Source: Martinezella rhizogenes
GTDB lineage: Bacteria > Pseudomonadota > Alphaproteobacteria > Rhizobiales > Rhizobiaceae
Reading direction: 5' to 3'
Assembly (NCBI RefSeq): GCF_007002745.1
Contig: NZ_SGNY01000007.1
Span: 1 to 64,000, forward strand
Length of the DNA stretch: 64,000 nt
Made by a program: the position numbers and the translations under genes. The notes under the pieces were generated by a model, which was given only the letters and a program-made list of their open reading frames with translations, did no database searches and was not told the origin of the DNA. Of the stretch, positions 1-64,000 are shown one piece after another (position 1 is the first letter of the stretch; every line of letters starts with the position of its first letter).

Positions 1-60
1 CTTGATTTCTTTAGAACGAAAGTCGTCGTCGCCAGCAGCGCCGCCGCCCTCGTTCAGTGA
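1..60 (+). CDS. Possible 3' tail of a gene entering from the left
   Basis: Reading frame 1 is open from the window edge to a TGA at 58-60 and would give a short C-terminus ending in ALVQ. It is only 19 codons, so it could be chance. The opposite strand is also open here in a Gly/Asp-rich frame, but that frame has no start codon before an in-frame stop upstream. I cannot name a product. Confidence 0.25.
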   Translation, partial: LDFFRTKVVVASSAAALVQ

Positions 61-440
61 GCGGACTTATAAATCCATCACCTCAAACAAGTCAACAGCA
101 CAAATCGGAAATTTCAGAGAAATATTCCAATTAATTGATTTTCCTAAATAATTTCAATTTTCAGTGACGTTCCGCTGCAAAAGACGCCACATCGCTGCCG
201 GTTTTGCACAGGAGAACGGAGCCCGCGACATCAAGTCGAGCCCCGCGCCTTCTTTTGGCCCGGTTCCTCGCTAATTGCTTTGCCAACGAAGCGTTAATGC
301 GGGCATGCGTGCGCGTGTCCTTATGTAGGCTGTTGCGACATATCTTTCGATGCGTCGATCAATTTGACTCATGGCTTTGAAAGTTGCACACCTTCGCCTG
401 AAGTTTCTGGAGAGCGCATGACCGACGGGGCACAGCTGGT
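61..440. other. Gene-free leader region upstream of the M23 peptidase
   Basis: This stretch is A/T-rich from about 60 to 180 and turns G/C-rich after 180, as expected for promoter DNA of the rightward M23 peptidase gene. The only coding signal I see is the 8-codon frame at 418-444, listed separately. There is no RNA gene and no clear repeat. Confidence 0.4.
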
Positions 441-444
441 ATGA
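418..444 (+). CDS. Possible 8-codon leader ORF coupled to the M23 peptidase
   Basis: ATG at 418 follows a GGAG motif by four bases and opens an 8-codon frame (MTDGAQLV). Its TGA at 442-444 overlaps the peptidase ATG at 441-443. The peptidase start itself has no good ribosome binding site. Seen: the SD-like motif and the ATGA overlap. Inferred: ribosomes finishing the mini-ORF could restart on the peptidase gene. Conservation in relatives would decide this, since short frames of this kind also occur by chance. Confidence 0.35.
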   Translation: MTDGAQLV

Positions 445-2387
445 CTGCGGATCGCAATGTGATCCGGTCGCTAGGCACGGAACCGCCAATTCTGGCGGAA
501 GGGCGCCGTGCACCCGATCGTCGCGAAATTTCGCTGCGATGGCTCTCCGGTACATTTCTGACCGGCATCACTTCTTCCATATTGATGGGTGTGGCTCTGT
601 TTGCAGCTCTGGACGGTCGTCAGCAGCTCGCCATTCCCGCCGAAGCCTTCGCGAAGGCGGACATGGGTAACAATGCGACGGAAGCCGCGCGCCGCGGCAC
701 GCGCCTTATCGCCCCGAATATCGCGGCCCGGCCATCCGACCGGTCGATCATGGAAGTCTCGACTGTCATCAATGAAGGCGACAAGGAAGTGGTCCGCAAG
801 GTTCCCTTCTCTCACGTCAAAATTCCGCTGGCAGCGAATTATGCCAAGCAGGATGATTATCCCGCCTTCGATCCCTTAAACATTTTCGCGAGCAACGACG
901 ACAAGGACGCAGCCGCGCCTGCACCGAGCCGCACGGGAACGATCTACGGCTCCGAGGTTGAATCCGAAGTCAGCCTGAAGACTGTAGCCTTTCCGGTCCT
1001 GCACTCCAAATATGCCTTTGCCGGCTCCTTGAGCTTTGACGAGGTGGAGGAAGCGGTACGATCGAATGGCTCGATCCTGACGGATGGCAATGAGCAAGTT
1101 GCCGCGCTTTATTACATCGACCCGCGCCGCTTTGATAATGATGAAGGTGATGTCGATATCACGGCCGGCCTCGCCGCCCGTGTCGTTGAACAGAATATGT
1201 CGGTTTCAACCCCGCAATCGGCATCGGTGCCGGTCAAGGAATATGCCGACGACGTGATCCCTGCCCGCCAGACCGAGACCATCGAGGCTGCTTTGTTCGG
1301 CGCGGGTTACTCCAAGGTACAATCATCGGAAATCGCCGGGCTGCTGTCACCGCAACTCCAGTCGAACAATGTCGAAAGCGGTGATGTGCTGCGCGTCGGC
1401 ATTATTCAGGAAGACGAAAAAAGCGACATCGTGCGCGTCAGCCTTTATCGCAAGGGCCGTCACATGGTCACCATGGCCGTCGATGACCGCAAAAACTTCA
1501 TCAAGGCCAGCGAACCGCCGAAACTCGACGCTGTGGCGACCGCCTTCGACAGTACGCCGGCGCCTGCGGCTGGCCGCGACCTGCCCAGCGTCTATGACGG
1601 TGTCTACCGCGCGGCTCTCGCTTACGGCATGAACCAGAGCATGGTTTCCCAGCTTATCAAGCTTCTGGCCAGCAGCGTCGATTTTCAGGCGCAGCTCAAG
1701 CCGGCGGATACGCTGGAAGCATTCTTCTCCGTGGAAGACGCCGATGGCAAGGCCACCGACAAGTCGGAGCTGCTCTACGTCAACGCCAAGTTCGGCGACA
1801 ACGAGACGCGGTTTTACCGGTTCCAGAACCCTGAAGACAACAGTATCGATTATTTCGACGAGAACGGCAAAAGCATACGGCAGTTCCTGTTGCGTAACCC
1901 CGTTCCGAACGGCCGCATGACATCCGGTTTCGGCATGCGCCGTCACCCGGTTCTGAAATTCAGCCGCATGCATACCGGCACCGACTGGGCCGCCGCCCGC
2001 GGCACGCCGATCATCGCAACCGGTAACGGCACTGTCGAAAAGGCCGGCTGGGCCTCTGGTTACGGCAACCAGACCCTGCTGCGCCATGCCAATGGCTATG
2101 TCTCTTCCTATAATCACCAGAGCGCCATCGCCAAAGGTGTCACCGAAGGCGCCAAGGTCCGACAGGGTCAGGTCATCGGTTATGTCGGATCGACCGGCCT
2201 TTCGACCGGCGCCCACCTGCATTACGAACTGATCGTCAACGGCACGAAAGTCGATGCGATGAAAGTGCGCCTGCCGGGCGGCAAATCGCTTTCCGGTGAT
2301 GCGCTCGCACGTTTCTCCGATGAGAGAAAGCGCATCGACAACCTGCTCAACATCGAGGACAAACCAAATCAGGTGGCGAGCCGGTAA
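441..2387 (+). CDS. M23-family murein endopeptidase, membrane anchored
   Basis: A 648-residue LytM/M23 peptidase predicted to cut peptidoglycan cross-links in the periplasm. Residues 1-35 are polar, a hydrophobic segment at about 37-58 acts as anchor or uncleaved signal, and a long linker follows. The C-terminal M23 domain (about 485-615) keeps its zinc and catalytic residues: the HxGxD element (H511, D515) and the HLH element (H592, H594). The domain therefore looks active rather than a degenerate activator of the NlpD/EnvC kind. The region from about 285 to 440 resembles the LysM/OapA-like middle part common in alphaproteobacterial M23 proteins. The gene stands alone, ends at a strong bidirectional terminator and converges on clpB. 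Confidence 0.85.
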   Translation: MTADRNVIRSLGTEPPILAEGRRAPDRREISLRWLSGTFLTGITSSILMGVALFAALDGRQQLAIPAEAFAKADMGNNATEAARRGTRLIAPNIAARPSDRSIMEVSTVINEGDKEVVRKVPFSHVKIPLAANYAKQDDYPAFDPLNIFASNDDKDAAAPAPSRTGTIYGSEVESEVSLKTVAFPVLHSKYAFAGSLSFDEVEEAVRSNGSILTDGNEQVAALYYIDPRRFDNDEGDVDITAGLAARVVEQNMSVSTPQSASVPVKEYADDVIPARQTETIEAALFGAGYSKVQSSEIAGLLSPQLQSNNVESGDVLRVGIIQEDEKSDIVRVSLYRKGRHMVTMAVDDRKNFIKASEPPKLDAVATAFDSTPAPAAGRDLPSVYDGVYRAALAYGMNQSMVSQLIKLLASSVDFQAQLKPADTLEAFFSVEDADGKATDKSELLYVNAKFGDNETRFYRFQNPEDNSIDYFDENGKSIRQFLLRNPVPNGRMTSGFGMRRHPVLKFSRMHTGTDWAAARGTPIIATGNGTVEKAGWASGYGNQTLLRHANGYVSSYNHQSAIAKGVTEGAKVRQGQVIGYVGSTGLSTGAHLHYELIVNGTKVDAMKVRLPGGKSLSGDALARFSDERKRIDNLLNIEDKPNQVASR

Positions 2388-2426
2388 TCCGCCGGCATTT
2401 TGCGGTCCGAAAAGCAGATCAAATGA

Positions 2427-2456
2427 AAAGGGCTCCGTTTCCGGAGCCCTTTAGTT
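2427..2456. terminator. Bidirectional terminator between M23 gene and clpB
   Basis: An 11-bp perfect stem (2427-2437 with 2442-2452) and a 4-base loop, with an A-rich left flank and a T-rich right flank. It can stop transcription from both converging genes. Confidence 0.85.
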
Positions 2457-5081
2457 TTATGCCGCATCGGCCGTTTCGGTTTCGGCCTCGCCCTTCGGAG
2501 GCTTGACCTTGAACAGCAGCCGGTCCGTGCCGGACGTCACCTTGACCCGCGAACCATCGGGGATTTCCCCGCCGAGGATCATTTCGGCAAGCCTGTCCTG
2601 AACCGACTTCTGGATCACCCGCTTCAGCGGACGTGCGCCGTAAGCGGGATCATAGCCCTTGTTGGCGAGCCAGCTGCGGGCATCCTCATCCAGTTCGAGC
2701 GAGATCTTGCGATCACCCAGCAGCGAGACGAGCCGCTTCAACTGAATTTCCACGATCGCACCCATTTCATCACGCCGCAGGCGGTGGAACAGGATGATAT
2801 CGTCGATACGGTTGAGGAACTCCGGCCGGAAATGCGACCGGACCCGCTCCATCACCAGTTCACGAACCGAATCCACATCGTCATTGTCGCCCATCTGCGT
2901 CATGAATTCCGAACCGAGATTCGAGGTCATGATGATGATGGTGTTCTTGAAATCGACGGTGCGGCCCTGGCCATCCGTCAGGCGGCCATCATCCAGCACC
3001 TGCAACAGGACATTGAAGACGTCCGGATGCGCTTTCTCGATCTCGTCGAACAGCACGACCTGATAGGGCCGGCGGCGAACGGCTTCGGTCAGGGCACCAC
3101 CCTCTTCGTAACCGACATAACCGGGAGGCGCACCGATGAGCCGGGCAACGGAGTGTTTCTCCATATATTCCGACATATCGAGGCGAACCATCGCGGTTTC
3201 GTCGTCGAACAGGAAGCGGGCGAGCGACTTCGTCAGCTCGGTCTTGCCCACACCGGTCGGGCCAAGGAAGATGAACGAGCCGATCGGGCGGTTCGGATCC
3301 TGAAGGCCGGCACGCGAACGGCGAACCGCCTTGGAAACTGCCTGAACGGCCTCGCCCTGCCCGACAACGGACTTGGCAAGCTCGTCTTCCATGCGCAGCA
3401 GCTTTTCGCGCTGACCTTCCAGCATCTTGTCGACGGGAATGCCGGTCCAGCGGGAAACGACATGGGCAATATTGTCCGGTGTCACCACCTCCTGAACCAT
3501 CGAGCCGGCACCGCTGCTGTCACGCGCTTCCGCCGCAGCCAGTTCCTTTTCAAGGCCCGGAATAATGCCATAGGTCAACTCGCCGGCGCGCTGGAACTGG
3601 CCGTTGCGCTGGGCAATTGCCAGTTCGTTGCGGGCTTCGTCCAGCCGCTTTTTCAAATCGGCGGCATGGCCGAGCTTCTGCTTTTCCGCCTGCCAGCGTG
3701 CCGTCAGCGCATCTGCCTTTTCTTCCGTATCGGCCAACTCGTCTTCAAGCTTTTTAAGGCGATCGACGGAGGACTGGTCCGTCTCCTGCTTCAAGGCTTC
3801 GCGCTCGATCTTGAGCTGGATGATACGACGATCCAGTTCGTCCAGTTCTTCCGGCTTGGAATCCACCTGCATGCGAAGACGCGAAGCGGCCTCGTCCATC
3901 AGATCGATTGCCTTGTCGGGCAGGAACCGGTCGGTAATATAGCGGTTGGAAAGCGTTGCAGCCGCAACCAGGGCCGAATCCGAGATGCGGACCTTGTGAT
4001 GCTGTTCGTATTTTTCCTTCAGACCACGCAGGATCGAGATCGTGTCTTCCACGGTCGGTTCATCCACCAGCACGGGCTGGAAACGGCGGGCAAGGGCCGG
4101 GTCCTTTTCCACGTGCTTGCGATATTCATCAAGCGTGGTGGCGCCAACGCAGTGCAGTTCACCACGGGCAAGCGCGGGCTTCAGCAGGTTGGACGCATCC
4201 ATCGCGCCATCGGCCTTGCCGGCACCGACCAGCGTGTGCATCTCATCGATGAACAGGATGATGCCACCATTTTCGGCCTGCACCTCATTGAGTACGGCCT
4301 TCAGGCGCTCCTCGAATTCACCGCGATATTTCGCACCGGCGATCAGCGCGCCCATATCGAGCGCCATCAGCTTCTTGTCCTTGAGGCTTTCCGGCACGTC
4401 ACCATTGACGATGCGCAGCGCAAGCCCTTCGGCAATTGCCGTTTTACCGACGCCCGGTTCACCGATCAGCACGGGGTTGTTCTTGGTGCGGCGCGAAAGG
4501 ACCTGAATGGTACGGCGAATTTCGTCGTCGCGGCCGATGACAGGGTCGAGTTTACCCTCGCGGGCTTCCTCCGTCAGATCGCGCGCGTATTTCTTCAACG
4601 CGTCAAAACCCTGTTCGGCATTGGCGCTATCGGCCGTGCGGCCCTTGCGGATGTCGTTGATGACCTGGTTGAGAGCCTGCGCCGTTGCGCCTGCCTTTTT
4701 CAGCGAAGCCGAAGTGGAAGCAGAGCTTTCAATCGCCAACGCCTGCAAAAGGCGCTCGACGGTAACGAAGCTGTCGCCTGCCTTCTTTGCAAGATCTTCA
4801 GCAGTCGAAAACACCTTGGCAAGCGGCGCCGTCAGCGAAAGGCCGCCATTGCCGCCGGAAACCTTGGGCAATTTCGCCAACGCGGCATCATTGGCAAGAC
4901 GCGCTTCTTTCGCGTCGCCACCAGCCCGCTCGATCAGCGATGCCGCCATGCCCTGCTCGTCATCGAGCAAAACCTTGAGAACATGTTCCGCAGAAAACTG
5001 CTGATGATTTTCGGCAAGCGCAAAGGTCTGTGCCGATTGCAGAAAACCGCGAACGCGTTCGGAGTATTTTTCAATATTCAT
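2457..5081 (-). CDS. clpB: ClpB disaggregase (Hsp100)
   Basis: An 874-residue AAA+ chaperone that works with DnaK to dissolve aggregated proteins in the cytoplasm. In order: Clp N domain (1-145), first AAA+ module with Walker A GEPGVGKT at 207-214, the coiled-coil M domain (about 405-530), second AAA+ module with GPTGVGKT at 607-614, and the C-terminal D2 small domain. Length matches E. coli ClpB. The open frame continues to 5159, but the start at 5081 is preferred: it gives the conserved [12 protein letters not shown] terminus and sits behind a GGAGG site. A heat-shock promoter would be expected, but I found only a poor CTTG match near 5157 and do not call it. Confidence 0.96.
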
Positions 5082-5473
5082 AGTCGAACCTCCATTGACC
5101 GGCCCGCCCGCTTTCGGCACGGCTCCGGGTGTTAGGGTTGAGGCTCCCTCAAAAGGCAAGCCCCGCTACGACAGCCGTGTTTAAAGGATTTCACGATCGC
5201 CGCCTCTCGAATGACGGTTGCCGGCGAATGCGGCTTGCGTCCTTCCTGCACGAATATGGGAGGCATTTTCATCGGTTTAAAGGGGCGCAAAACCGCCATT
5301 CGGGAAATTTTCGCCTGTTTTGACAGACGTCAGTTTGCCGGCGCGCAACCACCCTCTTTGCCTGCCAACGGCTCCTGCCATCTGAACCCTAAAAACAAAA
5401 AACTCCGGCAAGCCGGAGTTTTTCAATTGCGTGGTTGGCCGCGTGTTTGACGCGGCCTGCCTGAAATCCCTGC
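5082..5473. other. Intergenic region between clpB and the DUF4167 gene
   Basis: This holds the clpB upstream region (about 5082-5300) and the terminator of the DUF4167 gene at 5397-5423. Short frames in this stretch have no ribosome binding site and no recognisable product. Nothing else is visible. Confidence 0.5.
5397..5424 (-). terminator. Terminator of the DUF4167 gene
   Basis: A stem built on CTCCGGC/GCCGGAG with A5 and T5 flanks and a 2-base loop, placed 50 bases past the DUF4167 stop codon. On the minus strand it is followed by a long T-rich run. Confidence 0.85.
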
Positions 5474-6277
5474 TTATTCAGCAGCGTTTTCAAGAGTGGC
5501 CGGTGTTGCGTCTTCACCGGCGGGCGCGTCTTCACCTTCAGCACCTTCCGCCGCCGCGGCACGGCGCGGACGACGCGGGCGCGGGGTCGTGGCACGGCGG
5601 GTCTTTGGCGCACGTTCGGTTGCGGGTGCTTCCGCCTGCTGCTGCTCTTCCTCGACGGCCACTTCCATGGGCGTACCTTCGATGACGGGCTGCGGTGCCT
5701 GGCTGGCGTCATAAACCGGTGGCTGCTGCTCGGCCGAGACCTGCGGCTGGCGCGGCTGACGTTCCTGCCGTTCACGACGGTCGGGACGTTCGCGACGTTC
5801 CTGGCGTGGCTCGCTCCGCTCAGTGCGCTCCTGGCGCTCCGGCTGCTGGACGCGCTCTACCTGTTCGGAATGCTGCTGCGATGCAACGACGCCGTCGTCG
5901 CCATCGTTTCCATCCATATCGTCGGCATCCGTCTCGGCGGAATTATATTCACCGCGATCGTCGCGCTGGAAACGTTCCTGCATCTGGGCCTGAGCCGTGG
6001 CAATGATGCGGTTGTAGTGCTCAGCGTGTTGCAGATAGTTTTCCGCAATCACACGGTCGCCGGAACTCTGCGCGTCCCGGGCAAGGGCAGCGTATTTTTC
6101 CGCTATGTGCTGGGCTGTACCACGAATCTTAACATCGGGGCCGGAACTGTCATAAGTCCTGGTGAGCGGATTGCCGCCCTTGCGGTTGAAGTTGTTATTA
6201 CCGCCACCATTGTTATTGTTGTTATTATTGTTGCTTCCACGCCCCCGGCCGCGCTTGTTTTGCTGTCCTGGCCTCAT
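5474..6277 (-). CDS. DUF4167 protein with Arg/Gly and poly-Asn N-terminus
   Basis: A 267-residue protein of a conserved alphaproteobacterial family of unknown function. The N-terminus reads MRPGQQNKRGRGRG, then runs of Asn and Gly, then the conserved part with NPLTRTYDSSGPDVKIRGTAQHIAEKY and AENYLQHAEHYNRI (about residues 35-95). The rest is low complexity: long Glu/Arg/Gln repeats, then an Ala/Arg-rich, partly acidic tail. The Arg/Gly-rich start suggests nucleic-acid or ribosome contact, and the composition suggests a largely disordered protein; both are inferences. The start at 6277 has AGGTGAG upstream; a start at 6325 would add 16 residues. It lies downstream of prmC on the same strand but 394 bases away. 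Confidence 0.8.
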   Translation of the reverse strand: MRPGQQNKRGRGRGSNNNNNNNNGGGNNNFNRKGGNPLTRTYDSSGPDVKIRGTAQHIAEKYAALARDAQSSGDRVIAENYLQHAEHYNRIIATAQAQMQERFQRDDRGEYNSAETDADDMDGNDGDDGVVASQQHSEQVERVQQPERQERTERSEPRQERRERPDRRERQERQPRQPQVSAEQQPPVYDASQAPQPVIEGTPMEVAVEEEQQQAEAPATERAPKTRRATTPRPRRPRRAAAAEGAEGEDAPAGEDATPATLENAAE

Positions 6278-6671
6278 CAATTGCTCACCTGAATTCTGTT
6301 TTGCTGACAATCTGGTTATTTTCATGCAATTCCGGACGGAAAACCGCTGGAAATTTTTCCTGAAATTGTTCCGTCACGCGTCCTGCCGAAGATAACCCCG
6401 GACAAGACCTCGCGTGTGACGACCGGTCGCGCAAATGCTGCACCGAGCCGCCTGCGAACAAAGTTTACTGATTCACATGCCGGAAACGCCCAGCCTTTCA
6501 GGGCTCTCAAAAGAACCCGCTTCGGGACTGACCCATACCCTGACGAATCTGCGTTCGTCCTCAGCCACCCTGCATGTGGCCGCAAACTATCCCGCTTCCT
6601 GCGGAAATCCAAGCCTTTTCTTTTGCTGTGCAAAATATCTCTGCAAAAATCCGCCGCCATATCGCGAAGAA
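6278..6671. other. Intergenic region between prmC and the DUF4167 gene
   Basis: Only overlapping short frames without ribosome binding sites are present. The A/T-rich part at 6290-6370 is the likely promoter region of the DUF4167 gene. I see no clear terminator after prmC and no RNA gene. Confidence 0.4.
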
Positions 6672-7538
6672 CTATCTCCGGAAGATCAAAACTCTGTCGT
6701 TGCCGCCATAATCCTTCACGGCCTCCACAAGAGAGAAACCGTTAGAAGCAAATATCGTGGAAACATCAAGCCTTTGATCGAAACCGATCTCCACACCAAC
6801 GATCCCGTTTTCCACAAGAAAGCGGCCTGCGTCGGCAGCAATAAGGCGGTACGGTGCAAGGCCGTCCTGACCTCCGTCCAGCGCCGCCATCGGATCATGA
6901 TGACGAACCTCTCGGTCGAGCGTTGTAACGATATCGCTTCTTATATAAGGCGGATTCGACACAATTATGTCAAAGCGGCCGGAGATTTTTTCGAACCAGT
7001 CGCTCTGCATGATCTCAAAACGCGTTTCGAGCCCGTTTCTGGATGCGTTTTTCGCAGCCGTCTCCAAGGCACCAGTGGAAATATCGCTGCCGATACCCGT
7101 CGCGTCAGGGCATTCCTTCAAAAGCGCCAGACAGATCGCCCCCGTGCCCGTGCCCAGATCCAGAATGCGGGCGCTGCCCTTGTGGGAAACCGCCTCCTTT
7201 AACGCCGGCAACAGCGTATCAACCAGAACCTCCGTGTCCGGACGGGGTTCGAGCGTATCCTTCGACAGCAGAAGATCGAGGCCGTGAAATTCCCGGTGAC
7301 CGAGGATGCGGTGGACGGGTTCTCCCCCGGCCCGCCTTTCGATCATGGAAGCGATGCGGGCCTGTTCTTCCTGCGTAAGGGGCCGATCCGGCTTCATTAC
7401 GAAATCGGTCAGTGAAAAGGCAATAACCTCACCGATCAGCAGGCGCGCATCGAGAAGCGGATCGGCAACACCGGCCGCCTGCAGCCGTTTGCGGGCAGCG
7501 GCAAGTTCGGTCGAAACGGTCCCCTCAGCGCCGCTCAA
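6672..7538 (-). CDS. prmC: Release factor glutamine methyltransferase PrmC
   Basis: A 288-residue SAM-dependent enzyme that N5-methylates the GGQ glutamine of RF1 and RF2. The N-terminal helical domain (1-90) is followed by the Rossmann methyltransferase domain with the SAM loop [11 protein letters not shown] and the diagnostic NPPY at 195-198. Length is normal. The start is a TTG at 7536-7538 that overlaps the prfA TGA (TTGA), with no separate SD, so translation is probably coupled to prfA. This fits its job: its substrate is encoded immediately upstream. No nearby ATG gives a better start. Confidence 0.94.
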
Positions 7539-8617
7539 AGCTGCTGTTCGCCAAGCAGTGCCAGCTGGCCGGCCTGATAATCGGCGATCAACGCATCCAC
7601 GAGCTCATCAATCTCACCTTCGATCATTCTGTCGAGTTTATAGAGGGTGAGGTTGATGCGGTGATCGGTGACCCGCCCCTGCGGGAAGTTATAGGTGCGG
7701 ATGCGCTCTGACCGGTCACCCGAACCGACCTGGCTTTTGCGGTCCGCCGAGCGTTCACTATCCACCTTCTGCCGCTCGATATCGTAAAGACGCGAACGCA
7801 GAACCTGCATGGCCTTGGCGCGGTTCTGGTGCTGGGATTTCTCCGAACTGGTGACGATCAATCCCGTCGGAAGATGGGTGATACGAACGGCAGAGTCGGT
7901 GGTATTGACGTGCTGACCGCCGGCGCCCGAGGCGCGCATCGTATCGATGCGAATATCTTCCGGGCGGATTTCGACGTCGATGTCCTCCGCTTCCGGCAGC
8001 ACCGCGACGGTGGCAGCGGAGGTGTGAATACGGCCGCTCGCTTCCGTTTCCGGTACCCGCTGCACGCGATGCACACCGGATTCGAACTTCAGCTTGGAGA
8101 ACACCCCTCGCCCGCGGATCGTGGCGATGATTTCCTTATAACCGCCCGCTTCACCTTCGCTGGCGGAAAGGACTTCGACTTTCCAGCCCTTGGTCGATGC
8201 GAAGCGCTCATACATGCGGAACAGATCGCCGGCAAACAGCGCCGCTTCGGAGCCGCCTGTGCCGGCACGGATTTCAAGGATCGCGCTTTTTTCATCCGCC
8301 GCATCCTTGGGAAGCAGCAGGACCTGCATGTCCTTCTCTAGCTCACCGATGCAGGCTTCGACCTCCGGCAGCTCCATTTCCGCCAGATCGCGCATGTCCC
8401 TGTCGGTCGTCCTGTCGGCGAGCAGCGCCTGGAGATCGGCAGCCTCGGCAATCGCCTTTTCGTAATCGCGGATCTTGTTCACGACCGGCTGCAGTTCGGA
8501 ATATTCCGAAGCCAGCTTCACATAAACATCTGCCGCCGGGCCAGCCGACATCCGCGCTTCGATCTCTCCGAAACGCCTTTCCAACTCGCGCATTTTTTCG
8601 ACGGGAAGCTTCGCCAC
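7535..8617 (-). CDS. prfA: Peptide chain release factor 1
   Basis: A 360-residue RF1 that recognises UAA and UAG and releases the finished peptide. The GGQ motif lies at 233-235, the same position as in E. coli RF1, and the codon-recognition domain precedes it. The start is a GTG at 8615-8617 with GGAG six bases upstream. An internal ATG nine codons in is an alternative. The gene overlaps prmC by four bases and begins 28 bases after ptsP, so ptsP-prfA-prmC are probably one transcript. Confidence 0.96.
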
Positions 8618-8645
8618 CAGTCACTCCGATAATGAAATAAGTCTT

Positions 8646-10913
8646 TTAAATGGGAATGGAATGCGCTGCAGCAAAGCGTAACAACACCTCGCGCCCGCTT
8701 TCCAGCGAATTATGATCGTCAAGCGCGGCATTCAACTCGTCGGCAAGACGTGCCGCGTCCAGCCCGAGCAGCATGGCCTTGACCGGACCGATTGCCGTTG
8801 GCGACATGGAAATCGACCGGAAACCGAGACCGATCAGCGCCATGGCAGTCAGTGGCTTGCCCGCCATCTCGCCGCACAGCGTGACCGATGTGTGGTGCTT
8901 TTCGCCGGCGCGAACGATATCACGCAGAATGCGCAGGAATGGCTTGCCGAGATTGTCGAAACGATCCGAAACCCGGGCATTGCCACGATCGACCGCCATG
9001 GAGAACTGGAACAGGTCGTTTGAACCGACGGAAACGAAATCCACCTCCTGCATCAGCTCATCGAGCTGCCACATCAGCGACGGCACTTCCAGCATCGCGC
9101 CGAATTGCAGCTTTTTCGGCAGCGCATGGCTGAACTTCGAAAGATGCTGCACTTCCTTCTGCAGAAGATCGCGTGCCGCCCGTATTTCGGACACTTCCGT
9201 CACCATCGGCAACATCATGCGCAGCTCCGCACCGGACGCGGCGCGCAGCAGTGCGCGCATCTGCGTGCGCATCAGGCCCGGACGGTCAAGCGACAGGCGA
9301 ATCGCGCGCCAGCCGAGTGCCGGATTTTCCTCTTCCTGGCCGCGCATATAGGAAACGACCTTGTCGCCGCCGATATCCAGCGTGCGGAAGGTGACGCTCT
9401 TGCCCTTGGCCTGCCGCAGAACGGAGCGATAGAAAGCCTCCTGCTCCTCGCCCTTCGGCATGTTGGAAGCGATCATGAATTGCAGCTCGGTGCGGAACAG
9501 GCCGATGCCGTCGGCGCCGGATTCCTCCAGCTGCGGCAAATCCACCAGCAGGCCCGCATTCATCTTCAGATTGACCTTCTGGCCATCCTTGGTGATCGGC
9601 TCGACATTGCGCAGCGCACGGAACTGCTCCTGCCGCTTGGCACGCAGGCGAACTTTTTCTTCATAGGCACGCTGCAGATCCGACATCGGGCGCAGATGCA
9701 CCTGACCGTCATCACCATCGATGATGATCGGATCGTTGTTTTCCGCCAGCGCGACGATGCCGGCCGCTTGGCCGATGATCGGAATACCCATGGCGCGCGC
9801 CACGATAACGACGTGGCTCGTCACCGCGCCGTCTTCGAGCACCAGACCGCGCAGTTTTTCACGCGGGTAATCCAGCAATTCGGCAGCGCCCATGGCGCGT
9901 GCCAGAACGATGGCGTCGAGCGGGAAATCCTGCTCCGGTCCGCGCCCGCCAAAACCGATCAGCTGACGCAGCAGCCGGTTGGCAAGATCATCGAAGTCAT
10001 GCATGCGCTCGCGCAGATAAGGATCGGTCAGGCGCATCATGCGCGCCTTGGTGTCGCTCTGCACTTTCTCGACCGCCGCTTCCGCCGTCAGGCCGTTGCG
10101 GATCGCCTCTTCCATGCGCCGCACCCAGCCCTGATCGTGGGCGAACATGCGATAGGTCTCCAGAACCTCGCGGTGCTCACCTTCGGTCGGCACGTCGCGG
10201 CGCTGCAACATGTCATCGATCGACAGGCGCAGCGAGCCGATAGCATCGGCAAGACGGCGGATTTCCGTATCCGCGTCCTCGTTCAGCAGGTTGGTGACGA
10301 CAATGCGGGGATCGTGCAGCACGACGTGACCGAGACCGATGCCTTCGCCATAACCATCGCCATCGATGGTGACGGCGCGCGTCAGGTCCAGCTCCACACC
10401 GGGGCGGGTGATCTTTTTCAACTCGCCGCTCGCCACTATTTCAGCGATAAGCATCGCGGTTGTCTCAAGCGCTTCAACTTCATCCTCCCGGTATGTTCGG
10501 CTGGCCTTGTTCTGGACCACAAGAACGCCAAGAGTGCGACCGGAGCGCAAAATCGGCACGCCGAGGAAGGAATGATAAATTTCCTCACCGGTTTCAGGAA
10601 GATAGCGGAATGCGGGATGCGCCTGCGCATCGGAAAGATTGAGCGGTTGAGCGGAAGCGGCAATGGTGCCGACAAGACCTTGCCCCATTTTCAGCTGGGC
10701 AAGATGCACAGCATCCTTGTTAAGACCTTCGGTGGCGTAAAGCTCCAGCACGCTGTCGGAACGCAGCACGTAGACCGAGCAAACCTCCGCCACCATGTTG
10801 CTGGCAATCTGACGGACGATCTGGTCCAGACGATCCTGCGGTTCAAGGTGCTCCGCCATCATTTCGCGCAGCCGCTTGAGCAGGACGCGCGGACCTGCGG
10901 AAAGGTCTCTCAT
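8646..10913 (-). CDS. ptsP: PTS-Ntr enzyme I (PEP-protein phosphotransferase)
   Basis: A 755-residue EI-Ntr that takes phosphate from PEP and passes it to NPr and then EIIA-Ntr, a regulatory relay tied to nitrogen and potassium status rather than sugar uptake. The N-terminal GAF domain (about 15-160) marks it as the Ntr type. It is followed by the EI HPr-binding region, the phosphohistidine swivel domain with H367 in SHVVIVARAMG, and the PEP-binding barrel with the catalytic Cys in TLCGEMAG. Length is typical. It sits between lysC and prfA. Confidence 0.95.
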   Translation of the reverse strand: MRDLSAGPRVLLKRLREMMAEHLEPQDRLDQIVRQIASNMVAEVCSVYVLRSDSVLELYATEGLNKDAVHLAQLKMGQGLVGTIAASAQPLNLSDAQAHPAFRYLPETGEEIYHSFLGVPILRSGRTLGVLVVQNKASRTYREDEVEALETTAMLIAEIVASGELKKITRPGVELDLTRAVTIDGDGYGEGIGLGHVVLHDPRIVVTNLLNEDADTEIRRLADAIGSLRLSIDDMLQRRDVPTEGEHREVLETYRMFAHDQGWVRRMEEAIRNGLTAEAAVEKVQSDTKARMMRLTDPYLRERMHDFDDLANRLLRQLIGFGGRGPEQDFPLDAIVLARAMGAAELLDYPREKLRGLVLEDGAVTSHVVIVARAMGIPIIGQAAGIVALAENNDPIIIDGDDGQVHLRPMSDLQRAYEEKVRLRAKRQEQFRALRNVEPITKDGQKVNLKMNAGLLVDLPQLEESGADGIGLFRTELQFMIASNMPKGEEQEAFYRSVLRQAKGKSVTFRTLDIGGDKVVSYMRGQEEENPALGWRAIRLSLDRPGLMRTQMRALLRAASGAELRMMLPMVTEVSEIRAARDLLQKEVQHLSKFSHALPKKLQFGAMLEVPSLMWQLDELMQEVDFVSVGSNDLFQFSMAVDRGNARVSDRFDNLGKPFLRILRDIVRAGEKHHTSVTLCGEMAGKPLTAMALIGLGFRSISMSPTAIGPVKAMLLGLDAARLADELNAALDDHNSLESGREVLLRFAAAHSIPI

Positions 10914-11089
10914 CGCGTTTGCTCCCCGACGCTTCCGATCCGAATGTCATAATATTCGAGAATCAAAACGTCATTTAAAAAATTTATAGCGCCAGAAGCG
11001 CGTCCCGCAAGGGACACGCTTTCAAGAAACGCCACATCGGAAGAACGCAACTCCGAAGAATCGGAGCATCGGGAACCGATGTCTCGGAT

Positions 11090-12367
11090 TTAGCTCTTAT
11101 CGAGACCGTAGGCCGAATGCAAAGTGCGAACGGCAAGTTCGGCATAGGCGCCGTCGATCAGGATCGAAATCTTGATCTCTGACGTGGTGATGGCCTTGAT
11201 GTTGATGTTTTTCTCGGCAAGTGCCTTGAACGCGCTGGCGGCAACGCCGGCGTGGCTGCGCATGCCAATACCGATGACGGACACCTTGGCGAGACCCGTC
11301 TCGTTCTGGGCAACGTCGAAGCCGATCTGGGCCTTGTTGTCGTCGAGAACCTTGAGCGCCTTGGCAACGTCGCCCGAGGGAACGGTGAAGGTCATGTCGG
11401 TGCGCGAGCCATCTTCGGAGATGTTCTGCACGATCATGTCGACATTGATATGCGCTTCGGCCAGCGGACCGAAGATCGCGGCGGAAACGCCCGGACGGTC
11501 GGCCACGCGGCGCAGCGAAATCTGTGCTTCATCCTTGGCATAGGCGATGCCGGTTACGACTTCCTGTTCCACGATTTCATCCTCGTCACAAATCAAAGTA
11601 CCGGGCGGGTTGATGAGGTCGCCCATGCCCGGCGCATCGGGATCCTCGAAACTGGAGCGAACGAAGGTGCGCACCTTGTGTACCATGGCAAGCTCGACGG
11701 AGCGAACCTGCAGAACCTTCGCGCCAAGAGACGCCATTTCGAGCATTTCCTCGAAAGCGATTTTCTTCATGCGGCGAGCCTTGGGCTCGATGCGCGGATC
11801 GGTCGTGTAAACGCCGTCGACATCGGTATAGATGTCACAACGATCCGCCTTGACGGCGGCGGCAATGGCCACAGCCGACGTGTCAGAGCCGCCGCGACCA
11901 AGCGTCGCGATGCGATTATCCGGGCCGATGCCCTGGAAACCGGCAACGACGGCAACCTGTCCTTCCCCCATGCGCTTGACGATGTCGGACCCGTCAATCT
12001 CCAGAATACGGGCGGCGCCATGCGCATTGTCGGTACGGATCTGGATCTGCCAGCCCTGCCAGGAGCGTGCATTGATGCCCATGGACTGCAGGGTGATCGC
12101 CAGCAGACCTGACGTCACCTGCTCGCCGGATGCGACAACCGCGTCATATTCGCGCGCATCATAGAAGGAGGCGGCGTTGGTGCCGGTCACCTTCGCGGCG
12201 TTCTGCACCCAGTCCACCAATTCGTTGGTTTTGCCGGACATGGCGGAAACGACCACGGCCACTTCATGGCCGGCATCCACTTCGCGTTTCACATGCCGTG
12301 CGACATTGTGAATGCGTTCGAGGTTCGCGACGGACGTGCCGCCGAATTTCATGACAATGCGAGCCAT
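11090..12367 (-). CDS. lysC: Aspartate kinase
   Basis: A 425-residue aspartokinase that makes 4-phospho-L-aspartate, the first step to lysine, threonine, methionine and diaminopimelate. The kinase domain opens with the KFGGTS nucleotide loop and has GRGGSDTSAVA. Two ACT domains at about 270-415 would bind feedback inhibitors. The open frame extends to 12463, but the ATG at 12367 gives the conserved MARIVMKFGGTSVAN start. It lies upstream of ptsP with 176 bases between, where two small hairpins (about 11002-11015 and 11074-11088) could attenuate readthrough. Confidence 0.95.
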   Translation of the reverse strand: MARIVMKFGGTSVANLERIHNVARHVKREVDAGHEVAVVVSAMSGKTNELVDWVQNAAKVTGTNAASFYDAREYDAVVASGEQVTSGLLAITLQSMGINARSWQGWQIQIRTDNAHGAARILEIDGSDIVKRMGEGQVAVVAGFQGIGPDNRIATLGRGGSDTSAVAIAAAVKADRCDIYTDVDGVYTTDPRIEPKARRMKKIAFEEMLEMASLGAKVLQVRSVELAMVHKVRTFVRSSFEDPDAPGMGDLINPPGTLICDEDEIVEQEVVTGIAYAKDEAQISLRRVADRPGVSAAIFGPLAEAHINVDMIVQNISEDGSRTDMTFTVPSGDVAKALKVLDDNKAQIGFDVAQNETGLAKVSVIGIGMRSHAGVAASAFKALAEKNINIKAITTSEIKISILIDGAYAELAVRTLHSAYGLDKS

Positions 12368-12757
12368 AGCCTTGACCAGTACATCCCTTTTTTCCGCCAG
12401 CCGGTTTTCACCCGGTGTGGACAAGAACAAACCCAGTCGGCCCTTCCTGACAAAGAGCCTCAAGTTGCGGGTCTCTTAGCGAAAAGGCGGGGGGCACGCA
12501 ATGCCGTTTATGAACCATGCGGTACGCCTTTTGAATGGCGTTTGCGAAGGACGATGGCGGGCTGGAACACAGGGCAGGAGAAAATACCCGTAAAAGAGCG
12601 TACCGCAGTGCACTGTACAAACCGGCCTATTCGCAGTATGAGCGCGGGCAATGCAACCGGCCAGATGGCCGAAATGGCCTGTATCGGCTGCCCCGGAGAC
12701 TTTAGGACCTATTGGTTTCGGGCGGATGCGGGCAGCTTCATATCCGAAAGACGGTAG
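12368..12757. other. Divergent promoter region between lysC and the helicase gene
   Basis: Short frames cover it on both strands but none has an SD or a recognisable product. It presumably carries the lysC promoter leftward and the helicase promoter rightward. I see no strong inverted repeat. Confidence 0.4.
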
Positions 12758-14605
12758 ATGACAGACACCCAGGGTATCGCCCCGGCGATCGCGCAGGCGT
12801 TGGAAAAACGCGGCTACAACGACTTGACCCCCGTGCAGAAGGCCATGCTTGCGCCGGAACTCGCCGATAAGGATGCGCTGGTTTCCGCGCAGACCGGTTC
12901 CGGCAAGACGGTTGCCTTCGGCATCGCGCTCGCAACCACGCTGCTGTCGGAAAATACCCGCTTCGGTCAGGCTTCCGCGCCGCTCGCTCTTGCCATTGCC
13001 CCAACCCGCGAACTGGCCATGCAGGTCAAGCGCGAGCTGGAATGGCTTTATGAATTTGCCGGCGTGTCGATCGCATCCTGTGTCGGCGGCATGGATATCC
13101 GCAATGAGCGCCGGGCGCTGGAACGCGGCGCCCATATCGTCGTTGGCACACCCGGCCGTCTCTGTGACCATATCAAGCGTGGCGCACTCGATCTGTCGTC
13201 CATCCGCGCCGTGGTGCTGGATGAGGCCGACGAGATGCTCGACCTCGGCTTCCGTGAGGATCTGGAATTCATTCTGGAAGAATCGCCCGAAGATCGCCGC
13301 ACGCTGATGTTCTCGGCCACCGTGCCGCGCAGCATTGCCAAGCTGGCCGAAAGCTACCAGAAGAACGCAGTGCGCATCGCCACCGCTTCCGAACAGAAGC
13401 AGCATGTGGATATCGAATATCGCGCGCTTCTGGTGTCGCCGTCTGATCGCGAGAACGCCATCATCAACGCGCTGCGCTTTTACGAAGCCCGCAACGCCAT
13501 CGTCTTCTGCTCGACCCGCGCCGCGGTCAACCATCTGACGGCCCGGTTGAACAATCGCGGCTTCTCCGTCGTCGCCCTCTCCGGCGAACTGACGCAGAAC
13601 GAGCGCACGCACGCGCTGCAGGCCATGCGTGACGGCCGCGCCCGTGTTTGCGTGGCGACCGACGTTGCTGCCCGAGGCATCGACCTGCCCGGCCTGGAAC
13701 TCGTTATCCATGCCGACCTGCCGACCAATTCCGAAACGCTTCTGCACCGTTCCGGCCGTACCGGCCGCGCCGGGCAGAAGGGCGTCAGCGCCATCATCGT
13801 GCCCGTGAGCCAGCGCCGCAAGGCCGAACGCCTTCTTGAAGGCGCCAAGGTCAGCCCCGCATGGGTTCGCCCGCCCTCCGTCGAAGAGATCGTCGAGCGC
13901 GACGGCGCAAGGCTTCTGGCAGATCCGACGCTCAGCGAAGCCGTGGCTGAGGACGAACGCGATTTCGTGACGAAGCTGCTGGAACAGCATGGCGCGGAAA
14001 AAGTCGCCGCCGCCTTCGTGCGCCTCTATCACGCCGGACGCTCGGCACCGGAAGATATTTTCGAAGTCGCGCTGGATAACACCCGCAAGCCGCGCCGCGA
14101 CAGTTTCGAAACGGTCGAAAACAATGCACCGCGCCGCGAGCGCTCCGACTTCTCCGACAGCGCGTGGTTCTCGCTTTCCGTTGGCCGCAAGCAGAGCGCC
14201 GAGCCGCGCTGGCTCATCCCGATGCTGTGCCGTTTCGGCAAGATCACCCGTCAGGATATCGGCGCGATCCGCATGCAGCAAACCGAGACCTTCGTGGAAC
14301 TGGCCGCCGATGCCGTCGACCGTTTCACCTCCGCCATCGGCAAGGACATGATGCTGGAGAAGGGCATTCGCCTGAAGGCGCTGGAAGGCAAGCCGGAAAT
14401 GACCGGCAGTGCCCGTGAAGATACAAGGCCGGCAAAGGCCCAGCGGAAGTTCACCAAATCGGACAATGCAAGCGCCCCGCGCGATGACCGCAAGGGCGAA
14501 GACAAGCCCTGGAAAAAGAAAAAGCCCTTCGGCGACAAGCCGAAATACGAAGGCAAAAAGGACAAGCCGTTCGAGAAGCGTGGACCGAAGCCAACGAAGG
14601 GCTGA
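12758..14605 (+). CDS. DEAD-box RNA helicase with DbpA-type RNA-binding domain
   Basis: A 615-residue ATP-dependent RNA helicase, probably acting in ribosome assembly or cold-stress RNA remodelling. Visible motifs in order: Q-motif region, TGSGKT, PTRELA, TPGR, DEAD, SAT, ATDVAARGID and HRSGRTGRAG. After the two RecA folds, residues about 470-550 resemble the DbpA RNA-binding domain (SLSVGRKQSAEPRWLIPMLC). The last 65 residues are very rich in Lys, Pro, Asp and Gly, a typical basic tail. DeaD/CsdA- or DbpA-like naming is possible; the exact subtype cannot be fixed by eye. The ribosome binding site is weak. Confidence 0.92.
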   Translation: MTDTQGIAPAIAQALEKRGYNDLTPVQKAMLAPELADKDALVSAQTGSGKTVAFGIALATTLLSENTRFGQASAPLALAIAPTRELAMQVKRELEWLYEFAGVSIASCVGGMDIRNERRALERGAHIVVGTPGRLCDHIKRGALDLSSIRAVVLDEADEMLDLGFREDLEFILEESPEDRRTLMFSATVPRSIAKLAESYQKNAVRIATASEQKQHVDIEYRALLVSPSDRENAIINALRFYEARNAIVFCSTRAAVNHLTARLNNRGFSVVALSGELTQNERTHALQAMRDGRARVCVATDVAARGIDLPGLELVIHADLPTNSETLLHRSGRTGRAGQKGVSAIIVPVSQRRKAERLLEGAKVSPAWVRPPSVEEIVERDGARLLADPTLSEAVAEDERDFVTKLLEQHGAEKVAAAFVRLYHAGRSAPEDIFEVALDNTRKPRRDSFETVENNAPRRERSDFSDSAWFSLSVGRKQSAEPRWLIPMLCRFGKITRQDIGAIRMQQTETFVELAADAVDRFTSAIGKDMMLEKGIRLKALEGKPEMTGSAREDTRPAKAQRKFTKSDNASAPRDDRKGEDKPWKKKKPFGDKPKYEGKKDKPFEKRGPKPTKG

Positions 14606-14825
14606 GGGTTACTCCGGTCCCGTTCAGGCGAGACTCTGGATCGCCGGCAAAATTTCTGCCGTCATGCCGGCCTTGAGCCGGCATCCAGCCACGGTGCGTC
14701 TGCATCGCGAAAAGATTGTCTCGCGATCAAGGACTTGATCGCCCTGGACCCCGGATTAAATCCGCGGTGACAGTGAGAATGCTACGACTTCGCCAAACTG
14801 TTCGGTCGAAAAACTGGCCAGCAAC
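14606..14825. repeat. Cluster of short intergenic palindromes
   Basis: The gap after the helicase gene is a mosaic of short inverted repeats. ATGCCGGC/GCCGGCAT occupies 14664-14684 (8-bp arms, 5-base loop), GCGATCAAG/CTTGATCGC occupies 14723-14742 (9-bp arms, 2-base gap), and a smaller GGATT/AATCC pair lies near 14753. This resembles the intergenic mosaic elements common in rhizobia (RIME-like); the family is not established here. Other copies in the genome would confirm it. Confidence 0.5.
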
Positions 14826-14826
14826 A

Positions 14827-14857
14827 AAAAGCCCCGCTTTCGCGGGGCTTTTATTTT
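14827..14857. terminator. Bidirectional terminator before the CASDH stop
   Basis: A perfect 9-bp stem (AAGCCCCGC/GCGGGGCTT, 14829-14837 with 14842-14850), A5 on the left and a T-rich right flank. It serves the leftward spermidine genes and possibly the rightward helicase gene. Confidence 0.85.
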
Positions 14858-14883
14858 GTCTCAATTTCTCAAAACGTCTGCAA

Positions 14884-16122
14884 TCAGAACTCCAGCGCGC
14901 GATCGCCGTTTTCATCCTTGATGCGGTTCGGCAAACCAATCTTGTTCAGAATGTTCAGGAACGGCTTCGGCGGCAGTTCTTCCACATTGGCCATCTGCTT
15001 CACGTCCCATTCGCCGGTGGCGATGAGCATGGCAGCGGCGACCGGGGGAACGCCGGCGGTGTAGGAAATGCCCTGCGAACCAACTTCTTCATAGGCGTCC
15101 TTATGGTCGGCCACGTTGTAGATGAAGACTTCGCGTTCCTTGCCGTCCTTGATGCCCTTGACGATATCGCCGATGCAGGTCTTGCCGACATAGTCAGGCG
15201 CCAGCGAAGACGGATCGGGCAGCACAGCCTTGACGACCTTCAGCGGCACGACTTCCAGACCCTCGGCCGTCTTGACCGGCTTTTCCGAAAGCAGGCCAAG
15301 GTTCTTCAGCACGGTGAAGACGTTGATGTAGTGATCGCCGAAGCCCATCCAGAAGCGCACATCGGCACCGTCCATGTTTTTGGACAGCGAATGCACTTCG
15401 TCATGGCCGGTCATGTAAGCCTTCTGCTTGCCGACGACAGGCAGATCGAATTCCTGACCGACTTCAAACATCTGGTTCGTCTGCCACTCACCCTTCTGCC
15501 AGGAATAGACAACGCCGGTGAATTCGCGGAAGTTGATTTCCGGATCGAAATTGGTCGAGAACCAGCGGCCATGGCTGCCGGCATTGATATCGACGATATC
15601 GACCGAGGTGACCTTGTCGAAATATTCGTCCTTGGCAAGGCGGGCATAGGCATTGACCACGCCGGGGTCGAAACCGACGCCGAGAATGGCGGTGACGCCC
15701 TTTTCCTTGCACTCAGCGGCGCGCTTCCACTCGTAGTTTCCATACCACGGCGGCGCTTCGCAAATCTTGGTGGGATCCTCATGGATCGCCGTGTCCATAT
15801 AGGCAACACCTGCGTCCATGCAGGCACGAAGAACGGACATGTTAACGAAAGACGAACCGACATTGATGACGATTTCCACGCCGGTCTGTTTGATCAAGGC
15901 TTTCGTCGCCTCGATATCCATAGCGTCAAGCGCATGGGCCTCAAGTTTCACATCTGTCTTGAGGCTCTTCTTTTCGCGTACGGACTCGACAATCTTGCGG
16001 CACTTTTCCAAAGTCCGTGACGCAATATGAATGTCTCCCAATACATCGCTGTTCTGGGCGCATTTATGCGCCACGACCTGTGCTACGCCACCGGCGCCGA
16101 TGATCAGAACGTTCTTCTTCAT
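14884..16122 (-). CDS. Carboxy(nor)spermidine dehydrogenase (CASDH)
   Basis: A 412-residue enzyme of the saccharopine-dehydrogenase fold. It reductively condenses aspartate semialdehyde with putrescine (or diaminopropane) to carboxyspermidine (or carboxynorspermidine) using NADPH. The N-terminal Rossmann motif GAGGVAQVVAHK is visible, followed by the SASRT-like IASRTLEKC and a long catalytic domain with YTAGVPPVAAAM near the C-terminus. The assignment over generic saccharopine dehydrogenase rests on the decarboxylase gene next door. It begins 59 bases after that gene, with AAGGAGG upstream. In Agrobacterium this pathway is known to supply spermidine. Confidence 0.9.
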   Translation of the reverse strand: MKKNVLIIGAGGVAQVVAHKCAQNSDVLGDIHIASRTLEKCRKIVESVREKKSLKTDVKLEAHALDAMDIEATKALIKQTGVEIVINVGSSFVNMSVLRACMDAGVAYMDTAIHEDPTKICEAPPWYGNYEWKRAAECKEKGVTAILGVGFDPGVVNAYARLAKDEYFDKVTSVDIVDINAGSHGRWFSTNFDPEINFREFTGVVYSWQKGEWQTNQMFEVGQEFDLPVVGKQKAYMTGHDEVHSLSKNMDGADVRFWMGFGDHYINVFTVLKNLGLLSEKPVKTAEGLEVVPLKVVKAVLPDPSSLAPDYVGKTCIGDIVKGIKDGKEREVFIYNVADHKDAYEEVGSQGISYTAGVPPVAAAMLIATGEWDVKQMANVEELPPKPFLNILNKIGLPNRIKDENGDRALEF

Positions 16123-16181
16123 TTCAGGTGATGCCTCCTTTTCCCCGCAGGGATGAGCTTCGTTGGATGTTGAAACAGGGT

Positions 16182-17279
16182 TTAAGACAGGCTTTGCTCG
16201 AAATCGGCAAAGTCGAATTCACGAACGGCGCGGACCGTGCCGTCCAGTTCCTTGATGGCGATCGCCGGCATCTTCACGCCGTTGAACCAGTTCTTCTTGA
16301 CCATGGTGTAACCGGCCGCGTCCTGGAAGGAGATGCGGTCACCGACCTTCAGCTCCTTGTCGAAGCGGAAATCGCCGAAAATATCGCCCGCCAGGCAGGA
16401 CTTGCCGCAGACCATGTAGGGGTGCTCGCCCTCGTTCGGCGAAACCTTCGCGGTTTCGCGGTAGATCAGCAGATCGAGCATGTGGGCTTCGATGGAACTG
16501 TCGACGATGGCGAGGTTCTTGCCGTTGAATAGTGTGTCGAGCACCGTCACCTCAAGTGTGGTGCTTTTGGTGATCGAAGCTTCGCCGGGCTCCAGATAGA
16601 CCTGCACGCCATATTTTTCCGAGAACGCCCGCAGACGCTCGCAGAACTGGTCGAGCGGGTAGTTGTCACCGGTGAAATGAATGCCGCCGCCGAGGCTGAC
16701 CCATTCGGCACGTGACAGCAGCGATCCGAATTTCTCTTCGATCTGCGTCAACATCCGGTCAAACAGCGAGAAATCGCCATTTTCGCAATTGTTGTGGATC
16801 ATGAAACCGGAAATACGGTCCATGACCTTGTCGACCTTGGCAACGTCCCATTCACCAAGACGGCTGAACGGGCGCGCGGGGTCGGCAAGATCGAAACTGG
16901 AAGAGCTGACCTGCGGATTGAGACGCAGGCCACGCGTTATGCCGGCGGCCTTGTCGGCGAAACGCTCCAGCTGACCGATCGAATTGAAGATGATCTTGTC
17001 GGCATTCGCAATCACCTCATCGATTTCGTAATCGGCATAGGCGACAGAATAGGCGTGGGTTTCGCCACCGAATTTCTCGCGGCCGAGACGCACCTCATAA
17101 AGTGAGGACGAGGTGGTGCCGTCCATATATTGCGACATGAAATCGAACACCGACCATGTGGCGAAGCACTTCAACGCCAGAAGCGCCTTGGCGCCGGATT
17201 TTTCCCGCACATAAGCAATCTTCTCCATGTTGCGAAGAAGTTTTGTCTTGTCGATGAGGTAATAAGGCGTTTGAAGCAT
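16182..17279 (-). CDS. nspC: Carboxy(nor)spermidine decarboxylase
   Basis: A 365-residue PLP enzyme of the alanine-racemase fold type III family. It removes CO2 from carboxyspermidine or carboxynorspermidine to give spermidine or norspermidine. K37 in LLALKCFATW is the expected PLP lysine, the active-site Cys lies in CGKSCLAGD, and the glycine-rich phosphate loop lies in SLGGGIHFT. It is first in a two-gene leftward operon with CASDH. Which product is made depends on substrate supply; spermidine is the known product in A. tumefaciens. Start ATG at 17279. Confidence 0.93.
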   Translation of the reverse strand: MLQTPYYLIDKTKLLRNMEKIAYVREKSGAKALLALKCFATWSVFDFMSQYMDGTTSSSLYEVRLGREKFGGETHAYSVAYADYEIDEVIANADKIIFNSIGQLERFADKAAGITRGLRLNPQVSSSSFDLADPARPFSRLGEWDVAKVDKVMDRISGFMIHNNCENGDFSLFDRMLTQIEEKFGSLLSRAEWVSLGGGIHFTGDNYPLDQFCERLRAFSEKYGVQVYLEPGEASITKSTTLEVTVLDTLFNGKNLAIVDSSIEAHMLDLLIYRETAKVSPNEGEHPYMVCGKSCLAGDIFGDFRFDKELKVGDRISFQDAAGYTMVKKNWFNGVKMPAIAIKELDGTVRAVREFDFADFEQSLS

Positions 17280-17580
17280 GTCGTTTCACATATTGATTGA
17301 AGTCAAGGTACGTCTCGATGATGGGCCTTATATGATGCTTGTGACAGGAAAACAAATGTCCGGCACCGAATTCCCAGAAAATTGCCCCCAACCGGAAATG
17401 CCTGCGAAGAAAACACGTCACGTTGCGGAACCAAGCCTGCATCGGCGCGTTTGAATGGCGGACAGGCAGGTGTTTCGGTCACCGGAACGGAAGTTTTCGA
17501 GCGACAGAAATAGCCTGTAGCGGCAGTCGGGTTGGCCCGCCGCGATTTCCATCAACGATGTTCCAGGAAGGACTTCACCT
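17280..17580. other. Divergent intergenic region, nspC and DUF883 gene
   Basis: This carries the nspC promoter region on the left and, at 17427-17451, an exact EcfG-type promoter pointing right to the DUF883 gene. I see no coding sequence and no riboswitch structure. Confidence 0.5.
17427..17451 (+). promoter_or_regulatory. EcfG-type promoter for the DUF883/YqjE-like pair
   Basis: GGAAC at 17427-17431, 16-base spacer, CGTT at 17448-17451: an exact match to the alphaproteobacterial EcfG pattern. The ATG at 17581 is 130 bases downstream, so the leader would be long. Confidence 0.7.
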
Positions 17581-17925
17581 ATGGCAAGCGTGCGTAGCAG
17601 CGTTAATGACAAGATCCAGCAATCCCTCGAAAACGGTGATGCCGCCGACGTTGCGGCGCAGCTCGCCCAGCTTCGCGAAGATCTGGCAAATCTTGCCAAG
17701 AGCGTTAAGGCGCTGGGCGTCGGTGCCTCGCATGAGCTGAAGGCGCAGGCCGCCCGCGTGGCTGATGATGCGCTCACCGCCTCGGGCGAAATGGCCGACA
17801 GCGTCCGAAGCGAAATTTCGTCGCTGAACGACAATCTGACCGATCAGGTCCAGAGAAACCCGCTCCAGTCCCTCGGCATCGCCGTTGGCGTCGGCTTCGT
17901 GCTCGCTCTCCTTACACGTCGATAA
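17581..17925 (+). CDS. DUF883/ElaB-YqjD-like membrane-tethered protein
   Basis: A 114-residue protein. Residues about 1-90 form amphipathic helices with heptad-like spacing, and the C-terminus is a short hydrophobic anchor with glycines (NPLQSLGIAVGVGFVLALLTRR). This is the pattern of the ElaB/YqjD family, whose E. coli members are C-tail-anchored, ribosome-binding proteins made in stationary phase under stress sigma control. Here the EcfG-type promoter upstream gives an analogous stress link. It starts a two-gene operon with the YqjE-like gene nine bases downstream. Confidence 0.78.
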   Translation: MASVRSSVNDKIQQSLENGDAADVAAQLAQLREDLANLAKSVKALGVGASHELKAQAARVADDALTASGEMADSVRSEISSLNDNLTDQVQRNPLQSLGIAVGVGFVLALLTRR

Positions 17926-17934
17926 GGCCGCATC

Positions 17935-18369
17935 ATGCTTGAGGCATTGCTGGTCTATCTGGGAGACACCCAGCGCGAAGGACGCGTGGTGACGCGGCGT
18001 CTGCGTGCAACCATCATCCTGTGGGTGCTGACCGGTGTCTTTTTCCTGATCGCCTTCGTCGCCGCCGTGGTTGCAGGGTCGATCTATCTTGCCCGGCATG
18101 TCGGCGCGGGTCCCGCCGCGCTTGTCGTCGCGGGCACCGCGTTTCTGCTCGGCGTCATCATGCTGGTGGCGCTGGCAATCGTAAAAAGGCCCAGAGCCTA
18201 TGCCGCACGGCCGGTTGCTCCCTTGACGGCTGCTCCGCTGACGGCAGCCCCCCTCGCCTTGCAGTCACTGTTGACGCTGGCGATCCAGGCGCGGCCCTAT
18301 GCGACGCTCGCTGTTGCCATGGCCGCCGGTTTCCTGGCGACAAGGGCCAATACGAGGAAAAAGAAATAA
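17935..18369 (+). CDS. YqjE-like phage-holin-family membrane protein
   Basis: A 144-residue membrane protein with two closely spaced hydrophobic segments at about 26-52 and 58-82, an Ala/Pro/Leu-rich stretch, and a further weak hydrophobic segment near 115-135. The profile matches the YqjE/holin superfamily III group that commonly follows DUF883 genes. Despite the family name there is no phage context. It overlaps neither neighbour and ends before a small hairpin at about 18368-18390. Confidence 0.7.
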   Translation: MLEALLVYLGDTQREGRVVTRRLRATIILWVLTGVFFLIAFVAAVVAGSIYLARHVGAGPAALVVAGTAFLLGVIMLVALAIVKRPRAYAARPVAPLTAAPLTAAPLALQSLLTLAIQARPYATLAVAMAAGFLATRANTRKKK

Positions 18370-18421
18370 ACACGCCTTCGGGCGCGTTTTATGCACTTCC
18401 CCGGACCCTCATAAAAGCTGT

Positions 18422-18452
18422 GCATCCAGATGATGGATGCGCAGTTTTTTTT
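18422..18452 (+). terminator. Terminator after the YqjE-like gene
   Basis: GCATCCA/TGGATGC stem (18422-18428 with 18434-18440) followed by GCAG and a run of eight T. A weaker hairpin with a mismatch lies just before it at 18368-18390. Confidence 0.7.
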
Positions 18453-18562
18453 ATGTTACGCGCAATGGATAGACTGGCAAATGGCGTCCCGCGCCATGCC
18501 GCCCTTATTTGAACAAAGTGACATACAGTCTCGGCGCGTCCGTATTTATTGAAAGGCGTTTG

Positions 18563-19546
18563 ATGAAGAAGAAAGTCCTTGTCGTTGGCGGTGCCGGTTA
18601 TATCGGTTCGCATACCTGCCTTCTCCTGTCTGAGCGAGGATATGAACCGGTTGTTTTCGACAACCTGTCCAATGGACATGAGGAATTCGTCCGCTGGGGA
18701 CCCTTCGAACAGGGCGATATTCGCGACCGGGCGCGACTGGATGAAGTCTTCGCCAAGCACCAGCCGGAAGCCGTTCTGCATTTCGCGGCGTTGATCGAAG
18801 TCGGCGAATCCGTGAAGCAGCCCGTCGCCTTTTACGATAATAACGTCATCGGCTCGCTTAACCTGCTCTCCGCCGCAATCGATGCCGGTGTCACCGCCTT
18901 TGTTTTCTCCTCCACCTGCGCCACCTATGGACTGCCGGAACAGGTGCCGATCGACGAGACGCACCGGCAGGCACCCATCAACCCCTATGGCCGCACCAAA
19001 TGGGTGGTGGAACAGGCGCTGAAGGATTACAGCACCTATAAGGGCCTGCGCTCGGTCATGCTGCGTTATTTCAATGCTGCTGGCGCGGATTTCGAGGGCC
19101 GTATCGGCGAGTGGCACAAGCCGGAAACCCACGCCATCCCGCTCGCCATCGAGGCCGCACTTGGACGGCGTCAAGGCTTCAAGGTGTTCGGCACGGATTA
19201 CGACACCCGCGACGGCACCTGCGTGCGCGATTACATTCACATCCTCGATCTCGCCGATGCCCATGTGCGGGCGGTGGATTATCTGCTGGCGGGTGGCGAA
19301 ACCGTCGAACTCAACCTCGGCACCGGCACCGGCACCACGGTGAAGGAATTGCTGGCGGCAATTTCCGAGGTCTCGGGCCGCCCCTTCCCGGTCGAATATA
19401 CCGGCCGGCGCGACGGCGATTCCACCACATTGGTGGCCAATAACGACAAGGCCAAAGAAGTTCTCGGTTGGGAACCGCGTTATTCCCTCTCGGACATCAT
19501 CAAATCCGCCTGGTCGTGGCATTCTTCCCGCAACGCCGGGGATTGA
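18563..19546 (+). CDS. galE: UDP-glucose 4-epimerase
   Basis: A 327-residue short-chain epimerase that interconverts UDP-glucose and UDP-galactose using bound NAD, feeding exopolysaccharide, LPS and cyclic glucan decoration. The nucleotide loop GGAGYIGS is at residues 9-16 and the catalytic YxxxK is Y142/K146 in PYGRTK. The preferred ATG at 18563 follows GAAAGG; the frame is open 18 codons further but that adds nothing conserved. In rhizobia this gene is often called exoB. It stands alone between two stress-type genes. Confidence 0.93.
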   Translation: MKKKVLVVGGAGYIGSHTCLLLSERGYEPVVFDNLSNGHEEFVRWGPFEQGDIRDRARLDEVFAKHQPEAVLHFAALIEVGESVKQPVAFYDNNVIGSLNLLSAAIDAGVTAFVFSSTCATYGLPEQVPIDETHRQAPINPYGRTKWVVEQALKDYSTYKGLRSVMLRYFNAAGADFEGRIGEWHKPETHAIPLAIEAALGRRQGFKVFGTDYDTRDGTCVRDYIHILDLADAHVRAVDYLLAGGETVELNLGTGTGTTVKELLAAISEVSGRPFPVEYTGRRDGDSTTLVANNDKAKEVLGWEPRYSLSDIIKSAWSWHSSRNAGD

Positions 19547-19565
19547 GCGGCCCATAGGCCAAAAC

Positions 19566-19597
19566 AAAAAAGACACCGGCCAATGGCCGGTGTCTCT
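19566..19597 (-). terminator. Terminator of the PRC-barrel gene
   Basis: A perfect 11-bp stem (19571-19581 with 19585-19595), 3-base loop. On the minus strand it is followed by TTTTTTGTTTT, so it mainly serves the leftward PRC-barrel gene; galE converges on it from the other side without a T run. Confidence 0.85.
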
Positions 19598-19649
19598 CGC
19601 GGGACGGCGGATTTACGCCAGTGCCCGCTCCTGCCTCCCAGGTATGGGA

Positions 19650-20225
19650 TTAAGGCTTGGTGGCAGATGTGGTTGTACTGTCAGGTGCCGCCGGGGTGGC
19701 CGCATTCTTTTCGCTGGTCTTCTGTTCCAGCGTCTTGAACTCGGGCGCCGCCTTCAGCGTTTCCGCCGTTTCGGTCGTCGTCAGACGAATGGTGCCGTCC
19801 TGCGCATTGCGCGTCATCGTCACCTTGTCCATGGGCACGGCTACGTCCTTCGCGCCGATGCCGAGGAAACCGCCAACGCCGATCACGGCTGCGACCAGAC
19901 CACCATCTTCTTCCATGATGAGATTGGTGACGTTACCGATGCTCTCATCGGCTGCGGTGTAGACCGACTTGCCAATATAGTCATTGGCGCTGATCTGCGT
20001 TTCGCCCTGCTCGGTGATGTAAGCACCGCCCGTGGTTGTGGCCGCGCTGTCATTGGCTACAGGAGCCGCAGGCGTCATCGGAGTGGCAGGCGGTGTTGCC
20101 GGCTCAGTCTGCGCACCCGGATTTGCCGGTGCGGGCTGGGTGGTGCCCTGAGCGATGGCAAGCGGCGCGAAAGCCGTCGTGCCCATCAGGGCGGCGGTGA
20201 CGAGTATCGTAAGTTTCTTTGCCAT
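19650..20225 (-). CDS. Secreted PRC-barrel domain protein
   Basis: A 191-residue protein with a clear Sec signal peptide (MAKKLTILVTAALMGTTAFAPLAIAQ) and a Pro/Ala/Thr-rich linker to about residue 68. The PRC-barrel domain (about 75-160) has ISANDYIGKSVYTAADESIGNVTNLIMEEDG, a pattern typical of the periplasmic group. A Thr/Ala-rich tail follows. Function in rhizobia is unknown; such proteins are often stress induced. An exact EcfG promoter lies 82 bases upstream of the start, which supports general-stress control. Confidence 0.83.
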   Translation of the reverse strand: MAKKLTILVTAALMGTTAFAPLAIAQGTTQPAPANPGAQTEPATPPATPMTPAAPVANDSAATTTGGAYITEQGETQISANDYIGKSVYTAADESIGNVTNLIMEEDGGLVAAVIGVGGFLGIGAKDVAVPMDKVTMTRNAQDGTIRLTTTETAETLKAAPEFKTLEQKTSEKNAATPAAPDSTTTSATKP

Positions 20226-20306
20226 TTTCGTACCTTCCTTTCATCGTTCTCAACTGGCCGGGCGGTGATGAATTTCGCTTCCGCTCGCTGGCCGGTTCGT
20301 CTTGCA

Positions 20307-20332
20307 AACGGGCTGGTTGTTGAAATAGTTCC
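20307..20332 (-). promoter_or_regulatory. EcfG-type promoter for the PRC-barrel gene
   Basis: On the minus strand, GGAAC (20328-20332), 17-base spacer, CGTT (20307-20310). Exact match, pointing at the PRC-barrel start at 20225. Confidence 0.72.
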
Positions 20333-20463
20333 GTTTTTTTCGGGCAAAACGATGCATTCGCCTGATGTCGCGACAACCGAGGGTAAAAATCAGGCATTGC
20401 TAAAGGGGGACAGCGCGGTATTATTCCTGCCGTAACAATGCCATAACTGCCGGAGTTTTTTGT

Positions 20464-22182
20464 ATGCCTCAACCCGGCGACAGACTGAAAGACATGATCT
20501 CGGCTTTACGTCGGCGCAGCGCGAATTTTTTCCCGACCGCCTCAATCGGCACCTATCTGGTGGTGATGGCAACCGTCATCACCCTGCCGCTCATCCTTTT
20601 TGTCGGCTACCTGATGTTGCGCCTCGAAGCCGAAAAACGCGATGACCTGCAAAGGGAAACCATCGAGGATGTCCGGGTCGTCAGCCGCAACATCGACCGC
20701 CGCCTGCAGGAAATCGCCACCTCGCTCAATCTGCTGTCGCAGTTTCCCGAGCTTGAGAGCGGCAATCTCGCAGCGTTTCAGGGTCGCGTCTCCGAAAGCC
20801 TGAAGAAGGAGGGCCTCTACGCCCTGCTCGCCGCCAAGGATGGTCAGCAGCGTCTCAATACCCGGGTCCCCTATGGCCAGCCTCTCGGCAAGGTACCGGC
20901 CGAGGCAAATCTGGCCAAGGCGATAGAATCCCGCCGCATCACCGTCTCGGATCTGTTTTTCGGCGCCACCAGCCATGAGTGGGTGTTCAACGTCACCATG
21001 CCGCTTGACCCGGAGCTGGGCCTTGCCGGGGACGCCCTGATCCTGACGCAGAATGCCAGCGATCTTGGCCGGCTTATTCCCACGGAAAACCTGCCGCGCA
21101 ACTGGGCGGTCGCCATCATCGACGGCACAAACCGGGTTGTCGTTTCCAGCGCCCAGGATGAGGCCGAAGTTGGGAAACCCTTTGTCACTCCCGAAATATT
21201 GTCGGAAATGCAGGCCTTCAGTGGGAATTTCTTCGACGGCAAGGGCAATCTCTACGCCTATGCCCAATTGCCGGGCTGGCAATGGAAGACGGTGATGTGG
21301 GGACCGCTGGCCGCCAGCCAGGCGGCACTGATCGACACCTGGCGCCAGATGATGATCGGCAGCCTTGTGCTGGTGCTGATCGCCATCGGCGGCGCCTATC
21401 TGGTCGGCCGGCAATTGCGCAGCTCCATTCGCGATCTGACCCATATGGCGGAGCGCATTGGCGAAGGCGAGATCGTCGCGCCGGTGGATACCAAGATAAA
21501 GGAAGCCAATCAGGTCGCCATCGCACTCTCCAACGCTTCCTTCGACAGAAGCCAGTCGGAAGAGCGGCTGCAATTGCTGCTGCACGAACTGGTTCACCGC
21601 TCCAAGAATATTCTGACGCTGGTTCAGGCGATGATACGGCAATTGGGGCGGGAAAATAAAAGCATTCCGGAGTTCCAGAAAGAGGTCGACCATCGCCTGC
21701 GCGGTCTCGGCATGTCGATCCGGGCGCTCGCAGAAGTTCAGTGGCAGGGGCTGCCGATCCGCAAGCTGATCGAAACCCACCTTGAAGTTTTCGGAACCGT
21801 ATCGGAACGTGTCGTGCTGGCGGGCGACGATTTCATGCTGTCGCCGGAGGCGGCGCAGAATTTCGGGCTTGTGGTGCATGAGCTGACCACCAATTCCATT
21901 AAATACGGCGCGCTTTCGGCGCCGCTCGGGAAAATCACCGTCAGCTGGAAGCCGCTCGAAAAAGACGGTCGGCAAATGCTTCATCTGCTCTGGACCGAGA
22001 CGGGCGGGCCACCGGCCGTGGAGCCGAGCCGCAAGGGTTTCGGCACCACCGTCATCAAACGACATGCGGAAGGCGCATTCGGCGGACATGTGACGACGGA
22101 GTACCGGCAAACCGGCTTCGAATGGTCTCTGGAAGCGCCGATACGGTATTTCACGCCGAAGCGGCCGGACCCGGCACACTGA
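20464..22182 (+). CDS. Membrane HWE-family sensor histidine kinase
   Basis: A 572-residue kinase. TM1 at about 29-53 and TM2 at about 297-316 enclose a periplasmic sensor of about 240 residues that resembles a dCACHE domain. A HAMP-like linker (about 317-365) follows, then the dimerisation helix with phosphoacceptor H378 in HRSKN, then the ATP-binding domain with HELTTNSIKYGAL. The WTE tripeptide in HLLWTETGG defines the HWE subfamily. No receiver domain is attached. HWE kinases often feed PhyR, encoded 1.3 kb away, so it is a candidate input to the general stress response; direct evidence is lacking. No EcfG promoter was seen upstream. Confidence 0.88.
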   Translation: MPQPGDRLKDMISALRRRSANFFPTASIGTYLVVMATVITLPLILFVGYLMLRLEAEKRDDLQRETIEDVRVVSRNIDRRLQEIATSLNLLSQFPELESGNLAAFQGRVSESLKKEGLYALLAAKDGQQRLNTRVPYGQPLGKVPAEANLAKAIESRRITVSDLFFGATSHEWVFNVTMPLDPELGLAGDALILTQNASDLGRLIPTENLPRNWAVAIIDGTNRVVVSSAQDEAEVGKPFVTPEILSEMQAFSGNFFDGKGNLYAYAQLPGWQWKTVMWGPLAASQAALIDTWRQMMIGSLVLVLIAIGGAYLVGRQLRSSIRDLTHMAERIGEGEIVAPVDTKIKEANQVAIALSNASFDRSQSEERLQLLLHELVHRSKNILTLVQAMIRQLGRENKSIPEFQKEVDHRLRGLGMSIRALAEVQWQGLPIRKLIETHLEVFGTVSERVVLAGDDFMLSPEAAQNFGLVVHELTTNSIKYGALSAPLGKITVSWKPLEKDGRQMLHLLWTETGGPPAVEPSRKGFGTTVIKRHAEGAFGGHVTTEYRQTGFEWSLEAPIRYFTPKRPDPAH

Positions 22183-22355
22183 ACCGCATCGACGGTGAGA
22201 ATGGCCGCAAATCTGCCGTTTGCTAAAAAAATGCATTTTCCGGGAACCGAATGCGGTTGCATGCATTAGTACTGCAGCCAAGCAATTCCCCCGTCCCCGC
22301 CTGAAGCTTGGCTGACTATAAACGGGTTTCGCCCCTGAAAACCCGTCATAAAAAT

Positions 22356-22388
22356 AGCACGGCTCTCCTATGGGCCGTGCTTTTTTAT
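22356..22388 (+). terminator. Terminator after the membrane HWE kinase gene
   Basis: Stem AGCACGGC/GCCGTGCT (22356-22363 with 22374-22381) followed by TTTTTTATT. A second hairpin (ACGGG/CCCGT) precedes it at 22322-22346. Confidence 0.8.
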
Positions 22389-22442
22389 TGCGCCTCCACA
22401 AAATGAAACAGCCTTTCGGCCTGACCTGCGGTTCGATAACTC

Positions 22443-23426
22443 TCAGGAATCGGTGCTGTCGCCCGAAGGGAATTTCAACCGGTAAACGATGCGCTCCGGC
22501 GTCAGCTGGTATTCGGCACTTCCTCCAAGAGCGGAAGGAACCACCTTTTCCAGCACGACGCTGCCGAAACTGCCGCGCCTTGCCTCTGCCGGCTCCTTCG
22601 AAGGCATCATCGGCTCGTTCCATTCGACGATATAAAAATCACCGTCCTGGCGACATTGCAGGGATATAGGCGGGTGATAGGCAAGATTGCCGCTATGGCT
22701 CACCGTGTTGACGACCAGTTCGTGGAAGGCCAGCCCGATGTAAAGCGCCCCGTTCGGGTTAAGCAGCAGGTTTTCCCCCTCCATGTGGATGAGGTTCGGA
22801 TATTCCGGCACATAGAGATCAAATTGCTGGCGGAGAAGCTCGAATATACGCGCCCCCCGCCAGTCCGAATCCGTGATTAGATCCTGGCTCTGGGCAAGCG
22901 CGTGCAGCCGCCCACGGAACTTGCGCAGAAAATCATCCTTGGTGAGGCTGAAACGGGCTGTCTGGCCCGCAAGGCTCTGGATGATCGCCAGCAGGTTCTT
23001 GGAACGGTGGCTGACCTCGCGCAGCAAGGAGCGCAACAGCTGCTCGCGCCGCCGTTCCGCCGTCACCTCGCGGATGGTGGTCTTCATCACCATCTGGTTC
23101 GACTGGTTGAAGGTGGAATGGACCTGAAACTGGAAGACCCGGTTCTGGCCGGCATTAACCTCCAGCATACCCCGGCTGCCAGCCGTCACCATGTCCTTTT
23201 TCAGCTCGGCCAGCCGGGTGGACAGGTCATTTCCAAACAGATTTTCATCCGTCGGGTGAGAATCCGCCGGCAATTTCCAGACATCCGGCAGATTGGCCAC
23301 GAATATGTATTCGCGCTTCCAGTCCTGCAGCATGACCGTCTCACCCGAATCGAGCAAGGCGAGAACGAGCGAATCGTGAAGCTCGCTCTCGTCCCTCTCC
23401 GCGTTATGCCATGCCAGCCGATGCAA
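22443..23426 (-). CDS. Cytoplasmic HWE histidine kinase next to phyR
   Basis: A 327-residue soluble HWE kinase. Residues 1-120 look like a PAS-type input domain (VMLQDWKREYIFVANLPDVWKL). The phosphoacceptor is H140 in REVSHRSKN, and an ATP-binding domain with FHELVVNTVSHSG follows. WNE near residue 285 marks the HWE subfamily. The start is a TTG at 23424-23426, six bases after an AAGGAG site; no ATG is better placed. An exact EcfG promoter lies 51 bases upstream and phyR is about 100 bases away on the same strand. Position and promoter make it a likely PhyR kinase under feedback control. It may be cotranscribed with phyR as well. Confidence 0.88.
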   Translation of the reverse strand: MHRLAWHNAERDESELHDSLVLALLDSGETVMLQDWKREYIFVANLPDVWKLPADSHPTDENLFGNDLSTRLAELKKDMVTAGSRGMLEVNAGQNRVFQFQVHSTFNQSNQMVMKTTIREVTAERRREQLLRSLLREVSHRSKNLLAIIQSLAGQTARFSLTKDDFLRKFRGRLHALAQSQDLITDSDWRGARIFELLRQQFDLYVPEYPNLIHMEGENLLLNPNGALYIGLAFHELVVNTVSHSGNLAYHPPISLQCRQDGDFYIVEWNEPMMPSKEPAEARRGSFGSVVLEKVVPSALGGSAEYQLTPERIVYRLKFPSGDSTDS

Positions 23427-23476
23427 ATTCGTCTCCTTGCAGAAAGCCGCGGATCAACCCCACGACCGTAACCGCC

Positions 23477-23501
23477 AACGCCCGGGCACCACACTGGTTC
23501 C
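23477..23501 (-). promoter_or_regulatory. EcfG-type promoter for the phyR-adjacent HWE kinase
   Basis: On the minus strand, GGAAC (23497-23501), 16-base spacer, CGTT (23477-23480). Exact match between phyR and the kinase gene. Confidence 0.75.
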
Positions 23502-23527
23502 CGGCTCGTCTGCGGTTTCGGCAAATT

Positions 23528-24322
23528 TCACGCCGCGACGCGAGAGCTTTCGTTGAAAAACAGGGCCTGGCTGATAAGCGCTTTCACCATGTCCGGGTTG
23601 AAAGGTTTCGTCACAAGGAAGGTTGGCTCAGGCCGCTCGCCCGTCAAAAGACGCTCGGGGAAAGCCGTGATGAAGATCACCGGGAGGGTGGTCATCTGCA
23701 GGATGTCCTTCATCGCATCCAGACCGGAACTGCCGTCTGCAAGCTGAATATCGGCAAGGATCATTTTCGGCTGCGTGCGATGGAAAAGGTCGAGCGCTTC
23801 GGTATGCGTGCGGGCAATACCCGTGACGCGGTGACCGAGATCCGTGACCATCTGTTCTATATCCATGGCGATCAGAGGTTCGTCCTCGATGATCATGATA
23901 TCGGTTGCGACCTGACGGGCGATTTCGGAAGCCGCCTCGTCGATCAGCCTGCCGACCTGGTCTTCCGACACTTTCAGAACCTCTGCGGCTTCCGAAGGCG
24001 TGAACTCTTCGACCGTCGTCAGCAGGAAGGCCTGACGGGCAAGCGGCGGGACGGCGGAAAGGTTCGCAGAAGCGCGCTTTTCCCATCCCGACAGGTTTTC
24101 ATCCGCCTTAATATTGATCGTGACGGAACTAAAGATCGATACGAACAATTGATAGAGCGAAACGCGATCGCTGCTTGTCTGCGGGAAGATGCTGATATCG
24201 GCGATCAGAGCTTCGAGTGTTGCCGCAACATAGGCATCGCCCGTGGATTGTGAGCCGCAAACGGCACGCGCAAACCTGCGCAGATATGGCAGGTGCGGTG
24301 CGATGCGTGTAGAAACTGACAT
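23528..24322 (-). CDS. phyR: PhyR general stress response regulator
   Basis: A 264-residue anti-anti-sigma factor. Residues 1-135 form a sigma-like domain that mimics EcfG, and residues about 140-255 form a receiver with acidic pocket E146/D147, phosphoacceptor D191 in MILADIQLADG and the conserved Lys in VTKPF. When phosphorylated it binds NepR and frees EcfG. The preferred start ATG at 24322 gives MSVSTRIAPHLPYLRRFARA; the frame is open to 24370 but the extra residues are not PhyR-like. It is divergent from nepR-ecfG and has its own exact EcfG promoter, giving positive feedback. Confidence 0.95.
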   Translation of the reverse strand: MSVSTRIAPHLPYLRRFARAVCGSQSTGDAYVAATLEALIADISIFPQTSSDRVSLYQLFVSIFSSVTINIKADENLSGWEKRASANLSAVPPLARQAFLLTTVEEFTPSEAAEVLKVSEDQVGRLIDEAASEIARQVATDIMIIEDEPLIAMDIEQMVTDLGHRVTGIARTHTEALDLFHRTQPKMILADIQLADGSSGLDAMKDILQMTTLPVIFITAFPERLLTGERPEPTFLVTKPFNPDMVKALISQALFFNESSRVAA

Positions 24323-24368
24323 GGAATTCTCCCCGTTTATGCGGTTTGCAACGCAAACCCAAGATAGC

Positions 24369-24394
24369 AACGTGCGTATCGCAAAAAAAGTTCC
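24369..24394 (-). promoter_or_regulatory. EcfG-type promoter for phyR
   Basis: On the minus strand, GGAAC (24390-24394), 17-base spacer, CGTT (24369-24372). Exact match, 47 bases from the phyR ATG. Confidence 0.82.
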
Positions 24395-24402
24395 CGAGGG
24401 CC

Positions 24403-24427
24403 GGAACTATTTTTTTCACCACGCATT
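24403..24427 (+). promoter_or_regulatory. Probable EcfG-type promoter for nepR-ecfG (one mismatch)
   Basis: GGAAC at 24403-24407, 16-base spacer, CATT at 24424-24427 (consensus CGTT). The -10 lies 34 bases before the nepR ATG. Autoregulation of nepR-ecfG is known in relatives, which supports it despite the mismatch. Confidence 0.55.
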
Positions 24428-24460
24428 ATTTGCCACGACACAAAAGGAATACCGGACGTT

Positions 24461-24667
24461 ATGAGCATGTTTCAATCGGACCAAGATTCGCCGGACAATT
24501 CGGCCGCCCCTCAGGTTCCACATTCCGGGCGGGCGGTGATTTCCCGCAAGCTCAGGGAGCTTTACGATGCCGTTCAGGATGAAGGCATCCCTGACAAATT
24601 CCTCGATCTTCTCGAAAAACTCGATGAAGCCGAAAGCAAAGCCAAAATAAAGGCTTCGGAGGAATGA
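24461..24667 (+). CDS. nepR: NepR anti-sigma factor
   Basis: A 68-residue protein that holds EcfG inactive until PhyR-P captures it. The core matches the NepR family: ISRKLRELYDAVQDEGIPDKFLDLLEKLDEAE (about residues 27-58), two short helices joined at the IP dipeptide, with disordered ends. Its TGA at 24665-24667 overlaps the ecfG start, giving translational coupling that should keep sigma and anti-sigma levels matched. Start ATG 24461; a second in-frame ATG lies two codons on. Confidence 0.94.
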   Translation: MSMFQSDQDSPDNSAAPQVPHSGRAVISRKLRELYDAVQDEGIPDKFLDLLEKLDEAESKAKIKASEE

Positions 24668-25233
24668 TGGCGAAAGAGCCGGAGCAGACAGAATACAACT
24701 TCAAGCGGGAAATGCTGGCGGCGCTGCCGAACCTGCGCGCCTTCGCCATTTCGCTCATCCGCTCGAGAGACCGTGCCGACGACCTCGTGCAGGACACGAT
24801 CATGAAGGCCTGGGCGAAACAGGACAGCTACCAACCCGGCACCAACATGCGGGCATGGCTGGTGACGATCCTGCGCAACGAGTTTTACAGCCAGATCCGC
24901 AAATCCGGCCGTGAGGTGCAGGATACGGACGGGGTCTATACCTCGCGCCTTTCGGTGCCGCCCGAGCAGCACGGTTCGGTCGACCTTCAGGATTTCCGCT
25001 CAGCACTCGCAAAACTGCCTGATGACCAGCGTGAAGCGATCCTGCTGATCGGCGCCTCGGGTTTTGCCTATGAGGAAGCCGCCGAGATTTGCGGTTGCCC
25101 TGTCGGCACGATCAAGAGCCGTGTCAGCCGCGCAAGATTGCGTCTGCAGGAGCTTCTGGGTATCGAAAACGAAAATGAGTTCGGTCCGGATGCGCAGATG
25201 AGCGCGGTTACCGCCGCTGCCACGGCGCGCTAA
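24664..25233 (+). CDS. ecfG: EcfG general stress ECF sigma factor
   Basis: A 189-residue ECF sigma factor directing RNA polymerase to general stress promoters (GGAAC-N16/17-CGTT). Sigma-2 region: RSRDRADDLVQDTIMKAWAKQDSYQPGTNMRAWLVTILRN split over about residues 37-80. Sigma-4 region: LPDDQREAILLIGASGFAYEEAAEICGCPVGTIKSRVSRARLRL (about 115-160). The pairing with nepR and the divergent phyR identify it as the EcfG/EcfG1 type. ATGATG at 24664 offers two adjacent starts. A hairpin follows the gene. Confidence 0.95.
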   Translation: MMAKEPEQTEYNFKREMLAALPNLRAFAISLIRSRDRADDLVQDTIMKAWAKQDSYQPGTNMRAWLVTILRNEFYSQIRKSGREVQDTDGVYTSRLSVPPEQHGSVDLQDFRSALAKLPDDQREAILLIGASGFAYEEAAEICGCPVGTIKSRVSRARLRLQELLGIENENEFGPDAQMSAVTAAATAR

Positions 25234-25258
25234 AAGAACGGAATTTTTAAAAACAGCG

Positions 25259-25287
25259 AACGGGCAGGCTTACGTCTGCCCGTTTCT
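25259..25287 (+). terminator. Terminator after ecfG
   Basis: Perfect 9-bp stem AACGGGCAG/CTGCCCGTT (25259-25267 with 25276-25284), 8-base loop, short T run after it. Confidence 0.7.
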
Positions 25288-25350
25288 CATTGTCTATCCA
25301 TGACGTTCATTTCCGGACGGACGATGAAACCTATTTTTTCCCCGATGCCC

Positions 25351-25821
25351 CTAGATGCCGGTTTCCTTGACCGACTGCATGACCACGAAGGTCGAAGTAT
25401 TGGCGACCGATGGCAGGCTCGAGATTTTCTCCCCCAGCACCCGCCGGTATTTGCGGATGTCGCTGGTGCGCACCTTTAAAAGATAATCGAAGGCGCCGGC
25501 AATCATGTGGCATTCCTCGACTTCCTTGATCTTGCGAACCGCCGTGTTGAATTCCTCCAGCGCCTTCTCCCGCGTATCGGAAAGTTTGACTTCGGCAAAA
25601 GCGATGTGATCGACGCCGAGTTTGTGCGGATTGAGCACCGCCCGGAAGCCCAGAATGTAACCCTCATCTACCAACCGCTTCAGCCGCGTCTGGCACGGCG
25701 TCTTGGAAAGGCCCACCCTTTTCGACAGCTGTAGCACCGACATGCGGCCGTCTTCGCTCAAGGCCTCGAGGATCTTGAGATCGAAGTGGTCCAGATCGTC
25801 TGTTTTGTGACTATTTGCCAT
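25351..25821 (-). CDS. putR: Lrp/AsnC-family regulator of putA
   Basis: A 156-residue Lrp-type regulator with an N-terminal winged HTH (about 10-65: DLKILEALSEDGRMSVLQLSKRVGLSKTPCQTRLKRL) and a C-terminal RAM ligand-binding domain (about 75-150). It is divergent from putA with 175 bases between starts. In Agrobacterium and Rhodobacter the regulator in this place (PutR) activates putA when proline is present, so proline is the likely effector. An interrupted inverted repeat in the shared promoter region at 25857-25889 is a candidate binding site. Confidence 0.88.
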   Translation of the reverse strand: MANSHKTDDLDHFDLKILEALSEDGRMSVLQLSKRVGLSKTPCQTRLKRLVDEGYILGFRAVLNPHKLGVDHIAFAEVKLSDTREKALEEFNTAVRKIKEVEECHMIAGAFDYLLKVRTSDIRKYRRVLGEKISSLPSVANTSTFVVMQSVKETGI

Positions 25822-25856
25822 ATTCTTTCACGCCAATCGAAGAAAACAAAAGTTCA

Positions 25857-25889
25857 TATGGCCTGTTTTATTCCAAAAATAAGGCCATA
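25857..25889. promoter_or_regulatory. Candidate Lrp/PutR operator
   Basis: TATGGCCT (25857-25864) and AGGCCATA (25882-25889) form 8-bp inverted arms around a 17-base A/T-rich spacer. The element lies 36 bases before the regulator start and about 110 bases before putA. Lrp-family dimers favour sites of this sort. Confidence 0.5.
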
Positions 25890-25996
25890 GCAATTTTCCC
25901 GGTGATGGTATTGTCAGCGGCAGGATGAAAAGCGGCGGGCGGAGGACACGCTGCCGCCGACGGCCTTTCTTCAACAGCTTTTTCAGGATTTTCAGA

Positions 25997-28900
25997 ATGG
26001 CCGATGGTGCAAGCAACGCCGGTGTAGCAATGAACGGTATTTTCCAGAATTTCGCGCCGCCGGTGCGTGAACAAAGCCCGCTGCGCAAGGCAATCACCGC
26101 AGCCTATCGCCGCCCCGAGGAAGAATGCCTGGCCCCATTGATTGAGGCGGCAACAGTGACAGAGGAGCAGACCAAAGCCATCCGCACCACCGCCGGCAAG
26201 CTGATCGAGGCGCTGCGCGCCAAGACCAGGGGCACCGGCGTCGAAGGGCTGGTGCAGGAATATTCGCTCTCCAGCCATGAAGGCGTGGCGCTGATGTGCC
26301 TTGCCGAAGCGCTGCTGCGCATTCCCGACACCGCCACCCGCGATGCGCTGATCCGCGACAAGATCGCGCGCGGCGACTGGAAGTCCCATATTGGCGGCGG
26401 GCGCTCGCTTTTCGTCAACGCCGCCACCTGGGGTCTCGTCATCACCGGCAAACTAACCTCGACTGTCAATGACAGTGGCCTTTCGGCGGCGTTGACCAAG
26501 CTGATCGCGAGGGCCGGCGAACCCGTCATCCGCCGCGGCGTCGATATGGCGATGCGCATGATGGGCGAACAATTCGTGACCGGCGAAACGATCGGCGAAG
26601 CCATCAAACGCTCCAAGCCGCTGGAGGAGCAGGGCTTCCAGTATTCCTACGACATGCTGGGCGAAGCCGCGACCACCGCCAGGGATGCGGAGCGTTATTA
26701 CAAGGATTATGAAAACGCCATCCACGCCATCGGCAAGGCCTCTGCCGGCCGCGGCATCTATGGCGGTCCAGGCATCTCCATCAAGCTTTCGGCGCTGCAT
26801 CCGCGTTACGCCCGCGCGCAGGCCGAGCGGGTGATGGCCGAGCTTCTGCCGCGCGTCAAATCGCTGATGCTGCTCAGCAAGAAATACGATATCGGCCTCA
26901 ATATCGACGCCGAGGAAGCCGACCGGCTGGAACTGTCGCTTGACCTTCTCGAAGAACTGGCGCTCGACAGGGACCTTGCCGGCTGGAACGGCCTCGGTTT
27001 CGTGGTGCAGGCCTATGGCCGCCGTTGCCCCTTCGTTCTGGATTACATCATCGATCTCGCCCGCCGTTCGGGCCGCCGTATCATGGTGCGCCTCGTCAAG
27101 GGCGCTTATTGGGATGCGGAAATCAAACGCGCGCAGGTGGATGGGCTGGAGGACTTTCCGGTCTTCACCCGCAAGGTGCACACCGACGTCTCCTACATCG
27201 CCTGCGCCCGCAAGCTGCTCGGCGCGCGCGACGTGATTTTCCCGCAGTTTGCCACCCACAATGCGCAGTCCATGGCGACGATCTATCATCTGGCCGGCCC
27301 CGAATTCAAACTTGGCGATTATGAGTTCCAGTGCCTGCACGGCATGGGCGAACCGCTTTACAGCGAGGTCGTCGGCAAGAAAAAGCTCGACCGCCCCTGC
27401 CGCTTCTACGCCCCGGTCGGCACCCATGAGACGCTGCTTGCCTATCTGGTTCGCCGTCTCCTGGAAAACGGCGCGAACTCCTCCTTCGTCAACCGCATCG
27501 CCGATCCCGCCGTTCCGGTCGATTCCCTGCTGGAAGACCCGGTCACGGTGGTCAAGGCTTATGCCATTCCCGGCGCACGGCACGACCGTATCGCCGCGCC
27601 CGAAGGTCTTTTCGGCCCGGACCGGAAGAATTCCGCCGGCCTTGATCTGTCCAGTGAAATAACGCTCTCCGCACTCGACAGCACCTTGAAGGCAGCTGCG
27701 GCAACCGAGTGGAAAGCCGCAGCGCCGCAGGCAAGCGGCCAGACACGGCCGGTGCTCAACCCCGGTGACCACACGGATATTGTCGGCCATGTGACCGAAC
27801 CGACCGAAGCCGATGCCGAAGCAGCGATGCAGCGGGCGGCGGCCTCCACCTGGCCCTCCACCCCGGTTGAAGAGCGTGCCGCCTGCCTGGAGCGCGCCGC
27901 CGACGCAATGCAGGCCGAGATGCCAGATCTGCTCGGCCTCATCATGCGCGAGGCGGGAAAATCCATGCCCAACGCCATTGCCGAAGTGCGCGAGGCGATC
28001 GACTTCTTGCGTTATTACGCAGCGGAAGCCCGCAAGAATTTCAAGGCTGGCGAAACACCGCTTGGCCCGGTCGTCTGCATCAGCCCGTGGAACTTCCCGC
28101 TCGCCATCTTCATCGGTCAGGTGGCGGCTGCACTTGTTGCCGGCAATCCGGTTCTGGCAAAGCCCGCAGAGGAAACGCCGCTGATCGCGGCACAGGGCGT
28201 ACGCCTGCTGCATGATGCCGGTGTTCCGCAGGATGCCGTGCAGCTTATGCCGGGCGACGGCAAGACGGGCGCGGCACTTGTCGACTCACCGCTGACGGCG
28301 GGTGTGATGTTCACCGGTTCGACGGAAGTGGCGCGGCTCATTCAGGGCCAGCTCGCCGGCCGGGTTCTGACGAACGGCCAGCCGGTTCCGCTGATTGCCG
28401 AAACCGGCGGCCAGAATGCCATGATCGTCGATTCCTCCGCACTCGCCGAACAGGTTGTCGCTGATGTCATCGCATCGGCCTTCGACAGCGCCGGCCAGCG
28501 CTGCTCGGCGCTGCGCATTCTCTGCCTGCAGGAAGATGTGGCGGATCGCACGCTCACCATGCTCAAAGGTGCGCTGCATGAATTGCGCATCGGCCGCACC
28601 GACCGGCTTTCCGTCGATGTCGGGCCCGTCATCACCGCTGAGGCCAAGGGCATTATTGAGAAGCATGTTGACAGCATGCGCGCGCTCGGCCACCGCATCG
28701 AACAGATCACGCTTGCGGGTGAAACCGGCAAGGGCACTTTCGTGCCGCCGACCATCATCGAGATGAAATCGCTCGCCGATCTGAAACGGGAAGTATTCGG
28801 CCCGGTGCTGCATGTGATCCGCTTCAAGCGGGATAATCTCGACCGGCTGATCGATGAGATCAACGCCACCGGTTATGGCCTGACCTTCGGCCTGCATACA

Positions 28901-29671
28901 CGTCTCGACGATACGATCCAGCATGTGCTGTCGCGCGTCGCGGCCGGCAATCTTTATGTGAACCGCAACATCATCGGCGCAGTGGTCGGCGTGCAGCCCT
29001 TTGGCGGGCGCGGTCTTTCCGGCACCGGCCCCAAGGCCGGCGGCCCGCTCTATCTCGGCCGCATGACGCAGGCTGCGCCGAAGATCGACCGGGTTGCAAG
29101 CCAGCAGGATCAGGCCGCCGTTGATCTGGCCCGCTGGCTGGATGAAATCGGCGAAACCGTTGCGGCCGAAGCCGCACGGCAGGCGGCAGCGCTTTCCGGC
29201 CTCGGCTTCGAAACCGAGCTGGCAGGCCCCGTCGGCGAACGAAACGTCTATGCGCTTCATCCGCGCGGCAGCATCCTGCTGGTCCCGGCAACCGAACAGG
29301 GGCTCTACCGCCAGCTAGCGGCAGCACTTGCCACCGGAAACACGGCCGTCATCGACAATGCCTCTGGCCTCGAAAAATCGATCTACGGGCTGCCGGCAAC
29401 CGTCACCTCGCGCATCGTCTGGGCGGATGACTGGGCAAAATCCGGCCCCTTTGCTGGCGCCTTGGTCGAGGGTGATGCGGAGCGTATCGTGACGACCAAC
29501 AAAAAGATCGCCACCCTGCCCGGCCCGCTGGTTCTCGTGCAGGCCGCAACCACGGAGGCGCTTTCCGGTGAAAGTCAGCCCTATAATCTCGACTGGCTGG
29601 TCGAAGAAGTCTCCGTCAGCGTCAACACCACGGCGGCCGGCGGCAATGCCAGCCTGATGAGCATCGGCTGA
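25997..29671 (+). CDS. putA: Bifunctional proline dehydrogenase / P5C dehydrogenase PutA
   Basis: About 1224 residues. PutA oxidises proline to glutamate in two steps: an FAD proline dehydrogenase barrel (about 125-440) then an NAD aldehyde dehydrogenase (about 520-1010) with catalytic Cys836 in GQRCSALR. The last 200 residues form the ALDH-like C-terminal domain found in long PutAs. The N-terminal ribbon-helix-helix DNA-binding domain of E. coli PutA is missing, so this is the long, non-DNA-binding class and needs the separate Lrp regulator. Start choice is uncertain: 25997 has AGGA eight bases upstream; 26030 gives MNGIFQNFAPPV; the frame is open from 25925. Confidence 0.95.
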   Translation: MADGASNAGVAMNGIFQNFAPPVREQSPLRKAITAAYRRPEEECLAPLIEAATVTEEQTKAIRTTAGKLIEALRAKTRGTGVEGLVQEYSLSSHEGVALMCLAEALLRIPDTATRDALIRDKIARGDWKSHIGGGRSLFVNAATWGLVITGKLTSTVNDSGLSAALTKLIARAGEPVIRRGVDMAMRMMGEQFVTGETIGEAIKRSKPLEEQGFQYSYDMLGEAATTARDAERYYKDYENAIHAIGKASAGRGIYGGPGISIKLSALHPRYARAQAERVMAELLPRVKSLMLLSKKYDIGLNIDAEEADRLELSLDLLEELALDRDLAGWNGLGFVVQAYGRRCPFVLDYIIDLARRSGRRIMVRLVKGAYWDAEIKRAQVDGLEDFPVFTRKVHTDVSYIACARKLLGARDVIFPQFATHNAQSMATIYHLAGPEFKLGDYEFQCLHGMGEPLYSEVVGKKKLDRPCRFYAPVGTHETLLAYLVRRLLENGANSSFVNRIADPAVPVDSLLEDPVTVVKAYAIPGARHDRIAAPEGLFGPDRKNSAGLDLSSEITLSALDSTLKAAAATEWKAAAPQASGQTRPVLNPGDHTDIVGHVTEPTEADAEAAMQRAAASTWPSTPVEERAACLERAADAMQAEMPDLLGLIMREAGKSMPNAIAEVREAIDFLRYYAAEARKNFKAGETPLGPVVCISPWNFPLAIFIGQVAAALVAGNPVLAKPAEETPLIAAQGVRLLHDAGVPQDAVQLMPGDGKTGAALVDSPLTAGVMFTGSTEVARLIQGQLAGRVLTNGQPVPLIAETGGQNAMIVDSSALAEQVVADVIASAFDSAGQRCSALRILCLQEDVADRTLTMLKGALHELRIGRTDRLSVDVGPVITAEAKGIIEKHVDSMRALGHRIEQITLAGETGKGTFVPPTIIEMKSLADLKREVFGPVLHVIRFKRDNLDRLIDEINATGYGLTFGLHTRLDDTIQHVLSRVAAGNLYVNRNIIGAVVGVQPFGGRGLSGTGPKAGGPLYLGRMTQAAPKIDRVASQQDQAAVDLARWLDEIGETVAAEAARQAAALSGLGFETELAGPVGERNVYALHPRGSILLVPATEQGLYRQLAAALATGNTAVIDNASGLEKSIYGLPATVTSRIVWADDWAKSGPFAGALVEGDAERIVTTNKKIATLPGPLVLVQAATTEALSGESQPYNLDWLVEEVSVSVNTTAAGGNASLMSIG

Positions 29672-29692
29672 ACGGCACGATTGCCCAAAACA

Positions 29693-29723
29693 AAATCGGC
29701 GCGGAAAAAATCCGCGCCGATAA
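29693..29723 (-). terminator. Terminator between putA and the ALDH7 gene
   Basis: Perfect 11-bp stem (29695-29705 with 29711-29721), 5-base loop. On the minus strand it ends in TTTTGTTTTG, so it best serves the leftward aldehyde dehydrogenase gene. Confidence 0.8.
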
Positions 29724-29773
29724 AAGCAATACATAGATCATTGTCGCTCCGGACGAGCGACAGGTCACAGATG

Positions 29774-31303
29774 TCATTCGATGTCGAAGGACACACCCTG
29801 CGCCAGCGGCAGCGACTTGGAATAATTGACCGTGTTGGTGGCGCGGCGCATATAGGCTTTCCACGCATCCGAACCGGATTCACGGCCGCCGCCGGTTTCC
29901 TTCTCGCCCCCGAAAGCGCCACCGATTTCTGCGCCCGAGGTGCCGATATTAACGTTGGCGATGCCGCAATCCGAGCCTTCCGACGACAGGAAACGTTCCG
30001 ATTCCTGAATGTCGCGGGTGAAGATCGACGATGAAAGACCGGCGGCAACGGCATTATGCGCGTCGATTGCCTGATCGAGATCGCTGTATTTCATGACATA
30101 GAGGATCGGCGCGAAGGTCTCTTCCAGCACCGGGCCAACCTGTTCAGGCATTTCGACGAGCGCGGGCTTCACATAATAGGCATCAGCCGCCCCGGTATCC
30201 ACGCGTCCACCGCCATTCACCACGCCGTCATGGGCTTTCGCCGCCTCGAGCGCCTTCTGCATGCCGTCAAACGCTGCCTTGTCGACCAGCGGGCCGACGA
30301 GTGCCGAAGTTTCCAGCGGGTTGCCAACGGAGACGGAGGCATAGGCCTTTTTCAGGCGCGGCACGAGCTGGTCGTAAACGCTGTCATGCACAAAGAGACG
30401 GCGAAGCGTGGTGCAGCGCTGGCCGGCCGTACCCATGGCACCGAAGGCGATGGCGCGCAGCGCCATGTCGAGATCGGCGGACGGGCAGACGATACCGGCA
30501 TTGTTGCCGCCGAGTTCCAGAATGGCGCGGGCAAAACGCTTTGCCAGGCGCGGGCCGACATCACGGCCCATGCGGGTGGAGCCGGTGGCCGAAACCAGCG
30601 GCACCTTGGGGTTATCCACCAATGCTTCACCCACGGCACGATCTCCGATCAGCAGCTGCGAAAGACCTTCAGGCGCATCGCCGAAGCGGGCGGCGGCCCG
30701 TTCGAAGATGCCCTGAACGGCCAGCGCCGTCAGCGGCGTCTTTTCCGAAGGCTTCCAGACCACCGAATTGCCGCAGACGATGGCGAGTGCGGCATTCCAC
30801 GACCAGACGGCGACGGGGAAATTGAAGGCCGAGATGACGCCGACGACACCGAGCGGATGCCAGGTCTCCATCATGCGGTGGCCGGGACGTTCAGTGGCGA
30901 TGGTGAGGCCATAAAGCTGGCGGGAAAGACCGACGGCGAAATCGCAGATATCGATCATTTCCTGCACTTCGCCGAGACCTTCGGACGGGATCTTGCCCGC
31001 TTCCAGCGACACGAGACGGCCGAGATCAGCCTTGAAGGCGCGCAGCTCTTCGCCGAGCAACCGGATCAGCTCGCCACGACGGGGCGCCGGCACATTGCGC
31101 CATTGCTTGAAGGCGGCATCAGCCTTGTCGACCACGGCTGCCACGCCCTCGACCGAAACGGTCTTCAGGTTTGCGACCTGTTCACCCGTCACCGGGCTGA
31201 AGGACGCCATGTTGCCGCCGGTATAAAGATCGCGCGCAACACCCATTCTGTCGAGAAGGGCGGCGGCTTCCTGTTTCACGTCAAGCTTCGTGGTCGCATC
31301 CAT
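29774..31303 (-). CDS. amaB: ALDH7-type aldehyde dehydrogenase (aminoadipate-semialdehyde dehydrogenase-like)
   Basis: A 509-residue NAD-dependent aldehyde dehydrogenase. Landmarks: ISAFNFPVAVWSWNAALA, SATGSTRMGRDV, the general base Glu in ELGGNNAGIV, nucleophile Cys297 in GQRCTTLRR, and ENFAP-like EETFAPILY. The ELGGNNA form and overall match to the antiquitin (ALDH7) group suggest oxidation of 2-aminoadipate 6-semialdehyde in lysine or pipecolate catabolism, as with Pseudomonas AmaB. This is family inference. The ATG at 31303 has AAGGA nine bases upstream; an upstream TTG at 31309 is less likely. A divergent LysR-type gene is the probable regulator. Confidence 0.85.
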   Translation of the reverse strand: MDATTKLDVKQEAAALLDRMGVARDLYTGGNMASFSPVTGEQVANLKTVSVEGVAAVVDKADAAFKQWRNVPAPRRGELIRLLGEELRAFKADLGRLVSLEAGKIPSEGLGEVQEMIDICDFAVGLSRQLYGLTIATERPGHRMMETWHPLGVVGVISAFNFPVAVWSWNAALAIVCGNSVVWKPSEKTPLTALAVQGIFERAAARFGDAPEGLSQLLIGDRAVGEALVDNPKVPLVSATGSTRMGRDVGPRLAKRFARAILELGGNNAGIVCPSADLDMALRAIAFGAMGTAGQRCTTLRRLFVHDSVYDQLVPRLKKAYASVSVGNPLETSALVGPLVDKAAFDGMQKALEAAKAHDGVVNGGGRVDTGAADAYYVKPALVEMPEQVGPVLEETFAPILYVMKYSDLDQAIDAHNAVAAGLSSSIFTRDIQESERFLSSEGSDCGIANVNIGTSGAEIGGAFGGEKETGGGRESGSDAWKAYMRRATNTVNYSKSLPLAQGVSFDIE

Positions 31304-31505
31304 GTCCAATTATCCTTTTTGGCTGAAAGGGGAGGAAAGGCCGTTTTTAATACGGCGCTTTCAACTCCCGTCGCTCTTCTTTCCCCGAATTTGTCAACGG
31401 TGCCGCCAAGCCGGCAAAACACCATTCCATTCTTTCCCGTAATCATATATGGGCATAACAACCCTTTTCCAATGAGGAAAGCGGGTAAGTTGATGCGAGA
31501 ATGGA

Positions 31506-32408
31506 ATGGATCCGCGCAGAAGACTGGTCCCAGATATCGTCACCCTGCAGGCGTTTGAATGCGCGGCAAGGCACGGCAATTTTACCCGCGCGGCGGAAGA
31601 ACTCAACCTCACGCAGAGCGCGGTGAGCCGGCAGATCGGCGAACTGGAAGCGCAGACGGGAATGCAGCTTTTCGAGCGCATCCGCAGGCGGGTCGTGCTT
31701 TCGGAAGCGGGCCGTAAATTCCTGCCCGATGTGCGGCGCCTGTTGCAGCAATCCGAACAGCTGATGGTGCGTGCGGTTTCGGCCGGAACATCGCACGCAT
31801 CGCTTTCCGTCGCAACGTTACCGACCTTTGGCAGCCGCTGGCTTATGCCGCGCCTCTCCCGCTTCATCGATGCCAATCCGGATATGGCGATCACGATCGG
31901 CTCGCGCTCGCATCCGTTCGATTTCGACGAGGAAGGTTTCGATCTCGCCATTCATTATGGCCAACCGGTCTGGGCGCATGGCACCTGCACGTTTTTATGC
32001 AACGAGGTGATCGTGCCCGTCGCCAGTCCCGCCCTGCTTGGCCGCGCCAAAGTGAACCGGGCGCAGGATTTGGCCGAACACCCATTATTGCATGTGACGA
32101 CGCGGCCCAAACTATGGACGGAATGGCTGGAGATGAACGGGGTGACGGCGGGAAACGCCTATCACGGCAGCCGTTTCGACCAGTTCTCGATGATCATCGA
32201 AGCTGCCGCAAGCGGTATCGGTTTTGCCCTTCTGCCGAAATATCTCATCGAGGCGGAACTTGCCTCCGGCCGCCTCGAAATCGTCTTCGACATCCCCCTG
32301 CAGACCGACAAGAGCTATTATGTCGCCCTGCCGGAAGGGCGGCAGGACAATGCACTCGCCCGCGCCTTTCAGGCCTGGCTGCTCGAGCAGGTCGGCAAGC
32401 CGGTCTAG
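31506..32408 (+). CDS. LysR-family regulator (GcvA-like), divergent from the ALDH7 gene
   Basis: A 300-residue LysR-type regulator. N-terminal winged HTH (about 10-70: LVPDIVTLQAFECAARHGNFTRAAEELNLTQSAVSRQIGELE), linker helix, and periplasmic-binding-protein-like effector domain (about 95-295). The wording of the effector domain (ATLPTFGSRWLMPRLSRF) is typical of the GcvA branch. The divergent arrangement suggests it controls the aldehyde dehydrogenase and itself. It converges on the GST gene with a 12-base gap. Confidence 0.88.
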   Translation: MDPRRRLVPDIVTLQAFECAARHGNFTRAAEELNLTQSAVSRQIGELEAQTGMQLFERIRRRVVLSEAGRKFLPDVRRLLQQSEQLMVRAVSAGTSHASLSVATLPTFGSRWLMPRLSRFIDANPDMAITIGSRSHPFDFDEEGFDLAIHYGQPVWAHGTCTFLCNEVIVPVASPALLGRAKVNRAQDLAEHPLLHVTTRPKLWTEWLEMNGVTAGNAYHGSRFDQFSMIIEAAASGIGFALLPKYLIEAELASGRLEIVFDIPLQTDKSYYVALPEGRQDNALARAFQAWLLEQVGKPV

Positions 32409-32420
32409 TCCGTTATCCGG

Positions 32421-33419
32421 TCACTTCGAGGACCGGAGGGAGACCTCATCAAGCCCAGGAAGATCGGGGCCGACCGGCACGATCCGGGTCGGGTTGAGCG
32501 CCTTGATGGAATAATAACCGCGCTTGATATGGTCGATATTGACCGTGTCGCGCACGCCGGGAACGTTCAGCACCCGCATCATATAGGCCTGCAGCGCGGG
32601 ATAATCGGCGATGCGGCGAAGATTGCATTTGAACAGGCCGTAATAGGCGGCGTCAAAACGAACCAGCGTCACAAAAAGCCGGACATCCGTTTCGGTAAGA
32701 AGACCACCGAAGAGGAAAGGCCCGCCCGTCGCCAACCGCGTCTCAAGCTCATCAAGCGTTTCGAAAACCTCGGCAAAGGCTTCCTCATAAGCCACCTGCG
32801 TGGTGGCAAAACCGGTTCTGTAAACGCCGTTGTTGAGACGGGGATAGATATGCTCGTTGAGAGCGTCGATCCCGTCGCGCAGCGCCTCCGGATAAAGGTC
32901 AATCGCATTATCGGTGAGATCACCGAACCCGGAATTCAGCATGCGCAGAATATCGGCAGATTCATTGTTGACGATGGTTTTCGTCTTTTTGTCCCAAAGC
33001 ACGGGCACGGTGGCACGGCCGGTATAATGCGGGTCGGCGCTGGTATAGGCCTCATGCACGTGGGTGAAACCATTCAGCGTGTCCCGATCCGAACCCGGAT
33101 AGTCGCCGAATTTCCAGCCTTCGTCCGAAAGCGCCGGCTCGACCACGGAAACGGAAATCACCTCTTCAAGCTTCTTCAGCTTGCGGCCGATCAACGTTCG
33201 CGATGCCCATGGGCAAATCAGCGCGACATAGAGGTGGTAGCGACCGACCTCAGCCGCAAAACCGCCCTCGCCCGTTGGTCCCGCCGAGCCATCAGGCGTT
33301 ACCCAGTTGCGGAAACCGGAGGTCTGGCGAACGAAGCCACCCTTCTTGTCGGTTGCCTGCACGGGATGCCATTCGGCGGTCCATTTTCCATCCACGAGCA
33401 TTTGCGGCTCCCTGTTCAT
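32421..33419 (-). CDS. Xi-class glutathione S-transferase (glutathionyl-hydroquinone reductase)
   Basis: A 332-residue cytosolic enzyme of the PcpF/YqjG/ECM4 group. It reduces S-glutathionyl-hydroquinones and so recycles glutathione from quinone adducts. The active-site Cys69 lies in the diagnostic ICPWASRT motif of the N-terminal thioredoxin fold, with NNESADILRM marking the glutathione site. The C-terminal half is all-helical. Length fits this class and exceeds common GSTs. ATG at 33419; a second in-frame ATG six codons later is possible. It stands alone. Confidence 0.9.
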   Translation of the reverse strand: MNREPQMLVDGKWTAEWHPVQATDKKGGFVRQTSGFRNWVTPDGSAGPTGEGGFAAEVGRYHLYVALICPWASRTLIGRKLKKLEEVISVSVVEPALSDEGWKFGDYPGSDRDTLNGFTHVHEAYTSADPHYTGRATVPVLWDKKTKTIVNNESADILRMLNSGFGDLTDNAIDLYPEALRDGIDALNEHIYPRLNNGVYRTGFATTQVAYEEAFAEVFETLDELETRLATGGPFLFGGLLTETDVRLFVTLVRFDAAYYGLFKCNLRRIADYPALQAYMMRVLNVPGVRDTVNIDHIKRGYYSIKALNPTRIVPVGPDLPGLDEVSLRSSK

Positions 33420-33506
33420 CTAAAGATGAAAGCCTTATGGGCCGGGTCGCCACCTCATCACAAGCCACGCTTCGGTTGACGCACTGTTTCTGATCGGCAG
33501 AAGAGT

Positions 33507-34394
33507 TCACAGGCGATTGCGGAAAAACGGGTTCCAGCGCACGGTGCCAAGCCTTACCTTTTCACGGATCATCGTCAGAAGTCCCGATCCAGCGATGACC
33601 GCTAGACCCAGCACCGCAACGGCGTCCGGATATTCGTGAAAGAAGGTCATGCCGATCGCCACCGCCCAGAGGATTTGCGAGTAATGCGAGGGCGCGATCT
33701 GGCTTGCCGGCGCGATGCGGGTCGCGACCAGAAGGGTTATCTGCCCCGTCGCCGTGCAAAGGCCGATGAAGGCGAAGGCCAGAAGCTGGTGCAGGTTGGG
33801 CATGACGAAATCGGGAATGGACGCGATGCCGTTAAAAGTCAGACCGTAAATCAACAGCACACCCATGATCGAGGTGCGCTTCTCCTTACCCGCCAGCGAG
33901 CGCAGCAGCACGATGGTCATCGCCGCCAGGAACGCCACGCCGATGGCGGCAAAATGCCCGAGTTCGAGCGACTTGAAGCCCGGCCGCACCACGAGGATGA
34001 CGCCGACGATGCCGGCCAGAACCGCCGCCCAGCGCCACGGGCCGATATTCTCTTTCAGCACCACGGCGGAAAGGACGGTGACGAAAAGCGGCGACAGGAA
34101 GATCAGCGCATAGGCTTCAGCCAGCGGAATGGTGGTGAAGGCATAGATGCCGAAAATGCCGGCGAAGAGGCCGGAAATCGCGCGGCCATGCACGGCGAAT
34201 GGCCGGCTCATGCGCCAGAATTCACGCCACCTTTCCTCACGCGGCTTGCTGAAGAAGATGAAGATACCGGAGAAGAGAATGCTGAAGAAGCCAATTTCGA
34301 AAACGCTGATCTGCGATCCAAGCGACTTGATGGTGGCATCGCCCATGGAAAAGGTCGCATAAGCGAACAGACCGAGCAGAAAACCCTTTTGCAT
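33507..34394 (-). CDS. EamA/DMT-family transporter
   Basis: A 295-residue inner-membrane protein with ten predicted hydrophobic segments in two EamA repeats (about 5-140 and 150-285). Repeat features include LAEAYALIFLSPLFVTVLSAVVLKE in the first half and APASQIAPSHYSQILWAVAIGMTFFHE in the second. Members export amino acids, purines or other metabolites; the substrate cannot be predicted. A near-perfect palindrome 42 bases upstream may be an operator. Confidence 0.85.
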   Translation of the reverse strand: MQKGFLLGLFAYATFSMGDATIKSLGSQISVFEIGFFSILFSGIFIFFSKPREERWREFWRMSRPFAVHGRAISGLFAGIFGIYAFTTIPLAEAYALIFLSPLFVTVLSAVVLKENIGPWRWAAVLAGIVGVILVVRPGFKSLELGHFAAIGVAFLAAMTIVLLRSLAGKEKRTSIMGVLLIYGLTFNGIASIPDFVMPNLHQLLAFAFIGLCTATGQITLLVATRIAPASQIAPSHYSQILWAVAIGMTFFHEYPDAVAVLGLAVIAGSGLLTMIREKVRLGTVRWNPFFRNRL

Positions 34395-34776
34395 TTGACT
34401 TCCCCGAACACCGACCGCAACGCAAAGCTTCTCCCGGTCGCGTTAAACGCGACCCGGACGCCCCTTTGTGGGACAGACAGTCTGGCAGATTTGATCCTCA
34501 GACCTATGGCTAGACCCGGCTACCTATGAGTGCAAGCCGCAAAAGACGCAAAATTGCCCGATTGGACCCGGCCGGTGCAAATGGCTGCAAGGTGCGGCAA
34601 ATTTGTCCCGCCGCCGCCATCACATCACCGTCATGGAAAGAGGTTAGCCGGTGTTGATCGTGGCGCTTGGCGACGGGCGTGAAGGCGGCTAAATATTATC
34701 GTGTAATTTTCGCCCGCCGATTTCCCCGGCTGGTATTGCCGCGTTAACATGGCCTCGCTAACCGAAAGGAAAAAGA
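34395..34776. other. Divergent intergenic region between eamA-type gene and ugd
   Basis: It contains the palindrome at 34436-34454 and promoter DNA for both neighbours. No coding sequence or terminator is evident. Confidence 0.45.
34436..34454. promoter_or_regulatory. 9-bp inverted repeat upstream of the EamA transporter
   Basis: GGTCGCGTT, one base, AACGCGACC: a perfect 9-bp inverted repeat centred 51 bases before the transporter ATG. The size fits a dimeric repressor site; the binding protein is unknown. Confidence 0.45.
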
Positions 34777-36108
34777 ATGCGGATAGTGATGATCGGTTCG
34801 GGTTATGTCGGCCTCGTGTCCGGCGCGTGTTTTGCAGATTTCGGCCACGATGTGGTCTGCGTCGACAAGATGCCGGAGAAGATCGAGGCCCTGAAAAACG
34901 GCCATATTCCGATCTTCGAACCGGGTCTGGAGACGATCGTCGCCAATAACGCCAGGGCCGGCCGGTTGAGTTTCACCACCGATCTTTCCGCTGCCGTTGC
35001 CAATGCCGAGGTCGTCTTCATCGCGGTCGGCACGCCCTCGCGGCGCGGCGATGGCCATGCGGATCTTGGTTATGTCTATGCGGCGGCAAAAGAGATCGCC
35101 CATGCGCTGGATGGTTTCACCGTCATCGTCACCAAATCGACCGTTCCGGTCGGCACCGGCGACGAGGTGGAGCGCATCATTCGCGAGGAAAACCCTTCCG
35201 CCGATTTCGCCGTGGTATCCAACCCGGAATTCCTGCGTGAAGGTGCAGCCATCGAAGATTTCAAGCGGCCGGACCGTATCGTCGTCGGCCTTTCGGACGA
35301 GCGGGCCCGCCCTGTCATGACGGAGGTTTACCGTCCGCTCTACCTCAATCAGTCGCCGCTGCTCTTCACAACGCGACGCGCCTCGGAACTGATCAAATAC
35401 GCCGCCAACGCCTTTCTGGCGATGAAGATCACCTTCATCAACGAAATGGCGGACCTCTGCGAAAAGGTCGGTGCCAATGTGCAGGACGTGTCGCGCGGCA
35501 TCGGGCTGGATGGCCGCATCGGTTCGAAATTCCTGCATGCCGGCCCCGGTTATGGTGGCTCCTGTTTCCCAAAGGATACGCTGGCGCTTGCCAAGACCGC
35601 GCAGGATTATGACGCGCCGGTGCGGCTGATCGAAACCACCATCGCCATCAACGACAACCGCAAGCGCGCCATGGGCCGCAAGGTTATCAATGCCGTGGGC
35701 GGCGACGTGCGTGGCAAGAAGATCGCCGTGCTTGGCCTCACCTTCAAGCCCAATACCGACGACATGCGCGACAGCCCGGCGATCGCCATCATCCAGACCC
35801 TGCAGGACGGTGGGGCGAAAGTGGTCGGTTACGATCCCGAAGGCATGGCGAATGCCCGCCATCTGATGGAGGATATCGAATACGCAACGGGCCCCTACGA
35901 GGCAGCGCAAGATGCCGATGCCGTGGTGATCGTGACGGAATGGAACCAGTTCCGCGCGCTTGATCTGCCGCGCCTGAAGGCGATCATGAAAAGCCCCGTT
36001 CTGGTGGACCTGCGCAATATTTACCGCACGGATGAAGTTGCCGCGCATGGATTTATCTATGCCGCCGTCGGCCGCCCGCATGAGGATACCGCCGGCAAGG
36101 AACTCTAG
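34777..36108 (+). CDS. ugd: UDP-glucose 6-dehydrogenase
   Basis: A 443-residue enzyme that oxidises UDP-glucose twice to UDP-glucuronate with NAD. The N-terminal Rossmann loop GSGYVGLVSGACFADFGHDV is clear, and the catalytic Cys263 lies in GYGGSCFPKD. Length is typical. Called rkpK in some rhizobia. SD GAAAGG precedes the ATG. The next gene, 86 bases downstream, encodes the epimerase for its product, so the pair makes precursors for surface polysaccharide. Confidence 0.95.
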   Translation: MRIVMIGSGYVGLVSGACFADFGHDVVCVDKMPEKIEALKNGHIPIFEPGLETIVANNARAGRLSFTTDLSAAVANAEVVFIAVGTPSRRGDGHADLGYVYAAAKEIAHALDGFTVIVTKSTVPVGTGDEVERIIREENPSADFAVVSNPEFLREGAAIEDFKRPDRIVVGLSDERARPVMTEVYRPLYLNQSPLLFTTRRASELIKYAANAFLAMKITFINEMADLCEKVGANVQDVSRGIGLDGRIGSKFLHAGPGYGGSCFPKDTLALAKTAQDYDAPVRLIETTIAINDNRKRAMGRKVINAVGGDVRGKKIAVLGLTFKPNTDDMRDSPAIAIIQTLQDGGAKVVGYDPEGMANARHLMEDIEYATGPYEAAQDADAVVIVTEWNQFRALDLPRLKAIMKSPVLVDLRNIYRTDEVAAHGFIYAAVGRPHEDTAGKEL

Positions 36109-36194
36109 CGCTTCGTCGTCTGGAATTTCACTGAAACAATTTTCGCGCTTCGGTTTAACCGCAAACGCACCAACAGATTCGGGATATAGTCATC

Positions 36195-37217
36195 ATGCGT
36201 TATCTGGTTACCGGTACGGCAGGCTTCATCGGCTTTTACGTCGCAAAGCGGCTGCTGGATGCGGGACACTTCGTGACCGGCTTCGACGGCATGACGAAAT
36301 ATTACGATGTCAGCCTGAAAGAAAAACGCCATGCCATTCTTTCCCGCTCCAACGGCTTTCGGGCCGAAATCGGCATGCTGGAAGATACCGATGCGCTGAA
36401 GCGGGCGGCGGAGGCCGCAGAACCTGAGATCATCATCCATCTCGCCGCCCAGGCCGGTGTTCGTTACAGCCTTGAAAATCCGCGCGCCTATATCGATTCC
36501 AATCTCATCGGCTCGTTCAACATGCTGGAGCTCGCGAGAAGCCTTGATGTCAAGCACCTGATGCTGGCATCGACCTCCTCCATCTACGGCGCCAACGAAA
36601 AAATCCCCTTTGCGGAAAGCGACAAGGCCGACGAGCCGATGACGCTTTATGCCGCCACCAAAAAATCGATGGAGCTGATGGCGCATAGCTATGCCCATCT
36701 GCACAAATTGCCCACCACCGCCTTCCGCTTCTTCACGGTTTACGGGCCGTGGGGACGGCCGGACATGGCGCCGATCAAATTCGTCGATGCCGTCTCCAAC
36801 GGCCGGCCAATCGACATTTATGGCCAGGGCAATATGAGCCGCGACTTCACCTACATCGACGATCTGGTCGAAGGCATCGTCCGGCTGAGCCAGATCATCC
36901 CGTCGGAAGAAAACCGGGTTACGCAGAATGGTGTCACCGACACGCTCTCGCACCACGCGCCCTTCCGCGTCGTCAATATTGGCGGCGGCCAGCCGGTGGA
37001 GCTGATGCATTTCGTCGAAACGATCGAAAAGGCAGTCGGCAAGCCGGCAATCCGCAACATGCTGCCGATGCAGCAGGGCGACGTTCCGCGCACCTTTGCC
37101 TCACCCGATCTTCTGAGGGCGCTGACCGGTTATGTGCCGCAGACCCCGGTCGAAGAGGGCATCAAGGCCCTCGTCGCCTGGTATCGGAAAATGCAATCAG
37201 CCGAACTGCGGGAGTAG
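36195..37217 (+). CDS. lspL: UDP-glucuronate 4-epimerase
   Basis: A 340-residue extended short-chain dehydrogenase that converts UDP-glucuronate to UDP-galacturonate for LPS core and polysaccharide. Nucleotide loop GTAGFIG at residues 7-13, catalytic YxxxK at Y152/K156 in [10 protein letters not shown], and sequence features of the glucuronate branch ([26 protein letters not shown]). The substrate assignment is supported by ugd directly upstream. Its stop codon is one base from the stop of the leftward ATP-grasp gene. Confidence 0.92.
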
Positions 37218-37218
37218 T

Positions 37219-38265
37219 TCAGAGCGTTGCGAGCAACCGGTTGGAGAGGGCCCCACCCGATGCGGCCTGCATGGAGACTTTGGTTTCCACCGCGTCGATG
37301 ATCGTATCGCTGAAATCGACATTGGTGAGTTCGAGGATATTCGACAAGCCACCGGGCGAAAACACATTCACTTCCAGTATCTTGTCACCGACGATATCGA
37401 GCCCGACCAGAAACATGCCGTCCTCCACGAGCTTCGGCCGCATCATTTCGGCAAGTGCCACGATGTCGTCCGTCACCTTCACGGCTTCCGCCGTGCCCTG
37501 GGCGTGGATGTTCGAGCGCAGATCGCCTTTCGCCGGCACACGGCGGAGTGCGGCATATTTGCCGTCCCGCATCAGCGGCCGGCCATTCATCATGAAGAAG
37601 CGGATGTCCCCGTCCTTCGCGGCCGGCAGATAGGCCTGCGCGATCAGATAACCCTCAAGGCTGACCGCCTCGAAAATCTGGTTGAGATTGGTCTCCTTAC
37701 TGGAACCGATCTTGAAGACGTTCTTGCCGCCGGAGCCCTGCAGCGGCTTGACGATGACGCCCTTGGGATGTGCGTCAGCAAAGGCACGGATTTCCTCGAC
37801 ATTGCGGGAAATGATCGTGGTCGGCCGGACGATTTCGGGAAAGCTCTGGAAATAGAGCTTGTTCTGCGCCAGAGCCAGACCTTCCGGATCGTTCAGCACC
37901 ACGACGCCGCGCTGTTCGGCAAGCCGCCCGAACAGAATGCCGGCATGCACCGCCCATGGCCGCGTCGTCTGGTCAAGCGAGGGGTCGTTGCGCAACATCA
38001 GCGCATCGATTTCCTCGACATCCATGGTCCGCCGCTCCAGCGCCTTGTCCTGAAGCGTGGAATGGAACGTCTCGCCTTTCTTGATTTTACCTTTCGGCAG
38101 CACGGTTGCATGAATGGTCAGGCTGTCATCTGAACGCAGGGTAAAATCCCCGGGTGTCAGATAAACCACCTCGTGGCCACGATTGAGTGCGGCCATGGCC
38201 AGCAGGCCTGTGGCGTAATTCGGCCCCTCGGTTTCGATGGAATTGACGAAAAACGCGATGCGCAT
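37219..38265 (-). CDS. GshB-like ATP-grasp ligase
   Basis: A 348-residue ATP-grasp enzyme resembling prokaryotic glutathione synthetase. The N-terminal part (MRIAFFVNSIETEGPNYATG) leads to the ATP-grasp region: glycine-rich loop KPLQGSGGKNVF (about 184-195), DIRFFMMNG, and the Mg/ATP strand GLDIVGDKILEVNVFSPGG near the C-terminus. Such enzymes join a carboxylate to an amine by an acyl-phosphate intermediate. It starts at 38265 behind AGGAGGGG; the open frame runs to 38592 but that part lies inside the upstream gene. It is third in an operon with a DUF1704 metalloprotease-like gene and an amidohydrolase, so a role other than glutathione synthesis is likely. Substrate unknown. Confidence 0.85.
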   Translation of the reverse strand: MRIAFFVNSIETEGPNYATGLLAMAALNRGHEVVYLTPGDFTLRSDDSLTIHATVLPKGKIKKGETFHSTLQDKALERRTMDVEEIDALMLRNDPSLDQTTRPWAVHAGILFGRLAEQRGVVVLNDPEGLALAQNKLYFQSFPEIVRPTTIISRNVEEIRAFADAHPKGVIVKPLQGSGGKNVFKIGSSKETNLNQIFEAVSLEGYLIAQAYLPAAKDGDIRFFMMNGRPLMRDGKYAALRRVPAKGDLRSNIHAQGTAEAVKVTDDIVALAEMMRPKLVEDGMFLVGLDIVGDKILEVNVFSPGGLSNILELTNVDFSDTIIDAVETKVSMQAASGGALSNRLLATL

Positions 38266-38275
38266 GAAGCCCCTC

Positions 38276-40153
38276 CTATAATGTTGCCAGTTCGGCAATG
38301 GATAATCCCGCCCGTATTTTCTCCAGCCGCTCATTGGCCTTGGCCGGCAGCAGAAATGCGGGTCTGATACCCGGCGGACGCAAAAGGCCGCGCAGGGCCA
38401 GTTCCTCCATGACCGGGAAATGTTGCGCGGCGATCTTGCCCATCCAGAATGGATCAAGCGCCCCGCCCCTGCGCAGATGTTCCAGAACCTCGGCCAGCCC
38501 GCGCAGATAAATCGCATCCTTCGAAAGACCGCCGCCGCGATAGATGCGCAGCACCATGTTGAAGGCGCCTGCCTCGTCGAAACCGTGATCACGGGTCATG
38601 ATGCGGAAGGTCTCAACGAATGTCGCGCCATCGAGCATGGTGGCACAACCGACGACACGGCCGGCAATCAGCCGCAGGCGCTCACGCGTCATGCCACCGG
38701 CCAGATGTTCCGCCAGCACCGCCAGCCCTTCCTGCACGCCCTCATAACCGGAAAGGCCGGTGCGGAAGAGCCGCAGGCCCTGAAACGAACCGTTGAAATA
38801 GGTGAGAAGATGCACGCCGATCTCATGCGACAGCAGTGCTTCGACACGGCGCTGTTCCATGACCGTGTGGCGGGAAATCAAGAGCTTCTCGCCCGTCACC
38901 ATCAGGCCGGGCGGCAGGTCGTCGCGGATTTCGACGCGAGCCTTGAATTCCGGTTCTTCCGCCAGATAGGTCTCGACCATCTCGCGCGATTTTCTGGCGA
39001 CCGCGTAACAGTCCACCGTGGCGATTTCGCCGCTTTCCTGGGCGCGTGGGCAATCCTCAAGCACACGAAGCGCCAGCGTCAGGAGCGCGGGTTCGACGGC
39101 GCCATAGAGGGCGCGTGAAAAATCGGTGAAGGTGCGATGATGCAGGTTCGCAAGCATCGTCAGTTGCAGGTCGATCTCCTGCTGTTTCTCCCGGTAGAGG
39201 TGATAGAGCACCGGGTCTTCCAGATGATCGAAAACGACGGAATAGAGCTTGCGTTTCTGCTCCTCGACATCAACGCCAAGCGGCCGGTAAAGCAGGCGTG
39301 GCGCAAACTGAAAGCTGCCATCGCGAAACTCCTCGAAGGCCCGGCGGGCATTGATTGGCGTAACCGACAGAAGAAAATCGAAGGATGAAACGATCTCATC
39401 CACCGAGCGGTCGGCACGCCGGACGGCATCGACAAAGGCCTTGCGGCCAAGCGCCCGGTGGCTGGTGACCTTCAGCGCATCCATACCGGCGGAAAATGAC
39501 GAGAAGGCCTGCAAACCCGCATCGAAAAGATCGGCAATCATCGTTTCGCGCAGACCGGGATAATCGGCACCGGATTCCGGCTGCCGATAGATCGGCGCGA
39601 AGCGCACGCTGATGCAGGGAAAATCCAGACCGGTATTCTGAAACCTGAGGATCGGATCGGATTCCGGTTCCGGCCGGGTGATACGCGGCGTGCGAAACCG
39701 CACTTCGGCATCACAGACCGCCTTGATGAAGACCCGGCGGGCTTTCTGCGTTTCCGGTTCTGAAGTCGCTGAAACGGAAACCTCATAATGCGGCAGAAAG
39801 GGGGAGTCGTCGGCCAACAGAATATCGTGTTCCAGTTCACCGATATCGAGGACGATGAAGGCGCCGAAACGCTGCAGCATGGCGGCGCCCACAGCCTCTA
39901 TCAGCGGTGCGGCCTCCTGAATGGTCGAAGCGATGAGATAGGATGCATGGGCGGCGGCGATATCGCGCGCAGCAAGGTCTTTCGTACCTCCCGTCAGATG
40001 CAGGCAGAGGAACGGCAGCGGCCGGTCGATGTGCAGCCTGCCGTTTTTTCCGACATCCCGGCGGATAGCCTTGCCGCCCTCCAGGCAGGCGACGACATCA
40101 TCCACCAGGTCGACGATCGGAGAAGGCTCGCTGCGGGCGGAGGAAACACTCAT
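38276..40153 (-). CDS. DUF1704/QEGLA-motif protein, MATCAP-like metallopeptidase
   Basis: A 625-residue protein of the family labelled flavohemoglobin expression-modulating QEGLA motif protein (TIGR02421, DUF1704). The C-terminal half has a zinc-protease signature: HEIGVH (H443, E444, H448, an HExxxH motif) followed by YEGVQEGLAVLAEH with E475 as probable third ligand. Eukaryotic DUF1704 proteins include MATCAP, a tubulin tyrosine carboxypeptidase with the same HExxxH and EGLA elements. A carboxypeptidase role is therefore plausible but unproven in bacteria. Residues 1-270 are a distinct domain without recognised motifs. The ATG at 40153 overlaps the upstream stop (ATGA), and the ATP-grasp gene follows 10 bases after its stop. 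Confidence 0.85.
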   Translation of the reverse strand: MSVSSARSEPSPIVDLVDDVVACLEGGKAIRRDVGKNGRLHIDRPLPFLCLHLTGGTKDLAARDIAAAHASYLIASTIQEAAPLIEAVGAAMLQRFGAFIVLDIGELEHDILLADDSPFLPHYEVSVSATSEPETQKARRVFIKAVCDAEVRFRTPRITRPEPESDPILRFQNTGLDFPCISVRFAPIYRQPESGADYPGLRETMIADLFDAGLQAFSSFSAGMDALKVTSHRALGRKAFVDAVRRADRSVDEIVSSFDFLLSVTPINARRAFEEFRDGSFQFAPRLLYRPLGVDVEEQKRKLYSVVFDHLEDPVLYHLYREKQQEIDLQLTMLANLHHRTFTDFSRALYGAVEPALLTLALRVLEDCPRAQESGEIATVDCYAVARKSREMVETYLAEEPEFKARVEIRDDLPPGLMVTGEKLLISRHTVMEQRRVEALLSHEIGVHLLTYFNGSFQGLRLFRTGLSGYEGVQEGLAVLAEHLAGGMTRERLRLIAGRVVGCATMLDGATFVETFRIMTRDHGFDEAGAFNMVLRIYRGGGLSKDAIYLRGLAEVLEHLRRGGALDPFWMGKIAAQHFPVMEELALRGLLRPPGIRPAFLLPAKANERLEKIRAGLSIAELATL

Positions 40154-40980
40154 CGCCGCGACCCCAGGCATTTTTCGAGAACCGGCTGAAGGGCAGCGAT
40201 CGTATCACGGATATCCGATATCACCCGTGTGTCCGGTCTTCCCGTCCACTCATCCATGAAGAATTTCTTGAACTCGATCGCAATCGCGCAGCCGTTTTCG
40301 GCAAAGCGTTCGTGGATGAAGCGGGTCTGTTCCCCTTTACCCTGAAACGCCACGTTTTCGCGAACATCAAGGCGTCGACCGCCGATGGTCGCTGAGGCGA
40401 AATGATAACCGACAGCACTGACCACATCGCTCCAGCGGCTGCGATCCATGGAAAATGTACCGATATTGATATCGGGCGCTTCCGCCTGCGCCGTCGCAGG
40501 CGCGGCAGCGCCCTGCCGGCGATGATTATAGCTGTGCACGTCCAGCACCACGAACGCACCGTGCCGGCGCTCCACCGTCGACAGAACCGCCTCCAGCATC
40601 GCATAATAATCGTCGTGGAAATCGAGCGATTGCCGGAGCGCTTGTTCCGCCGGCTCCTCGTTCCAGACCTCAAGCCCCCAGGATTGTTCGGGCTTCAGGT
40701 AGATCGCCTGATCGGCAGCGCGGTTGAGATCGATTTCGAAGCGAGAATGATGAGCGACGAGACGATTTGTCAGCCCCGAAATCATCTCGCCGGTGAAGGG
40801 GTCTTCCTCGCGCAGCCTCTGTTCGGCTGAAAGAGCCATGAGCCCCGCCACTTCCGGGCGAATGAAATGGCCGTCATGAATGGCCGTGCCGACAACGGGC
40901 GAGTTGCCGAATTCGATCGACCAGAAACCCTTGTTTTGGTTATGACCGTAATGTTCGCCGTCGCTGTGTCTGGCTGCCAT
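40150..40980 (-). CDS. N-formylglutamate amidohydrolase-like enzyme
   Basis: A 276-residue member of the N-formylglutamate amidohydrolase (HutG-type/FGase) family, zinc hydrolases that cleave N-acyl amino acids. Family landmarks: AIHDGHFIRPEV, HHSRFEIDLNRA, VLDVHSYNHRR and the C-terminal IAIEFKKFFMDEW. There are no histidine-degradation genes nearby, so the true substrate may be another acyl or peptidyl amide. The ATG at 40980 has a strong GGGGAGG four bases upstream; the longer frame to 41073 adds non-family residues. It leads a three-gene operon. Confidence 0.87.
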   Translation of the reverse strand: MAARHSDGEHYGHNQNKGFWSIEFGNSPVVGTAIHDGHFIRPEVAGLMALSAEQRLREEDPFTGEMISGLTNRLVAHHSRFEIDLNRAADQAIYLKPEQSWGLEVWNEEPAEQALRQSLDFHDDYYAMLEAVLSTVERRHGAFVVLDVHSYNHRRQGAAAPATAQAEAPDINIGTFSMDRSRWSDVVSAVGYHFASATIGGRRLDVRENVAFQGKGEQTRFIHERFAENGCAIAIEFKKFFMDEWTGRPDTRVISDIRDTIAALQPVLEKCLGSRR

Positions 40981-41088
40981 GCTGCCTCCCCTGCATCGGG
41001 TGTAAAACAACGCGACTTGCCCGTTTGTTCCGGGAAAAATTGCGCACGATACATTTGCCCCCTGCACGCACACCGCCTGAAAAACTGC

Positions 41089-41113
41089 GGAACCATAGCG
41101 GAAAGCTCACGTT
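41089..41113 (+). promoter_or_regulatory. EcfG-type promoter for the small-protein/pfpI pair
   Basis: GGAAC (41089-41093), 16-base spacer, CGTT (41110-41113). Exact match. The first ATG is 158 bases downstream. Confidence 0.72.
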
Positions 41114-41270
41114 GTTCTGGCAGGAGGGCCGCCGTGTCAAACGGACGCGATGGTGCCGAAGAACATCGGGATTTTTCCGTTTTCTCCCGGTGGCCAACGA
41201 AGCGGCAGTCGAGCTTCTTACCCATCCGGCGTCCCTCCGTCCCCACTTTCCGCGCACAAGGAGCTGCGAC

Positions 41271-41492
41271 ATGGAAAAGACCGAAACGCGCAAACTTGCG
41301 GAAGAATATCTGCGACTTGGCGGCACACGTCAGGTGATGATCGACGATAACAAGACCTTCGTGCGCCAATGGGATCAGGAACCGGCAGACGCCGAGACAT
41401 TCTGGCAAACGCACATCGAAAATCTCGAGGCCGAACGCCGCAAGGACGTGGAATTTTTCCTGCCCTCCGTGAATTCGGACAAGGACGACTGA
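41271..41492 (+). CDS. Small charged protein of unknown function
   Basis: A 73-residue soluble protein, rich in Glu, Asp and Arg, with predicted helices (EKTETRKLAEEYLRLGG; PADAETFWQTHIENLEAERRKDVEFFLPS). No signal peptide or membrane segment. The ATG at 41271 has AAGGAG ten bases upstream; the frame is open further left but without a better site. I do not recognise a named family. It is followed after 18 bases by a PfpI-type gene and preceded by an exact EcfG promoter, so it is probably made in the general stress response. Confidence 0.72.
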   Translation: MEKTETRKLAEEYLRLGGTRQVMIDDNKTFVRQWDQEPADAETFWQTHIENLEAERRKDVEFFLPSVNSDKDD

Positions 41493-41510
41493 ACACAGAA
41501 GGAGACAGAC

Positions 41511-42071
41511 ATGACTTCAATCAACGCTGCAAAAATCGTCATTCTTGCAACCGACGGCTATGAGCGCTCGGAACTCAGGGTGCCCTACGATCAGCTGAAG
41601 GCCAGAGGTGCCGATGTAAAGATCGCTTCGATCAAAACGGGCGAAATCAAGAGCTGGGATGAAAAGAACTGGGGCGACAGCATCGCGGTGGATCTTTCCG
41701 CCAAGACCGTCAAATCGGATGATTTCGACGCGCTGGTTCTTCCGGGTGGCCAGATCAACCCGGATATTCTGCGCCATGATGAGGATGCGATGCGCGTGGT
41801 GCGCGATTTCGTCAAATCCGGCAAGGTGGTGGCTGCCATCTGCCATGCGCCTTGGCTGCTGGTGGAAGCGGACGCCCTGCGCGGTCGTGACGCCACCTCT
41901 TACTGGTCGATCAAGACAGACCTGAAAAATGCCGGCGCCAACTGGAAGGACGAAAAGGTGGTGACGGACAAGGGCATCATCACCTCCCGCAGTCCCGAGG
42001 ACCTTGACGCCTTCGTTGCGAAAATCGTCGAAGAGGTTGAGGAAGGCCGCCACGAGCGCCGCGCCGCCTGA
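41511..42071 (+). CDS. PfpI/DJ-1 family class I glutamine amidotransferase-like protein
   Basis: A 186-residue DJ-1/PfpI protein of the YhbO/YraA kind, linked elsewhere to protein or nucleotide deglycation and stress survival. The nucleophile elbow is AAICHAPW with Cys111 and His112, and E18 sits in the DGYERSE strand as in other PfpI proteins. SD GGAG lies six bases before the ATG. It is the second gene of an apparent EcfG-controlled pair and ends at a strong terminator. Confidence 0.88.
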   Translation: MTSINAAKIVILATDGYERSELRVPYDQLKARGADVKIASIKTGEIKSWDEKNWGDSIAVDLSAKTVKSDDFDALVLPGGQINPDILRHDEDAMRVVRDFVKSGKVVAAICHAPWLLVEADALRGRDATSYWSIKTDLKNAGANWKDEKVVTDKGIITSRSPEDLDAFVAKIVEEVEEGRHERRAA

Positions 42072-42087
42072 AGGCCCTTACCACCCC

Positions 42088-42116
42088 GTGCCGCCGGTTT
42101 CCGGCGGCACTTTTAT
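42088..42116 (+). terminator. Terminator after pfpI
   Basis: Perfect 10-bp stem GTGCCGCCGG/CCGGCGGCAC (42088-42097 with 42101-42110), 3-base loop, then TTTTATT. Confidence 0.9.
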
Positions 42117-42128
42117 TGGGAGAGAGCG

Positions 42129-42569
42129 ATGAAAAGCAGATTGCTGGCGAGCGGCGCGGAGCGCACTTTCATTCTCGTCATCGAGCCGGAGGAAGAAGCC
42201 TTCGAGGCCATCCGGCGTTTTGCCGCGGCCGAGAACATCAACGCCGCTTCGGTGACGGCCATCGGTGCCTTTGCAACGGCAACCCTCGCCTTTTTCGATC
42301 TTTCGACGCGGGAGTACAAGGAAATACCGGTCACCCAGCAGAGCGAGGTTCTGAGCCTGCTCGGCGACATTACCCTTGATGAAAACGATGACCCCAATCC
42401 CCATCTGCATGTGGTTCTGGGCTTTGCCGATGGATCCACCAGGGGCGGCCATTTTTTGAAGGGCGTGGTGCGACCAACGCTTGAAGTGGTCATCCGCGAA
42501 ACACCCGCGGAATTGCGGCGCAGCTATCGCCCGGAATTCGGTATCGCCCTTATCGATCCCGCCAAATAA
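42129..42569 (+). CDS. PCC/PPC-domain (DUF296) protein
   Basis: A 146-residue single-domain protein of the PPC/PCC (DUF296) family. In plants the fold is attached to AT-hooks; bacterial stand-alone versions trimerise and bind metal but have no firm function. Family features: FILVIEPEEEAFEAIRRFAAAENI, VTAIGAFATATLAFFD, and the His pair in NPHLHVVLGFADGSTRGGHFL. It follows the pfpI terminator with its own GGGAGAG site at 42118-42124. No EcfG promoter was seen for it, though it lies between two such transcription units. Confidence 0.85.
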   Translation: MKSRLLASGAERTFILVIEPEEEAFEAIRRFAAAENINAASVTAIGAFATATLAFFDLSTREYKEIPVTQQSEVLSLLGDITLDENDDPNPHLHVVLGFADGSTRGGHFLKGVVRPTLEVVIRETPAELRRSYRPEFGIALIDPAK

Positions 42570-42574
42570 ACGGC

Positions 42575-42599
42575 GGAACCGGAAAAACACCATTGCGTT
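42575..42599 (+). promoter_or_regulatory. EcfG-type promoter for the TIGR02587 gene
   Basis: GGAAC (42575-42579), 16-base spacer, CGTT (42596-42599). Exact match, with the -10 only 23 bases before the ATG at 42622, giving a leader of about 15 bases that just fits the SD. Confidence 0.78.
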
Positions 42600-42621
42600 A
42601 TTCCCCCATGTGAGGGGCGGC

Positions 42622-43482
42622 ATGGCGGCAGCAATCAATCGAAAAGACACCGGTGACGATGAGGTCAGACAGTTTCTCACCGGTCTGGCACGTGGCACGG
42701 CGGGTGCTCTGCTGTTTGCACTGCCAATGCTGATGACCATGGAAATGTGGTTTCTCGGTCTTTACATCAATCCGTGGCGGCTGCTGCTGCTCTGCATCCT
42801 CAACCTGCCGCTGCTGCTGCTTCTCGCCCGCCGCATCGGCTTTGAGAATATTCATTCCTGGGGCCAGGCGCTGCGTGACGCGATCACGGCCTATGGGCTC
42901 GGCATAGCCGTAAGCGCCGCTGTGCTGCTGCTGTTCGGTATCCTGAACGACCAGATGACCGTCTCCACCATCATCACCAAGATTGCGCTGCAATCCGTTC
43001 CGGCGAGCATCGGCGCGCTGCTCGGCCGCAGTCAGCTCGGCCAGCATTCGGATGCGCAGGACGAAGAGGACGGCGAATATTCCGGCAAGACCGGTTATCT
43101 GCACGAACTGTTCATGATGATGGTCGGAGCGCTCTTTCTCAACCTCAATGTCGCGCCGACGGAAGAGATGATCCTGATCGCCTACAAGGTGACGCCCTAT
43201 CACATTCTGGCGCTTTGCCTGCTGTCGATCGCCATCATGCACGGCTTTGTCTATGCGCTTCATTTCAAGGGCTCTCACCAGCTGCATGAGGGCCAGCATT
43301 GGTGGCAATCCTTCATCCGTTTTACCCTGCCGGGCTATGTCATCGCCATCGCCATCAGCATCTACACGCTCTGGACCTTCGAGCGTCTCGACCATACGTC
43401 GCTGTCGCAGATCATGAGCGCCGCCGTCATTCTGGGCGTCCCGGCTTCGATCGGCGCGGCCTCCGCCCGATTGATCCTGTGA
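42622..43482 (+). CDS. TIGR02587/DUF2391 integral membrane protein
   Basis: A 286-residue inner-membrane protein with about seven hydrophobic segments, including 26-46, 49-68, 85-108, a long one near 165-180 and three in the last 100 residues. It matches the TIGR02587 (DUF2391) family, whose function is unknown. The ATG at 42622 follows TGAGGGG; the frame is open to 42481 inside the DUF296 gene, and the EcfG promoter position supports 42622. The TIGR02588 gene follows seven bases later; the two families usually occur together. Confidence 0.85.
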   Translation: MAAAINRKDTGDDEVRQFLTGLARGTAGALLFALPMLMTMEMWFLGLYINPWRLLLLCILNLPLLLLLARRIGFENIHSWGQALRDAITAYGLGIAVSAAVLLLFGILNDQMTVSTIITKIALQSVPASIGALLGRSQLGQHSDAQDEEDGEYSGKTGYLHELFMMMVGALFLNLNVAPTEEMILIAYKVTPYHILALCLLSIAIMHGFVYALHFKGSHQLHEGQHWWQSFIRFTLPGYVIAIAISIYTLWTFERLDHTSLSQIMSAAVILGVPASIGAASARLIL

Positions 43483-43489
43483 GGACAAG

Positions 43490-43900
43490 ATGACGACATC
43501 GAAGGGTAACAAACACACCGAAAGTTCCGATCCCCACTGGATAGAATGGGTAACAGGCGCGATCTGCACGCTTCTCGTCGCGGCCATGCTCGGCTGGATC
43601 GCCTACGATATCTATCGTTACCAGCCGGAGGATGCCCGTTTCGAAATAGCCGTCACCAGCGTGGAGGGGCAGTCCGTTCCATACCGCGTGAAGTTCGATA
43701 TCCGCAATCTCTCGATGACGACGGCAGCGCAGGTGCAGGTGCGCGGCGAGCTGCAGCAAGACGGCACGATGCAGGAAAGCGCTGATGTGACATTCGATTA
43801 TGTCGCTTCGGAATCAAAGGACGCCGGCACGCTTTTCTTCCGCAACGATCCCCGCCGCGGCACACTCAATCTCAACGTCTCCGGCTATACCGAGCCGTAA
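43490..43900 (+). CDS. TIGR02588 single-pass membrane protein
   Basis: A 136-residue protein with a hydrophilic N-terminus, one membrane segment at about 22-42 (VTGAICTLLVAAMLGWIAYDIY) and a beta-rich extracytoplasmic domain (about 50-136) reading like an immunoglobulin-type fold (FEIAVTSVEGQSVPYRVKFDIRNLSMTTAAQVQVRGEL). It matches TIGR02588, unknown function, the usual partner of TIGR02587. Both probably form one membrane complex in the stress response (inference). Confidence 0.82.
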   Translation: MTTSKGNKHTESSDPHWIEWVTGAICTLLVAAMLGWIAYDIYRYQPEDARFEIAVTSVEGQSVPYRVKFDIRNLSMTTAAQVQVRGELQQDGTMQESADVTFDYVASESKDAGTLFFRNDPRRGTLNLNVSGYTEP

Positions 43901-43919
43901 GACCTTTCAGGACTATTTC

Positions 43920-45146
43920 ATGCCGACATCCAAACTGACGAAAGAACGCGATCTCAGGGATTCAAAGCCGCTCTGGGCCGATAGCCCACGCATCGGCATC
44001 CGCAGCGGAACGACGCCAAAAGCCGACCGTTATGACACGATCGTCGTCGGTGCCGGCATAAGCGGCGCGCTGGTGTCGCACGCGCTGCATCGCCCGGGGC
44101 AATCCATGCTGATCATCGACAAGAGAGAACCGGTGATGGGCAGCAGCGTGGCCAGCACCGCGATGATCCAGCACGAGATCGACACGCCGCTGACGGAACT
44201 CAGAAAGATGATGGGCAAGGATGCCGCCGACAGGGCATGGCAGCGTTCTGCCCGCGCCGTCTTGCGTCTCGAAGAAATCGTCACGTCGCTCGGCATCTCC
44301 TGCAGCATGGCGCGCAAGCAGGCACTTTATCTTGCCGGAGATGAAATGGGGTCGCGTGCGCTGAAGGCGGAAGCGGCTGCGCGCGGGGAGGCCGGCATCG
44401 AGGCCAGGTTCCTCAGCGCTGCGGAACTGAAAGAACAATATGGCCTGGAGCGGACCGCCGCCATTCTCAGCGACATCTCGGCCTCCGCCAACCCCGCGCA
44501 GCTGACGGCGGGCCTGTTGCGCCACACGGCGGGTGCAGGCGCTGAAATTGTCTCACAGCTTGAAATCACCGATCTTAGAAATCTCGGTGACGAGGTGGTC
44601 CTTGCGACCGCTGAGGGCAAAATCCTGTCCGCCCGCAATGTCGTCTTCTGCACCGGATATCAATTCCTGAAAATGCTCGAAAGTCCGAAACACCAGATCA
44701 TTTCCACCTGGGCCCTGGCGAGCAGGGAAGGACTTGAGCTGCCGGACTGGCTGAAGAGCCACATCGTCTGGGAAGCTTCCGACCCCTATCTTTATCTGCG
44801 CACCGATCGAAACGGACGCATGATTGCTGGCGGCGAAGATGAGGAAAATCCTACCTCCTTCCAGTCGGAGCGCAAGCTGGCCACTAAAACGAAGATTATC
44901 CGCAGCAAGATCGAAAAACTGCTCGGGGTCGATATCGGCGAACCGGAATATCGCTGGGCAGCGGCGTTTGGCACCACCACCACCGGCCTGCCGCTGATCG
45001 GCGCGGTTCCCGGCATGAAGAATGTCTATGCCGTCATGGGTTTTGGCGGCAACGGCATCACCTTCAGCCAGATCGCCGCCGAAATCGTCGCCGCCGCCGT
45101 TAATGGCGGCAAGGACCCAGACGCCGATCTTTTCCGCTTCGGTTGA
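43920..45146 (+). CDS. FAD-dependent oxidoreductase of the DAO family
   Basis: A 408-residue flavoprotein related to glycine oxidase and D-amino acid oxidases. The FAD-binding loop is VVGAGISGALVSHAL (about 42-56), and the C-terminal part has RWAAAFGTTTTGLPLIGAVPGMKNVYAVMGFGGNGITFSQ, a typical FAD-closing segment. Substrate unknown. The ATG at 43920 follows AGGA and begins 19 bases after the TIGR02588 gene, so it is probably the third gene of an EcfG-driven transcript. It ends seven bases from the end of the convergent mgtC-type gene. Confidence 0.83.
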   Translation: MPTSKLTKERDLRDSKPLWADSPRIGIRSGTTPKADRYDTIVVGAGISGALVSHALHRPGQSMLIIDKREPVMGSSVASTAMIQHEIDTPLTELRKMMGKDAADRAWQRSARAVLRLEEIVTSLGISCSMARKQALYLAGDEMGSRALKAEAAARGEAGIEARFLSAAELKEQYGLERTAAILSDISASANPAQLTAGLLRHTAGAGAEIVSQLEITDLRNLGDEVVLATAEGKILSARNVVFCTGYQFLKMLESPKHQIISTWALASREGLELPDWLKSHIVWEASDPYLYLRTDRNGRMIAGGEDEENPTSFQSERKLATKTKIIRSKIEKLLGVDIGEPEYRWAAAFGTTTTGLPLIGAVPGMKNVYAVMGFGGNGITFSQIAAEIVAAAVNGGKDPDADLFRFG

Positions 45147-45153
45147 TGCCCGG

Positions 45154-45639
45154 TCAGTCTTCCTTGATACCGGTGGCCACCTGCATGCGGCGAAGCGTCC
45201 AGAGAACGATAATGCCGACGCCAGCGGCTAACAGCGCGAGCGGCCACATGCCGAGCCCGGCAGAGAGGCCGATCGCGGCCGAAAGCCACATGCTCGCCCC
45301 CGTCGTCAGGCCTTTGACATCACCCTTGGTATAAACGACCACACCCGCCGCGAGAAAGGCGATGCCGGCCGTCACGGCCTCCACCAGCCGGATGGGATCG
45401 AGCCGTGCGGCCTCATGGCCTTCCGCCATCGTCTCCATCATGTGGATGGTGATGACACAGAAGGTGACGGCGGCAAGGCCGATCAGCATGTTGGTGCGCA
45501 GACCGGCGGTGTTCTTGTGAAATTCCCGCTCCAGCCCGATCAGGCCGCACAGAATGACCGCGCCGAACACGCGCACCAGCAGCACCTCGAAAGGCATGGA
45601 AACATTCATGGAAAATTCTTCTGCAAGGCTCTGGGGCAC
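45154..45639 (-). CDS. MgtC/SapB-family membrane protein
   Basis: About 161 residues with four or five membrane segments. The family signature is clear: GLIGLEREFHKNTAGLRTNMLIGLAA (about 30-55). These proteins relate to Mg limitation and acid or macrophage survival in pathogens; the short forms lack the C-terminal ACT-like domain, as here. The start is most likely the GTG at 45637-45639, eight bases after GGAGGAG. An ATG at 45609 lacks a good SD, and the open frame to 45780 is unsupported. Confidence 0.82.
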   Translation of the reverse strand: MPQSLAEEFSMNVSMPFEVLLVRVFGAVILCGLIGLEREFHKNTAGLRTNMLIGLAAVTFCVITIHMMETMAEGHEAARLDPIRLVEAVTAGIAFLAAGVVVYTKGDVKGLTTGASMWLSAAIGLSAGLGMWPLALLAAGVGIIVLWTLRRMQVATGIKED

Positions 45640-45712
45640 TGTCGCGTCTCCTCCCGAAATTTCATCACCAGTAAGTTCGGGAAGGCCGGTTGGTTCCGCG
45701 CGGCAATATAAA

Positions 45713-45726
45713 CGTTGCGCGCAACG
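45713..45726. promoter_or_regulatory. 14-bp perfect palindrome between mgtC-type and DUF892 genes
   Basis: CGTTGCGCGCAACG at 45713-45726, between divergent genes and seven bases left of the EcfG-type -35 of the DUF892 gene. It may be an operator shared by both promoters. Confidence 0.4.
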
Positions 45727-45731
45727 GAGCC

Positions 45732-45756
45732 GGAACCATAGGGGCGGCGAAAGGTT
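45732..45756 (+). promoter_or_regulatory. Probable EcfG-type promoter for the DUF892 gene (one mismatch)
   Basis: GGAAC (45732-45736), 16-base spacer, GGTT (45753-45756; consensus CGTT), 59 bases before the ATG at 45815. Confidence 0.58.
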
Positions 45757-45814
45757 TGCCTCCCGTGCGCATGGGCGCACATCATGAATTTTTCACACCA
45801 TGGGAGAAGGAACA

Positions 45815-46315
45815 ATGGCCGAGAAGAAACTCGACGACCTGTTTTACGACACGCTGAAGGATATCTATTACGCCGAAAGGCAGATCCTCAAAGCCCTGCC
45901 GAAAATGGCCCGGGCGGCGACCGACCCGAAGCTGAAACAGGCGTTTGAAAAGCACAAGGAAGAAACGCAGGGTCACGTGGAGCGCCTGCAGGAAGTGTTC
46001 GAAGTCATCGGCAAGCGGGCACAGGGCAAGACCTGCGAAGCCATTCAGGGCATTATCGCCGAGGGCGAAGAGATCATTGATGAGTTCAAGGGCACTGCCG
46101 CGCTCGATGCCGGTCTCATTTCGTCGGCCCAGGCCGTCGAGCATTATGAAATCGCCCGTTACGGCACGCTGAAAGCCTGGGCGGAAAAGCTTGGCCACAC
46201 CAAGGCGGTTTCACTGCTGGATGCCACGCTCAAGGAAGAAACCAAAACCGACGATGCACTGACCTCGCTCGCCAAGACCTCGATCAATGCTGCGGCTCAG
46301 AAAAAGGCGGCATGA
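45815..46315 (+). CDS. DUF892 ferritin-like (YciE/YciF type) protein
   Basis: A 166-residue four-helix protein of the DUF892 family. Helix signatures: LDDLFYDTLKDIYYAERQILKALPKMARAA, KLKQAFEKHKEETQGHVERL, DAGLISSAQAVEHYEIARYG, LLDATLKEETKTDDALTSLA, with Glu and His residues spaced as in ferritin-like diiron proteins. E. coli YciE/YciF belong to the RpoS regulon; an EcfG-type promoter upstream is the alphaproteobacterial parallel. ATG at 45815 has GGAGAAGG upstream. Confidence 0.88.
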   Translation: MAEKKLDDLFYDTLKDIYYAERQILKALPKMARAATDPKLKQAFEKHKEETQGHVERLQEVFEVIGKRAQGKTCEAIQGIIAEGEEIIDEFKGTAALDAGLISSAQAVEHYEIARYGTLKAWAEKLGHTKAVSLLDATLKEETKTDDALTSLAKTSINAAAQKKAA

Positions 46316-46337
46316 TCACCGCTTCGACCGCACAAGC

Positions 46338-46371
46338 AAAAACCGGAATGGTCTCCCATTCCGGTTTTTTA
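46338..46371. terminator. Bidirectional terminator between DUF892 and gcd genes
   Basis: A 14-bp perfect stem including A5/T5 flanks (46338-46351 with 46356-46369), loop TCTC. It serves both converging genes. Confidence 0.92.
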
Positions 46372-46392
46372 TTTACCTGAAGCTGTCGCGTT

Positions 46393-48729
46393 TTACGGCA
46401 GCGTATAAGCGATCACATAGTCGCCCGGCTTGGTGCCGACGGAACCATGGCCACCCGCAACCATCACCACATATTGCTTGCCGCCTTCCAGCGCATAGGT
46501 CATTGGCGTTGCCTGGCCACCGGCTGGCAGACGCGCTTCCCACAGCTGTTTGCCCGTGGTGAGGTCGTAAGCGCGCAGAAAGTTATCGACAGCGGCACCG
46601 AGGAAGGCCACACCGCCCTTGGTGATCATCGGCCCGCCAATGCCGGGCACGCCCACCTTGAAGGGCAGCGGCAGCGGCGTCATGTCATAGACCGTGCCGT
46701 TCTTGTGCTTGTAGGCGATATCGCCGGTGCGCAGATCGGCACCCGCGACATAACCCCATGGCGGCGCCTGGCAGGGGATCTGCAACGGGCCGAGGAACGG
46801 CCCCATGAACACGCCATAGGGTGCGCCATCATTGCGGTTCAGGCCCTGTTCGCTGCCTTTTTCATCCTGCCCCTTCGGGGGGATGTCAGCACGCGGCACG
46901 AGCTGCGAGGTAAACGCGAGATATGTCGGCATGCCGAACATGACCTGACGTTCCGGATCGACCGCCACGCTGCCCCAGTTAAAGGTGCCGAAATTGCCCG
47001 GATAGATGATCGAGCCATTAAGCGACGGCGGCGTATAACGGCCCTTATAGTCCAGCTGATGGAAGCGGATGCGGCAGGCGAGCTGGTCGAACATGGAGAC
47101 GCCCCACATGTCCTTTTCCTTCAGCGGCTCCGGCTTGAAAGACAGGGCCGTCGTCGGCTGCGTCGGGGAGGTGAAGTCTTCAGGGATCGCACCGCCCGGC
47201 GCCGGCTCTTCCGTAATCGGCAGAAGCGGCTCGCCAGTGCGCCGATCGAGAACGTAGATGTCGCCCTGCTTGGTGGGTCCGACAAGGGCCGGCACGTTCT
47301 GGCCGTCCTTGGTGATGTCGAGCAGCACCGGTTGCGCCGGAACGTCCATGTCCCATAAATCGTGATGGACCGTCTGGCGAACCCAGCGGTCCTTGCCGGT
47401 GTTGATATCGAGCGCGACAATGGAGGAGGAATATTTCTCCACATTCTCGCTGCGGCCCATGCCAAGCTGGTCCGGCACCTGATTGCCCAGCGGGACATAA
47501 ACCAGGCCGAGGCCTTCGTCATAGCTCAGCACTGACCAGCTGTTCGGCGAGTTGGTGGTATAGGTCTCGCCCGCCGCAATCGGCTCGGTCTTTTCCGGAT
47601 TGCCGGAATCCCAGTTCCAGATCAGGGCACCGCTGTTCACATCGAAAGCACGGATGACGCCGGACTGTTCCTGCGTGGAATAATTGTCGTTTACCGCGCC
47701 GCCGATGATGATCTTGCCCGCCGCGATGACGGGCGGCGAGGTCGAATAATAATAACCGGCAGGATTGTACTTCATGCCCTGTTCGAGATGCAGAACACCC
47801 TGATCGGCAAAGGAGGTGCAGACCTGACCGGTCGCAGCATCAAGCGCGATCAGCCGCGCATCCGACGTCGGCAGGTAGACGCGCTCTGCGCATGCCGTGC
47901 CTTGAGCCGCATTCGGCTCGGCATAATAGGAAACGCCGCGGCACGTCTGGTGCTGGCGGTCGGGATTGAGACCGACATTCGGGTCGTATTTCCACTTTTC
48001 CTTGCCGGTTGCCGCATCGATGGCAATCGCCCAGTTATGCGGCGTGCAGATATAAAGCGTGTTGCCGACCTTGAGCGGCGTCACCTGATAGGTGGTTTCG
48101 CCGACATCGTCGGGTAGCTTCACGTCGCCCGTCTGGTAACGCCAGGCTTCCTTCAGCTGCGAGACATTGTCGACATTCACCTGGGTCAGCGGTGAATAAC
48201 GCTGGCCATAGGGCGTGCGGCCATATTGATGCCAGTCCGCATCCGGCACGTTGCCGCCCAAATCGGGCGTCGCCAACGCAATTTCCTGAGGCAGGGAACC
48301 TGCCTGGTCGTGCGGATCCTGCGCCATCGAGTATCCGGCCACGGCCATGGAAGCGAGAACCGATAACACAAGCGGCCAGGCATTGGGGCCGTAGCTGAGC
48401 CCGGTCGGGCTTGAAAAACCAAGCGGCTTTCTGACCCAGGGCACCAGCATCCAAACGCCGATGAGAATGATGATACCGCCACGTGGGCCGAGCTGCCACC
48501 AGTCGAAACCGACTTCCCAGACCGCCCAGGCAAGTGTCGCGACAATGAAGACGGCATAGACGTGGAGTGCTGCGCGATTGCGCTGAAACAGCAAAATAGC
48601 CGTCAACAGAAAAGCCAGCCCGGAAAGGACATAATAAAAACTGCCGCCCAGCATCACCAGCTGGGAGCCGAAACCAAACAGCGCAAGGCCGATCAGCGTG
48701 AGAATAACTGCAGTGACGGTGACTGCCAT
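46393..48729 (-). CDS. gcd: Membrane-bound PQQ-dependent glucose dehydrogenase
   Basis: A 778-residue quinoprotein that oxidises glucose to gluconolactone on the periplasmic side and passes electrons to ubiquinone. Five membrane segments fill residues about 1-140, followed by the eight-bladed PQQ propeller (about 165-778). Propeller features include DADWHQYGRTPYGQRYSPLTQVN, WKYDPNVGLNPDRQHQTCRGVSYY and the C-terminal GGQATPMTYALEGGKQYVVMVAGG. PQQ must come from elsewhere; no pqq genes are in the window. A near-match EcfG promoter with good spacing lies upstream. Confidence 0.94.
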   Translation of the reverse strand: MAVTVTAVILTLIGLALFGFGSQLVMLGGSFYYVLSGLAFLLTAILLFQRNRAALHVYAVFIVATLAWAVWEVGFDWWQLGPRGGIIILIGVWMLVPWVRKPLGFSSPTGLSYGPNAWPLVLSVLASMAVAGYSMAQDPHDQAGSLPQEIALATPDLGGNVPDADWHQYGRTPYGQRYSPLTQVNVDNVSQLKEAWRYQTGDVKLPDDVGETTYQVTPLKVGNTLYICTPHNWAIAIDAATGKEKWKYDPNVGLNPDRQHQTCRGVSYYAEPNAAQGTACAERVYLPTSDARLIALDAATGQVCTSFADQGVLHLEQGMKYNPAGYYYSTSPPVIAAGKIIIGGAVNDNYSTQEQSGVIRAFDVNSGALIWNWDSGNPEKTEPIAAGETYTTNSPNSWSVLSYDEGLGLVYVPLGNQVPDQLGMGRSENVEKYSSSIVALDINTGKDRWVRQTVHHDLWDMDVPAQPVLLDITKDGQNVPALVGPTKQGDIYVLDRRTGEPLLPITEEPAPGGAIPEDFTSPTQPTTALSFKPEPLKEKDMWGVSMFDQLACRIRFHQLDYKGRYTPPSLNGSIIYPGNFGTFNWGSVAVDPERQVMFGMPTYLAFTSQLVPRADIPPKGQDEKGSEQGLNRNDGAPYGVFMGPFLGPLQIPCQAPPWGYVAGADLRTGDIAYKHKNGTVYDMTPLPLPFKVGVPGIGGPMITKGGVAFLGAAVDNFLRAYDLTTGKQLWEARLPAGGQATPMTYALEGGKQYVVMVAGGHGSVGTKPGDYVIAYTLP

Positions 48730-48763
48730 GAATGAAACCCCCGATTCCTGTCACTTTGGGTGA

Positions 48764-48789
48764 AATGAAATCGGGGCCAATCTGGTTCC
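48764..48789 (-). promoter_or_regulatory. Possible EcfG-type promoter for gcd (one mismatch)
   Basis: On the minus strand, GGAAC (48785-48789), 17-base spacer, CATT (48764-48767), 35 bases from the gcd ATG. It has the same CATT variant as the nepR promoter. Confidence 0.4.
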
Positions 48790-48833
48790 ACACAAACTAT
48801 TCATTTGTCGTGAAAAATTTCACGTCATGGTCG

Positions 48834-49175
48834 TCAGGGGTTTTGTGGCGCTCCCGTCGAGTCCTGACGCGTCGGATTCGTATCCGTCGAAGCGGGAGGT
48901 GCAGCACCGCCATTTGCAGGGTTGTTGTCGAAGCTGCCGGAGCCGGAAGGCTGCTGCGGCACGGGTGCCGTCTCGGTCTGCGTGCTTTGCGGACGGTTTT
49001 CATCCGGCTCAAAAACCGAATATTCCACAACCGCCCAGACGACCAACGCGAGAAGAACACTGACAATCAGTATGACAAGAACCGGCCGTCCTCTGGACCC
49101 CTGCCGCGCCTGGGTTGCCGTCTCCGTTTTCGGAGCGTCCCGACCGTGGAGATAGCTGGCATTTTCTCTGGCCAT
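48834..49175 (-). CDS. Small single-pass membrane protein with Pro/Thr/Gln-rich tail
   Basis: A 113-residue protein. A basic N-terminus (1-30) precedes one membrane helix at about 31-55 (RPVLVILIVSVLLALVVWAVVEY), then a low-complexity extracytoplasmic tail rich in Pro, Thr, Gln, Ser and Asn. SD GGGAG lies upstream of the ATG at 49175. It reads in the same direction as gcd, 104 bases before the gcd start. A GGAAC box lies at 49226-49230 on the minus strand, but no good -10 follows (GATT at 17 bases). No family recognised. Confidence 0.68.
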   Translation of the reverse strand: MARENASYLHGRDAPKTETATQARQGSRGRPVLVILIVSVLLALVVWAVVEYSVFEPDENRPQSTQTETAPVPQQPSGSGSFDNNPANGGAAPPASTDTNPTRQDSTGAPQNP

Positions 49176-49788
49176 ATCTTTTACTCCCTGTAACCTGTGA
49201 ATTTAATCCGCAGGGTCACGGTTTGGTTCCAGAGAGAAGAGAGAGCCTTCAGTTACACTCGGCTGGACAAGGCATATCGAGATCCGGAGCGGCCGCCGCT
49301 CGATTTCACTGAAGCTTTGCCTGAGCCCCAGCCAGGAGGTTGTCCGCCGGGCATCCACCGTTTCGCCCGGCTTGTCCGGGACGGTTCCAGCGCTCGCAGT
49401 GTCGGGGGTCTGGTTCAACCGCGCAGGCGGTCGCACCCCACCAAATTCGGAATGACCGCCGGCAGCCCGATATTTTTTTGCCTCAAGGCGACGGCTGCGC
49501 CATACCGGCAGAATCTCCAGAAAAGTAAAAATTCTCAACATCATAACTATCAGAAAAATAGATCAATTAAAAACAATGCCCTCACTGTGGCATGTTCGCC
49601 GTTAATGTGCACCCCCTATTGCGCTACAACCGCAGAGAATAGTCAGATTGTGCTAATAATACGCCACAAGGTGTCAGTTCAGCAGCCTGTATCGTCGCGT
49701 TTCAGCGCCCCACACAGCTATAAAGTGGAAAATCGCAGAATAAAGCCGGGAGGAAGCGAAGCGGCTTTGCGGGACATGCCGGCAGAAA
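49176..49788. other. 613-bp gene-free region
   Basis: No convincing gene. The left part (49320-49480) is G/C-rich with short palindromes (CCCGG/CCGGG at 49366-49380). The middle (49520-49680) is strikingly A/T-rich compared with the rest of the window. Short frames here lack ribosome binding sites and known products. It may be a remnant of decayed sequence plus the terminator zone of the 49.8-59.7 kb operon; nothing firm can be said. Confidence 0.5.
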
Positions 49789-50574
49789 CTACTTCGCGGT
49801 CCAGCCGCCGTCGATGGAAATAGTCGTTCCGGTGATCGACCGCGCCATGTCGCCGGCAAGATAAAGCGCCATTTCCGCCACTTCTTCCGGTTGCACAAAT
49901 TGCCGGGTCGGCTGCGGCGCAAGCATCACCTTTTTCACCACATCCTCCTCGCTCATGCCATGCACCCGGGCCTGATCCGCGACCTGCGCGGCAACGAGCG
50001 GGGTCCAGACATAACCAGGGCAGATGGCATTACAGGTGATGCCGCGTTCGGCGACTTCCAGCGCCACGCTTTTCGTCAGCCCCACCACCGCATGTTTGGT
50101 CGCCACATAGGGCGCCTTGAAGGGCGAGGCGCGCAGGCCGTGGGCGGAGGCGATGTTGACGATGCGGCCCCAGCCCCTCTCCTTCATGCCCGGCAAGGCG
50201 GCGTGGATGGTGTGAAAGGCACTGTCGAGCGAAATGGCGACGATGCGGGAAAAATCGGCGAAATCGAACTCATCGATCGGCGCGACCTTCTGGATGCCTG
50301 CATTGTTGACGAGCACATCGATATGGCCGAATTCGGCGATGACGGTTTCCGGCAGATGGGCGCTTTCGTCGTAGTTTGCGAGGTTGGCCGAAAAATACAC
50401 CGGCCTGTGCCGTGCCACCTTCGCAACCATCTCCAGGGCCTGCGTCGCCTCTTCCGGCGTCTCTATGCCATGCACCGCGACCAGATAGCCCGCCTCGGCG
50501 AAACGTTTGGCGATGGCGAGCCCGATGCCGCTGGTGGAACCGGTGACGAGCACGGTTTTCGGTTGGTCCTCCAT
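49789..50574 (-). CDS. bdhA: D-3-hydroxybutyrate dehydrogenase
   Basis: A 261-residue short-chain dehydrogenase that oxidises (R)-3-hydroxybutyrate to acetoacetate with NAD. Cofactor loop TGSTSGIG at 11-18, catalytic S143, Y156, K160 in IASAHGLRASPFKAPYVATKHA, a stretch that matches 3-hydroxybutyrate dehydrogenases closely. C-terminal FVQPEEVAEMALYLAGD and SIDGGWTAK are standard. It is last in the operon, four bases after the acetoacetyl-CoA synthetase gene, whose substrate it makes. Confidence 0.92.
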   Translation of the reverse strand: MEDQPKTVLVTGSTSGIGLAIAKRFAEAGYLVAVHGIETPEEATQALEMVAKVARHRPVYFSANLANYDESAHLPETVIAEFGHIDVLVNNAGIQKVAPIDEFDFADFSRIVAISLDSAFHTIHAALPGMKERGWGRIVNIASAHGLRASPFKAPYVATKHAVVGLTKSVALEVAERGITCNAICPGYVWTPLVAAQVADQARVHGMSEEDVVKKVMLAPQPTRQFVQPEEVAEMALYLAGDMARSITGTTISIDGGWTAK

Positions 50575-50578
50575 CGAC

Positions 50579-52530
<1,952 letters not shown>

Positions 52531-52534
<4 letters not shown>

Positions 52535-53415
52535 GCTTCGCTCCCGCGCAGCATCTCGACGATGGCGGAAAAATCGCGCGCGCCGCCGCCCTCGCCGACG
52601 AAGTTCTCGTAAAGCGCCGATGCCGCTGCACCAAGCGGGGTGGAGGCCCCGGCTCCATTGGCGGCCTCCTGCGAAAGCTTCAGATCCTTGAGCATCAGGG
52701 CCGCCGCGAATCCGGGCTGGTAATCCTTGTTGGCAGGCGATGTCGGCACCGGCCCCGGCACCGGGCAGTAGGTGGTGAGCGACCAGCACTGCCCCGAAGA
52801 GGTGGAGGCGACATCGAACAGCGCCTGATGCGAAAGACCGAGTTTTTCGCCAAGCACGAAGGCTTCCGAGACCGCGATCATGGAAATGCCGAGGATCATG
52901 TTGTTGCAGATCTTCGCCGCCTGGCCATTGCCACCCTTGCCGCAATGGACGATCTTTTTGCCCATTGCCTCCAGCACCGGCTTTGCCGCCGAAAAGGCAT
53001 CAGCCTCGCCGCCGCACATGAAGGTCAACGTGCCGGCGGAAGCCCCACCCGTGCCGCCGGAGACAGGCGCATCGACGGAGGGGCAACCGGCAGAAGCGGC
53101 CAATTCATGCGCCTTCAGCGCGCTTTCCATATCCACCGTCGAGCAATCGATAAGGAGCGTCCCGGCGGAGACTTTTTGTACCAGATCACCATAGACCGAA
53201 ACCACGTGCTCGCCCTTCGGCAGCATGGTGATGATCACATCAGCCGTTGCCGTCGCCTCGTCGGAATCCGCAGCAATGGGAATGCCGGCTTGCCTCGCCG
53301 CCGCACGGCAGGTTTCGGAAAGGTCGAAACCCTTCACGGTATAACCCGCCTTGACGAGATTGGCGGCCATCGGCAGGCCCATATGTCCAAGTCCGATAAA
53401 AGCGACGGTCTTCAT
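52531..53415 (-). CDS. 3-hydroxyisobutyrate dehydrogenase-family protein
   Basis: A 294-residue beta-hydroxyacid dehydrogenase. NAD loop GLGHMGLPMAANL, substrate motif DAPVSGGTGGA, and catalytic K168 in GNGQAAKICNN. The C-terminal region (SSGQCWSLTTYCPVPGPVPTSPANKDYQPGFAAALMLKDLKLS) is typical of the MmsB branch that oxidises 3-hydroxyisobutyrate to methylmalonate semialdehyde. A related hydroxyacid substrate is possible given the operon. Start ATG 53415; its stop overlaps the acetoacetyl-CoA synthetase start by four bases. Confidence 0.87.
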
Positions 53416-53428
53416 GGGAGCGTTCCTC

Positions 53429-55024
53429 TCAACGATTATCCGCAAGGATCATGTCGGCAGCCTTTTCGGCAATCATGATCGTCGGCGAATTGGTATTTCC
53501 GGATGTGATCCGCGGCATGATGGAGGCATCCGCGACGCGCAGCCCCGCAAGCCTGCGGAACTTCAGCCTGTTATCGACAACGCTTTCGACATCCGACCCC
53601 ATGCGTAACGTGCCAACGGGATGAAAAATGGTGGTGCCGATATCGCCCGCCGCCCTGGCGAGATCATTATCGTTTTCAAAGGACGGGCCGGGCCGGTATT
53701 CCTGTGGCTTGAACCGGGCAAAGGCCGGCTGGGCGACGATGCGGCGCGTCAGCCGCATGGAATCGATGGCCACCTGGCGGTCGCCTTCCGTGGAAAGATA
53801 GTTCGGGCGGATTTCCGGCTGCATGGCGAAATCCGGTCCTTTCACATGCACTGAGCCGCGGCTTTCCGGCCGCAGATTGCAGACACTTGCGGTAATGGCA
53901 GGAAAAGTGTGAACCGGATCACCGAACTTGTCGAGCGAAACCGGCTGGACATGATATTCCAGATCGGCGGTTTCCTTTTCCGGCGAAGAACGGGTGAAGA
54001 CGCCGAGCTGGCTCGGTGCCATCGACATCGGCCCGGAGCGGGTCAGCGCATATTCGAGGCCGATCCTCGCCTTGCCGAACAGGGTGGAAGCCCTTTCATT
54101 CAGCGTCAGAACACCGGAGACCTTATAGACCATGCGCAGTTGCAGGTGATCCTGCAGGTTTTCTCCCACGCCCTGAACCTCGGCCACGGTGTCGATACCG
54201 GCGGCCTGAAGCACATCGCCACGGCCGATACCGGAAAGCTCCAGAACATGCGGCGAGCCGATTGCCCCGGCGGAAAGCACCGTCTCGCGCCGCGCCCGCA
54301 TTTTTTTCAGAACGCCGTCGTGGTGGAACTCGACACCCGTAACCCGGCCTTCTTCGATGATAAGCCGCTTGACGTGGGCCTTGGTCAAAACCGTCAGGTT
54401 CTTGCGGCCAAGCGCCGGCTTCAGAAACGCCTTCGCCGTGTTCCAGCGCCAGCCAGAGCGCTGGTTCACATCGAAATAACCGGCACCCTCATTGTCGCCC
54501 CGGTTGAAATCGTCAGTCGCGGGAATACCGGCTTCGCCCGCCGCCTTCTGGAAGGCATCCAGCACATCCCAGCGCACCCGGGCTTTTTCCACCCGCCATT
54601 CGCCGCCGGCGGAATGCAGATCGCTCTTGCCGCGATAAAAATCCTCCGACTTCAGGAAATAGGGCAGGATATCGCTCCAGCCCCAGCCCTCGCAGCCAAG
54701 CTGCCGCCAGACGTCATAGTCCCGCGCCTGGCCGCGCATGTAGATCATGCCGTTGATGGAGGAACAGCCGCCCAGAACCTTGCCGCGCGGATAGATCAGC
54801 GCGCGGCCGTTAAGGCCCGGCTCTTCCGCCGTCTTGAAACACCAGTCGGTGCGCGGGTTGTTGATGCAATAGAGATAACCGACCGGAATATGGATCCAGT
54901 GGTAATTGTCGTTGCCTCCCGCTTCCAGAAGCAGCACGCGGTTGTTCGGGTCCTTCGAAAGGCGGTTGGCGAGAACGCATCCGGCACTCCCCGCTCCGAT
55001 GACGATATAGTCATATTCGCCCAT
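53429..55024 (-). CDS. GMC-family alcohol/choline dehydrogenase-like flavoprotein
   Basis: A 531-residue glucose-methanol-choline oxidoreductase. FAD loop [18 protein letters not shown] at the N-terminus, GMC signature 1 in [19 protein letters not shown], signature 2 in [17 protein letters not shown], and the catalytic His in [12 protein letters not shown] and Asn/His in [17 protein letters not shown]. It should oxidise a primary or secondary alcohol to aldehyde or ketone. No betaine aldehyde dehydrogenase is adjacent, so choline is unlikely. ATG 55024 follows GGAG; four more codons are open upstream. Confidence 0.88.
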
Positions 55025-55099
55025 GCTCTTCTCCATACGCCGCCCTTGCCGCGTCGTCCCGGACGCGGGGGAGGCCTCTCAAGTGTTTTTCAAAAATGT

Positions 55100-56104
55100 C
55101 TAGCCGCGGTGCTGGAAGCCGAGTTTTCTCCCGAGCCGCGACGCGTAAAATTCACCGATCAAACCGCGCCGGAACACCAGAACGCAGGCCATGAACACAA
55201 GGCCGGTAATGATGGTGACCGGGAAATCCGATGTCGCGAGATAGTTCTGCAGGGTGACCACCAGCCCCGCGCCAAAAATCGGGCCGATCATGGTGCCGAT
55301 GCCGCCGAGCAGCGTCATCAGGATCACTTCGCCGGACATCTGCCAGGTCACATCGGTCAGCGTGGCGAACTGGAAGACCAGCGCCTTCAGACCGCCCGCA
55401 AGCCCGGCAAGCGCCGCCGACATGACGAAGGCGCCGAGCTTGTAACGTTGTACGCTGTAGCCCAGCGAAATGGCACGCTGCTCGTTTTCACGGATGGATT
55501 TCAGGATCATGCCGAAGGGCGAGTTGACGAAACGCCAGATGACCAACAGTGCCAGAACAAAGGCGGCCAGCACCGTGTAATAGATGTTGAGTGGTGCGTT
55601 GAGATCGAGAAGGCCGAAGAGATGGCCGCGCGGCACGCCCTGCAACCCGTCCTCGCCATGGGTAAACGGCGCCTGAAGGCAGAAGAAATAAAACATCTGC
55701 GACAGCGCGAGCGTAATCATGGCGAAATAGATGCCCTGACGACGGATGGCGAAAAAGCCGATGACGAGGCCGAGAAGGGCAGCACCCGCCATACCGATCA
55801 CAAGACCGATCTCCGGCGTCACGCCCCATTCCTTCACCGAATAGGCCGTGAAATAGGCCGCACCGCCGAAAAACGCCGCATGGCCGAAGGACAGCAGTCC
55901 CGTGTAACCGATCAGCAGATTGAAGGCGCAGGCAAACAGTGCAAAGCACAGGAGCTTCATCAGAAAGATCGGGTAGACGAACATCGGCGCGGCGATGAGC
56001 ACGGCAAGCCCCGCCAGAATGAGCACGGTCTTGATGGTTCCGGCAGTCGTCGAAACTTCCGTCTGCGGCATCGCACCGGCGGTGGTATGGGTGGCTTTGG
56101 ACAT
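55100..56104 (-). CDS. livM: Branched-chain-type ABC importer permease LivM
   Basis: A 334-residue inner-membrane permease with about nine to ten hydrophobic segments and the LivM-type cytoplasmic loop SIRENEQRAISLGYSVQRYKL (about 205-225) that contacts the ATPases. It pairs with LivH to form the import channel. ATG at 56104 follows AAGGA; the longer frame to 56152 starts within livH. The C-terminus is followed by a 75-base gap to the GMC gene. Confidence 0.92.
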   Translation of the reverse strand: MSKATHTTAGAMPQTEVSTTAGTIKTVLILAGLAVLIAAPMFVYPIFLMKLLCFALFACAFNLLIGYTGLLSFGHAAFFGGAAYFTAYSVKEWGVTPEIGLVIGMAGAALLGLVIGFFAIRRQGIYFAMITLALSQMFYFFCLQAPFTHGEDGLQGVPRGHLFGLLDLNAPLNIYYTVLAAFVLALLVIWRFVNSPFGMILKSIRENEQRAISLGYSVQRYKLGAFVMSAALAGLAGGLKALVFQFATLTDVTWQMSGEVILMTLLGGIGTMIGPIFGAGLVVTLQNYLATSDFPVTIITGLVFMACVLVFRRGLIGEFYASRLGRKLGFQHRG

Positions 56105-56105
56105 A

Positions 56106-56993
56106 TCAGGCGTCCTTTCCGAAAAGTCCGGCGGGGCGGATGAGCAGCACAAAGGCCATGATGACGAAGATGACGATGTTGGAGGCCTCAGGGTAAAACA
56201 CCTTGGTCAGCCCTTCGGCGATGCCGAGCATGTAACCGGTGACGATGGCTCCCATGATCGACCCCATGCCGCCGACGACGACTACGGCGAAGACCACGAT
56301 GATGAGGTTTGTGCCCATCAGCGGCGAGACCTGATAGATGGGCGCCGCCAGCACGCCGGTGAAGCCTGCAAGGCCGGCGCCCAATGCGTAGGTCAGCGTC
56401 AGCAGCACCGGCACGTTGATGCCGAAAGCCTGCACCAGCGTCGGATTTTCCGTCGCCGCCCGCAGATAGGAACCAAGCCGCGTCTTTTCGATCAGCGCCC
56501 AGGTGGCAAGGCAGGCAAACAGCGAAATGACGACAACGAAGGCGCGATAATTCGGCAGGAACATGAAGCCGAGATTGGTGCCGCCGGCAAGCTCACGCGG
56601 CACCGAATAGGGCTGGCCGGCAGCGCCGTAAAGCCAGCGGAACGTGCCTTCCACCACAAGCGCCAAGCCGAAGGTGAAGAGCAGCCCGTAAAGCGGATCG
56701 AGATCATAAAGCCGCGACAGCAGGAGGCGTTCGACGATCGCACCGAAAAGCGCAACGACGAGCGGTGTCACCACCAGCGCTGCCCAGAAATTGATGCCGA
56801 AATATTGCAGGCCGAGAAAGGCGACGAAAGCGCCGAGCATATATTGCGCCCCATGCGCAAAATTGATGACGCGCAGCAGGCCGAAAATGACGGCAAGGCC
56901 GAGCGACAGCAGCGCATAAAACGAGCCGTTGATAAGGCCGATCAGCAATTGCCCGAGCAGGGCCTGAATTGGAATGCCGAAGATCATCGTCAT
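56106..56993 (-). CDS. livH: Branched-chain-type ABC importer permease LivH
   Basis: A 295-residue permease with about eight membrane segments. LivH hallmarks: LLIGLINGSFYALLSLGLAVIFGLLRVINFAHGAQYMLGAF at the N-terminus and the coupling loop LIEKTRLGSYLRAATENPTLVQAFGINV near 168-195. It sits between livF and livM with gaps of two bases or fewer at each junction. Confidence 0.93.
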   Translation of the reverse strand: MTMIFGIPIQALLGQLLIGLINGSFYALLSLGLAVIFGLLRVINFAHGAQYMLGAFVAFLGLQYFGINFWAALVVTPLVVALFGAIVERLLLSRLYDLDPLYGLLFTFGLALVVEGTFRWLYGAAGQPYSVPRELAGGTNLGFMFLPNYRAFVVVISLFACLATWALIEKTRLGSYLRAATENPTLVQAFGINVPVLLTLTYALGAGLAGFTGVLAAPIYQVSPLMGTNLIIVVFAVVVVGGMGSIMGAIVTGYMLGIAEGLTKVFYPEASNIVIFVIMAFVLLIRPAGLFGKDA

Positions 56994-56995
56994 CG

Positions 56996-57697
56996 TTAAA
57001 CCCCCAGCACTTTATTGAGTTCGCCCATGCGGCCGGAAAGCTCGCCCACCGGAAAATTGCTGACCATCTGGCCATGATCCATCAGGTAGAAGCGGTCGGC
57101 AATGCGGCTTGCGAAACGGAAATTCTGCTCCACCAGAACCACGGTCATGCCCCGGCTCTTCAGCTTTTGCAGCACTTCACCGATGCGCTGCACGATGACG
57201 GGTGCAAGCCCCTCCGTCGGTTCATCAAGCAGCAACACCTTCACGCCGGTGCGCAGGATGCGCGCCATGGCCAGCATCTGCTGCTCGCCGCCGGAAAGCT
57301 TGGTGCCGGGGCTCATGCGGCGCTCATGGAGATTGGGGAACAATTCATAGATTTCATCGAGCGTCATGCCGCCGGATGCGACAACGGGCGGCAGCTTCAG
57401 GTTTTCCTCGACACTCAGCGTTGCGAAGATGCCGCGTTCTTCCGGCACGAAACCGATGCCGTATTTTGCCGTGCGATGCAGCGGCACCGGCATCATATCC
57501 TTGCCGCCGAGCTTGATGACACCCTTGCGGTTGCGGATGATGCCCATGATGGTGCGCAGCGTCGTGGTTTTGCCCACACCGTTGCGGCCGAGAATGGTGA
57601 TGGTTTCACCCTCGCCGACCGTCAGATCGACGCCGTGCAGGGCCTGGCTTTCGCCATACCAGGATTTCAGGTTGGAGACTTCGAGCATTGCCGCCAT
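56996..57697 (-). CDS. livF: ABC importer ATPase LivF
   Basis: A 233-residue ATPase: Walker A GRNGVGKT (about 37-44), signature LSGGEQQMLAMARIL, Walker B VLLLDEPTEGLAP. Size and sequence fit LivF. The ATG at 57697 follows CGGAGGAGG and lies right at the end of livG; the frame open to 57823 is inside livG. MAAMLEV offers a second ATG three codons later. Confidence 0.93.
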   Translation of the reverse strand: MAAMLEVSNLKSWYGESQALHGVDLTVGEGETITILGRNGVGKTTTLRTIMGIIRNRKGVIKLGGKDMMPVPLHRTAKYGIGFVPEERGIFATLSVEENLKLPPVVASGGMTLDEIYELFPNLHERRMSPGTKLSGGEQQMLAMARILRTGVKVLLLDEPTEGLAPVIVQRIGEVLQKLKSRGMTVVLVEQNFRFASRIADRFYLMDHGQMVSNFPVGELSGRMGELNKVLGV

Positions 57698-57698
57698 A

Positions 57699-58484
57699 TC
57701 AAGCCTCCTCCGTGCCCATATAGGCCGTGCGCACACGCGGATCGGCCGAAACGGCGGCATAATCGCCCTCCGCCAGAATTTCACCGCGCTGCAGCACCGT
57801 GACGTGATGGCAGATATCGGCAACGACTTTCAGATTATGTTCGACCATCAGCACCGCGCGTGTCTTTGCCACCTCGCGGATAAGCTCGGCGACGTGGGAG
57901 ACATCTTCCCCACCCATGCCGGCCATCGGCTCGTCCAGCAGCAGAACCTTGGGATCGAGCGCCAGCGTGGTGGCTATTTCGAGAACCCGCTTGCGGCCGT
58001 AAGAAAGATCGGCCGCAAGCGCATGTTTTTCCCGTGTCAGGCCAACCGTTGCGATCAGCTCCTCGGCGCGGGCATTCAGCCTGTCGAGCGAGGAGAGCGG
58101 CAGCCAGAACTGCGTTGCAAGGCCATTCGGACGCTGCAACGCAACCCGCACATTTTCCAGAACCGTCAGATGCGGAAACACCGCCGATATCTGGAAAGAC
58201 CTGACGAGGCCGAGACGCGCCACCTTGTCCGGTGGCGTCCTTGTTATATCCGTTCCCATGAAAGTGATCGCCCCGCCCGTCGGCTGGAGAAACTTGGTCA
58301 ACAGATTAAAGACCGTAGTCTTGCCGGCGCCGTTTGGGCCGATCAGCGCATGAACGCGGGCATGGTGGACGTCGAGATCGACGTTTTTCACGGCTGCGAA
58401 TGCGCCGAAGGTTTTGCTGAGACCACGCGCCGAAAGAACGACGCGAGGTTCGGCCTGCCCGGCGGGGGCGGGAGCGATCATCAT
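57699..58484 (-). CDS. livG: ABC importer ATPase LivG
   Basis: A 261-residue ATPase: Walker A GPNGAGKT, signature LSYGRKRVLEIATTLA, Walker B VLLLDEPMAGM. The LSYG form of the signature and the length are LivG-like. It follows the binding-protein gene by 29 bases and precedes livF by one base. Two adjacent ATG codons (58484, 58481) are possible starts. Confidence 0.93.
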   Translation of the reverse strand: MMIAPAPAGQAEPRVVLSARGLSKTFGAFAAVKNVDLDVHHARVHALIGPNGAGKTTVFNLLTKFLQPTGGAITFMGTDITRTPPDKVARLGLVRSFQISAVFPHLTVLENVRVALQRPNGLATQFWLPLSSLDRLNARAEELIATVGLTREKHALAADLSYGRKRVLEIATTLALDPKVLLLDEPMAGMGGEDVSHVAELIREVAKTRAVLMVEHNLKVVADICHHVTVLQRGEILAEGDYAAVSADPRVRTAYMGTEEA

Positions 58485-58513
58485 GAAACTTTCCCCTTTA
58501 TTGCGTCAGTCTT

Positions 58514-59722
58514 TTATTGCGTCACCAGCGGGCAACCGCTTTTTGCAGGGTCCATGAAGGCTTCCTTGCCGGGGATGGTGGCGAGCACCTTGTAATAATC
58601 CCACGGCTGCTTGCTCTCATCCGGCTTCTTCACTTCCATGAGATACATGTCGTGGATCATGCGGCCATTGGCGGCCACATGGCCGTCCTTGGAGAAGACG
58701 TCGTTGACGGGCATTTCCTTCATGGCCTTGGCGACAGCATCGGCATCATCAGTACCGGCCTTTTCGATGGCCTTCAGGTAGTGCAGCACGGCGGAATAGG
58801 TGCCGGCATGCACCATGTTCGGCATGGCGCCGGTGCGTTCCTTGAAACGCTCGCCGAACTTGCGCGATTCATCGTCGCGGTCCCAGTAAAAACCTTCCGT
58901 CAGCGTCAGCCCTTGCGCCGCCTCAAGGCCGAGACCATGGACTTCGGCTAGCGTGAAGAGAAGAGCGGCAAGCCGCTGGCCGCCGGCAACGATGCCGAAT
59001 TCAGCCGCCTGCTTGATGGCATTGGAGGTGTCGAGGCCCGCATTGGCAAGGCCAATGACCTTTGCGCCCGAAGACTGCGCCTGCAGCAGGAAGGAGGAAT
59101 AATCCGTCGTCGCCAGCGGATGGCGCACGGAGCCCAGAACCTTGCCGCCATTGGCCTTGACGAAATTGGCGGTGTTTTCTTCCAGCGAGTAACCGAAAGC
59201 ATAGTCCGCAGTCAGAAAGAACCAGCTGTCGCCGCCCTGCTTCACCAGCGCGCCGCCGGTGCCGACCGCGAGCGAATAGGTGTCATAAGCCCAGTGGAAA
59301 CCATAGGGGCTGCACTGCTTGCCGGTCAGTTCGGTGGTTGCCGCACCGGTGTTGACGGTGATCTTCTTCTTGTCCTTGGAGAGCGCCTGCACGGCCAGGC
59401 CCACTGACGACGATGTCAGCTCCATGATCGAATCCACCTGTTCGGTGTCGTACCATTGCCGGGCAATGTTGGAGGCCACGTCCGCCTTGTTCTGGTGGTC
59501 GGCGGTCACGACCTCAACCGGCGCATTGAGCACCTTGCCGCCGAAATCCTCAACCGCCATCTTCGCGGCCTCGTAAGAGTACTTACCGCCAAAGTTGGCG
59601 TAAACGCCGGACTGGTCGTTCAGGATACCGATCTTGACCTTGCCGTCCGAAATCTCGGCGGCATAAGCGGCGGTGCCGGCGGCCAGTGCCATGGCCGTGG
59701 ATAAAACGATACTCTTGCGCAT
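58514..59722 (-). CDS. Periplasmic substrate-binding protein, Liv/HAAT type
   Basis: A 402-residue binding protein with a Sec signal peptide (about 1-21, ending AYA-AE) and the type I periplasmic-binding fold: VKIGILNDQSGVYANFGGKYSYEAAKMAVEDFGGKVLNAPVEVVTADHQNK at the start of the mature protein. It delivers the ligand to the LivHMGF transporter. The ligand is unknown; the downstream enzymes suggest a hydroxy or keto acid, an alcohol precursor or a short-chain carbonyl compound rather than leucine. SD GGGAGGAG lies upstream. First gene of the operon. Confidence 0.92.
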   Translation of the reverse strand: MRKSIVLSTAMALAAGTAAYAAEISDGKVKIGILNDQSGVYANFGGKYSYEAAKMAVEDFGGKVLNAPVEVVTADHQNKADVASNIARQWYDTEQVDSIMELTSSSVGLAVQALSKDKKKITVNTGAATTELTGKQCSPYGFHWAYDTYSLAVGTGGALVKQGGDSWFFLTADYAFGYSLEENTANFVKANGGKVLGSVRHPLATTDYSSFLLQAQSSGAKVIGLANAGLDTSNAIKQAAEFGIVAGGQRLAALLFTLAEVHGLGLEAAQGLTLTEGFYWDRDDESRKFGERFKERTGAMPNMVHAGTYSAVLHYLKAIEKAGTDDADAVAKAMKEMPVNDVFSKDGHVAANGRMIHDMYLMEVKKPDESKQPWDYYKVLATIPGKEAFMDPAKSGCPLVTQ

Positions 59723-59906
59723 GACTTCTCCTCCCAGAGATGATTGCGAGCCTCAGATTGTCTGTGCAACAGTGAACGAAGCCGCATGGCGATCGTCCCG
59801 GGTGCTGCATCCGAACGGTCACGCCACTCTCCTCAAAGCGACGCATCCTGATTTTAGATTTCTCGAATTCCTCGGTTGACACAAGAGCACGGCATCATCA
59901 AATTTC

Positions 59907-59933
59907 GAACAGCAACTGTTCATTTTTGAACAG
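59907..59933. promoter_or_regulatory. Triple half-site operator between LysR gene and liv operon
   Basis: GAACAG (59907-59912), three bases, CTGTTC (59916-59921), five bases, GAACAG (59928-59933): three copies of one hexamer in alternating orientation. The right two form CTGTTCA/TGAACAG with a 4-base gap. The array lies 22 bases before the LysR start and about 185 bases before the binding-protein gene. It is a good candidate for binding by the LysR protein. Confidence 0.6.
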
Positions 59934-59954
59934 AACTCGGAATGGGAGACGAGA

Positions 59955-60872
59955 TTGGCCACGCCTTTTACCTGGGACGACCTGCAATATTTTCTGGCCG
60001 TGGCCCGTACCGGACAGCTCTCATCGGCCGCCCGCAGCCTGCGCACCAGCCACGCAACCGTCTCCCGCCACATCGACCGGCTGGAATTCTCGCTTAAAAC
60101 CAAGCTGTTCGAGCGAAACCCGCGCGGTTACGAGCTGACGACGGTGGGACGGCGACTGGTCGATACGGTCGAGCGCATAGAAGCGGAGGCCGAAAGGCTG
60201 CAATCGGATATCTCCGAAAGCGGCAGCCTGCTGCGCGGCGTGGTGCGCCTAAGCGCCCCTGAAGGTTTTTCCAATTTTTTCTTCGTGGAGAGGCTGAAAG
60301 ACTTCGCCGCCACCCATCCCCACATCATGGTGGAGATGGTGACGATCCAGCAGATCATGGCGCTGTCCAGAAAGGAAGCGGATGTGGCCGTCACGCTCGA
60401 TCCGCCGAAAGCCGGTCCCTATATCAATGAACAGATCATCGATTACACGCTGCATATCTATGCCTCGCGTTCCTATCTCGCCGGACATCCGAAAATCACG
60501 CGGCGTGAGGATTTGCCCGACCATTTCTTCATCGGTTACGTGCAGGACCTGATTTTTTCGCCGGGCCTCGATTACATGCGCGACGTGATGCCCGGCCTGC
60601 GCCCCAATTTTCAGTCATCGAGCATTTTCGCCCAGCTGACCGCCACGCTGAGCGGCCGCGGCCTGTGCATATTACCGAACTTCATCGCCGCCCGCTTTCC
60701 GGACTTGCAGATGGTTCTTGCCGACGAAGTGCAACTGCGGCGCGGCTACTGGCTGACCAGCCATCAGGATCTTGCCAACGTGCCGCGTGTACGCTCGCTG
60801 ATGGATTTCATCCTGACCACCGCACGCGCCCACGAAAATCTCTTCATCCTCGACCGCAGGACGATTGCCTGA
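59955..60872 (+). CDS. LysR-family regulator divergent from the liv/ketone-body operon
   Basis: A 305-residue LysR-type regulator. HTH at about 6-65 (FTWDDLQYFLAVARTGQLSSAARSLRTSHATVSRHIDRLE), effector domain about 90-295. The start is a TTG at 59955 behind GGGAG; the ATG at 59942 is in another frame. Divergence from the nine-gene operon and the repeated half-sites between them make it the likely regulator of that operon and of itself. Confidence 0.88.
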   Translation: MATPFTWDDLQYFLAVARTGQLSSAARSLRTSHATVSRHIDRLEFSLKTKLFERNPRGYELTTVGRRLVDTVERIEAEAERLQSDISESGSLLRGVVRLSAPEGFSNFFFVERLKDFAATHPHIMVEMVTIQQIMALSRKEADVAVTLDPPKAGPYINEQIIDYTLHIYASRSYLAGHPKITRREDLPDHFFIGYVQDLIFSPGLDYMRDVMPGLRPNFQSSSIFAQLTATLSGRGLCILPNFIAARFPDLQMVLADEVQLRRGYWLTSHQDLANVPRVRSLMDFILTTARAHENLFILDRRTIA

Positions 60873-60963
60873 AACGACCATCGTTCACATTTCGGCGACA
60901 CCGTGTTTACGGGTGACGGATTGGAGGATGTGCGCAGTTGCTTATATGACTGACAACAACGAA

Positions 60964-60983
60964 GCCGGTTTGTGAAAACCGGC
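60964..60983. promoter_or_regulatory. Hairpin upstream of the luciferase-like gene
   Basis: GCCGGTTT/AAACCGGC (8-bp arms, 4-base loop), 25 bases before the ATG at 61009. It has no T run; an operator or leader hairpin is possible. It could also be the end of the LysR transcript. Confidence 0.35.
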
Positions 60984-61008
60984 ATCCTCCGACATCTGGA
61001 AGGTCATC

Positions 61009-62031
61009 ATGAAAAAGATCGGATTTTTATCCTTCGGCCACTGGACACCCTCACCCCAGTCGCAGACCCGCTCGGCGGCCGACACGCTGCTGCAATCGAT
61101 AGACCTTGCCGTGGCCGCTGAAGAACTCGGCGCCGATGGCGCTTATTTTCGCGTGCACCATTTCGCCCGCCAGCTTGCCTCACCTTTTCCGCTTCTGGCC
61201 GCCGTCGGCGCCAGAACGAAAAATATCGAGATCGGCACCGGCGTCATCGACATGCGTTATGAAAACCCGTTCTACATGGCGGAGGATGCCGGTTCGGCCG
61301 ACCTCATCGCCGGTGGACGCCTGCAACTCGGCATCAGCCGTGGTTCGCCGGAACAGGTGATCGATGGCTGGCGTTATTTCGGCTTCCGCCCGGCCGAGGG
61401 CGAGACCGAGGAAGATATGGCGCGGCAACATACCGAAGTCTTCCTGGAGCTTTTGAAGGGCGAAGGTTTCGCGCAGCCAAACCCGAGACCGATGTTCCCG
61501 AACCCGCCCGGCCTTTTGCGCCTGGAACCCCATTCCGAAGGGCTGCGTGAGCGCATCTGGTGGGGTTCGAGTTCCAACGCGACGGCGGTGTGGGCGGCAA
61601 AGCTTGGCATGAACCTGCAAAGCTCCACCCTGAAGACGGATGAAACGGGCGAACCTTTCCACGTCCAGCAGGCGCAGCAGATCCGTATCTTCCGGGAAGC
61701 CTGGAAGGAAGCCGGACATGCCCGCGAGCCCCGTGTCTCAGTCAGCCGCAGTATCTTCGCCCTCGTCAGCGACCGTGACCGGGCCTATTTCGGTTACGGC
61801 AATGAAGGCGACGACAAGATCGGTTATATCGACGACAAGACGCGTGCGATCTTCGGGCGCAGCTACGCCGCCGAGCCTGAAGCGCTGATCGAACAGCTGA
61901 AGGCCGATGAAGCCATTGCCGAGGCCGACACGCTGCTCCTGACCGTACCGAACCAGCTGGGCGTCGATTACAACGCCCATGTGATCGAGACGATCCTGAA
62001 GCAGGTGGCGCCGGCTCTCGGCTGGCGCTAA
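61009..62031 (+). CDS. Luciferase-like (LLM class) flavin-dependent monooxygenase
   Basis: A 340-residue TIM-barrel flavoenzyme of the bacterial luciferase-like family, which uses reduced flavin from a partner reductase. Features: KIGFLSFGHWTP at the N-terminus, the QLASPFPLLAAVGARTKNIEIGTGVIDMRYENPFYMAEDAGSADLIAGGRLQLGISRGSP block, and WWGSSSNATAVWAAKLGMNLQSSTL. Substrate unknown. SD GGAAGG lies upstream. A strong terminator shared with the next gene follows. Confidence 0.87.
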   Translation: MKKIGFLSFGHWTPSPQSQTRSAADTLLQSIDLAVAAEELGADGAYFRVHHFARQLASPFPLLAAVGARTKNIEIGTGVIDMRYENPFYMAEDAGSADLIAGGRLQLGISRGSPEQVIDGWRYFGFRPAEGETEEDMARQHTEVFLELLKGEGFAQPNPRPMFPNPPGLLRLEPHSEGLRERIWWGSSSNATAVWAAKLGMNLQSSTLKTDETGEPFHVQQAQQIRIFREAWKEAGHAREPRVSVSRSIFALVSDRDRAYFGYGNEGDDKIGYIDDKTRAIFGRSYAAEPEALIEQLKADEAIAEADTLLLTVPNQLGVDYNAHVIETILKQVAPALGWR

Positions 62032-62052
62032 CGGCTGGTCCTGAAAATGAGC

Positions 62053-62081
62053 AAGGCGGCGCAGTTTCTGCGCCGCCTTTT

Positions 62082-62084
<3 letters not shown>
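62053..62084. terminator. Terminator between LLM and enolase-superfamily genes
   Basis: Perfect 12-bp stem (62053-62064 with 62068-62079), loop TTT, followed by TTTTTATT on the plus strand. Confidence 0.9.
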
Positions 62085-63206
<1,122 letters not shown>

Positions 63207-63265
63207 TCATTCCTCGATGCTTGAACGCTTCTGAGGAGGAAAGGCGGAAGTCCCTTTTCTGAGCG

Positions 63266-63287
63266 CTTCACCGATTGACTGGTGAAG
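63266..63287. promoter_or_regulatory. Inverted repeat upstream of the enolase-superfamily gene
   Basis: CTTCACC/GGTGAAG, 7-bp arms with an 8-base gap, about 75 bases before the start of the leftward gene. Candidate operator for the adjacent GntR protein. Confidence 0.4.
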
Positions 63288-63408
63288 TCACGTCATTGTC
63301 CCGCACCCAATGGCTGCGGGAATTGAGCCGTCAGGGGATTGCCGGACCACCCTCCTCCCGCAGCCGGCTTCCGATGGCTGATAGAGCTAACGGAAAAACG
63401 GATTTTGT

Positions 63409-63430
63409 AAAATAAAAAATTTTTTATTTT
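63409..63430. promoter_or_regulatory. 22-bp perfect A/T palindrome before the GntR gene
   Basis: A perfect palindrome made only of A and T (AAAATAAAAAA and its complement), 49 bases before the GntR ATG. It could be an operator, an UP element or a bent-DNA site. Confidence 0.4.
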
Positions 63431-63478
63431 TAATATTTGATTGTTGCCTGTCTTTCCAAGCTGGGCAATGATGCGGCC

Positions 63479-64000
63479 ATGAACACACTCGTCAAAGTCA
63501 CGCTCGCCGAACAGGCGCACCGGGAGCTGCGCGCCCGCATCGTCAGTGGCAAACTGCGCGGCGGCGAACGGCTGCTGCCCAACGAGCTTGCCGCCGATCT
63601 CGGCATCAGCCCCACACCGGTCAAGGAAGCCTGCGTGAAACTCGAGGCCGACGGGCTGGTGGTCAATTCTTCAAGGCGCGGCATGGTGGTGCGCGATTTC
63701 ACCGTAGAGGATGTGGAAGAGCTCTACGCCGCCAGAATGCTGCTTGAAAAAGGCGCCGTCGAAGTGGCTTTCGATGCCGGACAACTGGACGGGGAGCTGC
63801 ATGCGCAGCTTCTCGAAAGCCTTGCCAAACATCGCGAATTCGCCAAGGGCCCGACGCTCGACGAATTGTCAAAAGCGCTTTTTTACGACCGCAGCTTTCA
63901 CACGACACTGGTTTCAGCCGCCCGCATTCCGGTCATCTCCGGCTCGCATGAGCGCATTCTCGACCAGACCCACACGGTTTTCGTCTCTATCCTCGGGGAT
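63479..64000 (+). CDS. GntR-family regulator, FadR/FCD type (incomplete, runs off the window)
   Basis: 174 codons are visible and the gene continues past the edge. Winged HTH at about 8-72 (LAEQAHRELRARIVSGKLRGGERLLPNELAADLGISPTPVKEACVKLEADGLVV) and the start of an all-helical FCD effector domain (DVEELYAARMLLEKGAVEVAF). Likely controls the divergent enolase-superfamily gene and perhaps downstream genes outside the window. Upstream ATGs at 63468 and 63471 are out of frame. Confidence 0.9.
   Translation, partial: MNTLVKVTLAEQAHRELRARIVSGKLRGGERLLPNELAADLGISPTPVKEACVKLEADGLVVNSSRRGMVVRDFTVEDVEELYAARMLLEKGAVEVAFDAGQLDGELHAQLLESLAKHREFAKGPTLDELSKALFYDRSFHTTLVSAARIPVISGSHERILDQTHTVFVSILGD

Follow-up and report, generated by a model that had tools for sequence, protein, structure and literature searches.

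Background

The tails of tubulin are modified by enzymes of several superfamilies that act in opposition, among them the ligases TTL and TTLL, the carboxypeptidase MATCAP and the CCP enzymes, the last of which belong to the M14 family. The roles of these enzymes are covered in PMC10499314, and TTL and TTLL are ATP-grasp enzymes (PMC4431377). An ATP-grasp ligase with peptidase partners is also found in RimK-related ligase operons, which carry 7TM-inactive-transglutaminase and zinc-protease genes. Here we describe an operon of three genes (hereafter the trio) in which the superfamilies known from the tubulin tail occur together in one bacterial transcription unit. Its peptidase families and its ligase subfamily differ from those of the RimK-related operons, whose genes directly adjoin the trio in two Magnetococcales loci (L080, L168). 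The amidoligase survey published by Iyer and colleagues in 2009 may touch on part of the trio neighbourhood. In the open-access literature we found no described bacterial role for the MATCAP family.

The window, i.e. the whole stretch of DNA analysed, comprises 64,000 nucleotides of Martinezella rhizogenes (contig NZ_SGNY01000007.1). To a preliminary description of the operon we add a second FGase-like domain, an ion-transport neighbourhood, a published induction by low salt and a conserved C-terminal tail of the ligase.

Results and discussion

Organisation of the operon

The operon of three tightly packed leftward genes is real. The ATGA overlap of 4 bases and the gap of 10 bases reported previously both lie on the minus strand at the positions given below, and an AGGAGG precedes the ATG of gene 3.

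40150..40980, minus strand: gene 1, amidohydrolase of the FGase (N-formylglutamate amidohydrolase) type, 276 aa (Pfam and conserved motifs)
40150..40153, minus strand: ATGA in which the start of gene 2 overlaps the stop of gene 1 (sequence)
38276..40153, minus strand: gene 2, two-domain DUF1704/MATCAP (QEGLA) metallopeptidase, 625 aa (PF08014, TIGR02421)
39419..40153, minus strand: N-terminal FGase-like domain of the gene 2 protein, residues 1-245, probably dead (profile-profile and fold match)
38309..39334, minus strand: MATCAP-like catalytic domain, residues 274-615 (PF08014; human MATCAP fold match)
38810..38827, minus strand: HEIGVH, the HExxxH metal/catalytic motif with H443, E444 and H448 (invariant in 46; aligned with MATCAP HEIGTH)
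38729..38731, minus strand: E475 in the QEGLA motif, predicted to be the third ligand of the metal (invariant; aligned with the MATCAP EGLA glutamate)
38266..38275, minus strand: 10 bases separating gene 2 from gene 3, with the AGGAGG ribosome-binding site across their edge (sequence)
37219..38265, minus strand: gene 3, GshB-like ATP-grasp ligase of the PRK12458 class, 348 aa (profiles, fold, catalytic residues)
37222..37242, minus strand: conserved ligase C-terminal tail, N342-L348, ending LATL (tail count across ligases)

The amidohydrolase and the two-domain metallopeptidase

The gene 1 protein (P0001) matches the Pfam FGase family (PF05013, E 9e-29), and the FGase signatures previously seen in it are intact: when P0001 is aligned with 86 FGases encoded separately and 6 fused ones, H35, G37, E59, D60, T63, S79, R80, D84, N86, R87, D147 and H149 are kept at 97-100%. 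It has the family and motifs of the HutG/FGase amidohydrolases, but its score is unlike that of the histidine-pathway enzyme; with 26.9 bits against an equivalog cut-off of 278.75, it does not classify as HutG N-formylglutamate deformylase. The window's genome holds seven FGase matches.

Residues 274-615 of the gene 2 protein (P0002) match PF08014 (MATCAP; E 6e-96, 321.9 bits against a cut-off of 27), which we take to be the family formerly named DUF1704, and the protein scores 453.9 bits with the NCBIfam QEGLA family (TIGR02421, cut-off 338.65). With phmmer against the PDB, nothing was found for P0002 or P0001 alone. In an AlphaFold2 model of the gene 2 protein (mean pLDDT 89.7), the C-terminal half, whose comparison with MATCAP had been proposed, is predicted to adopt the same fold as human MATCAP (7z5g/7z6s; Z 24.1, rmsd 3.1, 287 residues). 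H443, E444, H448 and E475, suggested earlier to form a zinc site, do not vary across 46 aligned sequences and align with the metal-site residues of MATCAP, which supports them as a predicted metal site. The protein thus has the fold, the HExxxH motif, the EGLA glutamate and a KD-x-VYL-x-G stretch in common with MATCAP/TMCP (KIAA0895L, KIAA0895), the eukaryotic tubulin carboxypeptidases. Unlike these, it is a putative enzyme of bacteria, its type is joined to an FGase-like or a live FGase domain, and its gene shares an operon with that of a ligase. The databank name, flavohemoglobin expression modulating, does not account for these partners.

At its N-terminus (~245 residues), the gene 2 protein carries a second FGase-like domain, probably dead. 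It is related to FGase by profile-profile comparison (probability 98.7, E 2e-16), and residues 35-224 superpose on the FGase structure 2q7s (Z 12.3). Similarity of fold extends to M14 carboxypeptidases (Z up to 12.2) and poly-gamma-glutamate hydrolases (Z 11.5, 11.3 and 10.8). FGase H35 and H149 are retained in neither of the two alignments made, and the full set of FGase motifs (H35, DPxT, SRxExDxNR, DxHS) is not present in this domain. The stretch with DPxT and SRxExDxNR falls into a gap in one alignment, while in the other RLHID stands opposite RFEID, so that part of the SRxExDxNR motif may persist as a relic.

The ligase and its C-terminal tail

The gene 3 protein (P0003) matches Pfam GSH-S_ATP (E 8e-55) and the GshB-like subfamily PRK12458 (489.2 bits against a cut-off of 408). 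Its structural matches are glutathione synthetase (1gsa, Z 35.0), RimK (5zk6, Z 26.1) and the graspetide enzyme PsnB (Z ~19). Across P0003 and 96 other ligases, K136, K173, D290, E298 and N300 each reach at least 98%, and in a set of 39 they are invariant; by their counterparts in GshB, the two lysines presumably bind ATP and the other three Mg. The ligase keeps the catalytic residues of ATP-grasp enzymes, which supports its earlier assignment to them.

Fold and ATP/Mg residues are common to bacterial GshB and the gene 3 ligase, and database records annotate the latter as glutathione synthase or synthetase. The operon could accordingly serve ordinary glutathione metabolism, gene 3 being a second GshB and the two hydrolases acting on gamma-glutamyl or N-formyl substrates. 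However, P0003 remains under both curated GshB equivalog cut-offs (219.6 against 272 and 201.8 against 299.05 bits), and the window's genome has a higher-scoring GSH-S_ATP gene elsewhere (247.6 bits). The loop that follows the Mg residues reads FSPGG instead of the TSPTC of GshB, and the ligase carries an additional C-terminal tail. Moreover, no match to glutamate-cysteine ligase (GCS2 and Glu_cys_ligase profiles) was obtained in 9 of 30 genomes with the operon, all nine being metagenome bins by title. Since the FGase, too, is far under the HutG cut-off, we consider a role in glutathione metabolism highly doubtful.

The tail follows the pattern N-x-x-h-x-x-[LI], which was defined post hoc, once tails had been inspected. 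It is present in all 92 counted ligases with a two-domain partner and in none of the seven with a fused partner; the count omits five duplicate loci and L151, and hits below 250 bits or 300 aa (e.g. the split gene of L143) dropped out of it. It is kept to the very last residue and is predicted to be partly helical (block pLDDT 88 and 82), and may for this reason be structural.

This tail bears on the possibility of a protein-tail code, in which residues attached by the ligase to a protein, at a side chain or the C-terminus, would be taken off again by the MATCAP-like enzyme and the FGase, as in tubulin; candidate targets would be channels encoded nearby or the conserved tail of the ligase itself. 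MATCAP and TMCP remove C-terminal Tyr and Glu from tubulin tails (PMC10499314). All three folds (ATP-grasp, MATCAP and the M14-resembling FGase-like domain) would suit such a code, RimK, the next fold match of the ligase, modifies a protein, and the ligase tail is conserved to its last residue. Against it, the ligase is nearest to GshB, an enzyme acting on a small dipeptide, no conserved target was found next to the operon, and the partly helical prediction for the tail points elsewhere. We regard a protein-tail code as unlikely on this analysis. Its boldest form, a bacterial precursor to the tubulin tail code with an ATP-grasp writer and MATCAP-type and M14-like erasers in one operon, which would set the ion or osmotic state by adding residues to and removing them from the C-terminus of a channel, a transporter or the ligase itself, seems to us rather improbable.

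Conservation and distribution

The preliminary description had left it to be seen whether the three families are neighbours outside close relatives. They are, far beyond them: among the best 80 loci for the two-domain DUF1704 protein, all three families occur in 75 and are colinear in 73, and the trio loci span eleven phylum-level groups as assigned by title. The distribution is nevertheless patchy. The metallopeptidase is present in all 13 genomes of the genus (the window's own included) and in none of eight other genomes of the order, and a close ligase was detected in 3 of 289 genomes of the class. In one of the 13 (G005), the metallopeptidase is split over two overlapping frames. Sinorhizobium meliloti 1021 has a copy of the operon on pSymB (L169).

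Fusions of a live-looking FGase to the MATCAP domain, with the ligase adjoining, were found in L064, L065, L067, L068, L075, L081 and the Photobacterium locus L170. In Photobacterium sp. DA100, a GshB-like gene overlaps an FGase-QEGLA fusion, and Vibrio sp. HDW18 has such a fusion with no adjoining ligase. In a wider sample across phyla, QEGLA occurs without the trio in 27 of 40 loci, 26 of them with neither partner (in L053, a GshB-family gene lies ~5 kb off), which indicates that the trio belongs to the two-domain or fused QEGLA class. Extra ligases in tandem occur in L142 (three), L144 (two) and L161 (three, with two peptidases).

No conserved target gene was found beside the operon. A small ORF of the window (41271-41492, plus strand) was considered as substrate, but its 15 hits, some of them repeats of one genome, are confined to some rhizobial loci and inconsistent in orientation, and it is not core; secreted small proteins near L049, L078, L082 and L083 were seen among those four loci only and are not core either. 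A RiPP-like or antimicrobial peptide system, which PsnB among the structural matches might suggest, is hard to reconcile with the loci. No precursor gene conserved across them was seen (two of three surveys took ORFs of at least 60 aa, so shorter precursors could escape detection), and none of the three proteins has a match at E 0.01 in the defence library PADLOC-DB. We consider such a system extremely improbable.

Ion-transport neighbourhood and low-salt induction

Genes for ion channels and ion transporters are frequent neighbours of the operon. In 11 of 22 genomes, an MscS gene is no more than 10 kb away, where 0.65 are expected (p 4e-12), and the same holds for AA_permease-family genes in 7 of 30 (0.32 expected, p 2e-8), with near and far scored manually from listed coordinates and with ion families and long-contig genomes chosen after the neighbourhoods were known. 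For MscS, 26 genomes were searched and L094 and L102 (MscS near, known beforehand), L126 (none) and the duplicate G428 left out, and G113 and G133 owe their scoring as near to copies that have no FGase beside them (L079, L083). The other half of the 22, the window's own genome among them, has no MscS within 10 kb. For TrkA_C the signal over whole genomes is weak: it is near in at least 4 of 30 among the matches listed, scored by eye, against a rough expectation of about one.

As a control, flanks were compared for MscS and RND transporters (ACR_tran), the latter being 2.7x commoner across the 22 genomes, with 322 matches as compared with 119 for MscS. With an MscS profile built partly from those same loci, which missed a weak channel in L167, MscS was found in 8 and RND in 0 of 27 distant loci, and in 16 and 4, respectively, of all 93. 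Among the ACR_tran matches listed for the genomes, that of G323 is near and one of G425 could not be placed. MS_channel heads both tallies of neighbouring Pfam families, tied at 4 with PAS, PAS_9, CBS and AAA_21 in the second; in the first, a count of 4 is likewise attained by methyltransferase families. In L146, MgtE separates gene 2 from gene 3; in L142, MscS shares 4 bases with the last ligase gene; and a TrkA_C gene is found 12 (L163) and 36 bases (L164) upstream.

A response to salinity has been published for one species, Photobacterium damselae, in which RS17020 ('GshB') is 38.4-fold and RS17025 (QEGLA) 27.5-fold up in 1% versus 3% NaCl (PMC10308900, the single paper on which this response rests). 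From the adjacent locus tags and a relative, this pair is very probably a member of the trio system.

These observations also bear on catabolic salvage, by which the hydrolases would degrade an imported acylated or gamma-linked peptide, the ligase would recycle a fragment and the link to ion genes would be incidental. The likeness of the FGase-like domain to poly-gamma-glutamate hydrolases is in keeping with this, as is an AstE/AspA-type gene that adjoins the L079 peptidase, a locus in which neither FGase nor ligase was found. Yet a dedicated ATP-using ligase would in our judgement be unusual in a salvage operon, and tandem ligases, ion-gene enrichment and low-salt induction also argue against it, making salvage quite unlikely.

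A putative peptide cycle

We tentatively favour, at somewhat less than an even chance, an undescribed cycle of peptide ligation and hydrolysis tied to ion or osmotic balance. In its favour are the conserved gene order, the fusions, the three conserved catalytic sets, the tandem ligases, the ion-gene neighbours, the low-salt induction and the genomes with no match to glutamate-cysteine ligase; the half of the genomes with no MscS nearby, the weak TrkA_C signal, the patchy distribution and the Vibrio fusion with no adjoining ligase speak against it. The three genes would together encode one amide-bond cycle, which we place in the cytosol. The GshB-like ATP-grasp enzyme would couple a carboxylate with an amino acid or an amine, the extra tandem ligases being suited to stepwise peptide building, and the MATCAP-like metallopeptidase and the FGase, hydrolases of different folds, would trim or open ligase-type bonds. 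The probably dead FGase-like domain could serve as scaffold or binding module, onto which the conserved tail of the ligase may dock to form a complex. As product, a small peptide resembling glutathione or else a short peptide tail is most likely, and its level would depend on the ionic or osmotic state (K+, Mg2+, low salinity); the frequency of ion-channel and ion-transporter neighbours suggests that the cycle is probably tied to salt and ion balance. The previous idea that the operon adds, removes or trades an amino acid is sound as a putative function.

Conclusions

The 'glutathione synthetase' of the low-salt response in the literature may be part of a different system. For the MATCAP family, the trio provides a bacterial setting, in which the family is linked with ion-transport genes and with a ligase of its own.

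Operon structure and enzyme families

The preliminary description had placed three minus-strand genes in a row, joined by a 4-base overlap (ATGA) and a gap of 10 bases. The sequence bears this arrangement out, and the members were assigned (Pfam/NCBIfam) as follows:

40150-40980, minus strand: gene 1, FGase-type amidohydrolase (FGase)
38276-40153, minus strand: gene 2, DUF1704 metallopeptidase (MATCAP/QEGLA)
37219-38265, minus strand: gene 3, GshB-like ligase (PRK12458)

In NCBIfam, gene 1 scores far under the HutG cut-off and gene 3 under both GshB equivalog cut-offs; the same genome holds seven FGase matches and, on contig C3, a second GSH-S_ATP gene with a higher score. A short, conserved ORF encoding about 70-75 aa (41271-41492, plus strand; also 5' of the FGase gene in L169 and L172) adjoins the operon. 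It accompanies some Agrobacterium-type loci, where it is divergent, and some Sinorhizobium-type loci, where it is codirectional, and a Pfam search gave no match for it.

The suspected likeness of the DUF1704 protein to MATCAP is upheld by its AlphaFold2 model (mean pLDDT 89.7), in which residues 261-622 match human MATCAP (Z 24.1, rmsd 3.1, 287 residues), the following row of the structure search having Z 16.5. A profile search of PDB sequences returned only MATCAP chains at E <=1 (best 2e-9), with HEIGVH aligned to the MATCAP HEIGTH and the EGLA glutamates aligned as well. According to PMC10499314, mutation of E281 or E316 in TMCP1 leads to strong loss of activity; from the alignment spacing we read these residues as E444 and E475 of the DUF1704 protein. 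Tail modification of the kind seen on tubulin is a possible alternative function of the trio.

The DUF1704 protein begins with an FGase-like part of about 245 residues, recognised both in profile-profile comparison (probability 98.7, E 2e-16) and in fold (FGase 2q7s, Z 12.3). In the trio FGases twelve key motif positions are kept in 97-100% of rows; in this N-domain neither alignment shows H35 or H149 conserved, and one alignment has a gap in place of the DPxT/SRxExDxNR stretch, of which the profile-profile comparison aligns a relic. Judged by its residues, the N-domain is probably catalytically dead. In an alternative architecture, seen in seven loci, an FGase is joined to the MATCAP domain with the ligase alongside, and most of the six such FGases that were aligned have intact motifs (L065 deviates at several places). 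A LysR-type regulator adjoins the fused form in L064, L067, L068, L075, L170 and L171, as does a MaoP/DUF413-like gene in several of these (annotated in L171, elsewhere recognised by eye).

Distribution and gene order

The peptidase is present in all 13 genomes of the genus, one of which has the gene split over two overlapping frames (G005:C4:1324631-1326504), and in 0 of the 8 others of the order. TIGR02421 was found in 47 of the 398 genomes of a phylum sample, and 40 wide loci were fetched around its matches. By profile, 11 of these contain FGase, QEGLA and GshB-like genes within the stretch (FGase 1.4 and 2 kb away in L078 and L082), L083 has QEGLA and GshB-like genes only, and L079 has neither FGase nor ligase, its two-domain QEGLA gene adjoining an AstE/AspA-type amidohydrolase gene (9061-10110). 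QEGLA occurs without the trio in the other 27; 26 of them have neither partner, and in L053 a GshB-family gene lies some 5 kb off. The distribution is patchy, since a close ligase occurs in just 3 of 289 genomes of a class sample. All three genes lie on pSymB in S. meliloti 1021.

Scanning the two-domain alignment against one genome per species (84,980 species) matched at least 592 stretches, 575 of which encode a relative. The best 80 of the 575, a choice of top scorers that favours the two-domain class, were kept for the gene-order count. Whether the trio stays together outside close relatives, as the preliminary description had asked, is answered clearly: 75 of the best 80 loci, from eleven phylum-level groups by title, hold all three genes. 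The order FGase-QEGLA-GshB is colinear on one strand in 73 (L143 with a split ligase frame), by record title from Pseudomonadota, Planctomycetota, Gemmatimonadota, Verrucomicrobia, Bacteroidota, Poribacteria, Calditrichaeota, Campylobacterota and Acidobacteriota; one deltaproteobacterial and one actinomycete bin have all three rearranged. The remaining five miss one member, three at a contig end (L151, L158, L165) and two without FGase in the flank examined (L155, L162). Distant trio loci mostly come from metagenome bins, a label that the records of two Pontibacter strains and of Planctomycetes Pan216 do not carry.

The ligase and its C-terminal tail

The ligase model (mean pLDDT 91.6) has GshB (Z 35.0) and RimK (26.1) as structural matches. 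All 92 counted ligases with a two-domain partner end in a tail N-x-x-h-x-x-[LI], versus 0 of 7 with a fused partner, a pairing that is suggestive and not proof because the two sets of ligases are of different ancestry as well. Across 39 aligned ligases N342 never varies, and the final residue is L in 37 and I in 2; 73 of 102 ligases (duplicates included) finish with ATL. As the tail lies outside the GshB-aligned part and is predicted to be partly helical, it may be a docking or a structural end. Two or three GshB-like ligases stand in tandem in L142, L144 and L161 (Planctomycetota and Gemmatimonadota by title), the last also with two QEGLA genes.

Ion-transport neighbourhood

Around 27 distant loci, 171 of 186 neighbour ORFs were scanned in two sets (85 and 86). 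MS_channel led the Pfam families of the first set (5 of 85) and tied for the top with PAS, PAS_9, CBS and AAA_21 in the second (4 of 86); MgtE_N occurred 2 and 3 times, respectively, and CorA and AA_permease 4 times each in the first set, where methyltransferase families likewise reach 4. By whole-genome counts, MscS lies within 10 kb of the locus in 11 of 22 genomes (0.65 expected) and an AA_permease-family gene does so in 7 of 30 (0.32 expected), both families having been chosen for testing because they had already been seen near the operon. As a control, RND transporters outnumber MscS in these 22 genomes (322 matches versus 119), yet near the operon they occur at none of the 27 distant loci and at 4 of all 93, versus 8 of 27 and 16 of 93 for MscS. 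MgtE stands between genes 2 and 3 in L146, in L142 MscS and the last ligase share 4 bases, L065 has an MscS-domain gene 20 bases downstream, TrkA_C lies directly upstream of the operon in L163 and L164, and the AA_permease-family gene of L147 also matches an SLC12 domain. A whole-genome search found no MscS near the operon in the window's own genome.

Other neighbours include a Na/H-exchanger-TrkA_N (Kef-like) gene about 5 kb away in L079; RimK-like ligase, 7TM-inactive-transglutaminase and zinc-protease genes directly adjoining the trio in L080 and L168 (Magnetococcales); and, just 3' of the ligase, a spermidine-synthase-like gene (named by eye) shared by six loci of Rhizobium type (L094, L095, L097, L099, L100, L103).

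Low-salt expression and possible function

In Photobacterium damselae at 1% versus 3% NaCl, PMC10308900 reports RS17020 ('GshB'), taken by its authors as glutathione synthetase, to be 38.4-fold up and RS17025 ('QEGLA') 27.5-fold up. This pair (strain RM-71) is very probably the trio system, because in Photobacterium sp. DA100 the GshB-like gene overlaps an FGase-QEGLA fusion. Vibrio sp. HDW18 has such a fusion without an adjacent ligase. Neither GCS2 nor Glu_cys_ligase was matched in 9 of 30 operon genomes; since each of the nine is titled as a metagenome bin, this absence of glutamate-cysteine ligase is soft. A search of the open-access literature turned up no account of the trio.

The reading with the best support is a peptide ligation/hydrolysis cycle tied to ion and osmotic state, probably acting on a small peptide that resembles glutathione. 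The Kef K+ efflux of E. coli is gated by glutathione, and a peptide would therefore be a plausible ligand for ion transport proteins.
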